Assembly (NCBI GenBank): GCA_021815805.1
Contig: JAKAZQ010000004.1
Location: 1-64,000, forward strand
Direction of reading: 5' to 3'
Length of the DNA stretch: 64,000 nucleotides
DNA from: Pseudomonadota bacterium
GTDB taxonomy: Bacteria > Pseudomonadota > Gammaproteobacteria > Burkholderiales > Burkholderiaceae_C
The notes beneath the pieces were generated by a model. The model was not told the origin of the DNA. It searched no databases and worked only from the letters and a program-made list of their open reading frames with translations. The position numbers and the translations under genes were made by a program. Positions 1-64,000 of this stretch are shown here, piece by piece (the stretch's first letter is position 1; each line of letters opens with the position of its first letter).

Positions 1-1
1 C

Positions 2-2035
2 AACAAGGAGCGCGGCGGGCTGGAGTACACCATCGAGCTCATCAAGCGCCTGAAGGATCGGCTGGAGAACGCCAACACCGGGCTGGCCCGGGCGCTGGAG
101 CAGAATTCCAAGTGGTTCGCCGACCTCGCCGGGCACCTGCGCAACGAGGAATGCGCGCGGCTGCGCGACCACCTGCAGCAGGCGGTGGGCAAGTTCTTCG
201 GCGCGCAGGGCCAGGCCGAGGCCAAGCTCAAGCAACTCGGCGAGGCGGTAAAGCTGTACGTGCGCTACCACCTGCTGGCGGTGGCCAACCGCGAGGCGGC
301 GATCCTGGCGCGCGAACTGTCGCAGGGCATGGGGCGGCAGACGGGGACCGACGCCGACGGCAATGCGATCTGGGCCGGCTTCATCGGCCGCCTGGAGGCC
401 GGGCGCGAGCTGATCCGCAGCATCATCGCCGCCACGGAGGACCAGATCAAGCGCACCGAGGAGGCGATCAAGCAGGAGCACGCCACGTACATCGTGCTGC
501 CGGCACGCGCACGCGTGGAGCAGCAGCCGGCGTTGCATCCGCAGCAGGCGCGCGAGTGGGCGGAAGAGGTGTTCCGCGACTTCGGCGGCACTGAACAGCT
601 GTTCAGCATGCTGGGCGATGCCCAGGGGCGTGCCGAACTTCTGGGCAGGCTGCGCAACCGCGCGCGCGTCGGCGTCGTCGGTCACAGCGAGGAATGGGAG
701 CCGGAGAACCCGCTGTTCGAAGCGCTGGACGCGCACCCCGACCTCTCGAAGCTGTTCGCCGACTTCCTGCTGCGCGCCATGCCCTGGGTATCGGCCAAGC
801 TCGACGGCTACATCACGCCCCCCGGCTCGGAGAATGATCAGTACCGGTGCTTCATCGGGGTCAAGGATACGCAGGCCTTCTGGCAGCGCTACGGACCTCT
901 GCTGCTCAGCCGGCTGCCCACCTCGTGCAAGATCACCGCCAGAGAGGTCCGCTTTGTCGAGATTTCCACCCCGGGCAAGGTGGTGTGCTACGTGGAGCTT
1001 TCGGGACTGCCGCTGCCCTCGCTGAAGTCGCTCGACGAGTGGTACAGCCGCTACCAGGAGGCGGGCTTTCCGGTGCATACCCACAAGCGGGTGAGCACCT
1101 TCGTGCATGCGCGCGAACTCGGCCTGGACGAACTGAAGTCGCGTGCCGATGACTTCAAACTGTTCGTGCAGGCGGTGGCGCTGGGCGTTCTGCAGCGCAT
1201 CCCCGAGGGTTCCAACAGCGGCTGCTACACCCTGCAGAAGGAAAACGGATCGCGCCTGCCGGTGGGCGACGAGAAGTGCATCCGCCTCAACGGCTTCCAC
1301 TCGGCCAATCGGCAGACGCTCGAGCAGCAGGTGGCCAACAAGCTGGAGTGGTTGGCCGGCGACGAGCAGCGCGCGCTGTGGGTGGCGCTGCTGCACGACT
1401 ACGCCACGAAGGTCTACCCGGTCGCCATCTTCCAGCCCTCCACCGATGAGCCGGCCGAGCAGCGCACCTCCCTGCCGACGCTGATGTGCCGGCAACTGCG
1501 CGGCGAAGCGCGCCAGCGGCTTGAACGCAAGCTCGGTGATGCGAAGGCGGGAGAGTTCATCCGCGAGGCCTCCGAGGAACTCACGCGCTGGACGGAGGAG
1601 ATCGCCGACTCCGAATCCGACGTCTATGCCTACGAAGTCGGCCGCGACGGCATCGCTCCCAAGCGCGTGCTCAACCGCGAGGTGCTGCGCGCCGGCTGGA
1701 CGTGGCGCCCGGCGGCGGCCGCAGCGGTCGCGCAGCCGGCCTACGCCACCCCTGCGGCTGCCGCGACCTCGCCCGGCGCCATGCCGCCGCCCCCGCCGCC
1801 GCCACCGCCACCGCCACCGCCACCGCCACCGCCACCGCCGCCACCCGCCGCGATCATGGTGCATGTGCTCGTGCAGGGACAGCCCAGCGGCCCCTTCCGC
1901 AGCGCCCAACTCGGCGCGCTGGTGGCCGACGGGCGCCTGCGTCCGGACACCATGGTGTGGATGCAGGGCATGGCGGGCTGGGCGCCGGCCGCGCAAGTGC
2001 CGCAACTGCAGGAAGTGCTCGCACGGCGCGTGTGA
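2..2035 (+). CDS. Tubulin-like domain protein with C-terminal polyproline tract and GYF_2-like domain (5' end off the window)
   Basis: Frame 2 stays open from the window start through the 616-aa ORF. C-terminus has about 21 consecutive Pro, then VLVQGQPSGPFRSAQLGALVADGRLRPDTMVWMQGMAGWAPA, typical of GYF_2. The tubulin-like assignment of the body is from memory of this architecture. Confidence 0.6.
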   Translation, partial: NKERGGLEYTIELIKRLKDRLENANTGLARALEQNSKWFADLAGHLRNEECARLRDHLQQAVGKFFGAQGQAEAKLKQLGEAVKLYVRYHLLAVANREAAILARELSQGMGRQTGTDADGNAIWAGFIGRLEAGRELIRSIIAATEDQIKRTEEAIKQEHATYIVLPARARVEQQPALHPQQAREWAEEVFRDFGGTEQLFSMLGDAQGRAELLGRLRNRARVGVVGHSEEWEPENPLFEALDAHPDLSKLFADFLLRAMPWVSAKLDGYITPPGSENDQYRCFIGVKDTQAFWQRYGPLLLSRLPTSCKITAREVRFVEISTPGKVVCYVELSGLPLPSLKSLDEWYSRYQEAGFPVHTHKRVSTFVHARELGLDELKSRADDFKLFVQAVALGVLQRIPEGSNSGCYTLQKENGSRLPVGDEKCIRLNGFHSANRQTLEQQVANKLEWLAGDEQRALWVALLHDYATKVYPVAIFQPSTDEPAEQRTSLPTLMCRQLRGEARQRLERKLGDAKAGEFIREASEELTRWTEEIADSESDVYAYEVGRDGIAPKRVLNREVLRAGWTWRPAAAAAVAQPAYATPAAAATSPGAMPPPPPPPPPPPPPPPPPPPPPAAIMVHVLVQGQPSGPFRSAQLGALVADGRLRPDTMVWMQGMAGWAPAAQVPQLQEVLARRV
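1781..1849 (+). repeat. CCG/CCA microsatellite encoding about 21 consecutive prolines
   Basis: Alternating (ccgcca)n run read directly inside the first CDS. Confidence 0.9.
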
Positions 2036-2315
2036 TGGGCGGGGCATCACGCCAGGCAGTGCTCGCACACGGGTGGCACACCCATTTACGGGATCATTCG
2101 CAAACGAAAGTCGGTATGCTCGAGGCCTTTGCAACCAGTTGTGGTTTGCTGATGGATTGAAGCAATCGTGCAACGCCTTGTGCGTGCGCTGCGGTGCCTG
2201 CCTGCCGCACCACGCGCGAGGCCTGAGTTCGTCATGCACGAGATCGCGGGCAGTGCCGCTTCGTCGGCGCAGCCGTCCAGCAGCCGGCCTGCGACCTAGA
2301 CCGGAGGAAGTCTGC

Positions 2316-3446
2316 ATGCGTGTCGTTCCCGTGCTGCTTGGCGTGGTGGTTCTGATCGGCGCTGCCGAGGCCGGGAGCGCCGTGCTCTCGGGCAACCGCT
2401 TCTCCGCCTACCTGACCAAGCTCAACGGCAAGGACATCGGTTCCCCGCAATTGCGCCTGGACAACGTGCAGGTGCAGCAGGGCTTGTTCTCTTCCTCGGC
2501 GACCGCCGACCTCGACATCGCCGGAAGACAGAACCTGGTGGTTCCGCTGGTCCTGCATGCCAGCCAGGGGCTGCGTCCCGACGGCTCGACGCTGCGCTTG
2601 AACCTCAGCCTGGGCAGTTTCAGCGACCCGCAGGTGCGGGCCATGCTGGCCAGGGTGCACGATACCCAGCCGCTGGACGCGCAGGCGGATTTCGGTCTGC
2701 TGGGCAAGCTGCGCGAACTTCGCGCCACCTTCCATCCCGTGCATGCAGTGGTGGACGAGCGAGGCAGCAGGCTCGACTGGAATGGGGCCAGCATGGTCGT
2801 GCACAGCCACGGCTACTTCGGCTCGGGCGGCAGCGTGCAAGGCAGCATGCGATGGACGCCCATGCAGATCGACGTGGCGCAGCCGGCCGGCGACCAGGTG
2901 CACATCGGCGAGTTCGACGAAGACGTCGCGCAGAACGGGCGCCTGAACAACTCCCGGGGTACGGTGTCTGCGAGCCTGGGGCCGACCTATGCCAGGGTCA
3001 ACGGTACGGTCTTGCGCCTGGATTCCTGCAAGCTGAGCATGCAATACGCGCTGCATCGCCGGGAAAGCGGCTCCGGCGACAACCCCTCGGGCCTGCCCGT
3101 GGGCTACGTTTCCTTCCAGGACCTGCGCTTCACGGCCGGCATCAGTCAGCCGGTGGCGGGGCGCATCGAGGCCACGGGCAAGCTGCAAATGCCCGATGTC
3201 GCCAGTTCCGTCGTGCCGGGGATGACCGCGCAGCAGATCGAGGCGGCCAACCTGCAAGCCCTCACCAAGACCGCCGGCAGGGTGCAGTTGCGCGTTTCCC
3301 TGTCACTGTATCGGAAGTTCCAGAATCCCCTGCTGCAGCAGCTTGCGCAGTCAGGCTATATCGTGCAGCAGGGACAGGACGTGGTGAGCGACATCAGCCT
3401 GGCGGGCGGGCGCATCACCGTCAACGGGCACCTGCTCGGTTTCTGA
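2316..3446 (+). CDS. DUF945 (YdgA-like) family protein
   Basis: ATG at 2316 after ggagg-type RBS; N-terminal hydrophobic segment MRVVPVLLGVVVLIGAAEAGSAVLSG; composition and motifs typical of DUF945. Confidence 0.55.
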   Translation: MRVVPVLLGVVVLIGAAEAGSAVLSGNRFSAYLTKLNGKDIGSPQLRLDNVQVQQGLFSSSATADLDIAGRQNLVVPLVLHASQGLRPDGSTLRLNLSLGSFSDPQVRAMLARVHDTQPLDAQADFGLLGKLRELRATFHPVHAVVDERGSRLDWNGASMVVHSHGYFGSGGSVQGSMRWTPMQIDVAQPAGDQVHIGEFDEDVAQNGRLNNSRGTVSASLGPTYARVNGTVLRLDSCKLSMQYALHRRESGSGDNPSGLPVGYVSFQDLRFTAGISQPVAGRIEATGKLQMPDVASSVVPGMTAQQIEAANLQALTKTAGRVQLRVSLSLYRKFQNPLLQQLAQSGYIVQQGQDVVSDISLAGGRITVNGHLLGF

Positions 3447-3581
3447 GAGTCCATTGCGCTCATCCGTGGCTCCGAGAAACCGTTGCGTCAGACTTGCCCG
3501 GTCATGCGCAAACATGATCGAAGCTGACTTCCTGCTTCGTCGAGGCCGGTTTCACGCGCACAGGTCGCGCGCGCCCGCGGC

Positions 3582-3730
3582 ATGACGAAGTTGGCCGCCG
3601 ACGGCGGCCTTGGCCGGGAAAACCTCTACAACGCCGTCAAGCCCGGTGCGAAACCCCGTTTCGACACGATCCCGCGCGTGTGCCGCGCGCTGGGTGTCGA
3701 ACTGGCCGTCCGGCCGCTGGACTGCCGCCG
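3582..3730 (+). pseudogene. Remnant of an HTH addiction-module antidote protein
   Basis: MTKLAADGGLGRENLYNAVKPGAKPRFDTIPRVCRALGVELAVRP matches the C-terminal HTH half of HigA-like antidote proteins; the N-terminal half is missing. Confidence 0.5.
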
Positions 3731-3745
3731 GTTCTGTGTTGTGCC

Positions 3746-4156
3746 CTACCGCAACAACTCGCTGCGCGGCAAGCGGGCGGCGCCGACGTCGAAGGTCACG
3801 AAGCGTGAGCGGCCGAGGTGGATGGCGCGTGCGCAGAGCAGGCAGTCGGCGAAGTCCGCGCTGGGAAACTGGTCGAACAGGTAAAGCGCCTCTTCGACCG
3901 TGGCGTCATGCTCGAACTCGATTCCGGGCGTCTCCAGCATTGCGATGAGGGCCGTCGCCATCGCCTGTCGTCCGACTTTGTAGCGACTGCGAAGAACCCA
4001 TTCGGTCTCGAGCAGCGCGCACAGGCTCACGAGCAAAGACTCGCCTGCCGCGGTCGCGTCGGCCACCAGCCGGCGTGCCGCCGTGCACTGTTCGGGCGCG
4101 CTTGGGTCTTGAACCAGAATCCGCACCAGAACGTTGGTGTCGATGGCGATGCTCAT
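3746..4156 (-). CDS. vapC: VapC-family PIN-domain toxin
   Basis: MSIAIDTNVLVRILVQDPSAP...ETEWVLRSRY...FADCLLCARA...FVTFD, classic PIN motifs. Confidence 0.85.
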   Translation of the reverse strand: MSIAIDTNVLVRILVQDPSAPEQCTAARRLVADATAAGESLLVSLCALLETEWVLRSRYKVGRQAMATALIAMLETPGIEFEHDATVEEALYLFDQFPSADFADCLLCARAIHLGRSRFVTFDVGAARLPRSELLR

Positions 4157-4377
4157 TCGGGCAGACGCATCTCGTCGACCGACACGCCTGGCTGCCCGGG
4201 CTGCGTCAGGATGCCCACCAGATCGGCAAGGCGCCGCGTCTTGGGGCGCAAGACGATCGTGCCGTTGCCGAGCACGGACCAGGCAATCTTGTCACCGGCT
4301 TGCAGACCGAGCCGTTCGCGCACGGCCCTCGGGACCGTGACTTGCCCCTTGCTGGATATCGTGGTTGGTTCAGACAT
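4153..4377 (-). CDS. vapB: AbrB/MazE/SpoVT-family antitoxin (VapB-like)
   Basis: MSEPTTISSKGQVTVPRAVRERLGLQAGDKIAW..., 4-bp overlap with vapC; the longer ORF upstream is not needed. Confidence 0.85.
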   Translation of the reverse strand: MSEPTTISSKGQVTVPRAVRERLGLQAGDKIAWSVLGNGTIVLRPKTRRLADLVGILTQPGQPGVSVDEMRLPE

Positions 4378-4389
4378 TCGCGCACCAGT

Positions 4390-4412
4390 TTTACGTTTTC
4401 CGATATCGTAAA
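4390..4412. promoter_or_regulatory. Inverted repeat TTTACG-N11-CGTAAA, candidate VapBC operator
   Basis: Perfect 6-bp arms, 13 bp upstream of the vapB start. Confidence 0.45.
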
Positions 4413-4500
4413 GAAACCGCGATGCTGCGGTCAACCTGCGGAGTCGGAGCGCGAAGCTCCAGTGCCCAGCTTCGCTGCCTCCGGCGCACCACGCACCTCT

Positions 4501-4739
4501 CAAGCCATCGCCGGGCCGCCCCAAGATGGCTTGACCCCCATGGGGGGCGGGCTGGGCGCAGCCCGGCCCTGGGGGCTCTCCTCAAGCCATCGCCGGGCCG
4601 CCCCAAGATGGCTTGACCCCCATGGGGGGCGGGCTGGGCGCAGCCCGGCCCTGGGGGCTCCTCTCAAGCCATCGCCGGGCCGCCCCAAGATGGCTTGACC
4701 CCCATGGGGGGCGGGCTGGGCGCAGCCCGGCCCTGGGGG
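4501..4739. repeat. Tandem repeat, 82-bp period, about 2.9 copies, with internal hairpins
   Basis: Copies start at 4501, 4583 and 4665. Each begins TCAAGCCATC...GATGGCTTGA (perfect 10-bp inverted repeat), followed by cccccatggggg and a G/C-rich hairpin. Confidence 0.95.
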
Positions 4740-4840
4740 ATCAACGGGAAACGCATGCACGTCCCTGGATTCTCACCCCCATCCACGCGGTGTTCCCGCC
4801 GCGTCGTTCTGCTAATCTGCCAGCGCTCCGAGAGGCCGCC

Positions 4841-6847
4841 ATGACATCCGCCGTACGCATCTCCTGCTTGCGCAACGCCTGGCTTGGCGTCGTGCTGTTT
4901 GCATTCGCGGGCTTGTCCAGCCCCGCATGGGCCGATCCGCCGGCGCTGGTGGCGCGCATGGATCGGTTTCAGGGCACCGCCACCCTGCTGCCGGCGGGCA
5001 GCACGAGCTGGTCGTACGCCAATATCAACCGCCCTTTGAGCACGGGCGACCAGGTGTGGATCGGCGCGGCCAGCCGCGCCGAGCTCGTCGCGGGATCGAC
5101 GGCCATGCGCATGGGCGCCAACACCAGCCTGAGTTTGCTGGAATTGAGCGACGCCGCCATCCAACTCAAGCTGACGCAGGGAATCTTCGAGGTGCGTGTG
5201 CGCCAATCCATGCGGGGCCGCTCGTTCGAGATCGACACGCCGAATCTGGCCTTCGACCTGCAAACGCCGGGCGACTATCGCGTGAATGTGAACCCGCGGC
5301 AGGGCACCACCACCGTCATCGTGCGAGCGGGGCGAGGCATGGCCTATGGCGCCGGGGGGACGAGCTACCCGGTTGCCGGCCGCCAGATGGTGCAATTCTC
5401 CGGCAACGCGTTGCGTCCCGACGCGGGCGCGTTCAACCCACCCTTCGACGGCTTCGATCGCTGGGTTGCGATGCTCAACCGCCGCGAGGACGATTCTCTG
5501 TCTGCACGCTATCTCGGCATCGGCATGACCGGGTACCAGGGACTGGATGAATATGGCCGCTGGGAAAGCGATCCGGCCTACGGCCCGGTGTGGGTGCCGA
5601 CGGCCGTGCCCGCCGGCTGGGCACCGTACCACGACGGCCACTGGGCCTGGATCGCGCCCTGGGGCTGGACCTGGATCGACGACGAGCCCTGGGGGTTCGC
5701 GCCCTTCCACTACGGCCGCTGGGCCTACCTGGGATCTGTCTGGGCCTGGGTGCCGGGCCCCGTGATCGTGCGCCCCGTCTATGCCCCTGCGCTCGTCGCC
5801 TTTGTCGGCGGCGGGGGGGGCGGCGTGCGTTGGGGGGTCTCCCTGGCCATCGGCTCGCCCGGTATCGCGTGGTTCCCGTTGGCTCCAGGGGAAATCTACC
5901 GCCCGGTCTACGCCAGCAGTCCTGCGTATGTCAACGCGATCAATCGCACCGTCATCATCAACCGCAATGTCACCATCGTGCACAACACGACGGTGGTCAA
6001 CAACGTCCAGCGCACCGTGTACGTGAACCAAGGGGTGCCAGGGGCGGTCACGGCCGTGCCCGCCGCGGCGTTCGTGCGCGGACGCGCCGTGCAGCGCGTG
6101 GCTGTGCCGTTGCGCGCCGAGCAGGTCGCGGCGGCCACGGTGCGGTTCAGCCCGCCGATCGCGCCGGTGCGGCAGAGTGTCGCCGGACATCGGGCGGCCG
6201 CCGCCCCACCCCGCGCCGCCTTCGAGCGTCCGGTCCTCGCCACCCGCACGCCGCCGCCACCCTTGCACGACACCCTGGCGCAGCGCCTTGCCGCGCGCGA
6301 CGGCACGGCACCAGGCGCAGGGCGCCCGCTGCTTTCACCAGATCCCGCGCGCCTCGGGCAGTTCCAGCCAGCCCGGCGCGTGCAGGTGATCCCCGTGCCG
6401 GGTCGAGTCGGGCAAGGCGCGCGCAGACATCGACCGCCGCTGTCGCGGGAGCACGCCCCGCTTGCACGGCAGCGACCCGAGAACCCGGCGCTCGCGCGAG
6501 CGGCCTTCCCCGGCGCGCAGGGAGAGCGCGGCGTGCCGCATCCTCCCATGATCGGCCATGCAGCCCACCTGGAAGGAGGGCTCGTGGCATCGCCTCCCCG
6601 CCTGCCACCGCCAGAGTACGGCAGGAACGGAGTCGCCAAGGAATCGGCCCAGCCTTCGCAGCCCCCCTATCGCGGGCGTCAACCCCGGGAGTTCCGTGCG
6701 GCCGGTGTCGCGCATCCCCGGCCGGTACCCGAACGGCAGCACGTGGCCCACCCGCCTGCGCATGGCCCCGGGCTGGCACATCGACCGGAGTCCAGGCCCG
6801 AACCCGAGAGGCATGCTGCGGCTCGCGGTCCGCGGAGTCTGCCCTGA
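4841..6847 (+). CDS. FecR-domain / DUF6600-type secreted protein
   Basis: Signal peptide MTSAVRISCLRNAWLGVVLFAFAGLSSPAWA; FecR-like middle; WAPYHDGHWAWIAPWGWTWIDDEPWGFAPFHYGRWAYLGSVWAWVPGP typical of DUF6600. Confidence 0.75.
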   Translation: MTSAVRISCLRNAWLGVVLFAFAGLSSPAWADPPALVARMDRFQGTATLLPAGSTSWSYANINRPLSTGDQVWIGAASRAELVAGSTAMRMGANTSLSLLELSDAAIQLKLTQGIFEVRVRQSMRGRSFEIDTPNLAFDLQTPGDYRVNVNPRQGTTTVIVRAGRGMAYGAGGTSYPVAGRQMVQFSGNALRPDAGAFNPPFDGFDRWVAMLNRREDDSLSARYLGIGMTGYQGLDEYGRWESDPAYGPVWVPTAVPAGWAPYHDGHWAWIAPWGWTWIDDEPWGFAPFHYGRWAYLGSVWAWVPGPVIVRPVYAPALVAFVGGGGGGVRWGVSLAIGSPGIAWFPLAPGEIYRPVYASSPAYVNAINRTVIINRNVTIVHNTTVVNNVQRTVYVNQGVPGAVTAVPAAAFVRGRAVQRVAVPLRAEQVAAATVRFSPPIAPVRQSVAGHRAAAAPPRAAFERPVLATRTPPPPLHDTLAQRLAARDGTAPGAGRPLLSPDPARLGQFQPARRVQVIPVPGRVGQGARRHRPPLSREHAPLARQRPENPALARAAFPGAQGERGVPHPPMIGHAAHLEGGLVASPPRLPPPEYGRNGVAKESAQPSQPPYRGRQPREFRAAGVAHPRPVPERQHVAHPPAHGPGLAHRPESRPEPERHAAARGPRSLP

Positions 6848-7001
6848 CAGGCGTCCGAGCGGACGCGGCGCCGGTGGGCCTTCCCGAGGCGTGGCAGTCC
6901 GCGCCGGCGACCCCTGCGCATCCCGAGCGCGTCTCGCCCGGGGGTTCCGATTCATCAAGCCGTCATCCATGTGTCCTAGTCTTCTGATACACAATGACAG
7001 C

Positions 7002-7403
7002 ATGCAGATCCCAGCCCGGACGTTTCACATCGTGGTCGGTTCGACGGAGCCGATCTACCGCCAGCTGTTCGAGTTGGTGCGCCGGCGCGTTTCGGCAGGC
7101 CAGTTCCGAAGCGGCGACGAACTGCCCTCGGTGCGCGAGCTGGCGCAGGCACTGGCCGTCAACCCGATGACGGTCTCCAAGGCCTTCGGCATGCTCGAGA
7201 CGGCAGGCCTGCTGCAGCGCCGGCGGGGGCTCACGATGGTCATCGCGCCCGCGCCCGCGCGCCGCGACGAGGACGCTGCGGCATTGCTGCGTCCCAGCCT
7301 GCGGCGCGCCGCGCGTGAAGCGCGCGAACTCGGCCTGACGGGTGAACAGGCGCTGCGACTGTTCCACGAAGTGCTCGACGAACCAGGGAGCGAGACGCCA
7401 TGA
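7002..7403 (+). CDS. GntR-family (YtrA-type) transcriptional regulator
   Basis: PIYRQLFELVRRRVSAGQFRSGDELPSVRELAQALAVNPMTVSKAFGMLETAGLL; short YtrA-like effector region. Confidence 0.85.
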   Translation: MQIPARTFHIVVGSTEPIYRQLFELVRRRVSAGQFRSGDELPSVRELAQALAVNPMTVSKAFGMLETAGLLQRRRGLTMVIAPAPARRDEDAAALLRPSLRRAAREARELGLTGEQALRLFHEVLDEPGSETP

Positions 7404-8239
7404 TCGACGTACGTGGGCTGCGCATCGCCTACGCCGGCTCGCCGCTGCTCGACGGCCTGGACTGGCATGTGGCACGCGGCGACGTGGTGGGGCTGGTCGG
7501 ACGCAACGCGGCCGGCAAGACGACATTGCTCGAGGCCGCGCTGGGACTGCGCGAGGTCGACGCGGGGCAACTCGTGGTGCTCGGCGAGAACCCGCTGAGA
7601 TTCAGCGACCCGGCGCGCGCGCGCATCGGTTACGTTCCGCAGCGCAGCGACCTGTTCGAGTGGATGACCGCCTCGCAGTTGCTGCGCTACTTCCGCAGCT
7701 TCTATCCAAGCTGGGATGGCGCCCTGGTCGATTCGTTGATGCGCCGCTGGGACATCCCGGCCGACCAGCTCATCGGCAAGCTCTCCGGCGGGCAGCAACA
7801 GCGCCTGTCGATCATTCGTGCACTGGCGCATCAGCCCGATCTGCTGCTGCTCGACGAGCCGGTCTCGGCACTCGATCCGGCCGCGCGCCGCGACTTCATT
7901 CGCGAAATCGTCGCCCACGTGGCCTCGCAGGGCACGACCATCGTGTTCTCCACCCACCAGTTCGCCGACCTGGAGCGCGTCGCCCTGCAGGTGGCGTTCC
8001 TGCATGCGGGGCGCATCGCGCTGCAGGCCGGGCTCGGCGAGCTTCTAGAGACCACGCGCCGGCTCACCGGCAACGTCACCGAGTTGTGCGCCGTCGCGCG
8101 TTGCCGCGGCTGGCAGGTGCTGGCCTCGAGCGCACTCGAAGGCGCACACGGGCACGTCATCGTACGCGGCGACTTCAGCGGCGACGACGGCGAAGGGCGC
8201 ATGTCGCTCGAGGACCTGTTCGTGGAGATCACCCGATGA
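7400..8239 (+). CDS. ABC transporter ATP-binding protein
   Basis: Walker A GRNAAGKTT, signature LSGGQQQR, Walker B LLLLDEP; overlaps regulator stop. Confidence 0.9.
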   Translation: MIDVRGLRIAYAGSPLLDGLDWHVARGDVVGLVGRNAAGKTTLLEAALGLREVDAGQLVVLGENPLRFSDPARARIGYVPQRSDLFEWMTASQLLRYFRSFYPSWDGALVDSLMRRWDIPADQLIGKLSGGQQQRLSIIRALAHQPDLLLLDEPVSALDPAARRDFIREIVAHVASQGTTIVFSTHQFADLERVALQVAFLHAGRIALQAGLGELLETTRRLTGNVTELCAVARCRGWQVLASSALEGAHGHVIVRGDFSGDDGEGRMSLEDLFVEITR

Positions 8240-9771
8240 CGCAGCTTGCCGTGCTTCGCGCCGGCGGCGTCGCCCGCGTCGTCTGGGCGCTGCCGCTGCG
8301 CCTGCGCAACACACGCGGGGAACTGCTGCGGATCGTCGGTCTGCTGGCCCTGTTGCTGTTCGTCGGGCTCTCCGCGGGCATGGCGCTGTTGCACGTGCAT
8401 CTCGCCGACCACGCGGAGCCGACCCGCGCCGCGCACCGATTCGCCGCAGGCGCAATGCCGATCGCGCTGCGCGTCGCCTGCATCACGATCGGTCTCGTCG
8501 TCTACTGCGGGCAGATCCTGTTGTCGATGAACGTACCGCTGCAGAACGATCCCACTGCGGCACGGCTGGTCCCGGGACACGTGACGAGTCTGCGCGCCGC
8601 CAGCTTGCTGGTCTGGGCTGCGGGCAGCGCGATCACGATCGCCTGCGCCGCGGTCGCGGCGGGATGGCTGGGCGTCTTGTTCGCAGCGATGACGAGTGTC
8701 TTCGCGGCCCTTTTGATGCTGGGCGCCAAGGACTCCCGCTGGATGTTGGCGGTGGCAGTCGCGCCGAGTCTGCTGCTCGCGAGCGGCATCCTGCGCGTGC
8801 CGGCACGCCTGGCAGCCAAGGCGGGCATGGCGCATCCGCTGCTCGTCGTCGGCGTGGCGGTCTGCACCGCCGTGTTCGCGGCGTGGTTCGCCATCGACGG
8901 TGGCGACGCGCGACACCGTCGGCGCTTCGACGCACGGCGCATGCTGCTGCAGCGCGGAAGTTGGCAAGCTCTACGCACCCAGCCCGGCAAGCACCGCGTA
9001 CTGGACTGGCTGACCGCCCCCTCGTCGCGTTGGCTGCGCCCGATCGACGACGCGCGCAGCAAGCCGTTCGATCGCCTCATGCTCGGCTTCGGTCCTGAGC
9101 TTCACTGGACCTCGCTGCTGAAGATGGCGGGGCGTGCTTCAGCCTTGTTCGTCGTACTGGCGCTGGTGCAGGAGACCTGGCACGGCATGCACGGCGGATT
9201 CCTGCGCATCGCGCCGATGGTGTGGCTGGGTATCGCCGGCAGCATGGGGACGCCGCTCGTCGCCAGGGCGCTGGTCAATACACGCGCCGAACAGGCACTG
9301 CTGCGGCTGCTCCCGACCGCTCCGAGCGGTGCGGATCTGACCCGTCGGATCGGCGCGCGTGGCGTCGTGTCCGCGCTGCTGCCGCTCGGCGCCATCGCGC
9401 CGGTTCTGCTGGGACTGGCGCTGATCCAGCGGCTGTGGCCCCCATATCAGGCTGCCGCGTGGGTCCTCGCCGCGACCGCGCTCGGGAGCTTGCCTTGCCT
9501 GTCGCTGCTGCGCGACTGGTCGCGCGTGCAGACGTCCACGACCCACCACGCCTCGTCCAGCACCCTGCTCCCGATGATGGCCGGACTCGCCACGTCCTAC
9601 CTGGCGGGAGCCTGGGTGCTCTGGCTGCACCAATCCGCACTGCTGCCGGTTCTCGTCGCCACGATGGTGGGCGGACTGACCGTCGCGCGATGGCGACGCA
9701 GGTCCGCGCGCTGGCCGGTCATGATCCCGGTCGGCCGCGGCGCACGCGCTCGCGTCAAGAGTGCCTCATGA
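8236..9771 (+). CDS. Multi-TM membrane protein, probable ABC permease partner
   Basis: Hydrophobic segments; ATGA overlap with the ATPase gene. Confidence 0.65.
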   Translation: MTQLAVLRAGGVARVVWALPLRLRNTRGELLRIVGLLALLLFVGLSAGMALLHVHLADHAEPTRAAHRFAAGAMPIALRVACITIGLVVYCGQILLSMNVPLQNDPTAARLVPGHVTSLRAASLLVWAAGSAITIACAAVAAGWLGVLFAAMTSVFAALLMLGAKDSRWMLAVAVAPSLLLASGILRVPARLAAKAGMAHPLLVVGVAVCTAVFAAWFAIDGGDARHRRRFDARRMLLQRGSWQALRTQPGKHRVLDWLTAPSSRWLRPIDDARSKPFDRLMLGFGPELHWTSLLKMAGRASALFVVLALVQETWHGMHGGFLRIAPMVWLGIAGSMGTPLVARALVNTRAEQALLRLLPTAPSGADLTRRIGARGVVSALLPLGAIAPVLLGLALIQRLWPPYQAAAWVLAATALGSLPCLSLLRDWSRVQTSTTHHASSSTLLPMMAGLATSYLAGAWVLWLHQSALLPVLVATMVGGLTVARWRRRSARWPVMIPVGRGARARVKSAS

Positions 9772-9832
9772 ACACCGGCGCTGCCCGCACGCCTGCCTAT
9801 TGCGGGAAATGGTTCCCACCTCGGAGACTTCG

Positions 9833-10699
9833 ATGGCATTCGGACAACCCAGCGGCCTGCAGCGTCAGGTCATCAGCACCCTGGACGGCAACGGCCGCGA
9901 CTTCATGGGCCTCGATACCCTGGCCTGGAAGTACCCGGACAACTCCATCGTCTCGGGATCGCTGCTGACCGTCGAGAGCAACCACTTCTGCGTGCTCAAG
10001 AGCCGCGGCGCGGTGCTCGACGTGTACGAGACCGGCCAGCACCAGCTGACGACACCCGACAAGCCCATCCTCGGCTCGATCGTGCAGGGCTTTTTCGGCG
10101 GCAACTCGCCGTGGCAGTACGAGGCCATCTACATCCAGCGCAGCAAGCTTCTGGCGCAGAACAAGGGCATCGCCACGTCGAAGGAAATGGCGGTGATGGA
10201 GTACACGGTCGACTACTACGTGCACGTCGACAGCAAGGACGACGCGGTGCAACTGATCACCCACATGCCCTTCGCAGGCGACCGCATTCCGACCGCCGAG
10301 CTGACGGCGTACGCGGGCCCGGTGATCGAGCAGGCGATCAACCAGGTCGTGCAGGTCACGCCGATGGAGCAGGTCAACGAGCGCATCGGCGACATCATCG
10401 AACTGGCCAAAGGCCACCTCAGCGAGTTCCTGAAGATCTACGGCGTGCACCTCAACGACGTCAAGGTGCTGATCATGCCGCAGGACGCCCGCATGCGCGA
10501 GCTGATCTCGCTGCGCGCCTTCGGCATGAGTGAAATGGACGCCGCGCGCATGTACCTGGCGCTGAAAATGGCGGAAAAAGGGCTCGTCTCGGCACCCAAC
10601 GCCGCAGCCGGCGCGCCCTTCCAGATCGGTGCTGCGATGATTGGAAGCTTCGACCTTGCCGGCATGAGCGGCAACAAGGCGAGCGGCAGCAAGGCCTGA
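9833..10699 (+). CDS. SPFH / virion-core-like domain protein
   Basis: MAFGQPSGLQRQVISTLDGNGRDFMGLDTLAWKYPDNSIVSGSLLTVESNHFCVLKSRG... resembles SPFH proteins of the YdjI type. Confidence 0.65.
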   Translation: MAFGQPSGLQRQVISTLDGNGRDFMGLDTLAWKYPDNSIVSGSLLTVESNHFCVLKSRGAVLDVYETGQHQLTTPDKPILGSIVQGFFGGNSPWQYEAIYIQRSKLLAQNKGIATSKEMAVMEYTVDYYVHVDSKDDAVQLITHMPFAGDRIPTAELTAYAGPVIEQAINQVVQVTPMEQVNERIGDIIELAKGHLSEFLKIYGVHLNDVKVLIMPQDARMRELISLRAFGMSEMDAARMYLALKMAEKGLVSAPNAAAGAPFQIGAAMIGSFDLAGMSGNKASGSKA

Positions 10700-10758
10700 G
10701 TCCATCCCCCCGCCGGCCGCGACCCGGCGGCCGGCGCCACTGCGCCGCGAGACCCCCC

Positions 10759-11295
10759 ATGAGCCAGAGCGACAACCCCATCGACGATGCCGGTGCCCTC
10801 AAGCGCCTGCTGGTCAACCTCTACACCGGCTGGGGCTACAACGCCTACCGGCAGGAAAACCGCGACCGCGCCGACGATCTGCTGGTGCGCAACGGCGTCT
10901 GCAGCCTGCTGGCCGAAGCTCGGGCAGCGCTGGCAGCACGCGCCCAAGGCCTGCGGCGCGACATCCCGACGCCGAGCCGCGACGACCCGTTCCCGGGCGC
11001 TGCCGAGCGCGCGCGCATACGAGAGCTCGAAGGTGTCGACCGCGACATCGAAGCGCTCGAGGCGGTGATCCGTCACCTGCCCGTGCCCGAGAACGACTCG
11101 ACCTGGATCCGGCACCGCGCGGAAGCGGACTTCCTGCCCCGGCTGACCCAGGCCGACCTGGGCATGGCCGAGCAGGCGTTGCGCCTGCGTGAATTGGCAC
11201 GCAGCGACGCAGCCGACGTTGTGCAGGCGCTGCGCGCTCCGATCTCCGCGCTGCGCAGGGCGATCGACGCACGCAAGGCCGTGCTGGCAGGGTGA
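10759..11295 (+). CDS. Hypothetical protein following SPFH gene
   Basis: 178-aa Arg/Ala-rich, predicted helical ORF, start ATGAGCCAG; no family recognised. Confidence 0.6.
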   Translation: MSQSDNPIDDAGALKRLLVNLYTGWGYNAYRQENRDRADDLLVRNGVCSLLAEARAALAARAQGLRRDIPTPSRDDPFPGAAERARIRELEGVDRDIEALEAVIRHLPVPENDSTWIRHRAEADFLPRLTQADLGMAEQALRLRELARSDAADVVQALRAPISALRRAIDARKAVLAG

Positions 11296-11413
11296 GCGGC
11301 GCTGCGCCATGCGCATCTCGACGCGGTGGCCCGGCAGTGTGCCGATCCGCGCTTGCCGCCCGCGTCGTACTCAGCAAAGCACACCGATCCCCTACGCTGC
11401 GCTGTCGCCTACC

Positions 11414-12469
11414 ATGGCGCCGGCACCCATCCGCGTCCCGCCATCACCCGGCGTTTCCTTCATCCACCGCTCCGCCGCCTTGACACGCCGTCTCGACCCC
11501 TGGTTCCTGGCGCTGCTCGCCGCACTCGGCCTGCTGCCTTTCGCGCCTTTCGCGGTGCCGATCGTCGCCGCGCTGGCGCTGGCGGCGGCCAGCCTGCCGC
11601 TGCAGATCCGCCTCGAGGCACGCATGCCGGCATGGCTGGCCGCCAGCGTGGTCACGCTGGCCTGGACCCTGCTGGCGGCGCTGCCGCTGCTGGCGCTGGC
11701 CGCGCTGCTCGCGCCGGCCGTGCCGCGCCTGGCGCAGACACAGTTCGATGTCGAGGCCCTGGTGCAGGCGGCGGTACGCGCGCCGTGGGTCGGCTCGCTG
11801 CTGGCGTCGCACCAGGACGCGCTGCGCGCGTGGCTGGCGCAGAACCAGCCGGCGTTGCTGCTGCAGCATCACGTCGCGGAAATCCGGCTGGTCGGCGAAC
11901 ATGTGCTGGGCCTGCTGGTGCATGCGCTGCTCGCGCTGGCCATCCTGTGGGTCGTGCTGTGGCGCCGCGAACACGTGGCCCACGCGCTGCGCAGCAGCCT
12001 GTCGCGCGTGGTCTCCGCGGAGCTGGCGCAACGCGTCGAACACCATGGCCTGGTCGCCACCCAGGCCACCATCGTCGGCAGCGTCGGCCTGGCCGTCTGG
12101 GATACCCTGCTGAGCGCGCCGCTGTTCGCGTTCACGGGCATGCCGCGCTGGTATGCCTGGAGCGTGGCCGTGGGCATGCTGTCGGTGATCCCGGCCGGCA
12201 CCGGCGTCGCGCTGGTGCTGGCCACCGCGCTGCTGGTCACCCAGGGCCATCTGCTGTCCGGGCTGCTGGTGCTGGCACTCGGGCACGTGATCACCCTGTC
12301 GGGCGACGTGCTGGTCAAGCCCAAGCTGATCGGCGCCGCCGGTCACGCGCCCTTTCTGCTCGTGGTGCTGGCGATTTTCGGCGGCCTCGCCACCTTCGGG
12401 ATGGTCGGCCTGATCCTCGGGCCGGTGCTCGTGCTGACGGCGCGCGCCGTGGTGTTCGAGGACGATTGA
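11414..12469 (+). CDS. AI-2E family (PerM-like) transporter
   Basis: Multi-TM protein ending LVKPKLIGAAGHAPFLLVVLAIFGGLATFGMVGLILGPVLVLTARAV, typical of this family. Confidence 0.8.
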   Translation: MAPAPIRVPPSPGVSFIHRSAALTRRLDPWFLALLAALGLLPFAPFAVPIVAALALAAASLPLQIRLEARMPAWLAASVVTLAWTLLAALPLLALAALLAPAVPRLAQTQFDVEALVQAAVRAPWVGSLLASHQDALRAWLAQNQPALLLQHHVAEIRLVGEHVLGLLVHALLALAILWVVLWRREHVAHALRSSLSRVVSAELAQRVEHHGLVATQATIVGSVGLAVWDTLLSAPLFAFTGMPRWYAWSVAVGMLSVIPAGTGVALVLATALLVTQGHLLSGLLVLALGHVITLSGDVLVKPKLIGAAGHAPFLLVVLAIFGGLATFGMVGLILGPVLVLTARAVVFEDD

Positions 12470-12583
12470 ACGGCGCAGCCGCGCGCGCCGATCATGGCCG
12501 GTGCGCACATGGGGACATGCCCCACCGCGCCGCCACCGGGCGTTCAGGCCGCGGCACAATCGGCGGCCTTGCCTGTCCTTGCC

Positions 12584-13120
12584 ATGAAGTCCGCCGCCGT
12601 ACCGCCGCTGCCCGGCCCGAGTTGCCGGCGCCGCGCCGCGCGCGCTGCCGGCCTGCCCGATGCGCTGATGGCCTGCGCCGTGCTGGGTCTCGGCGTCGTC
12701 GCCTGGCTGCGCCTGCCGGCGCTCACCGCGGCCGAAGCCGCCGCGGCGCGGCAGCAGCAGCAGGCCGCGCAGGCCGCCGAAAATCTTGCGCAATGGCTGT
12801 ACGCGCTGCGCACCAGCGGGCTCGACCTGTCGCGCCATGCCGCGCGCCGCAGTTTGCTGCCGGTGCCCGGCGAGCCGCGCATCGACTGCCGACGCCAGGC
12901 CTGCTCGGCGGCCGAGCTGGCCGAGGAGGCATGGTCGCAATGGGCCCGCGCCACCGCGGCGCAGCTTCCCGGCGCCCGCGCCGACTTGCACTGTCGCGCC
13001 GCGCACGACCGCGGCCTGCCGCCGGCGCCGCCGGGCATCGTGGCGGATGCGGTGTGCCGCCTGCGCCTCGACCTGCCGCAGGTGCCGGACGCGCACTGGA
13101 TCTGGCAGTTCCGCGCATGA
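12584..13120 (+). CDS. PilV-like minor pilin
   Basis: Position in minor-pilin cluster; single N-terminal hydrophobic segment ALMACAVLGLGVVAWLRL. Confidence 0.5.
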   Translation: MKSAAVPPLPGPSCRRRAARAAGLPDALMACAVLGLGVVAWLRLPALTAAEAAAARQQQQAAQAAENLAQWLYALRTSGLDLSRHAARRSLLPVPGEPRIDCRRQACSAAELAEEAWSQWARATAAQLPGARADLHCRAAHDRGLPPAPPGIVADAVCRLRLDLPQVPDAHWIWQFRA

Positions 13121-13767
13121 GATCGGAGCGTGGCGCAGGGCTCCTGGAGTGCCTGGTCGGGCTCGCGCTGGGCCTGCTCGTGCTGCAGGCCCTGGTCGAT
13201 GCGCTGGCACGCGCCGCGCAGGCCGTGCAGGCCCAGCGCGCCGCGCTGCTGCAACGCGAGGCGCAGGACATCCTGCACGAGGTGGTGCGAGCCGTGATCG
13301 AGGCTTCCGGCCCGCCGCCGCCATCCGGCGCCGCGCCGGCGCAGCCGCGCCTGGCGGTCGCGCCCGGCGCGGCCGGGGAGCGCCTGCAGGTCGGGTTGCG
13401 GGCGCGGGCGACGCGCGGCCTCTGCGGCGATGCGTCGCTCGACCAGGCCGTGCACCATGTCCACCACCTCGACCTCGACCGCGCCGGCACGCTGCGCTGC
13501 GCGGTCGACCACGGCGTGGCGCAGCCGCTGGCCGACCACCTCGGGCGCTGGCGCCTGCACGCTGTCGAGGCCTCCGGGCCGGCGCATGCGCCGCGCTGGC
13601 GCATGCTGGAGGCCGCGCGCGTGCGCGACTGGCGGCGTGTCGTGCTGCTGCAGATCACGCTGCGCGCGCCGCCGCCGCCGGGTCGCGAGGCCGCGGCGGC
13701 GCAGCCGATCTCGCTGTGCCTGGCGCTGCCGCCGCTCGACACCGCGTCGGCGCCGCCGCCGTCATGA
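13117..13767 (+). CDS. PilW-like prepilin
   Basis: MRSERGAGLLECLVGLALGLLVLQALV, prepilin motif G|AGLLE. Confidence 0.6.
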   Translation: MRSERGAGLLECLVGLALGLLVLQALVDALARAAQAVQAQRAALLQREAQDILHEVVRAVIEASGPPPPSGAAPAQPRLAVAPGAAGERLQVGLRARATRGLCGDASLDQAVHHVHHLDLDRAGTLRCAVDHGVAQPLADHLGRWRLHAVEASGPAHAPRWRMLEAARVRDWRRVVLLQITLRAPPPPGREAAAAQPISLCLALPPLDTASAPPPS

Positions 13768-14315
13768 CGCGGGCCTGCCGCACGCGGCTGACGCGGCGCC
13801 CGCCGCGCGGGCTGGCGCTGCCGGCCGCCCTGCTCCTGCTGCTCCTGCTGGCACTGCTGCTGGCGGCCGGGCAGCGCAGCGCGGCCCTGCAGTGGCGGGC
13901 CGCCGCGTTGCGCGCGACGCGCCTGCAGGCGCGCGCCGATGCACGGGCCGCCGCCGACGCCGCGCAGCGGTGGCTGCTGGCGCTGGCGCTGCGGCCGGCG
14001 ACGCAACGCGGCGAAGCGCGGCAAGATGCCCTGCCGCGCGCCTGGAGCGATGCCCCCGACCCCGCGCGCCTCCCCTGGCCGCGGGCCTGGAGCCGCGGCA
14101 TCGATGGCTGCCGCGGCGCCTGCGGCTTCCGGCTGCAGGCGCTGGCCTCGACCGACGGCGGCAGCCGCGGCGCGGCGCGGCCGGCCCGCGCCCTGCGCAT
14201 CCACGCCTATGCCGACGGCCCCGCGCCCGCGGTGCTGCAGCGCGACGTGCTGCTGCTGCAGGAGGCCTCGGGCAGGCCGCGCCTGCTGCGGCTCGGCGAG
14301 CGCAGCCTGCGATGA
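13764..14315 (+). CDS. PilX-like minor pilin
   Basis: GLALPAALLLLLLLALLLAAGQRSAALQWR; ATGA overlaps on both sides. Confidence 0.5.
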   Translation: MTRACRTRLTRRPPRGLALPAALLLLLLLALLLAAGQRSAALQWRAAALRATRLQARADARAAADAAQRWLLALALRPATQRGEARQDALPRAWSDAPDPARLPWPRAWSRGIDGCRGACGFRLQALASTDGGSRGAARPARALRIHAYADGPAPAVLQRDVLLLQEASGRPRLLRLGERSLR

Positions 14316-14755
14316 GCCGGTGCGCCGCCGCGCGCGCGCCCCGCGGCGCGACCCTGCCCGAGTTGCTGGTCGTGCTCGCGCTGCTCGGGCTGCTCGGCGT
14401 CGTCGCGCAAGGCCTGCTGCAGCCGGCGCTGCAGCGGGCGCGGCGTGGCGCCGCCGGCGCCGCGCTGCTCGAACTGGCGCTGCGCCAGGAGCGCCACCTG
14501 GCGCGCCACGGGCGCTATGCGGTGGATCCGCGGGCCCTCGGCCTGGCGCCGGCGCCCGACGGCAGCGTGGCCTGGCCGAGCCCGGCCCGGCCCTGGTATG
14601 CGCTGCGCCTGCACGGCGCCGCGTCGAACGCGCCCGGCTTGCGCGGCTATCGGGCCGTGGCGACGCCGCAGGGGCTGCAGTCCGGGGATGCATGCGGCAG
14701 CCTGAGCATCGACCAGGCCGGGCGCCGGCAGGCGGCCTGCGACGGCGGGTGGTGA
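14312..14755 (+). CDS. Type IV pilin-like protein (PilE/FimT type)
   Basis: RGATLPELLVVLALLGLLGVVAQGLLQPALQRAR, prepilin motif G|ATLPE. Confidence 0.65.
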   Translation: MSRCAAARAPRGATLPELLVVLALLGLLGVVAQGLLQPALQRARRGAAGAALLELALRQERHLARHGRYAVDPRALGLAPAPDGSVAWPSPARPWYALRLHGAASNAPGLRGYRAVATPQGLQSGDACGSLSIDQAGRRQAACDGGW

Positions 14756-14786
14756 ACCGCGCGGATGCGACAATGCCGCAGCAGCG

Positions 14787-16166
14787 ATGACCCTTACCCT
14801 TTTCGCCTTCCTGCGCCGCGCGATGCGCGCCCTGCCCGGCGCGCTCGGCGTGCTCGCGCTCGCGGCGCCGGCGCACGCGGGCGGCGCCGCGCCCCCGCCC
14901 GCCGCCGCCGGCTGGGTCACGGCCTGGGAATCTCCCGGGCAATCGATTCCGCAGGGGGCGCAGGTGCCGACCTATCGCAAGGCGCCTGCGCTGCGCGACC
15001 AGACGCTGCGCCAGTTGATCGTGCCCGAGTTGTCCGGGCGGGAACTGCGCGTGCGCATCTCCAACCGCTGGAGCGACACCGCGCTGCGCATCGATGCCGC
15101 CAGCATCGGCGCCGCGCGGCGCGGCGCCGGGGTCTGGCCGGCGACCCTGCGGACCCTGTACTTCGCCGGCCGCACGCAGGTCGTCGTCGCGCCGCATGGC
15201 GTGGTCTGGAGCGATGTCACGCAGGAGCCGGTGCGCGCAGGCCGGGCGCTCGCCGTGAGCCTGTACCTGGCGTCCTCGGTCGTGCCGCGCGGCTGGCATC
15301 GCTGGGGGGGCCAGGTGCAGTTCGTGTCGGCACTCGGCAACCACGTCGACGACGCCGGCGGCGGGGCTTTTCCCGGGCGCCTGACCTCCTACCTCTGGCT
15401 CGACCGCGTGGACGTGCTGCCGCGAACCCCGTCGGCCGCGCTGGTCGCCATCGGCGACTCGATCACCGACGGCATGCGCTCGCGCCTGGACGCGCGCCAG
15501 AGCTGGCCCCAGCAGCTCGGCGCGCTGTTGCGCGCACGCGGCGTGCACGACCTCGCCGTGCTCAACGCCGGCATCAGCGGCAACCGGCTGCTGGCCGACT
15601 CGGCCTGCTGGGGCGAGGCGCTGCGCCGGCGCTTCGCACGCGACGCGTTGCAGGTCGCCGGGGTGCGCGCGGTGATCGTGCTGATCGGCATCAACGACAT
15701 CGAGTTCGGCTACACGCCGCAGCGCCGCGGCCTCGACTGCGACGCCCCGCACCTGCGCCCGGACGCCGCGCAACTCGAGCAGGCGCTGCAGCTACTGGCG
15801 CGGCAGGCGCATGCCCGCGGCGTACGCCTGTACGCCGCCACGCTCACCCCGGCCGACCTGCCTGCGGCACGCGAGTCGCTGCGCCTGCAGCTCAACCGCT
15901 GGATCCGCCACAGCCCCGAGTTCGACGGCGTGGTCGACTTCGACGCGGCGCTGCGCGACCCCCGGCATCCGAGCCGTCTGCGCGCGCGCTTCGACAGCGG
16001 CGACCACGAACACCCGTCGGATGCCGGCTATGCCGCGATGGCGCGCGCGGCGCTGGGCGTGGCCGTGCGCGAGGCGGCGTGGTCCTCGGCATCCCAGCTG
16101 CGCGCCAGCGCGTCGAGCGCATCCAGCACCGGCGCCAGTTGCTCGCCGCGAGGCGTCAGTCCGTAG
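14787..16166 (+). CDS. SGNH/GDSL-type hydrolase
   Basis: ALVAIGDSITDGMRS, GISGNRLL, GINDIEFG, DHEHPSDAGY blocks. Confidence 0.85.
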   Translation: MTLTLFAFLRRAMRALPGALGVLALAAPAHAGGAAPPPAAAGWVTAWESPGQSIPQGAQVPTYRKAPALRDQTLRQLIVPELSGRELRVRISNRWSDTALRIDAASIGAARRGAGVWPATLRTLYFAGRTQVVVAPHGVVWSDVTQEPVRAGRALAVSLYLASSVVPRGWHRWGGQVQFVSALGNHVDDAGGGAFPGRLTSYLWLDRVDVLPRTPSAALVAIGDSITDGMRSRLDARQSWPQQLGALLRARGVHDLAVLNAGISGNRLLADSACWGEALRRRFARDALQVAGVRAVIVLIGINDIEFGYTPQRRGLDCDAPHLRPDAAQLEQALQLLARQAHARGVRLYAATLTPADLPAARESLRLQLNRWIRHSPEFDGVVDFDAALRDPRHPSRLRARFDSGDHEHPSDAGYAAMARAALGVAVREAAWSSASQLRASASSASSTGASCSPRGVSP

Positions 16167-16402
16167 CTGACCTGCGGCGGGATGGTCGGCACGTGTTGCC
16201 GCTCGACCACCCCGGCCTGTTCCAGCAAGCGCAGGCGCGCGGTCAGCAGTCGCGACGAAATGCCGGGAATCGCGCGCTTCAGTGCGCCGAAGCGCTGGGT
16301 TCCGCGCGTGCGCAGCACCCACAGCACGTAGGTGGTCCAGGGTCCCATGAGCAGGCGCAGCAGGGCGTCCATGGGACAGGTCGTGTCGGAAGTGCGTGGC
16401 AT
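16028..16402 (-). CDS. HxlR-family transcriptional regulator
   Basis: CPMDALLRLLMGPWTTYVLWVLRTRGTQRFGALKRAIPGISSRLLTARLRLLEQAGVV...YGLTPRGEQL. Confidence 0.85.
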   Translation of the reverse strand: MPRTSDTTCPMDALLRLLMGPWTTYVLWVLRTRGTQRFGALKRAIPGISSRLLTARLRLLEQAGVVERQHVPTIPPQVSYGLTPRGEQLAPVLDALDALARSWDAEDHAASRTATPSAARAIAA

Positions 16403-16509
16403 GACGTATGGGGCAAGGATCTCGGTGGTTACGAAAGCGTACCTACTTTCTTTTGTCACCTGGGGGATGCATCATGCAATTTTTGTCGATGCACCACAAG
16501 GAGAAAACA

Positions 16510-17112
16510 ATGGCGAAGATCCTGGTCCTCTACTACAGCACCTGGGGACATGTCGAACGCATGGCGCAAGAGGTCGCCAGCGGTGCGCGCTCGGTGCCGG
16601 GCGTCGAGGTGACGGTCAAGCGCGTGCCGGAAACCATGCCGGCGCAAACCCTGGCGGCCATCCACGCGAAAACCCAGCAGGAGGCGCCGGTCGCCGAGCC
16701 CGGTGAACTCGGGGACTACGACGCCGTGATCTTCGGCACGCCGACGCGTTTCGGCAACATGTGCGGGCAGATGCGCAACTTCCTCGACCAGACCGGCCAG
16801 CTCTGGCAACAGGGCAAGCTGGTGGGCAAGATCGGCAGCGTGTTCGCCAGCACGGCGACCCAGCACGGCGGTCAGGAAACCACCATCACGTCCTTCCACA
16901 CCACGCTGCTGCATCACGGCATGGTGGTGGTCGGCGTGCCCTATGCCTGCCCGCAACTGACCAACATGGACGAAATCACCGGCGGCACGCCGTACGGCGC
17001 CACCACGCTGAGCAAGGGCGATGGCAGCCGCATGCCCAGCGACAACGAACTCGCGGTGGCTCGCTACCAGGGCCAGCACGTCGCTGGCATCGCCAGCAAG
17101 ATGTTCGGCTGA
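16510..17112 (+). CDS. wrbA: NAD(P)H:quinone oxidoreductase WrbA
   Basis: [20 protein letters not shown]...[21 protein letters not shown]...[15 protein letters not shown]. Confidence 0.92.
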
Positions 17113-17197
17113 CCCACGCCGACGCGCGCGTGCCGGGGCGCGCGGCGGCCTTGCGTACCATCGGGGCGGCGCCGTCGGCCGGCGCCGCTTCCGGGGG

Positions 17198-18817
17198 ATG
17201 GCCATGGCGCCGCGCGCTGACCAGCAGACCGACTACATCATCGTGGGCGCCGGCTCCGCCGGCTGCGTGCTCGCGCATCGCCTGAGCGAACGGCGCGACA
17301 CGGCGGTATGCCTGCTCGAGGCCGGCGGCGAACACGCCTCGGCGCTGATCGACACCCCGCTGGGCATCGCCCCGCTGCTGCGCGGGCGGCGCTACAACTG
17401 GTACCTGCAGACCGAGGCCCAGCCCGAGTTGCGCGGGCGTCAGCTGTACTGGCCGCGCGGCAAGGTGCTCGGGGGCAGCAGCAGCATCAATGCCATGGTC
17501 TACATGCGCGGCCACCCCGGCGACTACGACGACTGGGCCGCGGCCGGCAACGCGGGATGGGCCTGGAGCGATGTGCTGCCGCGCTTCCTGCGCCACGAGT
17601 GCGCGCGCTTCGGGGATGCCGCGCGGCACGGCGTCGACGGGCCGCTGCATGTCGAGGCCTTGCGCAGCCCGAATCCGCTGAGCCTCGACTTCGTGCGCGC
17701 CGGCGTGGCCTGCGGGCTGCCGCTGCGCGAGGATTTTCACGACAGCGACGACCCCGAGGGCTGCGGGCTCTACCACGTCACGCAATGGCAGGGGCGGCGC
17801 TGGAGCGCGGCGCGCGCCTTTCTCGATCCGGTGCGCCAGCGCAGCAACCTGCAGGTGCGCACCGGCTGCCGGGTGCGGCGGGTGCTGTTCGAGGGGCGGC
17901 GCGCGGTCGGCGTGGAACTCGACGGGCCGCAGGGCCGGCAGGTGCTGCGTGCCCGCGCGGAAGTGCTGTTGTGCGCCGGCGCGGTGCATTCGCCGCAGTT
18001 GCTGCTGCTGTCCGGAGTCGGCGACGCCGCCGCGCTGCGCGCGCTGGGCATCCCGCTGGTGCTCGACCTGCCGGGGGTCGGGCGCAACCTGCAGGATCAT
18101 CTCGACATCGCGGTGTCGATGCGCGAGCATTCCCACGCCGCGGTCGGAGTCGGCCCGCGCATGCTGCCGCGCCTGCTGGGCGCCGCATGGCGCTACCGGC
18201 GCCGGCACGACGGGCTGCTGAGCAGCAACGCCGCGGAAGCCGGGGGCTTCGCGCGGTCGCGCCGCGGCCTGGATCGTCCCGACCTGCAATTGCATTTTCT
18301 GCCGTCGCTGCTGCGCGACCACGGGCGCCGGCTGGTCTGGGGCTACGGCGTGACCCTGCATGTGTGCGCGCTGCGCCCGGCCAGTCGCGGCAGCATCCGG
18401 CTGCAGACCCCCGACGTGCTGACTCCGCCGCGCATCGACCCGGCCTACCTGAGCCATGCCGACGACCTGCCCACGCTGCGCGCCGGGCTGCGCCTGGCGC
18501 GCCGCATCCTGGGCGCACCGGCGTGGGGGAGCAAGGCCGGCGTGGAACGGGCTCCCGGCCCGGCGGTCGGCGACGCCGACGCGCCGCTGGACGCCTACAT
18601 CCGCGAACACGCCGAGACCATCTATCACCCGGCCGGCAGCTGCCGCATGGGCAACGACCCGCTGGCCGTGGTCGACAGCCGGCTGCGGGTGCGCGGCCTG
18701 GACGCGCTGCGCGTCGCCGACGCGTCGATCATGCCGACGCTGATCGGCGGCAACACCAACGCCGCGACGATGGTGATCGGCGAGATGGCCGCCGACTTTC
18801 TGCACGGGCGGGCGTGA
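17198..18817 (+). CDS. GMC-family oxidoreductase (choline dehydrogenase-like)
   Basis: DYIIVGAGSAGCVLAHRLSE; WPRGKVLGGSSSINAMVYMRGHPGDYDDWA; C-terminal HPAGSCRMG. Confidence 0.9.
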   Translation: MAMAPRADQQTDYIIVGAGSAGCVLAHRLSERRDTAVCLLEAGGEHASALIDTPLGIAPLLRGRRYNWYLQTEAQPELRGRQLYWPRGKVLGGSSSINAMVYMRGHPGDYDDWAAAGNAGWAWSDVLPRFLRHECARFGDAARHGVDGPLHVEALRSPNPLSLDFVRAGVACGLPLREDFHDSDDPEGCGLYHVTQWQGRRWSAARAFLDPVRQRSNLQVRTGCRVRRVLFEGRRAVGVELDGPQGRQVLRARAEVLLCAGAVHSPQLLLLSGVGDAAALRALGIPLVLDLPGVGRNLQDHLDIAVSMREHSHAAVGVGPRMLPRLLGAAWRYRRRHDGLLSSNAAEAGGFARSRRGLDRPDLQLHFLPSLLRDHGRRLVWGYGVTLHVCALRPASRGSIRLQTPDVLTPPRIDPAYLSHADDLPTLRAGLRLARRILGAPAWGSKAGVERAPGPAVGDADAPLDAYIREHAETIYHPAGSCRMGNDPLAVVDSRLRVRGLDALRVADASIMPTLIGGNTNAATMVIGEMAADFLHGRA

Positions 18818-18833
18818 CCCGCCCCGCACGGAC

Positions 18834-19721
18834 TCAGCCGTGCAGCCCGCGCTCGTCGGGTTCGTCGGTGGACGTGGAAATGACGCTGACCGCGCCGCCG
18901 TGCATGCGCCGCCACAGGTACAGGCCGTAACCCGACAGTGCGTAGGCGCAGAACAGGCCGAACAGCACCAGCGGCGGCCGGTACGCGATCAGGCCGATCA
19001 GCAGCACGATCAGGAACAGCGTGATGAACGGCACGCTGCGCCGCAGGCTGACCGCCTTGAAGCTGTAGAACGGGACGTTGGTGACCATGCTCATGCCGGC
19101 GAACGCGGTCACCGCGAAGGCGCCCCATGCGACGTGCGCGCCGCGGACCTGCGAATCCGTCAGCACCCAGATGAAGCCGGCCACCAGCGCCGCGGCGGCC
19201 GGGCTGGGCAGGCCCTGGAAGTAGCTCTTGTCGACGACGCCGATGTTCGTGTTGAAGCGCGCCAGGCGCAGCGCAGCGCCGGCGCAGTAGACGAATGCCG
19301 CCAGCCAGCCCAGCTTGCCCAGCCCGTGCAGCGACCACTGGTACATGACCAGCGCCGGGGCGGCGCCGAACGAGACCATGTCGGCGAGCGAGTCGAACTG
19401 CGCGCCGAACTCGCTTTGCGTGTGGGTCATGCGCGCCACCCGGCCATCCAGGCTGTCGAGCAGCATGGCGACGAAAATGGCCGTGGCGGCATGGTCGAAA
19501 TCGTGCCCCATGGCCATCACCACGGCATAGAACCCGGCGAACAGCGCGGCCGCGGTGAACGAGTTGGGCAGCAGGAAGATGCCCCTTCGACGCCGCCCGC
19601 CGCGCGGCAGGTCCTCGCCCGGATCGGGCAAGCCGAGGTCCAGGTGCGGATCGTCGTCGTGCGCCGGGCGCGAGCGCGCGCGCCCGCGGTTGTCGGGAAA
19701 GCGGCTGACGTTGCGTGTCAT
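18834..19721 (-). CDS. pssA: CDP-diacylglycerol--serine O-phosphatidyltransferase
   Basis: CDP-alcohol phosphatidyltransferase motif [33 protein letters not shown]; next to psd. Confidence 0.93.
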
Positions 19722-20377
19722 CCGGCGACCTCACGCGGCTGCGCGAACGACGCCAGCACGGTGCTGCTGGCGTGCACCTTGTCGCCGATGGACACCCTGG
19801 GCTGGGCATCCAGCGGCAGGTACAGGTCGACGCGGGAGCCGAAGCGAATGAACCCGAAGCGCTCGCCGCGGTGCAGGCTCTGGCCGGGGGCGACATAGCA
19901 CAGCACACGGCGGGCGATCAGCCCGGCCACCTGCACCACCGTGACGGTGCGCTCGCCACAGCGCATGACCAGCGCGTTGCGCTCGTTCTCCAGCGACGCC
20001 TTGTCCAGGTCGGCGTTGAAAAAACGCCCCGGGAAGTAGCGCACCTCGAGCACGTCGCCGTCCACCGGCGCGCGGTTGGAGTGGACGTTGAACACGTTCA
20101 TGAACACGCTGATGCGCAAGGCCTCGCGCTGCGCGTACGGGTCCTGCGAGCGCCCCAGCGAGACGATGCGCCCGTCGGCCGGCGACACCACGGCCAGCGG
20201 ATCCGTCGGCACGCGGCGCGGCGGGTCGCGGAAGAACTGCACCACGAATACGGCGACGATCCACAGCGGGATCGACCAGGCGAAGCCGGCAAACAGCCAT
20301 ACGAGCAGCGAGGCCACCAGCGCGGCGGCGATGAACGGCCAGCCCTCGCGGGCCAGGATCGGGTGCGGGTAGTCCAT
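19718..20377 (-). CDS. psd: Phosphatidylserine decarboxylase proenzyme (short type)
   Basis: [37 protein letters not shown] with autocleavage G-S. Confidence 0.93.
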
Positions 20378-20556
20378 AGGGACAAGTGTAGCGGCGGCGG
20401 CGCGAAAGGCGGCGCGGGCCCGGGCTGCTAAGCTTGCCGGCAGGCCGATGCCGCCGAGCCGGCATCGCGCATCGCGCCCTTCCGGCGGCGCACGCCGCGC
20501 GCGCGCGGCGTCGCGGGGGGCGCACTTCCGCCCCCAGCCTGCCGAGGATCCGCCGC

Positions 20557-21105
20557 ATGCCGCTTCGCCCGCGCCCTTCCCATGCCCCCCTGCTTGCCGC
20601 TTTGCTGGCCGGCGGCGTCGTCGCGGCCACGCCCGCGCTGGCCGCGGCTGCCGCACTCAAGCCCGGCCTGTGGAGCTATTCCCTGCTCACGCGCCGCGGC
20701 GACGGCCCGCCGATGAACCTGGCGCAGATGCTGCGCAGCCTGCCCGCCGCCGCGCGCCCGCGGGTGGAGGCCCGCCTGCGCGCGCAGGGCATGGGCATCG
20801 GCCCGGACGGCGGGTTGCGCATCTGCCTCGATGCCGGCTCGCTGTCCGCCGGGCACCCGCCGCTGCACCTGCCCGGGCGCTGCACCGAGCACTGGAAGCT
20901 GAGCGCGCCGGGCGACTGGAACTTCCACTACGCCTGCACCCAACCGACGGTGGACGGACGCGGCAGCCTGCGCATCAGCGCGCCGACCTCCTACGCGTCG
21001 GACTACACGGTCACGGGCCCGCAGGGCAGCGTATCGGGCAGCGCGCACGCGCACTGGCTCGCCAGTGCCTGCGGCGGCGTGCCGCCGCTGGGCATGGCGC
21101 GCTGA
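20557..21105 (+). CDS. DUF3617-type secreted protein
   Basis: Signal peptide; [22 protein letters not shown]...WHF-like core typical of DUF3617. Confidence 0.55.
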
Positions 21106-21163
21106 CGGGCGCGAAGGGTCGCGCCGGGGCCCGCACGGCTTGCGGAAGGGTGCCTGACCCAAA

Positions 21164-21190
21164 AACGCAACGCACCCGTTGCGTTGCGTT
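21164..21190. promoter_or_regulatory. Perfect 10-bp inverted repeat AACGCAACGC-N7-GCGTTGCGTT, candidate operator
   Basis: Read directly; 68 bp upstream of the 21258 ORF and in the module that contains a TetR gene. Confidence 0.5.
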
Positions 21191-21257
21191 AACAAGCGGA
21201 CTACAGTGGTGTCCAACGGAGGTCGCACAGACCACCCAGTCCTGGAGGAACCACGCC

Positions 21258-21632
21258 ATGAACACCCCGCGCATCGCCCGCACCGCTCTCGTCGCCGCGC
21301 TCGCTTTCGGGCTCGCCGCGGCCGCTCCCGCCTGGGCCGACGGCTACTACGGCCACGAGGATCACGACGGCTTCGGCCCGGCCGCGGTGATCGCCGGAAT
21401 CGCCGCGGCGGTGATCGCCGCGCCCTACGTCTTCGGCGGTGCGCGCGTGGTCGCGCCGGCGCCGGTCTATGCGCCGCCGCCGGTGCAGTACGCGCCGCCG
21501 GTGGTCTACGCACCGCCGACCTACGCCTACACGCCGCCGCCCGCCTACGTGGTGGCCCCGGCGCCGGCCTATTACGGCCACCGCGACGGCTGGCATCGCC
21601 AAGAAGGCTGGCGCGGCGAAGACGACCGCTGA
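21258..21632 (+). CDS. Small secreted Pro/Tyr/Ala-rich protein
   Basis: Signal peptide ...AAAAPAWADGYYGHEDHDG, then APPPVQYAPPVVYAPPTYAYTPPP. Confidence 0.65.
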   Translation: MNTPRIARTALVAALAFGLAAAAPAWADGYYGHEDHDGFGPAAVIAGIAAAVIAAPYVFGGARVVAPAPVYAPPPVQYAPPVVYAPPTYAYTPPPAYVVAPAPAYYGHRDGWHRQEGWRGEDDR

Positions 21633-21637
21633 GTCGC

Positions 21638-22339
21638 ATGCCCGGACCAGCCGACGCCGGCGTCGCCGCGTCGCGCGGCGGTCGCCCGTCGCGGGAAGCC
21701 GCGCGCCAGTTGCGCGAACGCATTCTCGACGCGGCCACCGACCTGATGCTGGAGCAGGGCTACGGCTCCACCAGCATCGAGGCCGTGGCCGCGCGCGCCG
21801 GCGTCTCCAAGCGCACGCTCTACCACCGCTTCGCCGACAAGGGCGCGCTGGTGCAGGCGGTGGTCGGGCGTGTCGTCGACGCGGCGCGCCCGGCGGATGC
21901 GGCGCCGGCGGCGCCCGAGGATCTCGCGTCCAGGCTGCAGGCATTCGGCCGCCAGGCGCTGCGCGCGGCGCTGTCGCCGCGCGTGCTCGCGCTGTACCGG
22001 CTGATCATCGGCGAATCCCACCGCTTCCCCGACCTGCTGAGCGCGGTCGCCATGTCCGGAGGGCGCGCGCAGGCAGTGCGGCAGCTGTCGGCGTGGATGC
22101 GCCAGGAGCTGCCGGGGCTCGACGAGCAAGCCGCCGAGTTCGCCGCGCAGCAGTTTCTGCAGATGCTGGTGTCCCTGCCCCAGCTGCGCGCCATGGGCAT
22201 CGGCGCGCCGATGTCGCCCGAGGAAGGCGAGCAATGGGTGCAGCGCAGCGTGCGCCTGCTGCTCGACGGCCTGCGCGTCGCGGGCGGCGCGCAGGCTCCG
22301 GCTACGCCGTCCGGCGTGCCGTGTGCTTCACGGCGCTGA
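21638..22339 (+). CDS. TetR/AcrR-family regulator
   Basis: ILDAATDLMLEQGYGSTSIEAVAARAGVSKRTLYHRFADKGALVQAVV. Confidence 0.92.
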   Translation: MPGPADAGVAASRGGRPSREAARQLRERILDAATDLMLEQGYGSTSIEAVAARAGVSKRTLYHRFADKGALVQAVVGRVVDAARPADAAPAAPEDLASRLQAFGRQALRAALSPRVLALYRLIIGESHRFPDLLSAVAMSGGRAQAVRQLSAWMRQELPGLDEQAAEFAAQQFLQMLVSLPQLRAMGIGAPMSPEEGEQWVQRSVRLLLDGLRVAGGAQAPATPSGVPCASRR

Positions 22340-22381
22340 CGCGGCGCCCCGGCGCGAGCGCCGGAGCCGGCCTCGGCCGCT

Positions 22382-23548
<1,167 letters not shown>

Positions 23549-24040
23549 TTACACGCGCAGCACGCGCTCGCCGCGGCTGATGCCGCTGGCGCCGGTGCGC
23601 ACCGTCTCCAGGATCGAGGTGCGCTCGACGGCCTGCAGGAAGGCATCGAGCTTGGCCTCGTCGCCGGTGAGTTCGATGGTGTAGCTCTTGTCGGTGACGT
23701 CGATCACGCGGCCGCGGAAAATGTCGGCCATGCGCTTCATTTCCTCGCGCTCCTTGCCGACCGCGCGCAGCTTGATGAGCATCAGCTCGCGCTCGATGTA
23801 GTTGGCCTCGGTCAGGTCGACCACCTTGACCACGTCGATCAGGCGATTCAGGTGCTTGGTGATCTGCTCGATCACGTCGCTCGAGCCGCGCGTGACGATG
23901 GTCATGCGCGACAACGACGGATCCTCGGTCGCGGCCACCGACAGGGACTCGATGTTGTAGCCGCGCGCGGCGAACAGGTCGACCACGCGCGACAGGGCTC
24001 CGGGCTCGTTCTCGAGCAGCACGGCGATGATGTGTTTCAC
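23549..24040 (-). CDS. ilvH: Acetolactate synthase small subunit
   Basis: MKHIIAVLLENEPGALSRVVDLFAARGYNIESLSVAATEDPSLSRMTIVT. Confidence 0.97.
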   Translation of the reverse strand: MKHIIAVLLENEPGALSRVVDLFAARGYNIESLSVAATEDPSLSRMTIVTRGSSDVIEQITKHLNRLIDVVKVVDLTEANYIERELMLIKLRAVGKEREEMKRMADIFRGRVIDVTDKSYTIELTGDEAKLDAFLQAVERTSILETVRTGASGISRGERVLRV

Positions 24041-24069
24041 GTACGGACTCCTCCCCGGGCTTCGCGCGT

Positions 24070-24102
24070 CGCCGGTAAGCGGCGCCTGGCTCCGGAGTCA
24101 GG
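24070..24102 (-). ncRNA. Candidate paired hairpins in ilvI-ilvH intergenic leader
   Basis: CGCCG-gtaag-CGGCG (24070-24084) and CCTGgctccggagtCAGG (24085-24102) lie adjacent just upstream of ilvH. Confidence 0.35.
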
Positions 24103-24146
24103 TGGGAAAGGGCCGCGCCGCACGACGCCGGGCGCGGCGACGGATC

Positions 24147-25958
24147 TCAGAGGTCCTCGGACCCCAGCAGCATGTTGGTGATGCCCTTGCCGGCCTGCAC
24201 CATCGGCCACACGTTGCTCGTCGGATCGATGACGAATTCGATGAACACCGTGCGATCCTTCATCGCCAGCGCCTGCTGCAGCGCCTCGCGCACCTGCGAC
24301 GGCTTGTGCACGCGCATGCCGACGTGGCCGTAGGCTTCGGCCAGCTTGACGAAATCCGGCAGGGAATCCATGTAGGAGTGCGAATAGCGTCCGGCATATT
24401 CGATCTCCTGCCACTGACGCACCATCCCCAGGTAGCCGTTGTTGAGCAGAAGCACTTTCACCGGTGTGCCGTATTGCAGGCAGGTGGCGAGCTCCTGGAT
24501 GTTCATCTGGATCGAACCGTCGCCGGTGATGACCACGCACTCGGCATCGGGGCGCGCCAGCTTGATGCCCATCGCGTATGGCAGGCCGACGCCCATCGTG
24601 CCCAGCCCCCCGGAGTTGATCCAGCGCCGCGGATGGTCGAAGCGGTAGTACTGGGCCGCCCACATCTGGTGCTGTCCGACGTCGGAGCAGATGTAGGTTT
24701 CCTGCTCGCGCGTGAGCTCGTGCAGGGTCTCGATCACGAACTGCGGCTTGATCACGTCGTCCGAGCGCTCGTAGCTCAGGCACTCGCGCCTGCGCCACTC
24801 GTTGATCTGCTTCCACCACGCCGCCATCGCCGCGCTGTCGGGCTTGCGACCCTCGGCGAGCTGCTGCTCGATCTGCTCGATCAGGTCCGACAGCACCTCG
24901 CCGACGTCGCCGACGATCGGGATGTCGACCTTCACGCGCTTGGAGATGCTCGAGGGGTCGATGTCGATGTGCACGATCTTGCGCTCGACCTGGGCGAAGT
25001 CCTTCGGGTTGCCGATGACGCGATCGTCGAAGCGCGCGCCGACCGCCAGCACGACGTCGCTGTGCTGCATCGCCATGTTGGCCTCGTAGGTCCCGTGCAT
25101 GCCCAGCATGCCGAGGAACTTCGGGTCGCTGCCGGGAATCGCCCCAAGGCCCATCAGGGTGTTGGTGCACGGCAGCTGCAGCAGCTCGGCCAGGCGCCGC
25201 AACTTGTCGGACGCCTCGGCCAGCACCACCCCGCCGCCGCTGTACAGGTAGGGACGCTTGGCCTGCAGCAGCAGTTGCACGGCCTTGCGGATCTGCCCGC
25301 TATGCCCCTTGCGCACCGGGTTGTAGGAGCGCAGGTTGAGTTCTTCCGGATAGTGGAAGGCGGCGGTGGCGACCGAGACGTCCTTCGGGATGTCCACGAC
25401 CACCGGCCCGGGGCGTCCGCTGCGCGCGATGTGAAACGCCTTCTTGACCGTCAGCGCCAGGTCGCGCACGTCCTTGACCAGAAAGTTGTGCTTGACGATC
25501 GGGCGCGTGATGCCCACCGTGTCGCACTCCTGGAACGCGTCCAGGCCGATGGCGTGGGTGGGCACCTGGCCCGTGATCACCACCATCGGGATCGAATCCA
25601 TGTAGGCGGTGGCGATGCCGGTCACCGCGTTGGTCGCCCCGGGCCCCGAGGTCACCAGGCAGACGCCGACATCACCGGTGGCGCGCGCATAGCCGTCGGC
25701 CGCGTGCACCGCGCCCTGTTCGTGGCGCACCAGCACGTGCTGGATGTCCTTTTGCTTGTACAGCGCATCGTAGATGTAGAGCACCGCCCCGCCGGGGTAG
25801 CCCCAGATGTGCTTGACACCCTCGCGCTGCAGGCAGCGCACCAGGATCTCGGATCCGCTGATCTCGGAGCCGGCGTGCGTGCCGGGCTGGGTGGACTGGG
25901 AGGGTTCCGTCGCGAAGGACGGTTGTGCCGCGCCGCGCGCGGTAGTGGCTGTATCCAT
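24147..25958 (-). CDS. ilvI: Acetolactate synthase large subunit
   Basis: ThDP enzyme motifs GGAVLYIYDALYKQ..LVRHEQGAVHAADGYARATG; GDGSIQMNIQELATCLQYGTPVKVLLLNNGYLGMVRQWQ. Confidence 0.95.
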   Translation of the reverse strand: MDTATTARGAAQPSFATEPSQSTQPGTHAGSEISGSEILVRCLQREGVKHIWGYPGGAVLYIYDALYKQKDIQHVLVRHEQGAVHAADGYARATGDVGVCLVTSGPGATNAVTGIATAYMDSIPMVVITGQVPTHAIGLDAFQECDTVGITRPIVKHNFLVKDVRDLALTVKKAFHIARSGRPGPVVVDIPKDVSVATAAFHYPEELNLRSYNPVRKGHSGQIRKAVQLLLQAKRPYLYSGGGVVLAEASDKLRRLAELLQLPCTNTLMGLGAIPGSDPKFLGMLGMHGTYEANMAMQHSDVVLAVGARFDDRVIGNPKDFAQVERKIVHIDIDPSSISKRVKVDIPIVGDVGEVLSDLIEQIEQQLAEGRKPDSAAMAAWWKQINEWRRRECLSYERSDDVIKPQFVIETLHELTREQETYICSDVGQHQMWAAQYYRFDHPRRWINSGGLGTMGVGLPYAMGIKLARPDAECVVITGDGSIQMNIQELATCLQYGTPVKVLLLNNGYLGMVRQWQEIEYAGRYSHSYMDSLPDFVKLAEAYGHVGMRVHKPSQVREALQQALAMKDRTVFIEFVIDPTSNVWPMVQAGKGITNMLLGSEDL

Positions 25959-26265
25959 GACTGACCTCGTTGAATTTCTCTGACGAAAAACCGTAGGCGT
26001 CTCTCCACCCAGGCTCGTGACCTGGCTTCGAGACTCGTTGCGCGTGTTCGCCGGGGCCGCTGGCATGCCTGCCGGTCGGTCGGTGCGATCCACGGTTGCT
26101 GCGAACCAACCGGGAACGGCACCTGAAGCGCCGGCGCTCCGGATATGCGCCGACGACTGCGCGGCCCGTGATAGGCACGAACACGTGAAACGCTCGAAGT
26201 GTAATGCGGCGGCGCATCATGAACAAGGAATTTTGCGTCGCCAGTTGCGGGCATCCCCCGTCGAA

Positions 26266-26778
26266 TCAGGCGTCGGGCGGACGGCTGGCGCGTCGCAGCA
26301 GGCAAATCGCGCTGGCCGCGATGCCTTCCTGGCGCCCGACGAAGCCCAGGCGCTCGGCGGTCTTGGCCTTCACGTTGACGAACTCGGGCCGCATGCCCAT
26401 GGCCTCGGCGATGCGTTGTTGCATCGCCGCCCGGTACGGCGCCAGACGCGGGACCTGCGCATGCACCGTGCAATCCACGTTCACCGGCTCCCAGCCGAGC
26501 GCGCGCACGTCTTGCATGGCCCGCGCGAGCAGCACGCGCGAGTCGGCGCCGGCGTGGCGCGGATCGCTGTCGGGGAACACGCCGCCGATGTCGCCGAGCC
26601 CGGCGGCTCCGAGCAGCGCATCGGTGATCGCGTGCAGCAGCACGTCGGCATCCGAATGCCCCAGCAGGCCTTGAGCATGATCGATGTCGACCCCGCCCAG
26701 GCGCAGACGGCGACCCGGCACCAGCGCATGCACGTCGTCGCCGAGGCCGACCCGGTACTCCCACGCCGGCTCATGCAT
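26266..26778 (-). CDS. ispF: 2-C-methyl-D-erythritol 2,4-cyclodiphosphate synthase
   Basis: [36 protein letters not shown]...[23 protein letters not shown]. Confidence 0.95.
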
Positions 26779-27511
26779 GGGCCTGCTCCGCGCAAAGCCC
26801 GGCCTGCCTGGCGCGACGCAGCAGCACGGCCTCGGCCAGTTCGAGGTCGCCCGGCAGCGTGACCTTGAAATTGTGTGCATCGCCGGGCACCAGCAAAGGG
26901 TGCAGCCCGAGCGATTCGATGGCCGAGGCTTCGTCGGTCAGCGTGTCGATCCGGTTCGCGTCGATGGCCTGCGCGAGCATGCCGATGCGGAACATCTGTG
27001 GCGTCTGCGCCTGCCACAGCCCGTCGCGCGCCAGCGTCTGCTCTGCGCGCGCCAGGGGCCTTTCACGCGATGCCGGTCCCGGCTGCGCGCGCTTCAAGGT
27101 GTCGGTCACCGGCTGCGCCAGCAGGCCGCCGACCGCGTCGGCCACGCAGGCGTCGATCAGGCGTTGCACCGCCTGCGGCGTGATGCAGCAGCGCGCCGCA
27201 TCGTGCACCAGCACCCAGTCGGCCGCCTGCGCGCCCTGCTGCAGCAGCCAGTCCAGCCCGGCGCGCACGCTGGCGGCGCGCGTGGCGCCGCCGCAGCGCG
27301 CCACGCGCAGGCGCGCATCGGCGGCCAGGCAGTCCTCGGCGCGCGCGTCGTCGGGCGCCACCACCACGATCAGCGCGCGCAGGCCGGAGCAGCCCAGCAG
27401 GGCGTCCACGGTGTGCGCCAGCATGGGCCGACCGGCCAGCTGCAGATACTGCTTGGGCTCGCCGGCTCCCAGGCGCGAACCCGAGCCGGCGGCGGGAATG
27501 AGGGCGTACAT
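26771..27511 (-). CDS. ispD: 2-C-methyl-D-erythritol 4-phosphate cytidylyltransferase
   Basis: [43 protein letters not shown]-like AQTPQMFR; overlaps ispF. Confidence 0.95.
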
Positions 27512-27630
27512 GCGAGGCGTCAGGACTGCGGGTCAGGCGCAAGCATACGGGAGCCGGGCGGCGCGTCGCGCCACCCACGCGCGGCGGCCGACGCGAACGC
27601 GCCGGCGCGCCTGCTGCGAGAATTCCGGGA

Positions 27631-30600
27631 ATGCCCTCCTCGCCCTCCGCCGCCCAAGCCCAGATCCTGCCCGCGTTGCCGCCGCTGCGGGCGGGCCGAC
27701 GCCTCGTACTGCCGCGGCCGCCCGGCAGCGCCGACGCCCTGCTGCTGGCCGAACTCGGCGCGGCACGCCAAGGCGCGGCGCCGTGGCTGGTGGTCACCGC
27801 CGAGCCGGCCGACGCGCCGCGTCTGCTCGAGGAACTGGCCTGGTTCGCGCCGGAACTGCGCTGTGGCGCACTGCCCGACTGGGAAACCCTGCCGTACGAC
27901 GCGTTCTCGCCGCACCAGGACCTCGTGTCGGAGCGCCTGGCCACGCTGTGGTCCCTGCACCGCGGCGAACTCGACGTGGTGCTGGCGCCCGCCAGCACGG
28001 CCCTGCAACGCCTCGCGCCGGCGTCGTTCCTCGCCGCCACGACCTTTCACTTCGAAAAGGGGCAGGCGCTGGACGAGGCCGCGCTGCGCGCGCAACTCGT
28101 GCTGGCCGGCTACGCCCAGGTGACCCAGGTCGTGGCGCCCGGTGAGTACGCGGTGCGCGGCGGCCTGCTCGACCTGCATCCGATGGGCAGCGCGCTGCCG
28201 CTGCGCGTCGATCTGTTCGGCGACACCATCGAGTCCATCCACACCTTCGATCCGGACACGCAGCGCAGCCTCTACCCGGTGGACAGCGTGCGCCTGCTGC
28301 CGGGGCGCGAATTCCCGCTCGACGATGCCGCGCGCCAGGGTTTCCGTGCGCGCTGGCGCGAGCGCATCGACGGGGATCCGAGCCGCAGCCCGCTGTATCG
28401 GGACATCGCCGGCGGCGTCGCCGGGCCCGGCATCGAGTACTACCTGCCGCTGTTCTTCGAGCATACGGCGACGCTGCTCGACTATTGCGGCGAACACGCC
28501 GGCGTGCTGCTGCTGGGCGACGTCGCCGGCGCGATGCAACGCTTCTGGGCCGACACCAGCGAACGCTGGCGCCTGCTGCGCTCCGACCCGGAGCGGCCGG
28601 CGCTCGCGCCGGCCGAGCTGTACCTGCGCGACGAGGAGTTCTTCGTCGCCATACGGCAGCTGCCGCAACTGGCGCTGCGCGGGGCCGTGGCCGCGCCGCC
28701 GCCCGATGCGCCCGCCGACGCGCCCTGCACCACCCCGGACGACGCCGACGCGCTGCGCGTGGAGCCGGGCGACGCCCGCTTCGGCAGCGGCCTGCCCGAC
28801 CTGGCCATCGAGCGTCGCGCCGAGCAGCCGCTGCGGCGCCTGCAGGAATGGCTGGCGGCCGGTCGTCTGGCCGATCCGCCGCGACGGGTGCTGCTGTGCG
28901 CCGAGTCCCCGGGGCGGCGCGAGTCGCTGCTCGAGCTGCTGCGCGACGCCGGCCTGCAACCCCAGGCGCTGGATGCCTGGACGTCGATGCTGCAGGGCGA
29001 GCAGACCTTCGCACTCGCCGTGGCCCCGCTGGCCGCCGGTTTCGCGCTGCCCGGGCAGGGTCTCGCCGTGCTCACCGAGACCGAACTTCTGGCACTCGGA
29101 CCGGCGCAGCGCCGCCAGCGCCGCCAGGAACGCGCCAGCGACGTCGAGAACCTGATCCGGGATCTTTCGGAGCTCAAGCCCGGCGATCCCGTGGTGCACC
29201 AGCAGCACGGAATCGGACGCTACCAGGGCCTGGTGTCGCTGGACCTCGGCGACGGCCCGACCGAGTTGCTGCACATCCTGTACGACCGCGAGGCGTCGCT
29301 GTACGTCCCGGTGGCGCAACTGCACCTGATCGCGCGCTACAGCGGCGTCGACCCGGAGCACGCACCGCTGCACACCCTCGGATCCGGGCAGTGGGACAAG
29401 GCGCGGCGCAAGGCGGCCGAGCAGATCCGCGACACCGCGGCCGAACTGCTCAACCTGTACGCCAGGCGTGCCAGCCGCCCCGGGCACGCCTTCCGTTTCC
29501 CGGCGCAGGACTACGAGGCCTTCGCAGCCGGCTTCGGCTTCGAGGAAACCGCCGACCAGGCCGCCGCCATCCACGCCGTGGTGCAGGACATGGTGTCGGG
29601 CAAGCCGATGGATCGACTGGTCTGCGGCGACGTCGGCTTCGGCAAGACCGAGGTGGCGCTGCGCGCCGCCTTCGTCGCCGTCATGGGGGGGCGCCAGGTG
29701 GCGGTGCTGGCGCCGACCACGCTGCTCGCCGAGCAGCACGTGGAGACCTTCCGCAACCGCTTCGCCGACTGGCCGGTGCGCATCGCCGAGCTGTCGCGCT
29801 TTCGCACGACCAAGGAGGTGCGCGCCGCGCTGCAGGGTCTGGCCGACGGCACCGTGGACATCGCCATCGGCACGCACAAGCTGTTGTCGCAGGACGTTCG
29901 CTTCGATCGCCTCGGGCTGGTCATCGTCGACGAGGAGCACCGCTTCGGGGTGCGGCACAAGGAGGCGCTGAAGGCCTTGCGCGCGGAGGTGGACATGCTC
30001 ACGCTGACCGCCACGCCCATTCCCCGCACCATGGGCATGGCGATGGAGGGCCTGCGCGACCTGTCGGTGATCGCCACCGCGCCGCAGAAGCGCCTGGCCA
30101 TCAAGACCTTCGTGCGCAACGAGAGCAAGGCGGTGATCCGGGAGGCCGTGCTGCGCGAGATCAAGCGCGGCGGCCAGGTGTATTTCCTGCACAACGAGGT
30201 CGACAGCATCCAGCGCCGCAAGGAGATGCTGGCCGAGCTGATCCCGGAAGCGCGCATCGAGATCGCGCACGGCCAGATGCACGAGCGCGAACTCGAGCGC
30301 GTGATGCGCGATTTCCACGCCCAGCGCTTCAACCTGCTGCTGTGCTCGACGATCATCGAGACCGGCATCGACGTGCCGACCGCCAACACCATCGTGATCA
30401 GTCGCGCCGACAAGTTCGGGCTGGCGCAACTGCACCAGTTGCGCGGCCGCGTCGGACGATCCCACCACCAGGCCTACGCCTACCTGCTGGTGCCGGAGAT
30501 GCAGTCGCTGAGCAAGACCGCGCAGCAGCGCCTGGACGCCATCACCCAGATGGAGGAACTGGGCGCCGGGTTCTACCTGGCCATGCACGATCTGGAGATC

Positions 30601-31218
30601 CGCGGCGCCGGCGAGGCGCTCGGCGAGGCGCAGTCCGGCAACGTGCAGGAGGTCGGCTACCAGATGTACCTGGACATGCTCGGCGCCGCCGTGAAGGCGC
30701 TGAAGGCGGGGCACGAACCGGATCTGCTGCGCCCGCTCGGCGTGACCACCGAGATCAACCTGCACGAGCCGGCGCTGCTGCCGCAGGACTACTGCCCGGA
30801 CGTCAACGCGCGCCTGAACCTGTACAAGCGCCTGGCCAGCGCCGGCTCGGAGGACACCTTGCGGCAGGTGGCCGAGGAAGTCGTCGACCGCTTCGGGCGC
30901 ATGCCGCCGGCCGCCCTCAACTTGCTGGAGACCCATCGCCTGCGTCTGCTCGCCGAGCGCTACGGCGTGGTGCGGGTCGACGCCGCGGAACAGCTCACGC
31001 TGCTGCATTTCCGTGCCGAGGCGCCGATCGACCCCGCGCGCATCATCTGGCTGGTGCAGAATCACCGCCACGTGCGGCTCGCCGGCAACGACCGCCTGCG
31101 CATCGAGCGCGCCGCCCCGGACGCCGCGGCGCGTGCGCGACTGGTGCGCGACACGCTGCGCCTGCTCGGCGAGCCGCGCGTCGCCGCCAGCGCCTCCACC
31201 GCCACCTCCACCGACTGA
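27631..31218 (+). CDS. mfd: Transcription-repair coupling factor
   Basis: GDPVVHQQHGIGRYQGL; CGDVGFGKTEVALRAAF; VDEEHRFGVRHKE; full-length 1195 aa. Confidence 0.97.
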   Translation: MPSSPSAAQAQILPALPPLRAGRRLVLPRPPGSADALLLAELGAARQGAAPWLVVTAEPADAPRLLEELAWFAPELRCGALPDWETLPYDAFSPHQDLVSERLATLWSLHRGELDVVLAPASTALQRLAPASFLAATTFHFEKGQALDEAALRAQLVLAGYAQVTQVVAPGEYAVRGGLLDLHPMGSALPLRVDLFGDTIESIHTFDPDTQRSLYPVDSVRLLPGREFPLDDAARQGFRARWRERIDGDPSRSPLYRDIAGGVAGPGIEYYLPLFFEHTATLLDYCGEHAGVLLLGDVAGAMQRFWADTSERWRLLRSDPERPALAPAELYLRDEEFFVAIRQLPQLALRGAVAAPPPDAPADAPCTTPDDADALRVEPGDARFGSGLPDLAIERRAEQPLRRLQEWLAAGRLADPPRRVLLCAESPGRRESLLELLRDAGLQPQALDAWTSMLQGEQTFALAVAPLAAGFALPGQGLAVLTETELLALGPAQRRQRRQERASDVENLIRDLSELKPGDPVVHQQHGIGRYQGLVSLDLGDGPTELLHILYDREASLYVPVAQLHLIARYSGVDPEHAPLHTLGSGQWDKARRKAAEQIRDTAAELLNLYARRASRPGHAFRFPAQDYEAFAAGFGFEETADQAAAIHAVVQDMVSGKPMDRLVCGDVGFGKTEVALRAAFVAVMGGRQVAVLAPTTLLAEQHVETFRNRFADWPVRIAELSRFRTTKEVRAALQGLADGTVDIAIGTHKLLSQDVRFDRLGLVIVDEEHRFGVRHKEALKALRAEVDMLTLTATPIPRTMGMAMEGLRDLSVIATAPQKRLAIKTFVRNESKAVIREAVLREIKRGGQVYFLHNEVDSIQRRKEMLAELIPEARIEIAHGQMHERELERVMRDFHAQRFNLLLCSTIIETGIDVPTANTIVISRADKFGLAQLHQLRGRVGRSHHQAYAYLLVPEMQSLSKTAQQRLDAITQMEELGAGFYLAMHDLEIRGAGEALGEAQSGNVQEVGYQMYLDMLGAAVKALKAGHEPDLLRPLGVTTEINLHEPALLPQDYCPDVNARLNLYKRLASAGSEDTLRQVAEEVVDRFGRMPPAALNLLETHRLRLLAERYGVVRVDAAEQLTLLHFRAEAPIDPARIIWLVQNHRHVRLAGNDRLRIERAAPDAAARARLVRDTLRLLGEPRVAASASTATSTD

Positions 31219-31267
31219 CGCGGCCAGCGTCGCCTGCCCTGTCGCCACCCCAGTGCCGCCCCAGCCC

Positions 31268-32152
31268 ATGCACCACCTGGTCCTGCAAGTTCCCGCCCCC
31301 GCCACGCTCGATCCCGCACTCGTCGCGCACGTCGCCGAGCAGGTGCACGCGCAGCGCCTGCAGCCGCTGCCCGCGGCCGACGCGCCGCCCGGCGCGCGCG
31401 CCGTGCGCCTGTGCGGCATCGGCGCCGACCAGGCCGCGGTGCGCGCGCTGATGTGGCGCGTCGCCAGCCGCAGCGCGCTGGACTGGGCACTGCTGCCGGC
31501 CGGGCTGCGCCTGCGCGACTTCCGCCTGCTCGTGCTCGACATGGACTCGACCCTGGTGAACATGGAGACCATCGACGAGATCGGCACCGCCACCGGCATG
31601 AAGCAGCGCATCGCCGCGATCACCGAAGCGGCGATGCGCGGTGAGATCTCCGATTACGCGGAAAGCCTGCGCCAGCGCCTGGCGCTGCTCGTCGGCACCC
31701 CCGAGGCGGTGCTGGAGCAGGTCTGGCAGCGCATGCGCCTGAACCCGGGCGCGCGCGAGCTGATCGACGCGGCCAAGGCCGCCGGACTGCGCGTGCTGCT
31801 GGCCACCGGCGGCTTCACGTGGTTCGCCGAGCGACTGCAGCGCGAGCTCGGGCTGCACGAGGTGCGCGCGAACTCGCTGGACATCGTCGACGGGCAGCTC
31901 ACCGGTCGCACGCTGGGCCCGATCGTCGACGGCGCGGGCAAGCGCCAGGCCCTGCTCGACGCCTGCGGCAGGCTCGGCTGCCAGGCGACGCGTGCCATCG
32001 CCATCGGCGACGGCGCGAACGATCTGCCGATGATCGAGGCCGCCGGCCTCGGCGTCGCCTACCGCGGCAAGCCGGCGGTGCAGCAGGCCGCCGACATGGC
32101 CTTGAACCACTGCGGCCTGGACGCCCTGCTGCGCGCGCTGGAGCCGGACTGA
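31268..32152 (+). CDS. serB: Phosphoserine phosphatase
   Basis: LLVLDMDSTLVNMETIDEIG; ATGGFTWFAERL; AIGDGANDLPMIEAAGLGVAYRGKP. Confidence 0.96.
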   Translation: MHHLVLQVPAPATLDPALVAHVAEQVHAQRLQPLPAADAPPGARAVRLCGIGADQAAVRALMWRVASRSALDWALLPAGLRLRDFRLLVLDMDSTLVNMETIDEIGTATGMKQRIAAITEAAMRGEISDYAESLRQRLALLVGTPEAVLEQVWQRMRLNPGARELIDAAKAAGLRVLLATGGFTWFAERLQRELGLHEVRANSLDIVDGQLTGRTLGPIVDGAGKRQALLDACGRLGCQATRAIAIGDGANDLPMIEAAGLGVAYRGKPAVQQAADMALNHCGLDALLRALEPD

Positions 32153-32168
32153 GCGCCGACGCGGCGCG

Positions 32169-32666
32169 TCAAGCGGAGTCGCGGTGCGCCGGCAGCTGCG
32201 CGCTCACCCGCTGGTCCAATTCGGCAAGCGCCGCGGCCAGGCCGTTCGCGGTTTCCGCGAGCTGGCGCGCCTGCTGCTGCTGCTGCGCGTCGATACGCTC
32301 GACGAGTTGCGAGCGCACGCCGTCGAGTTGCGCGCGCAGGCGCTCCAGGCCGCCTTCGAGCGCGGACTGCAGTTGCACCAGGCGCGAGCTCTCGGCCTTC
32401 TCGGCCAGTTCGCGCAGTGCCTGCTGGGCCTTCACCTGGCGCCGCAGTTCCATCAGCGAGCGCGTGTGCAACCACAACGCCAGACTGCCGAGAGCCAGCG
32501 TGATGCCGGCGCACAGCCCGAGCATCAGCAGGCCGAGCGGCACCCGCACGCTGGTGAAGCCGAGTGTCAGCGAGGTCGGCGTGGTGAACGCGCCCCAGTT
32601 GATGGCGGCGAACGCCGCCAGCAGCATCAGCAGCAGCGCGACTGCCAGACTACGCCATCCCATCAT
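32169..32666 (-). CDS. LapA-like (DUF1049) membrane protein
   Basis: Two N-terminal TM segments followed by coiled-coil tail. Confidence 0.5.
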   Translation of the reverse strand: MMGWRSLAVALLLMLLAAFAAINWGAFTTPTSLTLGFTSVRVPLGLLMLGLCAGITLALGSLALWLHTRSLMELRRQVKAQQALRELAEKAESSRLVQLQSALEGGLERLRAQLDGVRSQLVERIDAQQQQQARQLAETANGLAAALAELDQRVSAQLPAHRDSA

Positions 32667-32719
32667 GCAACTCCCGCTCGAGCGCACCGCCGCAGCGTGC
32701 GGTGCCGAAAGCGACCATG

Positions 32720-33979
32720 CTACAGGCAGGCCCGCAGCGCCTGCTGCAAATCGGCGATCAGATCCTCGGGACGCTCGAGGCCGATGTTCAGGCGCACGAT
32801 ATAGCCGGGCGCGGCCGCAGGCCCCGCGTCGCTGCCTGCCACCGGCTCCGGCGTGGCGCGCGTCGACCCCAGGTCGTAGGGCACGGCCAGGCTCTGCGGC
32901 CCGCCCCACGAATAGCCGATGCCGAACAGGCTCAGCGCGTCGACGAAGGCATCGATGCGCGGCGGCGGGATGTCGTCGCGGAACACGATGCTGAACAGCC
33001 CCGCGGCGCCGCGGAAATCGCGCTTCCAGAACTCGTGGCCGGGGCTGCCCGGCAACGCGGGATGCACGACGCGTGCGACTTCGGGGCGCTGCTGCAGCCA
33101 GCGCGCCACCTCACGCGCCGACGCGTCGTGCGCGGCGTAGCGCAACGGCAGCGACGACAGGCCGCGCAACACCAGCGCGACGTCGTCGCCGCCGACACCC
33201 AGGCCCAGGCGCATGTGCGCGTCGAGCAAGGCCTCGTGCAGCGCGTCGTCGCGCGTGAGCACCGCGCCCATGAGCACGTCGGCGCCGCCGGACTGGTATT
33301 TGGTCAGCGCCTGCATCGACAGGTCGATGCCCAGCTCGAACGGCTGCAGCGCCAGGCCGGCGGACCAGGTGTTGTCGATCGCCGTGAGCACCCCGGCGGC
33401 GCGCGCGCGCGCGACCAGCTCGCGCAGATCGGGCACCTCCATGCTCACCGAGCCCGGCGACTCGAGCCACATCAGGCGGGTGTGCTCGCCGATCAGGGCC
33501 GACACGGCGGCGGGCTGCAGCGGGTCGTAGATGCGCGTGCGGATGCCCAGCCGGCTCAGCATGGCCTGCGCGAAATCGCGCCCCGGAGCATAGGCATTGC
33601 AGGGAACGAGCAGTTCGTCTCCCTGGCGCAGCAAGGCGAGATCGAGCAGCGCGATCGCCGACAGCCCGGAGGGACACAGCAGCGCGTGACGCGCGCCCTC
33701 GAGGTCGGCGAGCCGGCGCTCGAGCGCGAAGCTGGCCGGCGTGCCGTGCAGCCCGTAGGTATAGCCCGACTTGTCGCGCCAGCGCCGCGAGCGCAATTGC
33801 TGCACGTTGTCGAACAGCACGGTGGAGGCGCGGTAGGTCGGCAGCTGCGCGCTGGCGAATCCCCCCGGAGGGGTGTACGGATGGTGCTGCAAAAGCGTCT
33901 GCGGCGCGCGCCACCCCGGCTCGGCGGGGGCCGGCGTCGAAGTCTGCTCTAATCGGGGTGCATGTTCGTCTTTGGCCAT
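32720..33979 (-). CDS. metC: Cystathionine beta-lyase
   Basis: Cys/Met PLP enzyme: YTYGLHGTPASFALERRLADLEG; IDNTWSAGLALQPFELGIDLSMQALTKYQSGGADVLMG. Confidence 0.9.
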   Translation of the reverse strand: MAKDEHAPRLEQTSTPAPAEPGWRAPQTLLQHHPYTPPGGFASAQLPTYRASTVLFDNVQQLRSRRWRDKSGYTYGLHGTPASFALERRLADLEGARHALLCPSGLSAIALLDLALLRQGDELLVPCNAYAPGRDFAQAMLSRLGIRTRIYDPLQPAAVSALIGEHTRLMWLESPGSVSMEVPDLRELVARARAAGVLTAIDNTWSAGLALQPFELGIDLSMQALTKYQSGGADVLMGAVLTRDDALHEALLDAHMRLGLGVGGDDVALVLRGLSSLPLRYAAHDASAREVARWLQQRPEVARVVHPALPGSPGHEFWKRDFRGAAGLFSIVFRDDIPPPRIDAFVDALSLFGIGYSWGGPQSLAVPYDLGSTRATPEPVAGSDAGPAAAPGYIVRLNIGLERPEDLIADLQQALRACL

Positions 33980-34278
33980 CGGTGAAGCGCCTCCTGCGCG
34001 CGCCTTCCCGGCAGTGCGAGTTCCTGCCGGTTTGCGTGTCGAAAGACCGCAGCATAGAAGCAGCGCGGCGAGCGCGCACCTGGCGCCCCGTCATTGGACC
34101 CTGATCCCGCACCCCGCACCGCGACCGGCCCGTACCCCGGGCGCGTCGCGCCGCTTCGTCGGCCCCCGCCCGCCATGCCGGGCGCGGCGCGCCGCGCCAT
34201 GCGGCTCGCGTCCCGGCGAGCCCTTCCCGGCTCGCGGCCGCCGTTTGCGCGGCGCCTGAACCCGGAGGAACGCGCGGC

Positions 34279-35595
34279 ATGAGAGAAGCCCTGATCCTGC
34301 TGTTCCTGATCCTGCTCAACGGCCTGTTCGCGATGGCCGAGATCGCGCTGGTCACGGCGCGGCGCGCGCGCCTGACCGCGCTGGCCGAGTCGGGCAGCGT
34401 GCCGGCCCGCGCGGCACTGCAACTGACCGAGCAGCCGACGCGCCTGCTGTCGACGGTGCAGATCGGCATCACCTCCATCGGCGTGCTCAACGGCATCATC
34501 GGCGAGGCCGCGTTCTCGTCGAGCATCGGCGCCGGCCTGCGACAACTCGGCATGTCGCCGCGCGCTTCGTCGGTGGCCGCCACCGCGCTGGTGGTGATGG
34601 TGATCACCTACCTGTCGATCGTGGTCGGCGAACTGGTGCCCAAGCGCCTGGGTCAGCTGGCGCCCGAGCGCATCGCGCTGATCACCGCGCAACCCATGCT
34701 GTTCCTGGCGCGCGTGGTGGCCGTGTTCGTCAAGCTGCTGTCCATGTCCACGGATCTGCTGCTGCGCCTGCTGCGCGTGCGCATCGACCAGCCCAAGCAT
34801 GTCACGGAGGAGGAGATCAACGTGGTGCTGGAGGAAGGCTCCGACGCCGGCGTCATCGAGGTGCAGGAGCACGAGATGGTGCGCAACGTGTTCCGCCTCG
34901 ACGATCGCCAGATCGCCTCCCTGATGACGCCGCGCAACGAACTGGAGTTTCTCGACATCGAGGATCCGCTGTCGGACAACCTGGCGAAGATCGCGCAAAG
35001 CCCGCACTCCCGCTTCCCGCTGGTGCGCGGCGATCTCGACGACGTGCTCGGCCTGGTCTCGGCCAAGGAACTGCTCGGCCGGTTCATCCGGCGCGAAGGC
35101 ATCGACGATCTGGGCAAGGCATCGAGCCCCGCGATCTTCGTGCCGGAAAGCCTCACCGGTCTGGAACTGCTGCAGACCTTCAAGCAGAGCCCGGCTCACA
35201 CCGCGATCGTGGTCGGCGAGTACGGACAGACACTGGGCGTGGTCACGGTGCAGGACATCCTCGAGGCGATCGCCGGCGAATTCAAGAGCCATCCGTCGGA
35301 GGAGCCCTGGGCGGTGCAGCGCGAGGACGGCTCGTGGCTGCTCGACGGCCTGATCCCGGTCGGCGACCTGAAGGACAAGCTCAACCTGCGTGCGGTGCCG
35401 GAGCAGGAGAAGGCACGCTACAACACCCTGGCCGGGATGCTCATGCTGATCCTGGCGCGCCTGCCGCGCACCGGCGACGTCATCGAATGGGAGGATTGGC
35501 GCTTCGAGATCGTCGACATGGACGGCAAGCGCATCGACAAGGTGCTGGTGTCGCGTCCGCTGCACCCGGCGGCGGCCGAAGCGGCCCAGGCCTGA
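34279..35595 (+). CDS. Hemolysin-family / CNNM-CBS membrane protein
   Basis: MREALILLFLILLNGLFAMAEIALVTARRARL; CBS-region ASLMTPRNELEFLD; C-terminal CorC-type domain. Confidence 0.9.
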   Translation: MREALILLFLILLNGLFAMAEIALVTARRARLTALAESGSVPARAALQLTEQPTRLLSTVQIGITSIGVLNGIIGEAAFSSSIGAGLRQLGMSPRASSVAATALVVMVITYLSIVVGELVPKRLGQLAPERIALITAQPMLFLARVVAVFVKLLSMSTDLLLRLLRVRIDQPKHVTEEEINVVLEEGSDAGVIEVQEHEMVRNVFRLDDRQIASLMTPRNELEFLDIEDPLSDNLAKIAQSPHSRFPLVRGDLDDVLGLVSAKELLGRFIRREGIDDLGKASSPAIFVPESLTGLELLQTFKQSPAHTAIVVGEYGQTLGVVTVQDILEAIAGEFKSHPSEEPWAVQREDGSWLLDGLIPVGDLKDKLNLRAVPEQEKARYNTLAGMLMLILARLPRTGDVIEWEDWRFEIVDMDGKRIDKVLVSRPLHPAAAEAAQA

Positions 35596-35607
35596 GCCGC
35601 CGGCGGC

Positions 35608-36597
35608 TCAGCCGCTGCCGCTGCCGCGGCGCATCGCCAGGCGTGCGCCGATCTCGCCGATGATGCCGCGTCGGAACAGCAGCACGCACAGCACGAAGAT
35701 GCCTCCGATGACCATGCCGACGGAGTCCGCGAGGTGGCTGAACCATGCCAACCCGGTGACATGCACCAGGGCGCGCGAGATCAGCCCGATCTTGTCCTCC
35801 AGCACGGTGATCAGCAGCGCCCCGAGCACCGGACCGAGATCCGTCCCCAGGCCACCGAGCAGGGTCATCAGAATGACCAGACCGGAGGTTGCCCAGTGCA
35901 CGTCGTCCAGGGTCTCGAAGCCCATGACCAGGGCCTTCATGGCCCCGGCCAGCCCGGCAAAGGCCGCCGACAGCAGGAACACCGCCAGCTTGTACTGCGC
36001 GGCGTTGTAGCCGAGCGAGATCAGGCGTTGCTCGTTTTCGCGCGCGCCGCGCAGGATCTGGCCGAAGGGAGAGCGGTTGATGCGCCGCAGGAACCACCAG
36101 CTCAGCGCGAACACCGCCAGCACGACCTCGTACATGACGCGGTCGGGCTGCAGCGACAGGCCGAGCAGCGCACCGCGCGGAATGCCCTGCAGCCCGTCCT
36201 CGCCGCCGGTGAACGGTGCCTGCAGAAAATAAAAGTACACGATCTGCGCCAGCGCAAGCGTGATCATGGAGAAGTAGATGCCCTGGCGTCGCACCGCCAG
36301 CAACCCCATCGGAACTCCGACGGCCACCGCGAACAGCACGCCGAGCAGCACTCCGACGGGGGTCGGCACATGCCACTCGGTCAGCGCCTGCCCGGCGATG
36401 TAGCCGGCGCCACCGAACATCGCGGCGTGGCCGAAGGAGATCAGGCCGCCGTAGCCGGCCAGCAGGTTGAAGGCACAGGCCAGCAGCGCAAAGCACATGA
36501 TGCGCATTCCCAGCACCGGATACAGGCCCATCCAGGGCGCGGCCGCGGCCAGCGCCAGCAGCAGCCACAGCCAGACATCGCGCCGGGCCGGTTTCAT
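35608..36597 (-). CDS. livM: Branched-chain amino acid-type ABC permease (LivM)
   Basis: NLLAGYGGLISFGHAAMFGGAGYIAG; operonic with LivH. Confidence 0.88.
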   Translation of the reverse strand: MKPARRDVWLWLLLALAAAAPWMGLYPVLGMRIMCFALLACAFNLLAGYGGLISFGHAAMFGGAGYIAGQALTEWHVPTPVGVLLGVLFAVAVGVPMGLLAVRRQGIYFSMITLALAQIVYFYFLQAPFTGGEDGLQGIPRGALLGLSLQPDRVMYEVVLAVFALSWWFLRRINRSPFGQILRGARENEQRLISLGYNAAQYKLAVFLLSAAFAGLAGAMKALVMGFETLDDVHWATSGLVILMTLLGGLGTDLGPVLGALLITVLEDKIGLISRALVHVTGLAWFSHLADSVGMVIGGIFVLCVLLFRRGIIGEIGARLAMRRGSGSG

Positions 36598-37481
36598 CGC
36601 TGCCTCCCGAACAGGCCGGCGGGGCGCAGCGTAAGCACCACCGCCATGAGCACGAACACCACGGTGCTGGCCATCGGTGCGTACAGCACCTTGGTCAGCC
36701 CCTCCACCAGGCCCAGCACCAGGCCCGCGACGATCGAGCCCCCCACCGAACCCATGCCACCGATCACGACGATGGCGAACACGGTGATGATCAGATTCGA
36801 CCCCATCAGCGGCGAGACCTGGATCACCGGCGCCGCCAGCACGCCGGCCAGACCGGCCAGCGCGGAGCCGAAGCCGAAGGTCAGCATCACGAGCAGCGGC
36901 ACGTTGATGCCGAAGCATTGCACCAGCGCCGGGTTCTCGGTGCCGGCGCGCAGGTAGGAACCCAGGCGCGTGCGCTCGATCAAGGTCCAGGTGCCGGCGC
37001 ACAGCAGCACGCTGGCGAGCACGGCGAAGGCGTGGTACTCGGGCAGGAACATGAATCCGAGATCGAACACTCCGCCGAGTTGCGGCGGCGGATTGAAGGG
37101 CTGGCCGGCGACGCCGAAGGCCGAGCGGAAGCCCCCCTCGAGCAGCAGGGTAAGCCCGAAGGTCAGCAGCAAGCCGTAGATCGGATCCATGCCGCGCAGG
37201 CGCCGCAGCATCAGGCGTTCGACCAGCATGCCGAACACTCCCAGCAGCAAGGGCGACAACAGCAGCATCCACCAGTAGCTGAGATGGAAATACTGCGCAC
37301 CGATCCACGCGAACATCGCGCCCATCATGAAAAAGGCACCATGCGCGAAATTCACCACGTCCATGAGTCCGAAGATCACGGCAAGGCCGAGGGACAACAT
37401 GGCGTAGAAGGCACCGTTGACCAGACCCAGCATCAGCTGGCCCAGCAACAGCGGCAAGGGAAAACCGAACAGCTCTGTCAA
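36594..37481 (-). CDS. livH: Branched-chain amino acid-type ABC permease (LivH), likely TTG start
   Basis: LGLVNGAFYAMLSLGLAVIFGLMDVVNFAHGAFFMMGA. Confidence 0.88.
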   Translation of the reverse strand: MTELFGFPLPLLLGQLMLGLVNGAFYAMLSLGLAVIFGLMDVVNFAHGAFFMMGAMFAWIGAQYFHLSYWWMLLLSPLLLGVFGMLVERLMLRRLRGMDPIYGLLLTFGLTLLLEGGFRSAFGVAGQPFNPPPQLGGVFDLGFMFLPEYHAFAVLASVLLCAGTWTLIERTRLGSYLRAGTENPALVQCFGINVPLLVMLTFGFGSALAGLAGVLAAPVIQVSPLMGSNLIITVFAIVVIGGMGSVGGSIVAGLVLGLVEGLTKVLYAPMASTVVFVLMAVVLTLRPAGLFGRQR

Positions 37482-37587
37482 TCCGGGCCTCTCTGGCGCG
37501 AAGGCGCCGCGACGCGGCGCTCGAAACGGACGGCGCGGAGCCGGCACGACGCACGCCGTGCCGGCTCCTGCAGGCCTTGCGTGGCTT

Positions 37588-38784
37588 TTACTTGGCCAGC
37601 GGGCAGCCGTAGTTGGCGATCGGACCGAAGGCGTCCGGCCCGGGGATCTTCTGCACGATGTTGTACAGGTCCCATTCGCCCTTCGATTCCGCCGGGGTCT
37701 TGACCTGGGCGAGGTACATGTCGTGCACCATCACGCCGTTGGGAGCCAGGTAGCCACCGTGGGTGAACATGTCGTTGACCTTCATCTTGTGCAACTCGGC
37801 CATGACCTTGTCACCGTTGGTCGTCCCGGCCGCCTTCACCGCCTTCAGATAGGTCATGGTCGCGGAGTAGTCGGCAGCCTGCACGAAGGTCGGCATGACG
37901 TGCATCTGCTTGTAGAAGCGTTGCGCCCAGGCGCGCGATTGGGGATTCTGGTTCCAGTACCACGGCGTGGTCAGGTACAGGCCCTGCGCCGACTGCAGGC
38001 CGATGCTGTGGATATCCGTGATGAACAGAAGCAGCCCGGCCAGCTTCATGGTCTTCGTGATGCCGAACTGCGTGGCCTGCTTGATCGAGTTCACCGAGTC
38101 GCCGCCGGCGTTCGCCAGGCCCAGCACCTGCGCCTTGGACGCCTGCGCCTGCAGCAGGTAGGACGAGAAGTCGGCCGAGGCCAGCGGGGCGTAGACCTGG
38201 CCCAGCACCTTGCCGCCATTCGCCTCGACGACCTTCGAGGCGTCAGCCTGCAGCGCCTTGCCGAAAGCGTAGTCGGCGGTCAGGAAATACCAGGTCTTGC
38301 CGCCCTTCTGCACGATCGCCTTTCCGGTTCCACGCGCCAGTGCGGTCGTGTTGTACGCGTACATGTCGGTGTACGGCGTGCACTCCTTGCCGACGATGGT
38401 CGAGGCACCGCCGCCGATGTCGATGAAGGGCTTCTTGTAGCTCGCCGCCACGCGCTCCATGGCCAGCGCGGTGGCGCTGTTGGTGCCGGAGATCAGCATG
38501 TCGGCGCCGTCCTGGCTGAAGAACTCCTTGGCCTTGCCGGCTGCCAGGTCGGCCTTGTTCTGGTGATCGAAGGACATCAACTCGACCTTGCGCCCCAGCA
38601 CCTTGCCGCCGAAGTCGTGGATGGCCATCTTGATGGCCGCCACGCCGCCGGCGCCGTCGATCGCCGAGTACACGCCGGACATGTCGGTGATGAAAGCAAT
38701 CTTGACCGGTGCGGCGGCCTGCGCGGTGGCGGCACTCAAGGCCAGCGCCGCAGCCACGGCGATGCTCAGTCGGTTCAGCTTCAT
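37588..38784 (-). CDS. ABC transporter substrate-binding protein (HAAT family)
   Basis: Signal peptide then VKIAFITDMSGVYSAIDGAGGVAAIKMAIHDFGGKVLG. Confidence 0.88.
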   Translation of the reverse strand: MKLNRLSIAVAAALALSAATAQAAAPVKIAFITDMSGVYSAIDGAGGVAAIKMAIHDFGGKVLGRKVELMSFDHQNKADLAAGKAKEFFSQDGADMLISGTNSATALAMERVAASYKKPFIDIGGGASTIVGKECTPYTDMYAYNTTALARGTGKAIVQKGGKTWYFLTADYAFGKALQADASKVVEANGGKVLGQVYAPLASADFSSYLLQAQASKAQVLGLANAGGDSVNSIKQATQFGITKTMKLAGLLLFITDIHSIGLQSAQGLYLTTPWYWNQNPQSRAWAQRFYKQMHVMPTFVQAADYSATMTYLKAVKAAGTTNGDKVMAELHKMKVNDMFTHGGYLAPNGVMVHDMYLAQVKTPAESKGEWDLYNIVQKIPGPDAFGPIANYGCPLAK

Positions 38785-38822
38785 GGAGGTCTCCCTGTGT
38801 TGTGGTTGTCGAATGCACCTTG

Positions 38823-39545
38823 CTACACGCCGAGCAATTGCTCAAGTTGTTCGCGCCGGCCCGGCAATTCCTCGCGCGAAAAATGCTCCAGTATGCGCCC
38901 CCGCTCCATGACGTAGAACTCGTCGGCGAGGCGTGCCGAAAAATGAAAGTTCTGTTCCACCAGCAGGATCGAGAAGCCGCGATCCCGCAGCGCCGCGATC
39001 GCGCGGCCGAGTGCCTGCACGATCACCGGCGCGAGTCCCTCGGAGATCTCGTCCAGCAGCAGCAATCTCGCCCCGGTGCGCAGGATGCGCGCCAGCGCCA
39101 GCATCTGCTGCTCTCCGCCGGACAGGCGCGAGCCGGGGCTGCGCGCGCGTTCCTTCAGGTTGGGAAACAGCTGGTCGATCTCCTCCAGGCTGAGCCCCTG
39201 GAAGCCGGTGCGCAGCAGCGGCGGCAGCAGCAGGTTCTCGCGCGTGCTCAGGCTGGCGAAGATCCCGCGCTCCTCCGGGCAATAGCCGACTCCGAGTCCG
39301 GCGATGCGATGCGGGGGCACGCGCGCCAGGTCCTTGCCGAACACGCGCACCGTGCCGCTGCGGGCGCTGGTCAGGCCCATGATGGCGCGCAGCGTGCTGG
39401 TGCGTCCGGCGCCGTTGCGCCCGAGCAGGCTGACGGTGCGTCCCACCGGCACGCGCAGATCCACGCCGTGCAGCACATGCGACTCGCCGTACCACGCATG
39501 CACCCCCTGCAACTCCAGCGCCATGGCCTCGTTCGACGCGCTCAT
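38823..39545 (-). CDS. livF: ABC ATP-binding protein (LivF)
   Basis: GRNGAGRTSTLRAIMGL; LSGGEQQMLALARIL; LLLLDEISEGLAPVIV (note G-R in Walker A). Confidence 0.9.
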   Translation of the reverse strand: MSASNEAMALELQGVHAWYGESHVLHGVDLRVPVGRTVSLLGRNGAGRTSTLRAIMGLTSARSGTVRVFGKDLARVPPHRIAGLGVGYCPEERGIFASLSTRENLLLPPLLRTGFQGLSLEEIDQLFPNLKERARSPGSRLSGGEQQMLALARILRTGARLLLLDEISEGLAPVIVQALGRAIAALRDRGFSILLVEQNFHFSARLADEFYVMERGRILEHFSREELPGRREQLEQLLGV

Positions 39546-39594
39546 CGCCGCACCCCCGCGAAGCCGCCGCCAGCCACCCTCGAGCCGCGCCGGC

Positions 39595-40377
39595 TCATGC
39601 CTGCAACTCCTCGGCCGCGGCCGGCTCCGCGGCTTCCCCCATGTAGGCGCTGATCACCTCCGGGTTGGCCGACACCTCGGCATAGCTGCCCTCGGCCAGC
39701 TTGCGCCCGCGCTGCATCACGGTGACGCGGTCGCAGATGCGCGAAATCACCGACATGTTGTGTTCCACCATGAGCACGGTGCGGCCCTTGGCCACGCGCG
39801 CGATGAGTTCGGTGACGCGCTCCACGTCCTCGTGTCCGAGGCCCTGCGTCGGCTCGTCCAGCAGCATCAGCTTCGGCTCCAGCGCTAGCGTGGTGGCCAG
39901 CTCGAGCGCGCGCTTGTGGCCGTACGGCAGGTTCACGGCGAGCAGGTCGGCCTGGGCCGCGAGCCCGACCTGCTCGAGGTACTGCATCGCGCGCTCGTCT
40001 AGCTGTCCCAGGCGCCGCGGCGAGGCCCAGAACTGCCACGCCATGCCGGCCGCGCGTTGCATGCCGACGCGGACGTTCTCGAGCAGGCTCATGTGGGCGA
40101 ACGTGGCGCTGATCTGGAACGAGCGCACCAGGCCCATGCGCGCCACCTGCGCCGGCGGCAGGCGCGTGATGTCGCGCTCGCCGAACCAGATGCTGCCCGA
40201 GGTCGGCACGAGGAACTTGGTCAGCAGGTTGAAACAGGTGGTCTTGCCGGCACCGTTCGGACCGACCAGTGCATGCACGGAGCCCTGCGCGATGTCGAGG
40301 TCCATGTCCTGCACCGCAGCAAAACCCGCAAATTGTTTGGTCAGGCCGCGAGCCCGCAGTATTGAATTGTTCGACAT
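39595..40377 (-). CDS. livG: ABC ATP-binding protein (LivG)
   Basis: MSNNSILRARGLTKQFAGF...GPNGAGKTTCFNLLTKF; start at 40377. Confidence 0.9.
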   Translation of the reverse strand: MSNNSILRARGLTKQFAGFAAVQDMDLDIAQGSVHALVGPNGAGKTTCFNLLTKFLVPTSGSIWFGERDITRLPPAQVARMGLVRSFQISATFAHMSLLENVRVGMQRAAGMAWQFWASPRRLGQLDERAMQYLEQVGLAAQADLLAVNLPYGHKRALELATTLALEPKLMLLDEPTQGLGHEDVERVTELIARVAKGRTVLMVEHNMSVISRICDRVTVMQRGRKLAEGSYAEVSANPEVISAYMGEAAEPAAAEELQA

Positions 40378-40579
40378 AGGAACGTTGTGAAGGATCAAAA
40401 CATTTTGCGGCACTGCGGCGAAAACGGGCAAGGGCTGCGGCTCGGGACAAACCCTTGCGCAGGGCCGGGCGCCGGGCGCCGCTGCCGGCGCCGCAGCGTG
40501 TGACGGGAAAAGTACGCACCGAGCGCGCGCCGATTCCACACTGCGCAAAAGGCCTTCCTGCACAAGGGAGAATCGGGGC

Positions 40580-42133
40580 ATGTCCTGGAACTCCTCCGCC
40601 CTTTCCGATCCCGCCTCCGACGCCGGTTCCACGCCTGCACCCGCGCTGCGCCTGCGCCAGGAGTTCGCCGGCCTCGGCCCGGAATTCCACAGCACCCGGG
40701 CCCCGCTCGGACTGCCCGGGCCGCGCCTGCGCGTGGTCAGCGAGGAGGCCGCCCGCCTGCTCGGCCTCGCCACCCCCGACGCGGATCGTGCCCGATGTGC
40801 GCAATGGGCCGAAATGTTCAGCGGCAACGACGCGGCCGCCCGGGGCGGCGCCATCAGCACGGTGTACGCCGGCCACCAGTTCGGCAACTGGGCCGGGCAA
40901 CTCGGCGACGGGCGTGCCCACCTGCTGGGCGAGGCCCTGACCCACGACCCGACGCAGAACGGCGGCCATGCCTGGTGGGAGGTGCAGCTCAAGGGCGCCG
41001 GGCCGACACCCTATTCGCGACGCGGCGACGGGCGCGCGGTGCTGCGTTCGTCGATCCGTGAATTCCTGTGCAGCGAAGCGATGTGGCACCTGCGCATCCC
41101 GACCACGCGCGCGCTGTGCCTGGTGGACTCGGATCTGCCGGTGGCGCGAGAGCGCCTGGAGACGGCCGCCGTGGTGACCCGGTTGAGCCCGAGTTTCCTG
41201 CGTTTCGGACATTTCGAGCACTTCAGTCATTCGGGCCAGCACGCGGCGCTTCGCCGCCTGGTCGACTACACGGTGGCGCGCCTGTATCCGCAACTCGCGG
41301 ATCACGCCAACCCGGCGCTGGGCCTGCTGCGCGAGGCCGTGCGCAACACGGCGGTGCTGATCGCCGCCTGGCAGTGCGTGGGTTTCGTACACGGTGTCAT
41401 GAACACCGACAACATGTCGATCCTCGGCTGGACCATCGATTACGGGCCGTTCGGGTTCATCGACGCGTTCGACCCCGGGTACACCCCCAACACCACCGAC
41501 GCCTTCGGGCGCTACGCCTGGGCTCGCCAGCCGGCGGTGGCGCGCTGGAACCTGCTGGCGCTGGCGCAGGCGCTGCTGCCGCTGATCGGCGACGAGCAGG
41601 CCGCGCGCGACGCGGTCGAGGCCTTCGCCGACGATTTCATGCCGGCGATGCGCGACGGCATGCAGGCCAAGCTCGGCCTTGGCGCCGCGCGCGACGACGA
41701 CCCTGACCTCGTGCAGGACTGGCTGGATCTGCTCGCCGCCTGCCGCGCCGACTGGACGCTGTCGCACCGCCTGCTGACGGACGTCGTGGCACGGCCCGAG
41801 GCGCCACCGCCCGCCGCGTTCGCGCGCCAGTTCGCCGCGCAGGCGCAGCGCCTGCAGGACTGGCTGCAGCGCCTGCGCCTGCGCCTGTCCGGGCTGGATG
41901 CCGCGCAGCGCGCCCAGCGCGTCGAGCACATGCTGCGCGCCAACCCCTGTTACGTGCCGAGGCACCATCTGCTGCAGCAGGCCATCGCGCAGGCACAGCG
42001 CGGCGACTTCGGCGCCGTGCTGCGCCTGCACCGCGTGCTGCGCGATCCCTGGCGCGAGCAGCCGGACTGCGAGGATCTGGCGGCGCCTGCGCCACCCGAT
42101 GCCGGCCCGCCGGTGCTTTCCTGCTCGTCGTGA
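40580..42133 (+). CDS. selO: Protein adenylyltransferase SelO (YdiU/UPF0061)
   Basis: [78 protein letters not shown]. Confidence 0.95.
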   Translation: [517 protein letters not shown]

Positions 42134-42229
42134 GCATGACGCAGCCGCGGCGCCGGTTGCACAATACCCCATCTTCTGCCGCCGGGCTGCGCCGCGGGCG
42201 CCCGGCGGCCCCATGGAACGAGGTCTTCG

Positions 42230-42649
42230 ATGAACCCCCAGGATCCCGACGCCGACCGCCGCTGGCGCGAGCAACTCAGCGCGGAGCAGTACCAGGTCAC
42301 CCGCTGCAGCGCCACCGAGCCGCCGTTCAGCGGCCGCTACTGGAACCACCACGCTCCCGGCGCGTATCGCTGCGTGTGCTGCGGCGCCGAGCTGTTCGAC
42401 TCGACGACCAAGTTCGACTCCGGCACCGGCTGGCCGAGCTTCAGCGCGCCGGCCGCGGCAGCGCGCATCGCCGAGCGGATCGACCGCAGCCACGGCATGT
42501 TGCGCACGGAGGTGCGATGCGCGGCCTGCGAAGCCCACCTCGGGCATGTGTTTCCCGACGGTCCCGGCCCCGAGGGACTGCGCTATTGCATCAATTCGGC
42601 GGCGCTGGACTTCGAGCCGGCGCCCGTCGAACCTGACGCAGTGGACTAG
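42230..42649 (+). CDS. msrB: Peptide-methionine (R)-S-oxide reductase
   Basis: [51 protein letters not shown]. Confidence 0.95.
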
Positions 42650-42898
42650 AAATACCCCAGGGGGTCGCGTTGGTGCAGAATCGGGGTGATGGGCGTGCGC
42701 CGGATCGCAGCGCGGGCTGGGCGCCCGCGCAAGATCGCGGGGTGCGCCCAGCGCCCGATTCCGCACCAACCCTTCGGGCGCAGGCACTGCGGGCGATCTG
42801 CGGGGTTGCCCAGGCAGGCCAGGCGTCCAGCCCGGCCTTGGCTTGGGTGCCTTGCAACCCATCCCGCAGCGCCTGCGCGCGGCCCCCTGCGGTATTTC
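42649..42898. repeat. MITE-like element: 21-bp terminal inverted repeats plus internal long hairpin
   Basis: Left GAAATACCCCAGGGGGTCGCG (42649-42669) and right arm 42878-42898 match at 19/21; internal stem TTGGTGCAGAATCGGG.../...CCCGATTCCGCACCAA spans 42670-42769. Confidence 0.65.
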
Positions 42899-42929
42899 AA
42901 CAGCCTGCTAGTCACGGATCCACGCCGGC

Positions 42930-43466
42930 ATGAAACTGCTGTTCGACTTTCTTCCCATCATCCTGTTTTTCGTCGCCTTCAAGCTGGGCGGCATCTATGT
43001 CGCGACGGCGACGGCGATCGTCGCCACCGTGCTGCAGATCGCCTGGGTGTGGCTGCGCGGGCGCCGCGTCGAGCCGATGCTTTGGGTCAGCCTGGTGATC
43101 GTGGTGCTGTTCGGCGGAGCCACGCTGCTGCTGCACGATGAAACCTTCATCAAGTGGAAGCCCACGGTGCTGTACTGGGTGTTCGCGCTGACCCTGGCCG
43201 GCGGGCAACTCGTGCTGCGGCGCAACCTGATCCGCTCGCTGCTGGGCAGCCAGCTCGAATTGCCGGACGCCGCGTGGGTCCGCCTCAACTGGTCGTGGGC
43301 GGCTTACTTCGGCGTGATGGGCGCGGCCAATCTCTGGGTCGCCTACAACTTCTCGACCGCGACCTGGGTGAATTTCAAGCTGTTCGGCAGCCTCGGCCTG
43401 ACCCTGGTGTTCGCGATCGTGCAGTCGCTGCTGATCGCCCGCTACCTGCCATCCAAGGCACCCTGA
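42930..43466 (+). CDS. yciB: Septation protein A (YciB family)
   Basis: MKLLFDFLPIILFFVAFKLGGIYVATA...DETFIKWKPTVLYWVFA. Confidence 0.95.
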   Translation: MKLLFDFLPIILFFVAFKLGGIYVATATAIVATVLQIAWVWLRGRRVEPMLWVSLVIVVLFGGATLLLHDETFIKWKPTVLYWVFALTLAGGQLVLRRNLIRSLLGSQLELPDAAWVRLNWSWAAYFGVMGAANLWVAYNFSTATWVNFKLFGSLGLTLVFAIVQSLLIARYLPSKAP

Positions 43467-43479
43467 GCGGGCGCCCGCC

Positions 43480-43737
43480 ATGAATCGTCGCGCGCGCATC
43501 GAGCAGCTGCTGCGGGAGGCCTTCCCCGGCGACACGGTGGAGGTCAGCGACCGCTCGCAGGAGCATCGCGGGCATGCCGGTTTCGACCCTGACGGCAGCC
43601 ATTTCCACGTCCGCGTGGACAGTGGGCGCTTCGCCGGAAAGGGCACTTTGGCGAGGCATCGCCTCGTGTATGATGCCCTCGGCCCTTTGTTGCGGCGGGA
43701 AGTGCATGCCATTACCCTGGATCTGCGCCTTCCGTGA
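43480..43737 (+). CDS. BolA-family protein
   Basis: DRSQEHRGHAGFDPDGSHFHVRVDSGRFAGKGTLARHRLVYDALGPLL. Confidence 0.9.
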   Translation: MNRRARIEQLLREAFPGDTVEVSDRSQEHRGHAGFDPDGSHFHVRVDSGRFAGKGTLARHRLVYDALGPLLRREVHAITLDLRLP

Positions 43738-43921
43738 CGGCACATCCCCGGCAAGGCCATACGTGTAGCGCAGGGCGTTTCGCGCTGTCCGGGGTACGTT
43801 CGCAGTGCGCCGTCGGCGGCGCCTGCCGGCGAAACCAAGGGCGACGACTTGCGCTGCCGGCCTCCGGCATGAAGTCTGTATTTATTTCCCGGTTTTTCCA
43901 CCCTTTCTGGCTGATTGCTCC

Positions 43922-44713
43922 ATGACACTGATCCGCTCCAAGTTTCTGCCCGCTGCGCTTGCACTGGCCCTCGCCAGCCCCCTGGCGCTGGCGCAGACTG
44001 CCGCCACCGTGAACGGCAAGGCCATTCCCGAGTCCATGGTGGACGCCGTGGCCGCCAATCTGGCGAAGCATTCGGGTCAGCCGGTGACGCCGCAGCTCAA
44101 GGCCCAGATCAAGAAGGAAATGATCCTGCGCGAGGTGGTGGTGCAGCAGGCCGAGAAAATGGGCCTGCCGAAAAAACCTGAAATCCAGGATGAAATCGAA
44201 CTGGATCGCCAGAATGTGCTGATCCGCGCCGTGCTCGGCGACTACCTGAAAAAACATCCGATCAGCGACGCCGAGGTCCAGGCCAAGTACGACCAGTTCG
44301 CCAAGTCCTTCGGCTCGACCGAGTATGAGGCGCAGCACATCCTGGTGCCCACGCAAAAGGAAGCCGACAACATCATCGCCCAGCTCAAGAAGGGCGCCAA
44401 GTTCTCGGCCCTGGCCAAGAAGTATTCCAAGGACACCGGCTCTGCCGCGAACGGCGGAAACCTCGGCTGGTCGACCCCCGGTAACTTCGTGCCGCCGTTT
44501 GCCGAGGCCCTGACCAAGCTCAAGCCCGGCGAGTACACGACGACCCCGGTCAAGACCCAGTTCGGCTGGCATGTGATCAAGCTCGACAAGACGCGCCCGG
44601 CGAAGCCGCCTGCGCTGCAACAACTGCGCCCGCAGATCATGCAGGAGCTGCAGCGCGAAGCCATCCAGAAGTACCAGCAGGAATTGCTGGCGAACGCCAA
44701 GATCACCGAGTAA
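43922..44713 (+). CDS. Peptidylprolyl isomerase, parvulin type
   Basis: YEAQHILVPTQKEADNIIAQLKKGAKFSALAKKYSKDTGSAANGGNLGWSTPGNFVPPFAEAL. Confidence 0.92.
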   Translation: MTLIRSKFLPAALALALASPLALAQTAATVNGKAIPESMVDAVAANLAKHSGQPVTPQLKAQIKKEMILREVVVQQAEKMGLPKKPEIQDEIELDRQNVLIRAVLGDYLKKHPISDAEVQAKYDQFAKSFGSTEYEAQHILVPTQKEADNIIAQLKKGAKFSALAKKYSKDTGSAANGGNLGWSTPGNFVPPFAEALTKLKPGEYTTTPVKTQFGWHVIKLDKTRPAKPPALQQLRPQIMQELQREAIQKYQQELLANAKITE

Positions 44714-44751
44714 GCGTCAAGCGCGCGGTCGATCTGCACCGATCTGCACCC

Positions 44752-44775
44752 AGCCGGCCCGCGGGCCGGCTTTTT
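44752..44775 (+). terminator. Rho-independent terminator of the PPIase gene
   Basis: AGCCGGCCCGCGGGCCGGCTTTTT immediately after the stop codon region. Confidence 0.85.
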
Positions 44776-44803
44776 CATGGGATCGGCCCGCCGGCCGGCC
44801 TTT

Positions 44804-46714
44804 TCATGCGCTCGGCCCGGCTGCCGGCATGCCCGATGCCCCGGGAGTCTGCGCGAGCTGGCGCAACTCGGCCTCGCCCAGGGTTTCCTGCTGCAGCAGC
44901 AGCGCAGCGCCCTGCTGCAGCGTATCGCGGCGCCGCTGCAGGATGTCGCGCGCCTGCTCGAACGCCGCGCCGACCAGCTCACGCACCGCGCAGTCGATCT
45001 CGCGCGCGGTCTGCTCGCTGTAGTTCCGCTGAGGCGGCACCGGTGTGCCCAGCATGTTCTGCGGCGGATCCTCGAGCGCGACCTGCCCCAGCGCGTCCAC
45101 CATCGCATAGCGCGTGACCATGCTGCGCGCGATATCGCTGACCTTGGCCAGGTCGTCGGCGGCGCCCGTCGACAGGACGCCGAACACCAGCGATTCGGCA
45201 GCCCGTCCGCCCATCAGCACGGCCATCTTGTGTTCGAGCTCCTTGCGCGTCATGAGATAGCGATCCTCGGTCGGTCGCTGGATGGTGTAGCCGAGCGCCC
45301 CGATGCCGCGCGGGATGATCGACACCTTGTGCACGACCTCGCTGCCGGGCAGGCTCATGGCCACCAGCGCATGCCCCATCTCGTGATAGGCCACCGTCTC
45401 GCGCTCATGCGCGTTGAGCAGCCGATTGCGCTTTTCCAGGCCGGCGACAATGCGCTCGACGGCGCGCGTGAAATGCGCCGGGGTCACGCTCTGGGCGTTC
45501 TCGCGCGTCGCCAGCAGCGCGGCCTCGTTGACCAGGTTCGCCAGATCCGCGCCCGAGAAGCCGGGAGTCAGCGCGGCCACCTGCTCCAGGCTCACCGAGG
45601 CATCCAGACGCACCTTGCGCGCATGCACGCGCAGGATCTGCACCCGGCCGATCTTGTCCGGGCGATCCACCAGCACCTGGCGATCGAAGCGGCCGGCGCG
45701 CAGCAAGGCGGGGTCGAGGATCTCCGGGCGATTGGTGGCGGCGAGGATCACCAGCCCCGAACTGGGGTCGAAGCCGTCGAGTTCGACCAGCAGTTGATTC
45801 AAGGTCTGTTCCTTCTCGTCGTGGCCGCCGCCGAACGGCGCGGCGGCGCGGGCACGCCCGAGCGCATCGAGTTCGTCGATGAAAATGATGGCAGGTGCCT
45901 TCGCGCGCGCCTGCTCGAACAGGTCGCGAACCCGCGCCGCGCCGACGCCGACGAACATCTCGACGAACTCCGAGCCACTGATCGAAAAAAACGGAACCCC
46001 CGCCTCCCCGGCGACCGCGCGCGCCAGCAGGGTCTTGCCCGTGCCCGGCGGGCCGACCAGCAGGATGCCCTTGGGCGCGCGCGCGCCCAGGCGCCCGTGG
46101 CTCTGCGGATCCTTGAGGAACTCGACCACCTCCTGCAGTTCCTGCTTGGCTTCATCGACTCCGGCGACGTCGTCGTAACTCACGCCGGTGCTGTTCTCCA
46201 TGTAGACCCTGGCGCGGCTCCTGCCAATCGACATGAAGCCGCCGCCCAGCCCCTGTCGATCCGCGAAGCGGCGCACCATGAAGTACCACACGCCGAAGAA
46301 CATCAGGGCCGGCAACATCCAGGACAGCAGGTTGGACAGCCAGGCGCTGCTCGGGAGTTGGGAATAGCGCACGCCATAGCGCTGCAGTTGCTGCGCCATC
46401 TGCGGATCCACCCGCCGCGCCACGATCTTGCGCGTCCCATCGCCGGCGACTTCGCGCAACGTGCCGGTGACGCTCTGCTCGCCGACGGCGACATCGCGCA
46501 GCCGCCCCTGCTGGAGATCGCTCATGAACTCGCTGTACGGCACGGTGCGCACGTCACCGCTGCCCTGCAGCAGGATCTGCACCGCCCAGAACACGAGCAG
46601 GGCGATCAGCCAGTAGCCGACATGAATGCGTGCTCCGGGCTGCAGGCGCGGCAGGCGCCTGCGGGCCTTGCCGGAAGCGGAGCGGCGATCCGGCTGCTGT
46701 ACGGGCTCGGCCAT
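44804..46714 (-). CDS. ftsH: ATP-dependent zinc metalloprotease FtsH (second/accessory type)
   Basis: [23 protein letters not shown], Zn motif [31 protein letters not shown]. Confidence 0.93.
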
Positions 46715-46772
46715 GTTCGGCCCCCTCGGGAAGCTCGCGATGCTTCCAGCATACCCCTGGGGGATCCGCGAA

Positions 46773-47495
46773 TCACTCCTCCGACATGATCAACATCCAT
46801 GCCGCGCGCAATTGCAGCGGCAATCCCGCCACGAACATGGCCAGCCCGGCGTAATGCTGGTCCTGCAGCGGCGTCAGGTTCCACAGGCACAGCACATCCA
46901 GGTACGGCATGTACAGCACGTGCGGGCTCCACACCCAGACCGCCGCCACCAGCATCATCGGCAGCGAAGCCAGCCAAATCACCAGCCCGGCCAGCCAGCG
47001 CCGTCGCACGCCGCGACTGCCATCGAGCACCTGGGCCCAGATCATCAGCCCGCCGAGCAGCAGCAGCACGCCGATGGGCGCGCTGAACACGGCGTTCGAC
47101 AGCGCCGCGTCGAACACCCCGGGCACGTTCAGCGCAAGCGTCAGCAGCACGAACACCGCCACCGCCACCCAGGGGTCGAGCAGCCACTGCGACCACCAGC
47201 GCTGCGCCGGTTCATGCCATGCACGCCGCGCTTCGTACGGTATGCCGAGCAACAGCAGGGGCGATACGCCCTGCCCCAGCAGCATGAGCGCGGCGGCGTA
47301 GGCGCTCATCGACTGCAACGGGTTGTGCAGGCCCCACGCCGCGCTGACGGTCAGTGCGCAGCCGAGGCCGAAACTCGCCATGCGCCACGCCGACCAGCCG
47401 CGGCGCCAGGCCTGCCAGGCATGGATCGACAGCGCGAGCGAGACGCCGAGCACCCACCCGGCCCACGCCGCGCCATGCCACGCGCCGCCGCTCAT
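46773..47495 (-). CDS. ctaG: Cytochrome c oxidase assembly protein, caa3_CtaG type
   Basis: QSMSAYAAALMLLGQGVSPLLLLGIP...DQHYAGLAMFVAGLPL. Confidence 0.75.
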   Translation of the reverse strand: MSGGAWHGAAWAGWVLGVSLALSIHAWQAWRRGWSAWRMASFGLGCALTVSAAWGLHNPLQSMSAYAAALMLLGQGVSPLLLLGIPYEARRAWHEPAQRWWSQWLLDPWVAVAVFVLLTLALNVPGVFDAALSNAVFSAPIGVLLLLGGLMIWAQVLDGSRGVRRRWLAGLVIWLASLPMMLVAAVWVWSPHVLYMPYLDVLCLWNLTPLQDQHYAGLAMFVAGLPLQLRAAWMLIMSEE

Positions 47496-47582
47496 GCGCC
47501 GCGCCCTCCCCGGCGGCGCGCCGTGCCGCGCCGCGTCGCCACGCTGCCCGCAGGAGCGCCATGCGCGCGGGTCATCGGCCGA

Positions 47583-48248
47583 TCAGGCCGCGGCGGGCAG
47601 GTCATGCCGCCCGCGCAGCAGCGCCCGCAGATCGCCCAGCAACAGGCCGTGCGCGAGCAGTTGCGCGTAGCCGTAGCGCGCGCGCAGCCGCCCGTGCGGG
47701 CCGACCAGGGTGACACTGGCGGTGTGATCGATCCAGTACTCGGAGTCTCCCCGCGACCCCGCCACCCGACGCCAGTGCACGCCCCATTGCGCGGCCGCGC
47801 GCGCCGTGTCGGCGGCGTCGCCGCGCAGCCCGATGGCCGCGGGAAGCAGCGCGTCGAGGTAACTGCGCAGCAGGCCCGCCGTGTCGCGCTGCGGATCCAG
47901 CGTGACGAACACCACATGCACATCCCGCGCACGCGGGCCGAGTCGATCCAGCACATGCGCCAGGCGCGCCAGGGTCAGCGGACAGACGTCCGGACAATGC
48001 GTGTAGCCGAAGAACACCAGGGTCAACGCGCCGCGCTCGGCGCGCCACGCGAAGCCTTGTCCATGGGTGTCCAGCAGGCCCCGGAAGGCCGGCGCAGCAC
48101 GCCTGTGGAGGCGCTCGCCGTGCAGGTGCGGGCCGGCGCCGCCGACGCGGCCGAGGGCCCAGAACAGGCCTAGCAGCAGCGCGCAGGCCAGCGTTGCGCG
48201 CGCCGCCGAAGCACGCCACGACGCAGGCACCGCGGGTGCCGGCGTCAT
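47583..48248 (-). CDS. SCO1/SenC-family copper chaperone
   Basis: LVFFGYTHCPDVCPLTLARL...VFVTLDPQRDT, CxxxC motif. Confidence 0.9.
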   Translation of the reverse strand: MTPAPAVPASWRASAARATLACALLLGLFWALGRVGGAGPHLHGERLHRRAAPAFRGLLDTHGQGFAWRAERGALTLVFFGYTHCPDVCPLTLARLAHVLDRLGPRARDVHVVFVTLDPQRDTAGLLRSYLDALLPAAIGLRGDAADTARAAAQWGVHWRRVAGSRGDSEYWIDHTASVTLVGPHGRLRARYGYAQLLAHGLLLGDLRALLRGRHDLPAAA

Positions 48249-48258
48249 GCCTGCGATG

Positions 48259-49962
48259 TCACCAGACACGGAATCCCACGGCATGGATCGGATGCGTGAT
48301 CATCGGCCACAGCGTCGGGATGTACACCGCCAGCGTGATGACCAGCGTGACCACGGTCCAGAAACCGAGGTGCTCGCACATCGCGGCGATGCGCGACTGC
48401 TCGGGGCCGGTGATCACCTGCGCGAACGGGATGCTGTGCATGGCGCGCTCGTCGCGCGCGCCGAACAGGGTGCCGAAAAAGCTGATGAAAAACGCCAGGG
48501 CCCCCAGCGCGGCGATGACCCCGCCGATGCCGACGATGATCAAGGCTGCGTGCACGGCGCCATACAGGCGCATGTACTCGGCATGCGGCAACGCCGAAAT
48601 CCAGGCGCGGCGCGGCACGCCGTCGAGCCCCGCCCAGTGGCCTGCGAAGCCCCACACCATGAGCCCGATGAACCACAGCCACACGCCGAGCAAGGCCAGA
48701 CGCGGCGCGAACAGGCGGCGCCCGCTGAGGTGCGGCAGCAGCCAGCAGCTCACCCCCATGAACACCAGCGTGGTCATGGTGCCGACCGTCAGGTGGAAGT
48801 GCGCGGGAATCCACAGCGTGTTGTGCACCACGTTGTCGAGCTGCCAGCTCGCGTTCACGATGCCGCCCGCGCCGCCGAAGATGAAGCTCACCAGCGCCAG
48901 CACCTGCGCCGCCACGGAAGGGTCGTCCCAGGGCAGCGCCGTCCACCAGCCCATGAGGCCCCTGCCGCCGCGCCGGCGCCCCGCGTATTCCAGGCTCAGC
49001 GCCACGGTGAACGCGGTGATCAGGCTGGGAATGGCCACCGACAGCGTCAGCGCCGTGACCACGCCCTTGATCACGGGCGCGATGCCCGGATCGGTGAACT
49101 GGTGGTGGGTGCCCACGGGCACCGAGAACACCATCAGCAGCAGGAAGGCCAGGCGCGCCAGCGGATCCGACACCAGCTTGCCGCCGGCCTGGCGCGGCAG
49201 CAAGGCGTAGATGGAGATGTACCCCGGCATCAGCCAGTAGTAGACGATCGGATGCCCGGTCCACCAGAACAGCGTGCGCGCGAGCAGCGGGTCGATGGTC
49301 GAGGTCATGCCCAGCGACCACGGATCGAGCATCAGCACGGCCTCGGCCGCCGCACCCAGCGCGGCGAGCAGCCACATGAGCAGGATGCTGGCGCTCATGA
49401 AGGTCACCAGCGGCGTGAGCTTTCCGGGGTTGGCGCGTTTCCAGCGCGCGCGCATGTCCAGCACCACGATCAGCGGCAGCAGGCTGGCCACGACCACCAG
49501 CGTGATCCCCAGGTAGAAGTACGGGCTGCCCTTGAGCGGCGGATAGAACGTGTACAGCACGCTCGACGAATTGTCGAACATGGCATACGCCGCCATCAGC
49601 GTGCCCAGCAGCATCAACCCGTAGGTGACCCAGCCCAGCGCCAGGTTCGGGCGCAGTTCGAGCTCGCGCGACGGCAGGTAGATCAGCCAGCCCGAGATGG
49701 TGAAGAACGTGAACACGAAGGCGTTCAGCACGCCGTGCATGGTCAGGCCCTGGTAGTAGGTCTTGAGGAACGGCGCCAGATAGGGGTAGAGATTGATCCC
49801 GGCGTAGTTCGCGCCTTGCAGCACGCCGATGGAAATGCCCACGACCAGGGCGCAGAAACCCGTCACCCAGAACGTCAGCAGCAGGCGCTTGGCAGCGGCC
49901 ACGTCCTGCGTCACCGGGATCGACGCCCGGCCCTGTCCCGCACTCGACATCACGGCGCTCAT
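48259..49962 (-). CDS. ba3-type haem-copper oxidase subunit I
   Basis: [58 protein letters not shown]. Confidence 0.92.
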
Positions 49963-50495
49963 GCCTTCTTGCTCCCGGTGATCACGATCTTGCCGATCAT
50001 CGCCTGATGCCCGGCGCCGCAGTATTCATTGCAGATGATGTAGTAGGTCCCGGGCTTGTCGAAGGTGTAGCTGACATGCCCGATGACTCCGGGAATGGCG
50101 GTGAGGTTGATGCTCGTGCCCTGGATCTCGAAGCCGTGCAGCACATCCCCGCTGGTGACGTAGAAGGTGACGTGCGCGCCCACCGGCAGGGTCAGCGGCG
50201 TGGCCGTGCCGGGCGTCCATGACCAGATGCGCCCCATCTCGTACACGTTGTAGCTGTCGGGGCCCGTCTGCCGGACGCCGCTGCCCTGGAAGTCGGCCAG
50301 GGTCGCCGCAGTGTTGGGATCGGCGTAGATGCGCGCCGTCTTGGCGACAACGCCGTAGTCGTGCACCACCAGGTACACGGCGGCGATGAACAGCACCGTG
50401 ATCATCACCACCGAGATGAACACCCACGCGCGCTCGTGGCGCTGCGCCGCGTGGTGGAATCGGCTCTCGAACTCGTCTTTCGGGATCGCACTCAT
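49959..50495 (-). CDS. ba3-type oxidase subunit II (CuA)
   Basis: CuA motif [16 protein letters not shown], single N-terminal TM. Confidence 0.92.
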
Positions 50496-50504
50496 CGCAG
50501 CTCC

Positions 50505-50705
50505 TCAGGCGTGCAGGGAAAAGAAGCCCGCGACCATCGCCCACAGCGCGACCACGACCACGAACAGGCTGCCGACGATCACCCACGCACCCATCGGACG
50601 GGCGAATTGCAGGTCTGGCGGCGGCCAGTCGGCCTCCGCCAGCGCAGGGCTGCCAGGACGCTTGCCGGAAATCGGCAGGGGCTCGTAGGGGTTTTCCACA
50701 GACAT
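50505..50705 (-). CDS. Small single-TM subunit (IIa-like) of ba3 oxidase
   Basis: 66 aa, MSVENPYEPLPISGKRPG...PMGAWVIVGSLFVVVVALWAMVAGFFSLHA; upstream of subunit II in the operon. Confidence 0.65.
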   Translation of the reverse strand: MSVENPYEPLPISGKRPGSPALAEADWPPPDLQFARPMGAWVIVGSLFVVVVALWAMVAGFFSLHA

Positions 50706-50730
50706 CGAAAAGGCTCCTTGAACGACGGAT

Positions 50731-50800
50731 CCCGCGGCGTCACGCAACCGCGGGGGTGGTGCTGCATGCGGGAATCAAGATAGTTTCGGCCCCGCATGCA
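50731..50800 (-). promoter_or_regulatory. Two tandem hairpins in the 5' leader of the ba3 oxidase operon
   Basis: CCCGCGG-N10-CCGCGGG (50731-50754) and TGCATGCGGG-N18-CCCGCATGCA (50763-50800). Confidence 0.45.
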
Positions 50801-50895
50801 TCGCTTGCGCTTCGTCATGCCGCGTGGGTTCCAAATGCGACAAACAATGCAAAATATTTCGCGCTCCGGGCAGGCCGGCGCCTGCGGGCCGTTGG

Positions 50896-51336
50896 CTACA
50901 GGCCATACGCGAGCAGCACTCCGAACAGCGGCAGCACGACCAGGATGTGCGCCTGCCACATCAGCCAGCGCCGCTGCGCGCGGATCTGCGCCGCCTCGGG
51001 AACACGAGCCTGGCGACACCAGCGCTGCAATTCCCGGCGTGACGGCAGCCCCATCAGCAGCATCGCGACGAACAGTGCGAGCTTGATACGGAACAGGGGA
51101 TTCGAGACGTACCAGACGGGTCCCTTCGCGCCGAACCACAGGTGGGCCAGGCCGCTGGCGGCGACGGCCAGGAAACTCGCCCAGCACCAGTTGTCCAGGC
51201 GCAGCAGGCGCTGCAGCAGGGCCTCGCGATGCGCCAGCACCTCGGGGCGCATCAGCGCCACCTTCGCGCTGAGAAACACCACCAGGCCGAGCACCGCGGA
51301 AATGTGCAGGTAGGTCAGCAGGCTCTCGAGCAGCAT
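50896..51336 (-). CDS. DUF2214-type membrane protein
   Basis: Four hydrophobic segments; MLLESLLTYLHISAVLGLVVFLSAKVALM. Confidence 0.7.
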   Translation of the reverse strand: MLLESLLTYLHISAVLGLVVFLSAKVALMRPEVLAHREALLQRLLRLDNWCWASFLAVAASGLAHLWFGAKGPVWYVSNPLFRIKLALFVAMLLMGLPSRRELQRWCRQARVPEAAQIRAQRRWLMWQAHILVVLPLFGVLLAYGL

Positions 51337-51367
51337 GGTGGCTTGGCCCGGCGCGGCCGGGCCATTT

Positions 51368-51388
51368 AGATGAATGTTTCATACATCT
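51368..51388. promoter_or_regulatory. Candidate NsrR-type operator AGATGAATG-TTT-CATACATCT
   Basis: 8/9 palindromic arms; GATG-N11-CATC spacing as in NsrR boxes; about 31 bp upstream of the DUF2214 start. Confidence 0.4.
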
Positions 51389-51551
51389 TATAGCCGGACG
51401 AAGCGCTGGGCAAGCGCAAACAGCCCAGCGTGAGCGCGCCATTGCCGCCGCATGAACTCCGGCGCGACACGCTCCACGACGCGCATGCGCGGGCGATCAT
51501 CGGCGGCGAGCCCCGGCCGACGCCAGGAGCCGCCCGGAGAACCCGCCCGTC

Positions 51552-52442
51552 ATGCTCACCTCGCTGCAACGCCTGTCGCGCCGGCTGTATGCCGGGCAGG
51601 CGGCCCGTCGCTGGAAATTCATGCTGCGCAGTCTGGTGTACGCACGCAGCCACCGCGCGTGGCTGCGCTATCTCGGCGCGCATCCCTGGATGCTGCGGGT
51701 GGTCGTGCCGCGCCCGGAACTGCTGGAGCGTCTGCACCGTCCCTACCAGTGCGTCCGCTTCGACCGCTGGGCCCGCCTGCATGCCTTGCGCTCGCACTAC
51801 GACGTGTGCGCGCAGATCGGCTGGCAAAGCCTGTGCCGGCGCATGGCGCGGGCGCCCGTCGCGCTGGCGCGCATCGCTGCCGCCGACGGCGCGACGCACG
51901 CCGTCGAGCTTTGCTACGACACACGCTTCGGCAAGGAGGGCGAGTGGGTGCTCAACCTTTCCCGCGACGCCAGCCGCTGCTACACCATGGTGCTGGGCTT
52001 CCGGCGCCAGGCGCAGGCGCACGGCCTGTATATCGGCTGCATCCAGGGACCGGACGGGCCGGATGCGCGCGATCGGGTGCGCGGCCTGACCAAGGCCCTG
52101 CACGGCGCCCGCCCGCGCGACCTGCTGCTCGAGGCCGTGCGCGAACTGGCGCGTTGCGCGGGCTGCAGTCGGCTGGAGCTGGTCAGCGATGCCCAGCACA
52201 TTTATCGCAGCCTGCGCAAGCGGCGCAGCCTGTGCTTCAGCTACGACCGCTTCGCAGCCGAGGCGGCCGGTCAGCGCAACGCGGCACGCTGCTGGGACCT
52301 TCCGCTGCAGGCGCCCTGCCGCCCGCTGGGGCAGGTGGACTCGCGCAAGCGGGCCGTCACGGCGCGGCGGCGCGCGCTGCTCGACGACCTGCGGCAGCAG
52401 ATCCGCGACGCATGCGCAGGCGGCGCGCGGGCGCCGCGCTGA
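51552..52442 (+). CDS. VirK/YbjX (DUF535) family protein
   Basis: CYDTRFGKEGEWVLNLSRD...LYIGCIQGPDG...GLTKALHGARPRDLLLEAVREL. Confidence 0.85.
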   Translation: MLTSLQRLSRRLYAGQAARRWKFMLRSLVYARSHRAWLRYLGAHPWMLRVVVPRPELLERLHRPYQCVRFDRWARLHALRSHYDVCAQIGWQSLCRRMARAPVALARIAAADGATHAVELCYDTRFGKEGEWVLNLSRDASRCYTMVLGFRRQAQAHGLYIGCIQGPDGPDARDRVRGLTKALHGARPRDLLLEAVRELARCAGCSRLELVSDAQHIYRSLRKRRSLCFSYDRFAAEAAGQRNAARCWDLPLQAPCRPLGQVDSRKRAVTARRRALLDDLRQQIRDACAGGARAPR

Positions 52443-52448
52443 GCGCCG

Positions 52449-55400
52449 TCACCCGATGCTCATGAGGCTGGCGTTGCCGCCGGCCGCCGCGGTGTTCACG
52501 CTGACGGACTTTTCGTGCAACAGCAGTTCCAGCGGATATTCCGATTGTTTCAGGCCGTCGCTGGCCAGCGCATACACGCTGACCACCGCATGCTCGAAGC
52601 GCGTCAACTCCGTCTGCAGCGCCAGCAGCCCCGCCGGATCGCCCTGGTACAGCGCGGCATCGGGCTGATCCGCGTCGACGAAGGCACGCACCTGCGTGCG
52701 CAGCGACGCCGGAACCAGCGCCAGCGCGGCTTCGGCGTGGGCTCCGCTGAGCAACGCGACATTGCCGCTGGCCAGCGCCGCGGCCGCCTGGCGCAGCAAG
52801 GCCTCGCGGCTCGCCGCGCGGCACAGCAGGCGCCCGCGCGGCAGCAGCGCATACTGGTTGTGCTCGCCCACGGGTCCGGGCAGCGTGACCGGCTCCAGGC
52901 TCGGCGCCTGAACCGCATAGGCCTCCAGCGCCGCGGTGTCGAGTCCATGCTCGCGCAGCGCCTCGATCAGGGTGCGCAGCGCCTGGGGCGCCGGCGCGCA
53001 GGGCAGGAACGGCGCACACGCCGGCGCGATCAGGCGCCGCAGGTACAGCGGCCCGCCGGCCTTCGGCCCCGTCCCCGATCGACCGTGACCACCAAACGGC
53101 TGCACGCCCACCACGGCGCCGATGATGTTGCGGTTGACGTAGATGTTGCCGGCGTGGATGCGCGACGTCACCTGCGCGATGCTTTCGTCGATGCGGCTGT
53201 GGATGCCGAAGGTCAGCGCGTAGCCGAGAGCGTTGACCGCATCCAGCGTGGCTTCGAGTTCGCCTGTGCGATATCGCAGCACGTGCAACACCGGCCCGAA
53301 TACCTCTCGGCCTAGCACATCGATCGACGGGATCTCGATCAGGGTCGGCGCGACAAAGCAGCCGTGCCGTGCGTCGTCGGGCAGCGCGGGCGCGTGCACG
53401 GGAAAACCGCGTGCGCGCAAGGCCTCCACATGCGCGACGATGGTGTCGCGCGCCTCGGCGCTGATCACCGGACCGATGTCGCTGGCCAGCCGATCCGGCC
53501 GGCCGATGCACAGTTCGTTCATCGCGCCGCGCAGCATCTCCAGCAGGCGCTCGGCGACGTCCTCCTGCACCAGCAGGATGCGCAGTGCCGAGCAGCGCTG
53601 TCCGGCGGAATCGAAGGCCGACGCCACGATGTCGGCCACCGCCTGCTCGGGCAATGCCGACGAATCGACGACCATGGCGTTCTGGCCGCCCGTCTCGGCG
53701 ATCAGCGGAATCGGCAGGCCATGCGCATCCAGGCGACCCGCGAGCTGCGCCTGGATCAGGCGCGCCACCTCGGTGGAACCGGTGAACAACACGCCGCGCA
53801 CCCGCGCATCGGCGACCAGCGCGCTGCCCACCTTTCCATCCCCCGGCAGCAGTTGCACCGCGCCGTGCGGCAAGCCGGCCTCGAGCAGGATGTTCACCGC
53901 CGCATAGGCGATCAGCGGCGTCTGCTCGGCCGGCTTGGCCAGCACCACGTTGCCGGCGGCCAACGCCGCCGCCACCTGCCCCATGAAGATGGCCAGCGGA
54001 AAATTCCACGGGCTGATGGCCACCACCGGGCCGAGCGGGCGGTGCTCGGTATTGTGGAAATGCTGCGTCACCTGGGCCGCGTAGTAGCGCAGGAAGTCCA
54101 CCGCCTCGCGCACCTCGCCGATGGCCGACGGCAGCGAGCGCCCGGCCTCGCGCACCACCAGGCCGACCAGGCGCGGCAGCCGCTCCTCGAGCAGGTCGGC
54201 GGCGCGCAGCAGGATGGCGGCGCGGTCGACCGGCGGCGTGGCCTGCCACACGGGCGCCTCCGCCAGGGCCTCGCCGACGGCGCGGGCGCACAGCTCGGGC
54301 GTGGCCTCGTGCACCGAGCCGACGATGTCGCGCAGATCGGCCGGGTTGAGCGCCGCACGCGCGACGGCCTCGTGTTCGCCGCTGCCGAGGATCGGACGCG
54401 CCACCCAGGTCGTGTCGATGCCTGCCAGGCCGGCCGCGGCCAGCGCGCCCAGTCGCTGCTCGTTGCTGAGGTCGAGCCCGCTCGAATTGGCGCGCTGCGC
54501 GCCGTACAGCGCCGCCGGCAGCGCGATCTTCGGGTGCGGTGCGCCCAGCGGCTGCACGGCGCGGCAGAGTTCCACCGGATCCGCGACGATCTCGTCCAGG
54601 TCGAGGTTCGGATCGTTGATCTTGTGCACAAAGGAGGTGTTCGCGCCGTTCTCCAGCAGGCGGCGCACCAGGTAGGCCAGCAGCGTCTCGTGCGTGCCCA
54701 CCGGCGCATAGATGCGGCACGGCCGGCGCATGCCCTCGGCGGATACCACCTCCTCGTACAGCGGCTCGCCCATGCCGTGCAGGCACTGGAATTCGTACTG
54801 CCCGACGTAGAAGTTGTCACCGGCCATCGCATGGATCGCGGCCACCGTGTGCGCGTTGTGGGTCGCGAACTGAGGGAACACGGCCTGCGCAGCACCCAGC
54901 AGCTTGCGCGCGCAGGCGAGGTACGACACATCGGTGTGGCTCTTGCGCGTGAACACCGGAAAGCCCTCGAGGCCGTCGAGCTGCGCGCGCTTGATCTCGG
55001 AATCCCAGTACGCGCCCTTGACCAGGCGCACCATGATGCGGCGACGCGAGCGCTGCGCCAGGTCGATCAGAAAGTCGAGCACGAACGGGGCGCGCTTCTG
55101 GTAGGCCTGCACCACGAAGCCGATGCCGTTCCAGCCCTGCAGCGCGGGGTCGAAACACAGGCTTTCCAGCAGGTCCAGCGAAATCTCGAGGCGGTCGGCC
55201 TCCTCGGCGTCGATGTTCAGGCCGATGTCGTAGCGCCTGGCCAGCTGCGCGAGGCGGGTCAGGCGCGGCAGCAGTTCCTGCATCACGCGATGCCGCTGCG
55301 CCCGGCTGTACCGGGGATGCAGCGCCGACAGCTTGATGGAAATCCCCGGCCCCTCGTAGATGCCGCGGCGCTGCGAGGATTTGCCGATGGCGTGGATGGC

Positions 55401-56297
55401 CTGTTCGTAATCGCGCAGATAGCGCTGCGCGTCGCGCGCGGTGAGCGCGGCCTCGCCCAGCATGTCGTAGGAATGCCGGAAGCCCCTGGCCTCCCACTTG
55501 CGGCTGTTGGCCAGCGCGTCGGCGATGGTCTGGCCCAGCACGAACTGTTCGCCCATCAGGCGCATCGCGATGTTCACGCTGCCCCGCACCACCGGCTCTC
55601 CGCCACGCGCGACCAGGCGCGTGAGCATCGACGACAGCGTGGCCTCGCTGCTCGTGGCCACCAGGCGTCCGGTCAGCAGCAGGCCCCAGGTGGCGGCGTT
55701 GAGGAACAGCGAGCGCCCGCCGCCGAGATGGCTCTGCCAGTCGCCGGCGCCGATCTTGTCGCGGATCAGCGCATCGCGGGTCGCCGTGTCGGGGATGCGC
55801 AGCAGCGCCTCGGCCAGGCACATCAGCGCGATGCCCTCCTGGCTCGACAGGGCGTATTCCTGCAGCAGGGTCTCCACCACGCCGCGCGTGCGCTTGGAGC
55901 GCAGTTTCAGCGCCAGTTCACGCGCCGTGCGCTGCACCTCGTCGCGCAAACCCGCGGGCAGTTCGGCCTGCGCCAGCAAGGCCGGCACGCACTCGGCCTC
56001 GGGGCGCCGGTAGGCCGCGGTGATGGCGGCGCGCAGCACGGTCTGCGGTTGCACCTCCTGCGCCAGCTCGAGAAACGGCACCAGCGGGGCATCGTGCGGC
56101 CGAGGTTGCTCCATTGGTTGCACTTCTTCATCGTGCTCACGGTCAGGAACAATTTCGCCCCGCTCCAGGCGCTCCAAGCCCTGGATGATCCATTGCTTGA
56201 CCAGGAAATGCGAGGTTCGGCCCTGCGCCTCGGCGGCCGTCTTGATGCGCGTGCGCACCTGGTCGTCCAGTTTCACGCCGATGGTCGTCACGCTCAT
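52449..56297 (-). CDS. putA: Trifunctional PutA (RHH repressor, proline dehydrogenase, P5C dehydrogenase)
   Basis: N-terminal RHH MSVTTIGVKLDDQVRTRIKTAAEAQGRTSHFLVKQ; PRODH YEGPGISIKLSALHPRY; ALDH GPVVAISPWNFPLAIFMGQ. Confidence 0.97.
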   Translation of the reverse strand: MSVTTIGVKLDDQVRTRIKTAAEAQGRTSHFLVKQWIIQGLERLERGEIVPDREHDEEVQPMEQPRPHDAPLVPFLELAQEVQPQTVLRAAITAAYRRPEAECVPALLAQAELPAGLRDEVQRTARELALKLRSKRTRGVVETLLQEYALSSQEGIALMCLAEALLRIPDTATRDALIRDKIGAGDWQSHLGGGRSLFLNAATWGLLLTGRLVATSSEATLSSMLTRLVARGGEPVVRGSVNIAMRLMGEQFVLGQTIADALANSRKWEARGFRHSYDMLGEAALTARDAQRYLRDYEQAIHAIGKSSQRRGIYEGPGISIKLSALHPRYSRAQRHRVMQELLPRLTRLAQLARRYDIGLNIDAEEADRLEISLDLLESLCFDPALQGWNGIGFVVQAYQKRAPFVLDFLIDLAQRSRRRIMVRLVKGAYWDSEIKRAQLDGLEGFPVFTRKSHTDVSYLACARKLLGAAQAVFPQFATHNAHTVAAIHAMAGDNFYVGQYEFQCLHGMGEPLYEEVVSAEGMRRPCRIYAPVGTHETLLAYLVRRLLENGANTSFVHKINDPNLDLDEIVADPVELCRAVQPLGAPHPKIALPAALYGAQRANSSGLDLSNEQRLGALAAAGLAGIDTTWVARPILGSGEHEAVARAALNPADLRDIVGSVHEATPELCARAVGEALAEAPVWQATPPVDRAAILLRAADLLEERLPRLVGLVVREAGRSLPSAIGEVREAVDFLRYYAAQVTQHFHNTEHRPLGPVVAISPWNFPLAIFMGQVAAALAAGNVVLAKPAEQTPLIAYAAVNILLEAGLPHGAVQLLPGDGKVGSALVADARVRGVLFTGSTEVARLIQAQLAGRLDAHGLPIPLIAETGGQNAMVVDSSALPEQAVADIVASAFDSAGQRCSALRILLVQEDVAERLLEMLRGAMNELCIGRPDRLASDIGPVISAEARDTIVAHVEALRARGFPVHAPALPDDARHGCFVAPTLIEIPSIDVLGREVFGPVLHVLRYRTGELEATLDAVNALGYALTFGIHSRIDESIAQVTSRIHAGNIYVNRNIIGAVVGVQPFGGHGRSGTGPKAGGPLYLRRLIAPACAPFLPCAPAPQALRTLIEALREHGLDTAALEAYAVQAPSLEPVTLPGPVGEHNQYALLPRGRLLCRAASREALLRQAAAALASGNVALLSGAHAEAALALVPASLRTQVRAFVDADQPDAALYQGDPAGLLALQTELTRFEHAVVSVYALASDGLKQSEYPLELLLHEKSVSVNTAAAGGNASLMSIG

Positions 56298-56340
56298 GGA
56301 ATTCCCTTATGGATTAGATATGTATGCGAACATGGCGATG

Positions 56341-56459
56341 GTTGCACCACCACCGCGAGAAGTAAAGCACTGCTCGTCTCGTGGATACAACTTTTCGCAC
56401 CCCTGGGGTGTAACCCTGATGCAGCGACAGGTGCAACCCGTTATGGTCCCCACTGCAAC
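56341..56459. promoter_or_regulatory. Three GTTGCA hexamers, candidate PutA operators
   Basis: GTTGCA at 56341-56346; reverse complement TGCAAC at 56432-56437 and 56454-56459. Confidence 0.6.
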
Positions 56460-56569
56460 CTTTCTCGACCCTTCGCGCACCGGCAGCGGTGCGTGGCCGA
56501 GGCAACGGCCGACGACGGGGCGCCGCACGCGCCCCGCCCCGATCCCCTCTTCTCTTTGCAGGCGAGACC

Positions 56570-57712
56570 ATGACGCACAAGTATTGCAGGACGGCTTTGT
56601 TCAGTCTGATGGCGGCAGCCCTGGGCGCCGGCGCGGCGCACGCCGCCACGCCAATCACCATCGGCGTGCAGGCGCCGATCACCGGCCAGTACGCCAACGA
56701 GGGCCAGGGCATCGCGAATGCCGTGAAGCTGCTGGTCAAGCAGCAGAACGCCGAGGGCGGGCTGCTCGGACACCCGCTCAAGGTGGAGGTATGCGACGAC
56801 CAGGGCGAGGCCGCGCCGGCTGCGATCTGCGCGCGTCAACTGGTCAACGACGGCGTGCTGGCCGTGATCGGCAGCTACACCAGCGGCGCCGCGCTGGCCG
56901 CGCAGCCGATCTATGCCCGCGCCAACGTGATCCAGACCTCCGACGGCACCAGCGACCAGCTGACCGCACGCGGCTACAAGACCTTTTTCCGCAACGCGCC
57001 GCCGAACAGCGCCGAGGCGGTGTTCACCGCCGGCTACTTCAAGGCCATGGGCTATCGGCGCGTGGCGGTCGTCACCGACCACTCGAGTTTTTCCACCGGC
57101 CTGGCCAACGCGGTGATCGCCGACGCGAAAAAGGCCGGCATCAAGATCATCGACAAGGCCTTCATCAGCGCCGGATCGCAGAACTACACCCCGGTGCTGA
57201 CCAAGTTGAAGGCCGAGCATCCGCAAGTCGTGTACTTCTCCGGCTACTACACCGATGGCGGCCTCATCAAGGCGCAGATGGCCCAGCTCGGCATGAAGGC
57301 CACGTTCGTCGGCGGTGACGCCAACCAGAACGTGGCCTTCGCGAAAATCGCCGGCAGCGCGGCGAGCGGCGCCGTCATCATCAACGTGCCCGCGCCCGAG
57401 GACCTGCCCTACCCGGCGGCCAAGCAGTTCCTCGAGCAGTTCCAGAAGGCCTACGGGCATCAGCCGCCCAGCATCTTCACGCTGACCAACGCCGACGGCC
57501 TGCGCGCGGTGCTGTACACCGCCGAGCAGGTCAAGAGCGTGAAGCCGGCCGTGCTGATCCCGGCGCTGCACAAGCTGCGCGACTTCCACGGCCTGACCGG
57601 CACGTTCTCGTGGAACGCCGTGGGTGAACGCACCGGAAGCCCGTACGTGGCCTTCGAGGTGACGGCCAGCGGCGCCTACAAGATCACCTATCCGGCCGCC
57701 GCCGCCAAGTAA
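56570..57712 (+). CDS. Liv-type ABC transporter substrate-binding protein
   Basis: Signal peptide; ITIGVQAPITGQYANEGQGIANAVKLLVKQQNAEGGLLGHPLKVEVCDDQGEA. Confidence 0.93.
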   Translation: MTHKYCRTALFSLMAAALGAGAAHAATPITIGVQAPITGQYANEGQGIANAVKLLVKQQNAEGGLLGHPLKVEVCDDQGEAAPAAICARQLVNDGVLAVIGSYTSGAALAAQPIYARANVIQTSDGTSDQLTARGYKTFFRNAPPNSAEAVFTAGYFKAMGYRRVAVVTDHSSFSTGLANAVIADAKKAGIKIIDKAFISAGSQNYTPVLTKLKAEHPQVVYFSGYYTDGGLIKAQMAQLGMKATFVGGDANQNVAFAKIAGSAASGAVIINVPAPEDLPYPAAKQFLEQFQKAYGHQPPSIFTLTNADGLRAVLYTAEQVKSVKPAVLIPALHKLRDFHGLTGTFSWNAVGERTGSPYVAFEVTASGAYKITYPAAAAK

Positions 57713-57824
57713 GCCCGGTCGAGGCGCCCGCCGGTCCGGCGTGGCGCCGCGCCGACCCGGCGCCGCCACGCGCGCGCCGAGTCCGCGCGGCGCGCACGGC
57801 CGGCGCATCGCAGGAGAACCATCC

Positions 57825-58730
57825 ATGCTGAGCACCGTGCTGCAGCAGCTCGTCAACGGTCTGACCGTGGGCGGGATCTATGCGCTCATCGCCCTGGGCT
57901 ACACCATGGTCTACGGGGTGCTGCGCCTGATCAACTTCGCCCATGGCGATCTCTGCATCTTCGGGGCCTACATCGGTCTCGTCGCGCTGGGCTCGGGGGC
58001 GGGCAGCGGACGATCCCATCTGCTGCTGCTCGGCGCCGCGTTCCTGCTCGCGGCGCTGGCGGTCGGGGCCGCCGGAATGCTGCTGGAGTTCACCGCCTAT
58101 CGCCCGTTGCGACGCGCCGATCGCCTGTCGGCGGTGGTATCGGCGCTCGGCGCATCGCTGTTCATCGAAAACGGCATCATGCTGATCTGGGGCCCGCAGC
58201 TGCGCGTGTTTCCGAGTCATCTGCTGCCGCACGCCGCCTGGAACCTGGGCGGCGCCCGCATCGACCTCGTGCAGTTGCTGATCATCGGCGGCTCCGCGCT
58301 GCTCATGGGCGTGCTGTACTGGTTCGTGCATCACACCCGCTACGGCACCGCGATGCGCGCCGCGGCGAGCGACCAGGATGCGGCGCGCCTGATGGGCATC
58401 AACGTCAACCGCGTGATCGCCAGCGTGTTCGTGCTGGGCCCGGCGATCGGCGCGGTGGGCGGCCTGTTCATCGGCCTGTACTACCGCCAGGTCTACTTCA
58501 CGATGGGCTGGACCTACGGCCTCAACGCGTTCATCGCCGCCATCCTGGGGGGCATCGGCAACATCCCCGGCGCGATGCTCGGCGGCGTGCTGCTGGGCCT
58601 GTTCAACGCCTTCGCCGCCGGCTTCATCTCCAGTTCCTGGCAGGGGGCGATCACCTTTGCGCTGCTGATCGGCATCCTGCTGCTGCGCCCCACCGGGCTG
58701 CTCGGCGAGCGCGTCGCGGAGAAAGTCTGA
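57825..58730 (+). CDS. livH: ABC permease LivH
   Basis: LQQLVNGLTVGGIYALIALGYTMVYGVLRLINFAHGD. Confidence 0.93.
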   Translation: MLSTVLQQLVNGLTVGGIYALIALGYTMVYGVLRLINFAHGDLCIFGAYIGLVALGSGAGSGRSHLLLLGAAFLLAALAVGAAGMLLEFTAYRPLRRADRLSAVVSALGASLFIENGIMLIWGPQLRVFPSHLLPHAAWNLGGARIDLVQLLIIGGSALLMGVLYWFVHHTRYGTAMRAAASDQDAARLMGINVNRVIASVFVLGPAIGAVGGLFIGLYYRQVYFTMGWTYGLNAFIAAILGGIGNIPGAMLGGVLLGLFNAFAAGFISSSWQGAITFALLIGILLLRPTGLLGERVAEKV

Positions 58731-59677
58731 TGAAAAGCCTGCTCGATTGGCTCTCCCGCCCGTGGGTCGGCGGCCTGCTGTGGCTGGCCGGGCTCGGCGT
58801 CCCGCTGCTGCTCGACCAGACCTGGGTGTTCATCGCCGCGCTGTTCGCGGTCTACGCGATCGTCGCCCTCAGCCAGGACGTGGTGCTCGGACGCGCCGGC
58901 ATGTTCGACATGGGGCATGCCGTGTACTTCGGCGTCGGGGCCTACGTCACGGCCATCCTGAACACGGCCCATGGCTGGCCGATCCTGCTCACCTGGCCGC
59001 TCGCGGTGCTCGCCGCGGCGCTTGCCGGGGCGCTCATCGCCGCGCCGATCGCACGCCTGCGCGGCGACTACCTGCTGGTCGCCACGATCGGCTTCAACGC
59101 CATTTTCATCCTCGCGCTGAACAACAACCTGGGCCACGTCACCGGCGGCGCCGACGGGCTGTTCGGCATCGGCGTGCCGGCGCTGGGCGGGCTCCAGGCA
59201 TCCAGCCAGAACGCCCAGTTCTGGCTCGACTGGGTCGCCTTCGCGGCGGTGCTGCTGCTGATCCGCAATCTCGACCGCTCGCATCTCGGGCGCACCTTCC
59301 ACTACATCAAGCACGACCAGCTCGCCGCCACCACGATGGGCGTGGACACGCGCAAGTACCGCGTGCTGGCCTTCGCCCTCGGCGCGGCGCTGGCCGGTTT
59401 CGGCGGCACGCTGTTCGCCACGCTGATGGCCGCGGTCAGCCCCGGCGCGTTCGTGTTCACGGAATCGGTCACGCTGTTCGCCATCGTGCTGGTGGGCGGC
59501 CAGGGCTCGATTCCCGGCGTTCTGCTGGGCACCGCGCTGATGTTCGTCGTACCCCAGGTGTTCCGGGGCTTCGCCGAGTACCGCTATTTCGTGTTCGGCA
59601 TCGCCATGGTGCTGATCATGGTGCTGCGCCCGCAGGGCATCTGGCCGCGGGCTCTGCGCAGGGAGGCCGCGCGATGA
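58730..59677 (+). CDS. livM: ABC permease LivM
   Basis: GRAGMFDMGHAVYFGVGAYVTAIL; 1-bp overlap with livH. Confidence 0.92.
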   Translation: MKSLLDWLSRPWVGGLLWLAGLGVPLLLDQTWVFIAALFAVYAIVALSQDVVLGRAGMFDMGHAVYFGVGAYVTAILNTAHGWPILLTWPLAVLAAALAGALIAAPIARLRGDYLLVATIGFNAIFILALNNNLGHVTGGADGLFGIGVPALGGLQASSQNAQFWLDWVAFAAVLLLIRNLDRSHLGRTFHYIKHDQLAATTMGVDTRKYRVLAFALGAALAGFGGTLFATLMAAVSPGAFVFTESVTLFAIVLVGGQGSIPGVLLGTALMFVVPQVFRGFAEYRYFVFGIAMVLIMVLRPQGIWPRALRREAAR

Positions 59678-60492
59678 GCACCCCACCGAACCCGCAAGCG
59701 GCTGCGCCGGCGCAAGAGATGCTGGTGCTGGACGGCGTCGGCGTGCGCTTCGGCGGCCTGAAGGCCGTCGATGCGCTGAGCTTCGCGGTCGGCCAGGCCC
59801 AGGTGGTCGGACTCATCGGCCCGAATGGCGCCGGCAAGACCACGGCCTTCAACCTGATCACCGGGGTCTACAAGCCGAGCGAGGGGCGCGTGCGCTTCGC
59901 CGGCCGCGACATCACCGCCTGGGCCCCCCATCGCATCGCGCGCATCGGCATCTTCCGTACCTTCCAGACCATCCGCCTGTTCCAGGGTCAGAGCGTGCTG
60001 AGCAACGTGCTGGCGGGCATGCACCTGCGCACGCGCCAGCAATGGTGGCAGGGGCTGCTGGCCACGCCGGCGCAGCGTCGCGAGGAACGCGCGCTGCGTC
60101 ACGAAGTGCATGCGCTGCTCGAGCGACTTCGCCTGGACCACCTGGCGTACGAGGACGTGGCCTCCCTGCCCTACGGCGTGCAGCGCCGGGTCGAGCTGGC
60201 GCGCGCGCTGATCGCCAAGCCGCGCCTGCTCATCCTCGACGAACCCGCGGCAGGCCTCAACGACCAGGAGTCGGCAGAGCTCAACCGCACCATCCTCGAG
60301 GTGCGCGACCAGGGCATCAGCGTGCTGCTGGTCGAGCACGACATGAACGTGGTGATGAACGTCACCGATCACATCGTGTGCATCAACTTCGGGCGCAAGA
60401 TCGCCGAGGGCACGCCGGAGCAAATTCGCAACCATCCCGACGTCATCGAGGCCTACCTCGGCAAGGAAGACGACGACGAGGAGGCCGCATGA
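59674..60492 (+). CDS. livG: ABC ATP-binding protein LivG
   Basis: GPNGAGKTTAFNLITGVYKPSEG...LSYGVQRRVELARAL-type signature. Confidence 0.95.
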   Translation: MSTPPNPQAAAPAQEMLVLDGVGVRFGGLKAVDALSFAVGQAQVVGLIGPNGAGKTTAFNLITGVYKPSEGRVRFAGRDITAWAPHRIARIGIFRTFQTIRLFQGQSVLSNVLAGMHLRTRQQWWQGLLATPAQRREERALRHEVHALLERLRLDHLAYEDVASLPYGVQRRVELARALIAKPRLLILDEPAAGLNDQESAELNRTILEVRDQGISVLLVEHDMNVVMNVTDHIVCINFGRKIAEGTPEQIRNHPDVIEAYLGKEDDDEEAA

Positions 60493-61247
60493 CACTGCTG
60501 GAAGTCCGAGACCTCGACGTGCGCTACGGCCACATCCAGGCCCTGAAGGGCGTGAGCCTGGAAGTCGCCGAAGGCGAGATCGTCGCGCTGCTGGGCGCCA
60601 ACGGCGCCGGCAAGACGACGCTGATGCGCAGCATCAGCGGCCTGCTGCGAGCGCACGCCGGCGAGGTGCGACTGCGCGGCGCGCCGATCCAGCGCACCGC
60701 AGCCGACGCCATCGTGCGCCTGGGCATCTCGCAGGTGCCCGAGGGGCGCCGCGTGTTTCCCACCCTGAGCGTGGCCGAGAACCTGCGCCTGGGCGCCTAC
60801 ACGCGAGCGGCGGCCGAGGCGGCGCAGACGCTGCAGCAGGTGTGGAGCATGTTCCCGCGCCTGCTCGAGCGCCGCGAACAGCTGGCCGGCACGCTGTCCG
60901 GCGGCGAACAGCAGATGCTCGCGATCGGACGCGCGCTGATGGCGCGCCCGAAGCTGCTGCTGCTCGACGAGCCCAGCCTGGGCCTGGCGCCGATCATCGT
61001 GCGGGACATCTTCCGCTCGCTGCACCGGATCCGCGAGCGGGGCATGACCGTGCTGCTGGTCGAGCAGAACGCGCGCATGGCCCTCAAGCTCGCCGACCGC
61101 GGATACGTGCTGGAGACCGGGCGTATCCGCCTCGAGGGCCCCGCACGCCAACTGCTGGCATCGCCCGAGGTGCAGGCCAGCTATCTCGGCCACGGCCACG
61201 CGGCGCCGCCGGCGGCCGCGCCCGATGGCGCCGCGGCGCCGGGCTGA
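60489..61247 (+). CDS. livF: ABC ATP-binding protein LivF
   Basis: GANGAGKTTLMRSISGL; LSGGEQQMLAIGRALMARPKLLLLDEPSLGLAPIIV. Confidence 0.95.
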   Translation: MTLLEVRDLDVRYGHIQALKGVSLEVAEGEIVALLGANGAGKTTLMRSISGLLRAHAGEVRLRGAPIQRTAADAIVRLGISQVPEGRRVFPTLSVAENLRLGAYTRAAAEAAQTLQQVWSMFPRLLERREQLAGTLSGGEQQMLAIGRALMARPKLLLLDEPSLGLAPIIVRDIFRSLHRIRERGMTVLLVEQNARMALKLADRGYVLETGRIRLEGPARQLLASPEVQASYLGHGHAAPPAAAPDGAAAPG

Positions 61248-61285
61248 GCAGCCGCCGGCGGCCGGCACGGCAGCCGGCGCTTGCA

Positions 61286-63997
61286 CTAGAAGTTCCACAT
61301 CAGATGGACCTCCAGCTGGTTGCTGCGCAGCTTGCGGCCGAGATCGCCCTGGTACGCCACTTGCACGTTCAGGTTCCGGCGCAGTTGCGCGTGCAGGCCG
61401 AGGGCCGCCTCGAGCGCGTTGCGCGGCGGCACGACACCCCAGTTCGTGAACCCCAGCGACGGAATGGCGTTGAAGTGCAGGCTGCTGATCGTCTCCGGCC
61501 GCTCCCACCAATGCCGCATGCCCAACGAGGCGCTCAGGTCGCCCGTCATCCTGCGCCAGCCCCACGGATGAACGGCGCGCAGCGCGGCCAGCGAGCTGGC
61601 GTCCGTCATGCTCTGGGCCGCGACGTGCAGCCCGAGCACGGGATCCGACTCGGTCGCCGACCCCAGGCTCAGGTACTGCACATCCATGCTGAGCAGCGGT
61701 GTCAGCAGGTTGCCCGCGCGCAGCTGGACGTCGTCGGCCACGCGTGACTCCAGGCTCCAGATGCGCACGTCGCGCCTGGCCGACGCGTAGTCGACCTCGC
61801 CCTGCGTGTAGCCGAGCACGCCGCCGAGTCGCAGCCCGTGCACGCGACGTCCGCCGAAGACACCGACGCGGTACAGCGAGCCCGTCATGCCGTCGCCCAC
61901 CTGCTGGCGCGTGGCTCCCATGGAGAGCGTGCCGACCGCCGCCCCGAAGTTCCAGGCGCCTCGCTGCAGCGCGCGGCCCAGCGTGATGGCGGTGGTGCTG
62001 TCCTGCACGCCGTTGGCGTTGGCATCGCCGAGCAGGCGCCCGCGCGAACCGTCGATGAAGCCGAAGGCGCGATCGCGCGGTGCGGCGTGGCTCAGATCCC
62101 CCAGCCCGATGCGATCGAACAGCTGCCCCCACTCCTGCCGCGTGCCCTGCAGCAGCCACTCCGGGGTATCGGAGTACAGCTCGCCGTCCAGTGCCTGCAG
62201 CCCGGAACTCACCGAACCCTGTCCGATCAATGCATTCATGCGCGTGTACAGCGCCCCGCTCGCCGTGAGCACGACGCTGTCCAGCACGTGCGCCACCTGC
62301 AGCTGGTTCGGCGTCAGGGCCAGGCTGCTGAAGGGATGCGCCGCCGCGACGGTGAACAACACCTGAGGATCGAGCACGTACTGCAGCGCGTAGGCCTGCA
62401 GCGCCTGCGGACTGACGACCTGCAGGCTGGAGAAGCCGCCCACCAGCGTGCTGCCGGCAGGCGCCTGCATGAGCACGTAGGTGCGCCGCAGGTAGTGCCC
62501 CGGCAGCAGGTCGATCACCAGCTTGCCGCCCAGCTTCAGCTGCGGCCCGGCGACATACAGCGTGCTGTTCGCGCCCGGCGCGACCCATGCGGTGGTGGTG
62601 CCGCTGGCGCCCTGCGAGAAGCTTCCGCCGACCTGCAGGGTGCCCATCGCCTGGGGCGAGCCGAGTTGCAGCTCTCCACTGTTGTCGAGGCCGCCGGCGA
62701 CTGCCGCCGCACCTTGGCTCAGCAGCACCCCGCCCGGCCTCACGACGAGGCCCGACGCCAGCCGGCTGCCCGGCCCGAGCGTCAGTGCGCCAGCCTGCAC
62801 GGTGGTGGCGCCGGTGTAGGTCTGCACGCCGCTCAGTTCCTGCTGGCCGCCTTCGAGTGTCAGCCCCCCGGTGCCGCCGATCTGGCCGGAGAAGTCTCCG
62901 GCGCCCTGGGTCAGCACCAGGTCGTTGCTGCCCAGCGCGACCTGCCCGGAGCCGGACAGCCCGGCCAGCGCCACCGTGCCCGCGCTGCCGGCGCCGGAGA
63001 CGTCGAGGCGGCCGTCCGCCAGTACCTGCGTGGGCGCCGCGGCGGCGCTGCCCGACAGGATCAGGCTGGCGCCGCTGGCGATGGTCGTGGGCCCCGTATA
63101 GGTGTCGCTTCCTGCCAGGGTCTGGCTGCCCGCCGCCACGGTCAGGCCGCCACTGCCGGCGATGTTTCCATGCAGGGTTCCGCTGGCCTGCTCCAGCGTG
63201 AGGGTGCGCGCGCCGAGCGCGACATTGCCGCTGCCCTGCAGGCTGCCCACCGCAGCCCCGGAGGTCGTCGCGGAGATGTCCAGCACGCCGTTGTCGGAAA
63301 CCGCCGACGATGCCACGGAGCCGCCACCGACCAGATCGAGCGTGGCCCCGCTGCTGATGGTGGTGGCGCCGGTGTAGCTCTCCGCCGCCCCCAGCCCCTG
63401 GCTGCCGGCGTCAATCTGCAGCCCGCCGCTGCCGGTGACGAGTCCGCTCAGCGTGCCGCTGGCGGCGCTCACGCGCAGCGTGCTGGCACCCAGCGCGACG
63501 CCGCCGCTGCCGGCGATGGCGCGCACGCTGGAGCCAGCCGTGGTGCCAGAGACGTCGAGCATGCCGTTGTCCTGCAACTGCGACGACGCGGCGACGCTGC
63601 CGGTGCCGGACAGCGCCAGCGTCGCGGCGCTGCCGATGCTGGTGGATCCGGTATAGGCATTGTTGCCGCCAAGGGTCTCGATGCCGCCGGACACGCTCAC
63701 CGCGCCGCTGCCCGAGATCACCCCGGAGAAGGTGCCCGCAGCCTGCGTGAGGATCAGGCCGCCCGCGCCCAGCAGCACGCTGCCTTGGCCGCCAAGGTCG
63801 TGCAGCGCGAGCGGCGCGCTGCTCGCCGAGGCGTCCAGCGCACCGTTGTCCAGTACCGTGCTGGCTCCGAGGGTGCCGACTCCCGACACCGCAAGCGTGG
63901 CTCCGCTGGCGATGCTGGTCTGTCCGGAATAGCTGTTCACCCCTGCCAGTACCTCGGTACCTCCGAGCAGCGACAGGTTGCCGCTGCCTGCGATCAC
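61286..63997 (-). CDS. Autotransporter, C-terminal part of passenger and beta-barrel (5' end off the window)
   Basis: Passenger repeats SYTGATTISSGATL...; beta-domain ends VHLMWNF with terminal Phe; the frame remains open at the window edge. Confidence 0.9.
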   Translation of the reverse strand: MIAGSGNLSLLGGTEVLAGVNSYSGQTSIASGATLAVSGVGTLGASTVLDNGALDASASSAPLALHDLGGQGSVLLGAGGLILTQAAGTFSGVISGSGAVSVSGGIETLGGNNAYTGSTSIGSAATLALSGTGSVAASSQLQDNGMLDVSGTTAGSSVRAIAGSGGVALGASTLRVSAASGTLSGLVTGSGGLQIDAGSQGLGAAESYTGATTISSGATLDLVGGGSVASSAVSDNGVLDISATTSGAAVGSLQGSGNVALGARTLTLEQASGTLHGNIAGSGGLTVAAGSQTLAGSDTYTGPTTIASGASLILSGSAAAAPTQVLADGRLDVSGAGSAGTVALAGLSGSGQVALGSNDLVLTQGAGDFSGQIGGTGGLTLEGGQQELSGVQTYTGATTVQAGALTLGPGSRLASGLVVRPGGVLLSQGAAAVAGGLDNSGELQLGSPQAMGTLQVGGSFSQGASGTTTAWVAPGANSTLYVAGPQLKLGGKLVIDLLPGHYLRRTYVLMQAPAGSTLVGGFSSLQVVSPQALQAYALQYVLDPQVLFTVAAAHPFSSLALTPNQLQVAHVLDSVVLTASGALYTRMNALIGQGSVSSGLQALDGELYSDTPEWLLQGTRQEWGQLFDRIGLGDLSHAAPRDRAFGFIDGSRGRLLGDANANGVQDSTTAITLGRALQRGAWNFGAAVGTLSMGATRQQVGDGMTGSLYRVGVFGGRRVHGLRLGGVLGYTQGEVDYASARRDVRIWSLESRVADDVQLRAGNLLTPLLSMDVQYLSLGSATESDPVLGLHVAAQSMTDASSLAALRAVHPWGWRRMTGDLSASLGMRHWWERPETISSLHFNAIPSLGFTNWGVVPPRNALEAALGLHAQLRRNLNVQVAYQGDLGRKLRSNQLEVHLMWNF
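62882..63997 (-). repeat. Four tandem 92-94-aa passenger repeats (PATR-like), plus a partial fifth to about 62730
   Basis: Units start IAGSGN, ISGSGA, VTGSGG, IAGSGG, IGGTGG; each carries YTG.T.I.SGATL and LDxS blocks. Confidence 0.8.
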
Positions 63998-64000
63998 GCC

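Follow-up and report, generated by a model that had tools for sequence, protein, structure and literature searches.

Enterobacterial PutA acts as a repressor of putA and putP, and it moves from the DNA to the membrane once proline has reduced its flavin (PMC5293562). On the transport side, Atu2422 of Agrobacterium contributes to the uptake of GABA, proline, alanine and valine, with proline reported as a substrate or an antagonist (PMC5924552), and the N-I importer of Anabaena takes proline, phenylalanine, leucine, glycine and other amino acids (PMC4500139). In our literature searches, neither a pairing of PutA with GTTGCA nor one with Liv-type proline transport had a direct precedent, and no report of PutA control of Atu2422 was found.

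We analyzed a stretch of 64,000 nucleotides (the window) from a Thiomonas genome (Burkholderiaceae in GTDB), whose near matches are Thiomonas sp. FB-6, T. delicata and T. bhubaneswarensis. Thiomonas is an acid-mine bacterium. In the window, putA is divergent from a five-gene operon of the HAAT/Liv type, K-H-M-G-F (56570-61247). We consider it likely that the locus is a PutA-autorepressed divergon, in which an operator array controls both putA and K-H-M-G-F, a Liv-type ABC importer mainly for proline. A PutA-regulated divergent proline importer of the Liv type had been suggested by an earlier sequence-only reading, and the comparisons below lend support to that interpretation. The regulator and the transporter are each of a known type, and their pairing is new. 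The features of the locus are as follows.

52449-56297, minus strand: putA, trifunctional (RHH, proline dehydrogenase, P5C dehydrogenase and C-terminal domain), 1282 aa.
56340-56348, plus strand: PutA-type putative operator O1, GGTTGCACC, immediately upstream of putA; exact GTTGCA in 22/25 orthologous regions.
56361-56366, minus strand: putative putA -10 (TTTACT) within the conserved GAAGTAAAG element; promoter assigned from alignment conservation.
56386-56391, minus strand: degenerate putative operator GTTGTA, overlapping a possible putA -35 (TTGTAT).
56407-56415, minus strand: putative operator GGTTACACC, centre of the gap; GTTRYA here in 20/25 orthologs.
56430-56438, minus strand: putative operator GGTTGCACC; kept in 7/25 orthologs, the closest clade.
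56442-56447, plus strand: putative K-gene -10 (TATGGT); assigned from TATG(G/T)T in most orthologs.
56454-56459, minus strand: GTTGCA hexamer without conservation, found in this genome only among 25.
56570-57712, plus strand: substrate-binding protein (K), HAAT/Liv type; Pfam Peripla_BP_6, 192.9 bits; closest solved fold 3ip5 (Atu2422).
57825-58730, plus strand: LivH-like permease; PF02653; NF008011 below cut-off.
58730-59677, plus strand: LivM-like permease; PF02653.
59674-60492, plus strand: LivG-like ATPase; PF00005 and PF12399.
60492-61247, plus strand: LivF-like ATPase; PF00005; NF008626 below cut-off.

The PutA sequence matched NF008772 over its full length with 1970.8 bits (cut-off 1750) and contains the Pfam domains Pro_dh, Pro_dh-DNA_bdg and Aldedh, together with a weak PutA_1st match (24.9 against 27), so that RHH, PRODH, P5CDH and C-terminal domains are found in one chain of a class of about 1300 aa. 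Residues 1-52 were aligned without gaps with the RHH structures of E. coli PutA, including 2gpe and 2rbf, and the domain also matched 2jxg and its sister entries; the RHH domain claimed earlier for this PutA is therefore present. Lys9 of the RHH domain, a residue important for DNA binding, is kept in Thiomonas PutA, where the segment GVKLDD is aligned with its counterpart in 2gpe; the chain 2ay0 has M in place of this Lys. The divergent operon encodes a binding protein, two BPD_transp_2 permeases and two ATPases, the composition of a HAAT/Liv importer. None of the five subunits reached the curated NCBIfam equivalog or subfamily cut-offs for E. coli-type Liv proteins (bits against cut-off: K, 167.9/477; H, 218.9/379; M, 202.2/366; G, 291.7/362; F, 274.2/441). 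A second Peripla_BP_6 binding protein is encoded in the window (37699-38709, minus strand, 341.7 bits), and the genome has 11 such matches.

The 272-bp gap between putA and K contains five GTTRYA hexamers. Three are the exact GTTGCA sites that had been reported previously (56341-56346, plus strand; 56432-56437 and 56454-56459, minus strand), and that count was too low, since two degenerate minus-strand hexamers, GTTACA (56409-56414) and GTTGTA (56386-56391), had been overlooked. On the minus strand, the four hexamer starts (56386, 56409, 56432 and 56454) are 23, 23 and 22 bp apart, and three of the five hexamers in the gap are extended to GGTTRYACC. In 5000 dinucleotide shuffles of the gap, GTTGCA occurred 0.16 times on average, which makes the previous chance expectation of 0.13 a fair one, and at least three copies were found in 10/5000 shuffles. 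Five GTTRYA hexamers, three GGTTRYACC 9-mers or a four-member array with 22-23-bp spacing were each found in 0/5000. The 9-mer occurs 36 times in the 3.1-Mb Thiomonas genome, and three of these fall inside 99 bp, which was reproduced by random placement in 4 of 200,000 trials. Note that GTTGCA by itself is not rare across the window, where 36 copies stand against an expectation of 30.5; what carries the signal is that the hexamers are clustered locally and that the cluster is conserved. Within the coding region of putA there are a further GGTTGCACC (56047-56055) and a GGTTGCA (56116-56122); several orthologs have GTTGCA at roughly these codons too, reflecting either coding constraint or further operators.

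We aligned 25 Thiomonas regions between RHH-putA and K. Clustered GTTGCA-type sites between putA and the transporter gene are conserved in these relatives, and the individual GTTGCA sites differ in weight, one of the three not being conserved: the position at 56341 is nearly invariant (exact GTTGCA in 22/25), whereas 56432 is kept in 7/25 and 56454 is confined to this genome. At the centre position, 56409, GTTRYA is present in 20/25 regions and is an exact GTTGCA in several, which shows that the two degenerate letters are interchangeable. At least one GGTTRYACC was found in 25/25 regions and at least two in 21/25. When hexamers were ranked de novo by presence against expectation, with no motif as input, GTGCAA/GTTGCA and CTTTAC/GTAAAG came out on top, and the same group led after thinning to 18 regions with identities below 80%; CTTTAC/GTAAAG is probably the putA -10. 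A consensus promoter scan found nothing in the gap, and the promoters were placed from conservation only. The conserved sites lie over or beside the GAAGTAAAG element of putA and the TATGGT element on the K side, which is consistent with repression of both promoters.

The motif also follows the RHH domain beyond Thiomonas. In a sample from other genera of the family (11 putA with RHH and 9 without), GGTTRYA was found within 400 bp upstream of 8/11 RHH putA and 0/9 non-RHH putA (Fisher p = 0.0014, or 0.003 without G145, uncorrected for relatedness); the remaining 3/11 RHH putA have no GGTTRYA within these 400 bp. A divergent Lrp-like gene adjoins 23/30 non-RHH putA and 0/10 RHH putA. GGTTRYACC was absent from the 500 bp upstream of K in 6/6 loci where K is not beside RHH-putA, and one or two copies of plain GTTGCA were found upstream of K in three of these six. 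Because the motif tracks the RHH domain and GGTTRYACC is absent at K away from RHH-putA, PutA is the leading candidate for the motif-binding protein. Pattern matching for GGTTRYACC across the genome gave no second target, since nearly all of the other places examined lie within predicted ORFs; the only other close pair in the genome (G000:C47:12950-13021; 63 bp apart, same strand) is inside a long ORF. Two further observations may concern other regulators. A palindrome, AGGGTAAACCCT, is located about 60-110 bp upstream of RHH-putA, near PutA-type sites, in four putA upstream regions from other Burkholderiaceae genera (L098, L100, L101 and L102, the last reading AGGGTATTCCCT), and it may be the site of a second regulator. 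In the Thiomonas clade with non-RHH putA after the ABC operon (L034, L046, L051), K is preceded by a well-conserved region that bears no relation to its counterpart in the RHH clade, suggesting another regulator there.

The transporter operon is repeatedly linked to putA. The divergent K-H-M-G-F next to putA, described at first from this locus, is conserved in Thiomonas and in one further genus: RHH-putA with divergent K was found in 21/28 Thiomonas genomes, that is, in all 21 genomes with RHH-putA, although in one of them (G015) the contig ends after 38 codons of K. In four others (G003, G006, G020, G021), K-H-M-G-F is followed on the same strand by a non-RHH putA with 46% identity. K lies away from putA in two genomes (G001, G023), and the sole Thiomonas genome without K (G024) also lacks putA. 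In G013 (contig C3), the RHH-putA region is present in two copies (2441689-2445535 and 2578189-2582035, about 136 kb apart), in each of which putA is split at residue 833 between two frames; this genome also carries another, incomplete copy containing stops, as well as a distinct putA of the bifunctional type. Outside the genus, among 151 genomes of the family, a K ortholog was found only in G145 (75% K identity), where it is divergent from RHH-putA as in Thiomonas. A search of the order gave one distant match (44%), with no putA in its 3.6 kb of sequence, and a search of plasmids gave no match. PutP (TIGR02121) was above the cut-off in 0/28 Thiomonas genomes and in 4/14 control genomes, and the partner of putA in this divergon is not PutP. 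The earlier proposal that the importer replaces PutP accordingly stands for PutP itself and not for proline permeases in general, since AA_permease members, one of them strong, are present in this genome and other proline routes are possible.

The fold of K (model pLDDT 83) is nearest to that of Atu2422 (3ip5), and leucine binders follow closely; the Atu2422 match is barely better than that to the leucine binder 4n0q. Y103 of K is aligned with F77 of Atu2422 and D250 with D226, so that K has the pocket-narrowing aromatic residue at 77 and the Asp at 226 of the Atu2422 type. Among 16 aligned sequences, Y103 is invariant and D250 nearly so. The residue at position 77 is Leu in E. coli LivK and Val in the Brucella leucine binder, and the solved F77A mutant of Atu2422 (3ipc) has leucine bound. 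The ligand loop of K, which normally reads PxxT, contains an unusual D125 that is invariant in the orthologs (local model confidence 67-87), and because of this difference the specificity could depart from that of Atu2422. Genomic context and this pocket together suggest proline as the ligand.

Non-orthologous Liv cassettes are located directly downstream of RHH-putA in G068, G120 and G137, and in G176 another is just past the Lrp-like gene that lies upstream of putA. In the binding proteins of four putA-linked lineages, the pocket position that excludes leucine in Atu2422 is aromatic (Tyr, Phe, Tyr, Trp), compared with 6/28 background binding proteins, a small sample chosen by Pfam score in which five of the six belong to one GCWTS-type group, probably urea-type. 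It is possible, though we put it forward tentatively, that the put systems of Burkholderiaceae repeatedly recruited different Liv-type ABC importers, giving convergent proline-selective HAAT systems under PutA/PutR control in four arrangements: divergent from RHH-putA (Thiomonas, G145), ahead of a same-strand non-RHH putA (other Thiomonas), downstream of RHH-putA as non-orthologous cassettes (G068, G120, G137) and past an Lrp gene (G176).

PutA might instead control both genes while the importer is a broad one for neutral or branched-chain amino acids, with proline as just one of several substrates, or has as its main ligand another compound entering the same pathway (alanine, GABA, hydroxyproline or a proline derivative). 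HAAT importers are often broad, as in the substrate ranges of N-I and Atu2422 given above, and the invariant D125 would be in keeping with another ligand. However, the operon is tied to putA in both of its arrangements, the aromatic residue at 77 argues against leucine as the main ligand, and the Liv equivalog cut-offs are not reached; we regard this alternative as rather unlikely. That PutA regulates only itself, the divergent operon sharing the gap by neighbourhood and being under other control, seems unlikely to us: the most conserved site, 56341, is on the putA side, and in other genera with RHH, putA has upstream sites without a divergent transporter, but on the K side 56409 and 56432 adjoin the conserved TATG(G/T)T element, and the divergent pair is kept in every Thiomonas genome with RHH-putA and in G145. 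It is very improbable that the hexamers are a chance cluster or the sites of another regulator, without PutA binding, since the cluster statistics, the conservation and the correlation with RHH outweigh the general frequency of GTTGCA in the window and the three RHH putA of other genera that lack the motif.

We thus favour the PutA-controlled divergon with an importer mainly for proline, against which count the genomes in which K is unlinked to putA, the RHH putA lacking the motif, the GTTGCA upstream of some K not beside RHH-putA, the narrow lead of Atu2422 over 4n0q and the unlike ligand loop. By analogy with known PutA biology, the RHH domain would bind the GGTTRYACC-type array over the putA and K-H-M-G-F promoters, and PutA would repress both when proline is scarce. 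Entering proline would reduce the flavin of PutA and send it to the membrane, so that repression would be lifted and the enzyme and the Liv-type importer would both be made. With proline as its main physiological substrate, the importer would fill the role of PutP in enterobacteria.

Operons of this kind are annotated as branched-chain amino-acid transporters. The regulator, sites, synteny and pocket described here point to proline, and many Liv operons linked to putA would then need to have their substrate assignments revised. Liv-type proline ABC transporters have reportedly been assigned by mutant-fitness work in Herbaspirillum and Azospirillum. The divergon would add an ABC importer to the PutP symporter as a target of PutA in its moonlighting role as a repressor, and GGTTRYACC is a concrete candidate for the PutA operator motif of Burkholderiaceae.

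Compared with known systems, the locus resembles the enterobacterial putA-putP divergon in having an RHH PutA divergent from a transporter gene and several GTTGCA-type hexamers between them, but the partner in Thiomonas is a five-gene Liv-type ABC importer and not the PutP sodium symporter, and the hexamers are extended to GGTTRYACC and phased at about 23 bp. With the Atu2422/Bra system of Agrobacterium it shares the closest solved fold (3ip5), the aromatic residue at 77 and the Asp at 226, although the identity is 27% and the D125 loop and F174 differ. N-I (NatABCDE) of Anabaena is likewise a HAAT importer mainly for proline and other hydrophobic amino acids (PMC4500139), but its genes are scattered over the genome and its specificity is broad. 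The five-subunit architecture is that of E. coli LIV-I/LS (LivJKHMGF), from which the Thiomonas operon is set apart by scores below the NCBIfam Liv cut-offs in all subunits and by the change of Leu77 to Tyr in the pocket, so that neither the scores nor the Leu-accepting pocket of an E. coli-type branched-chain LIV system is found here.
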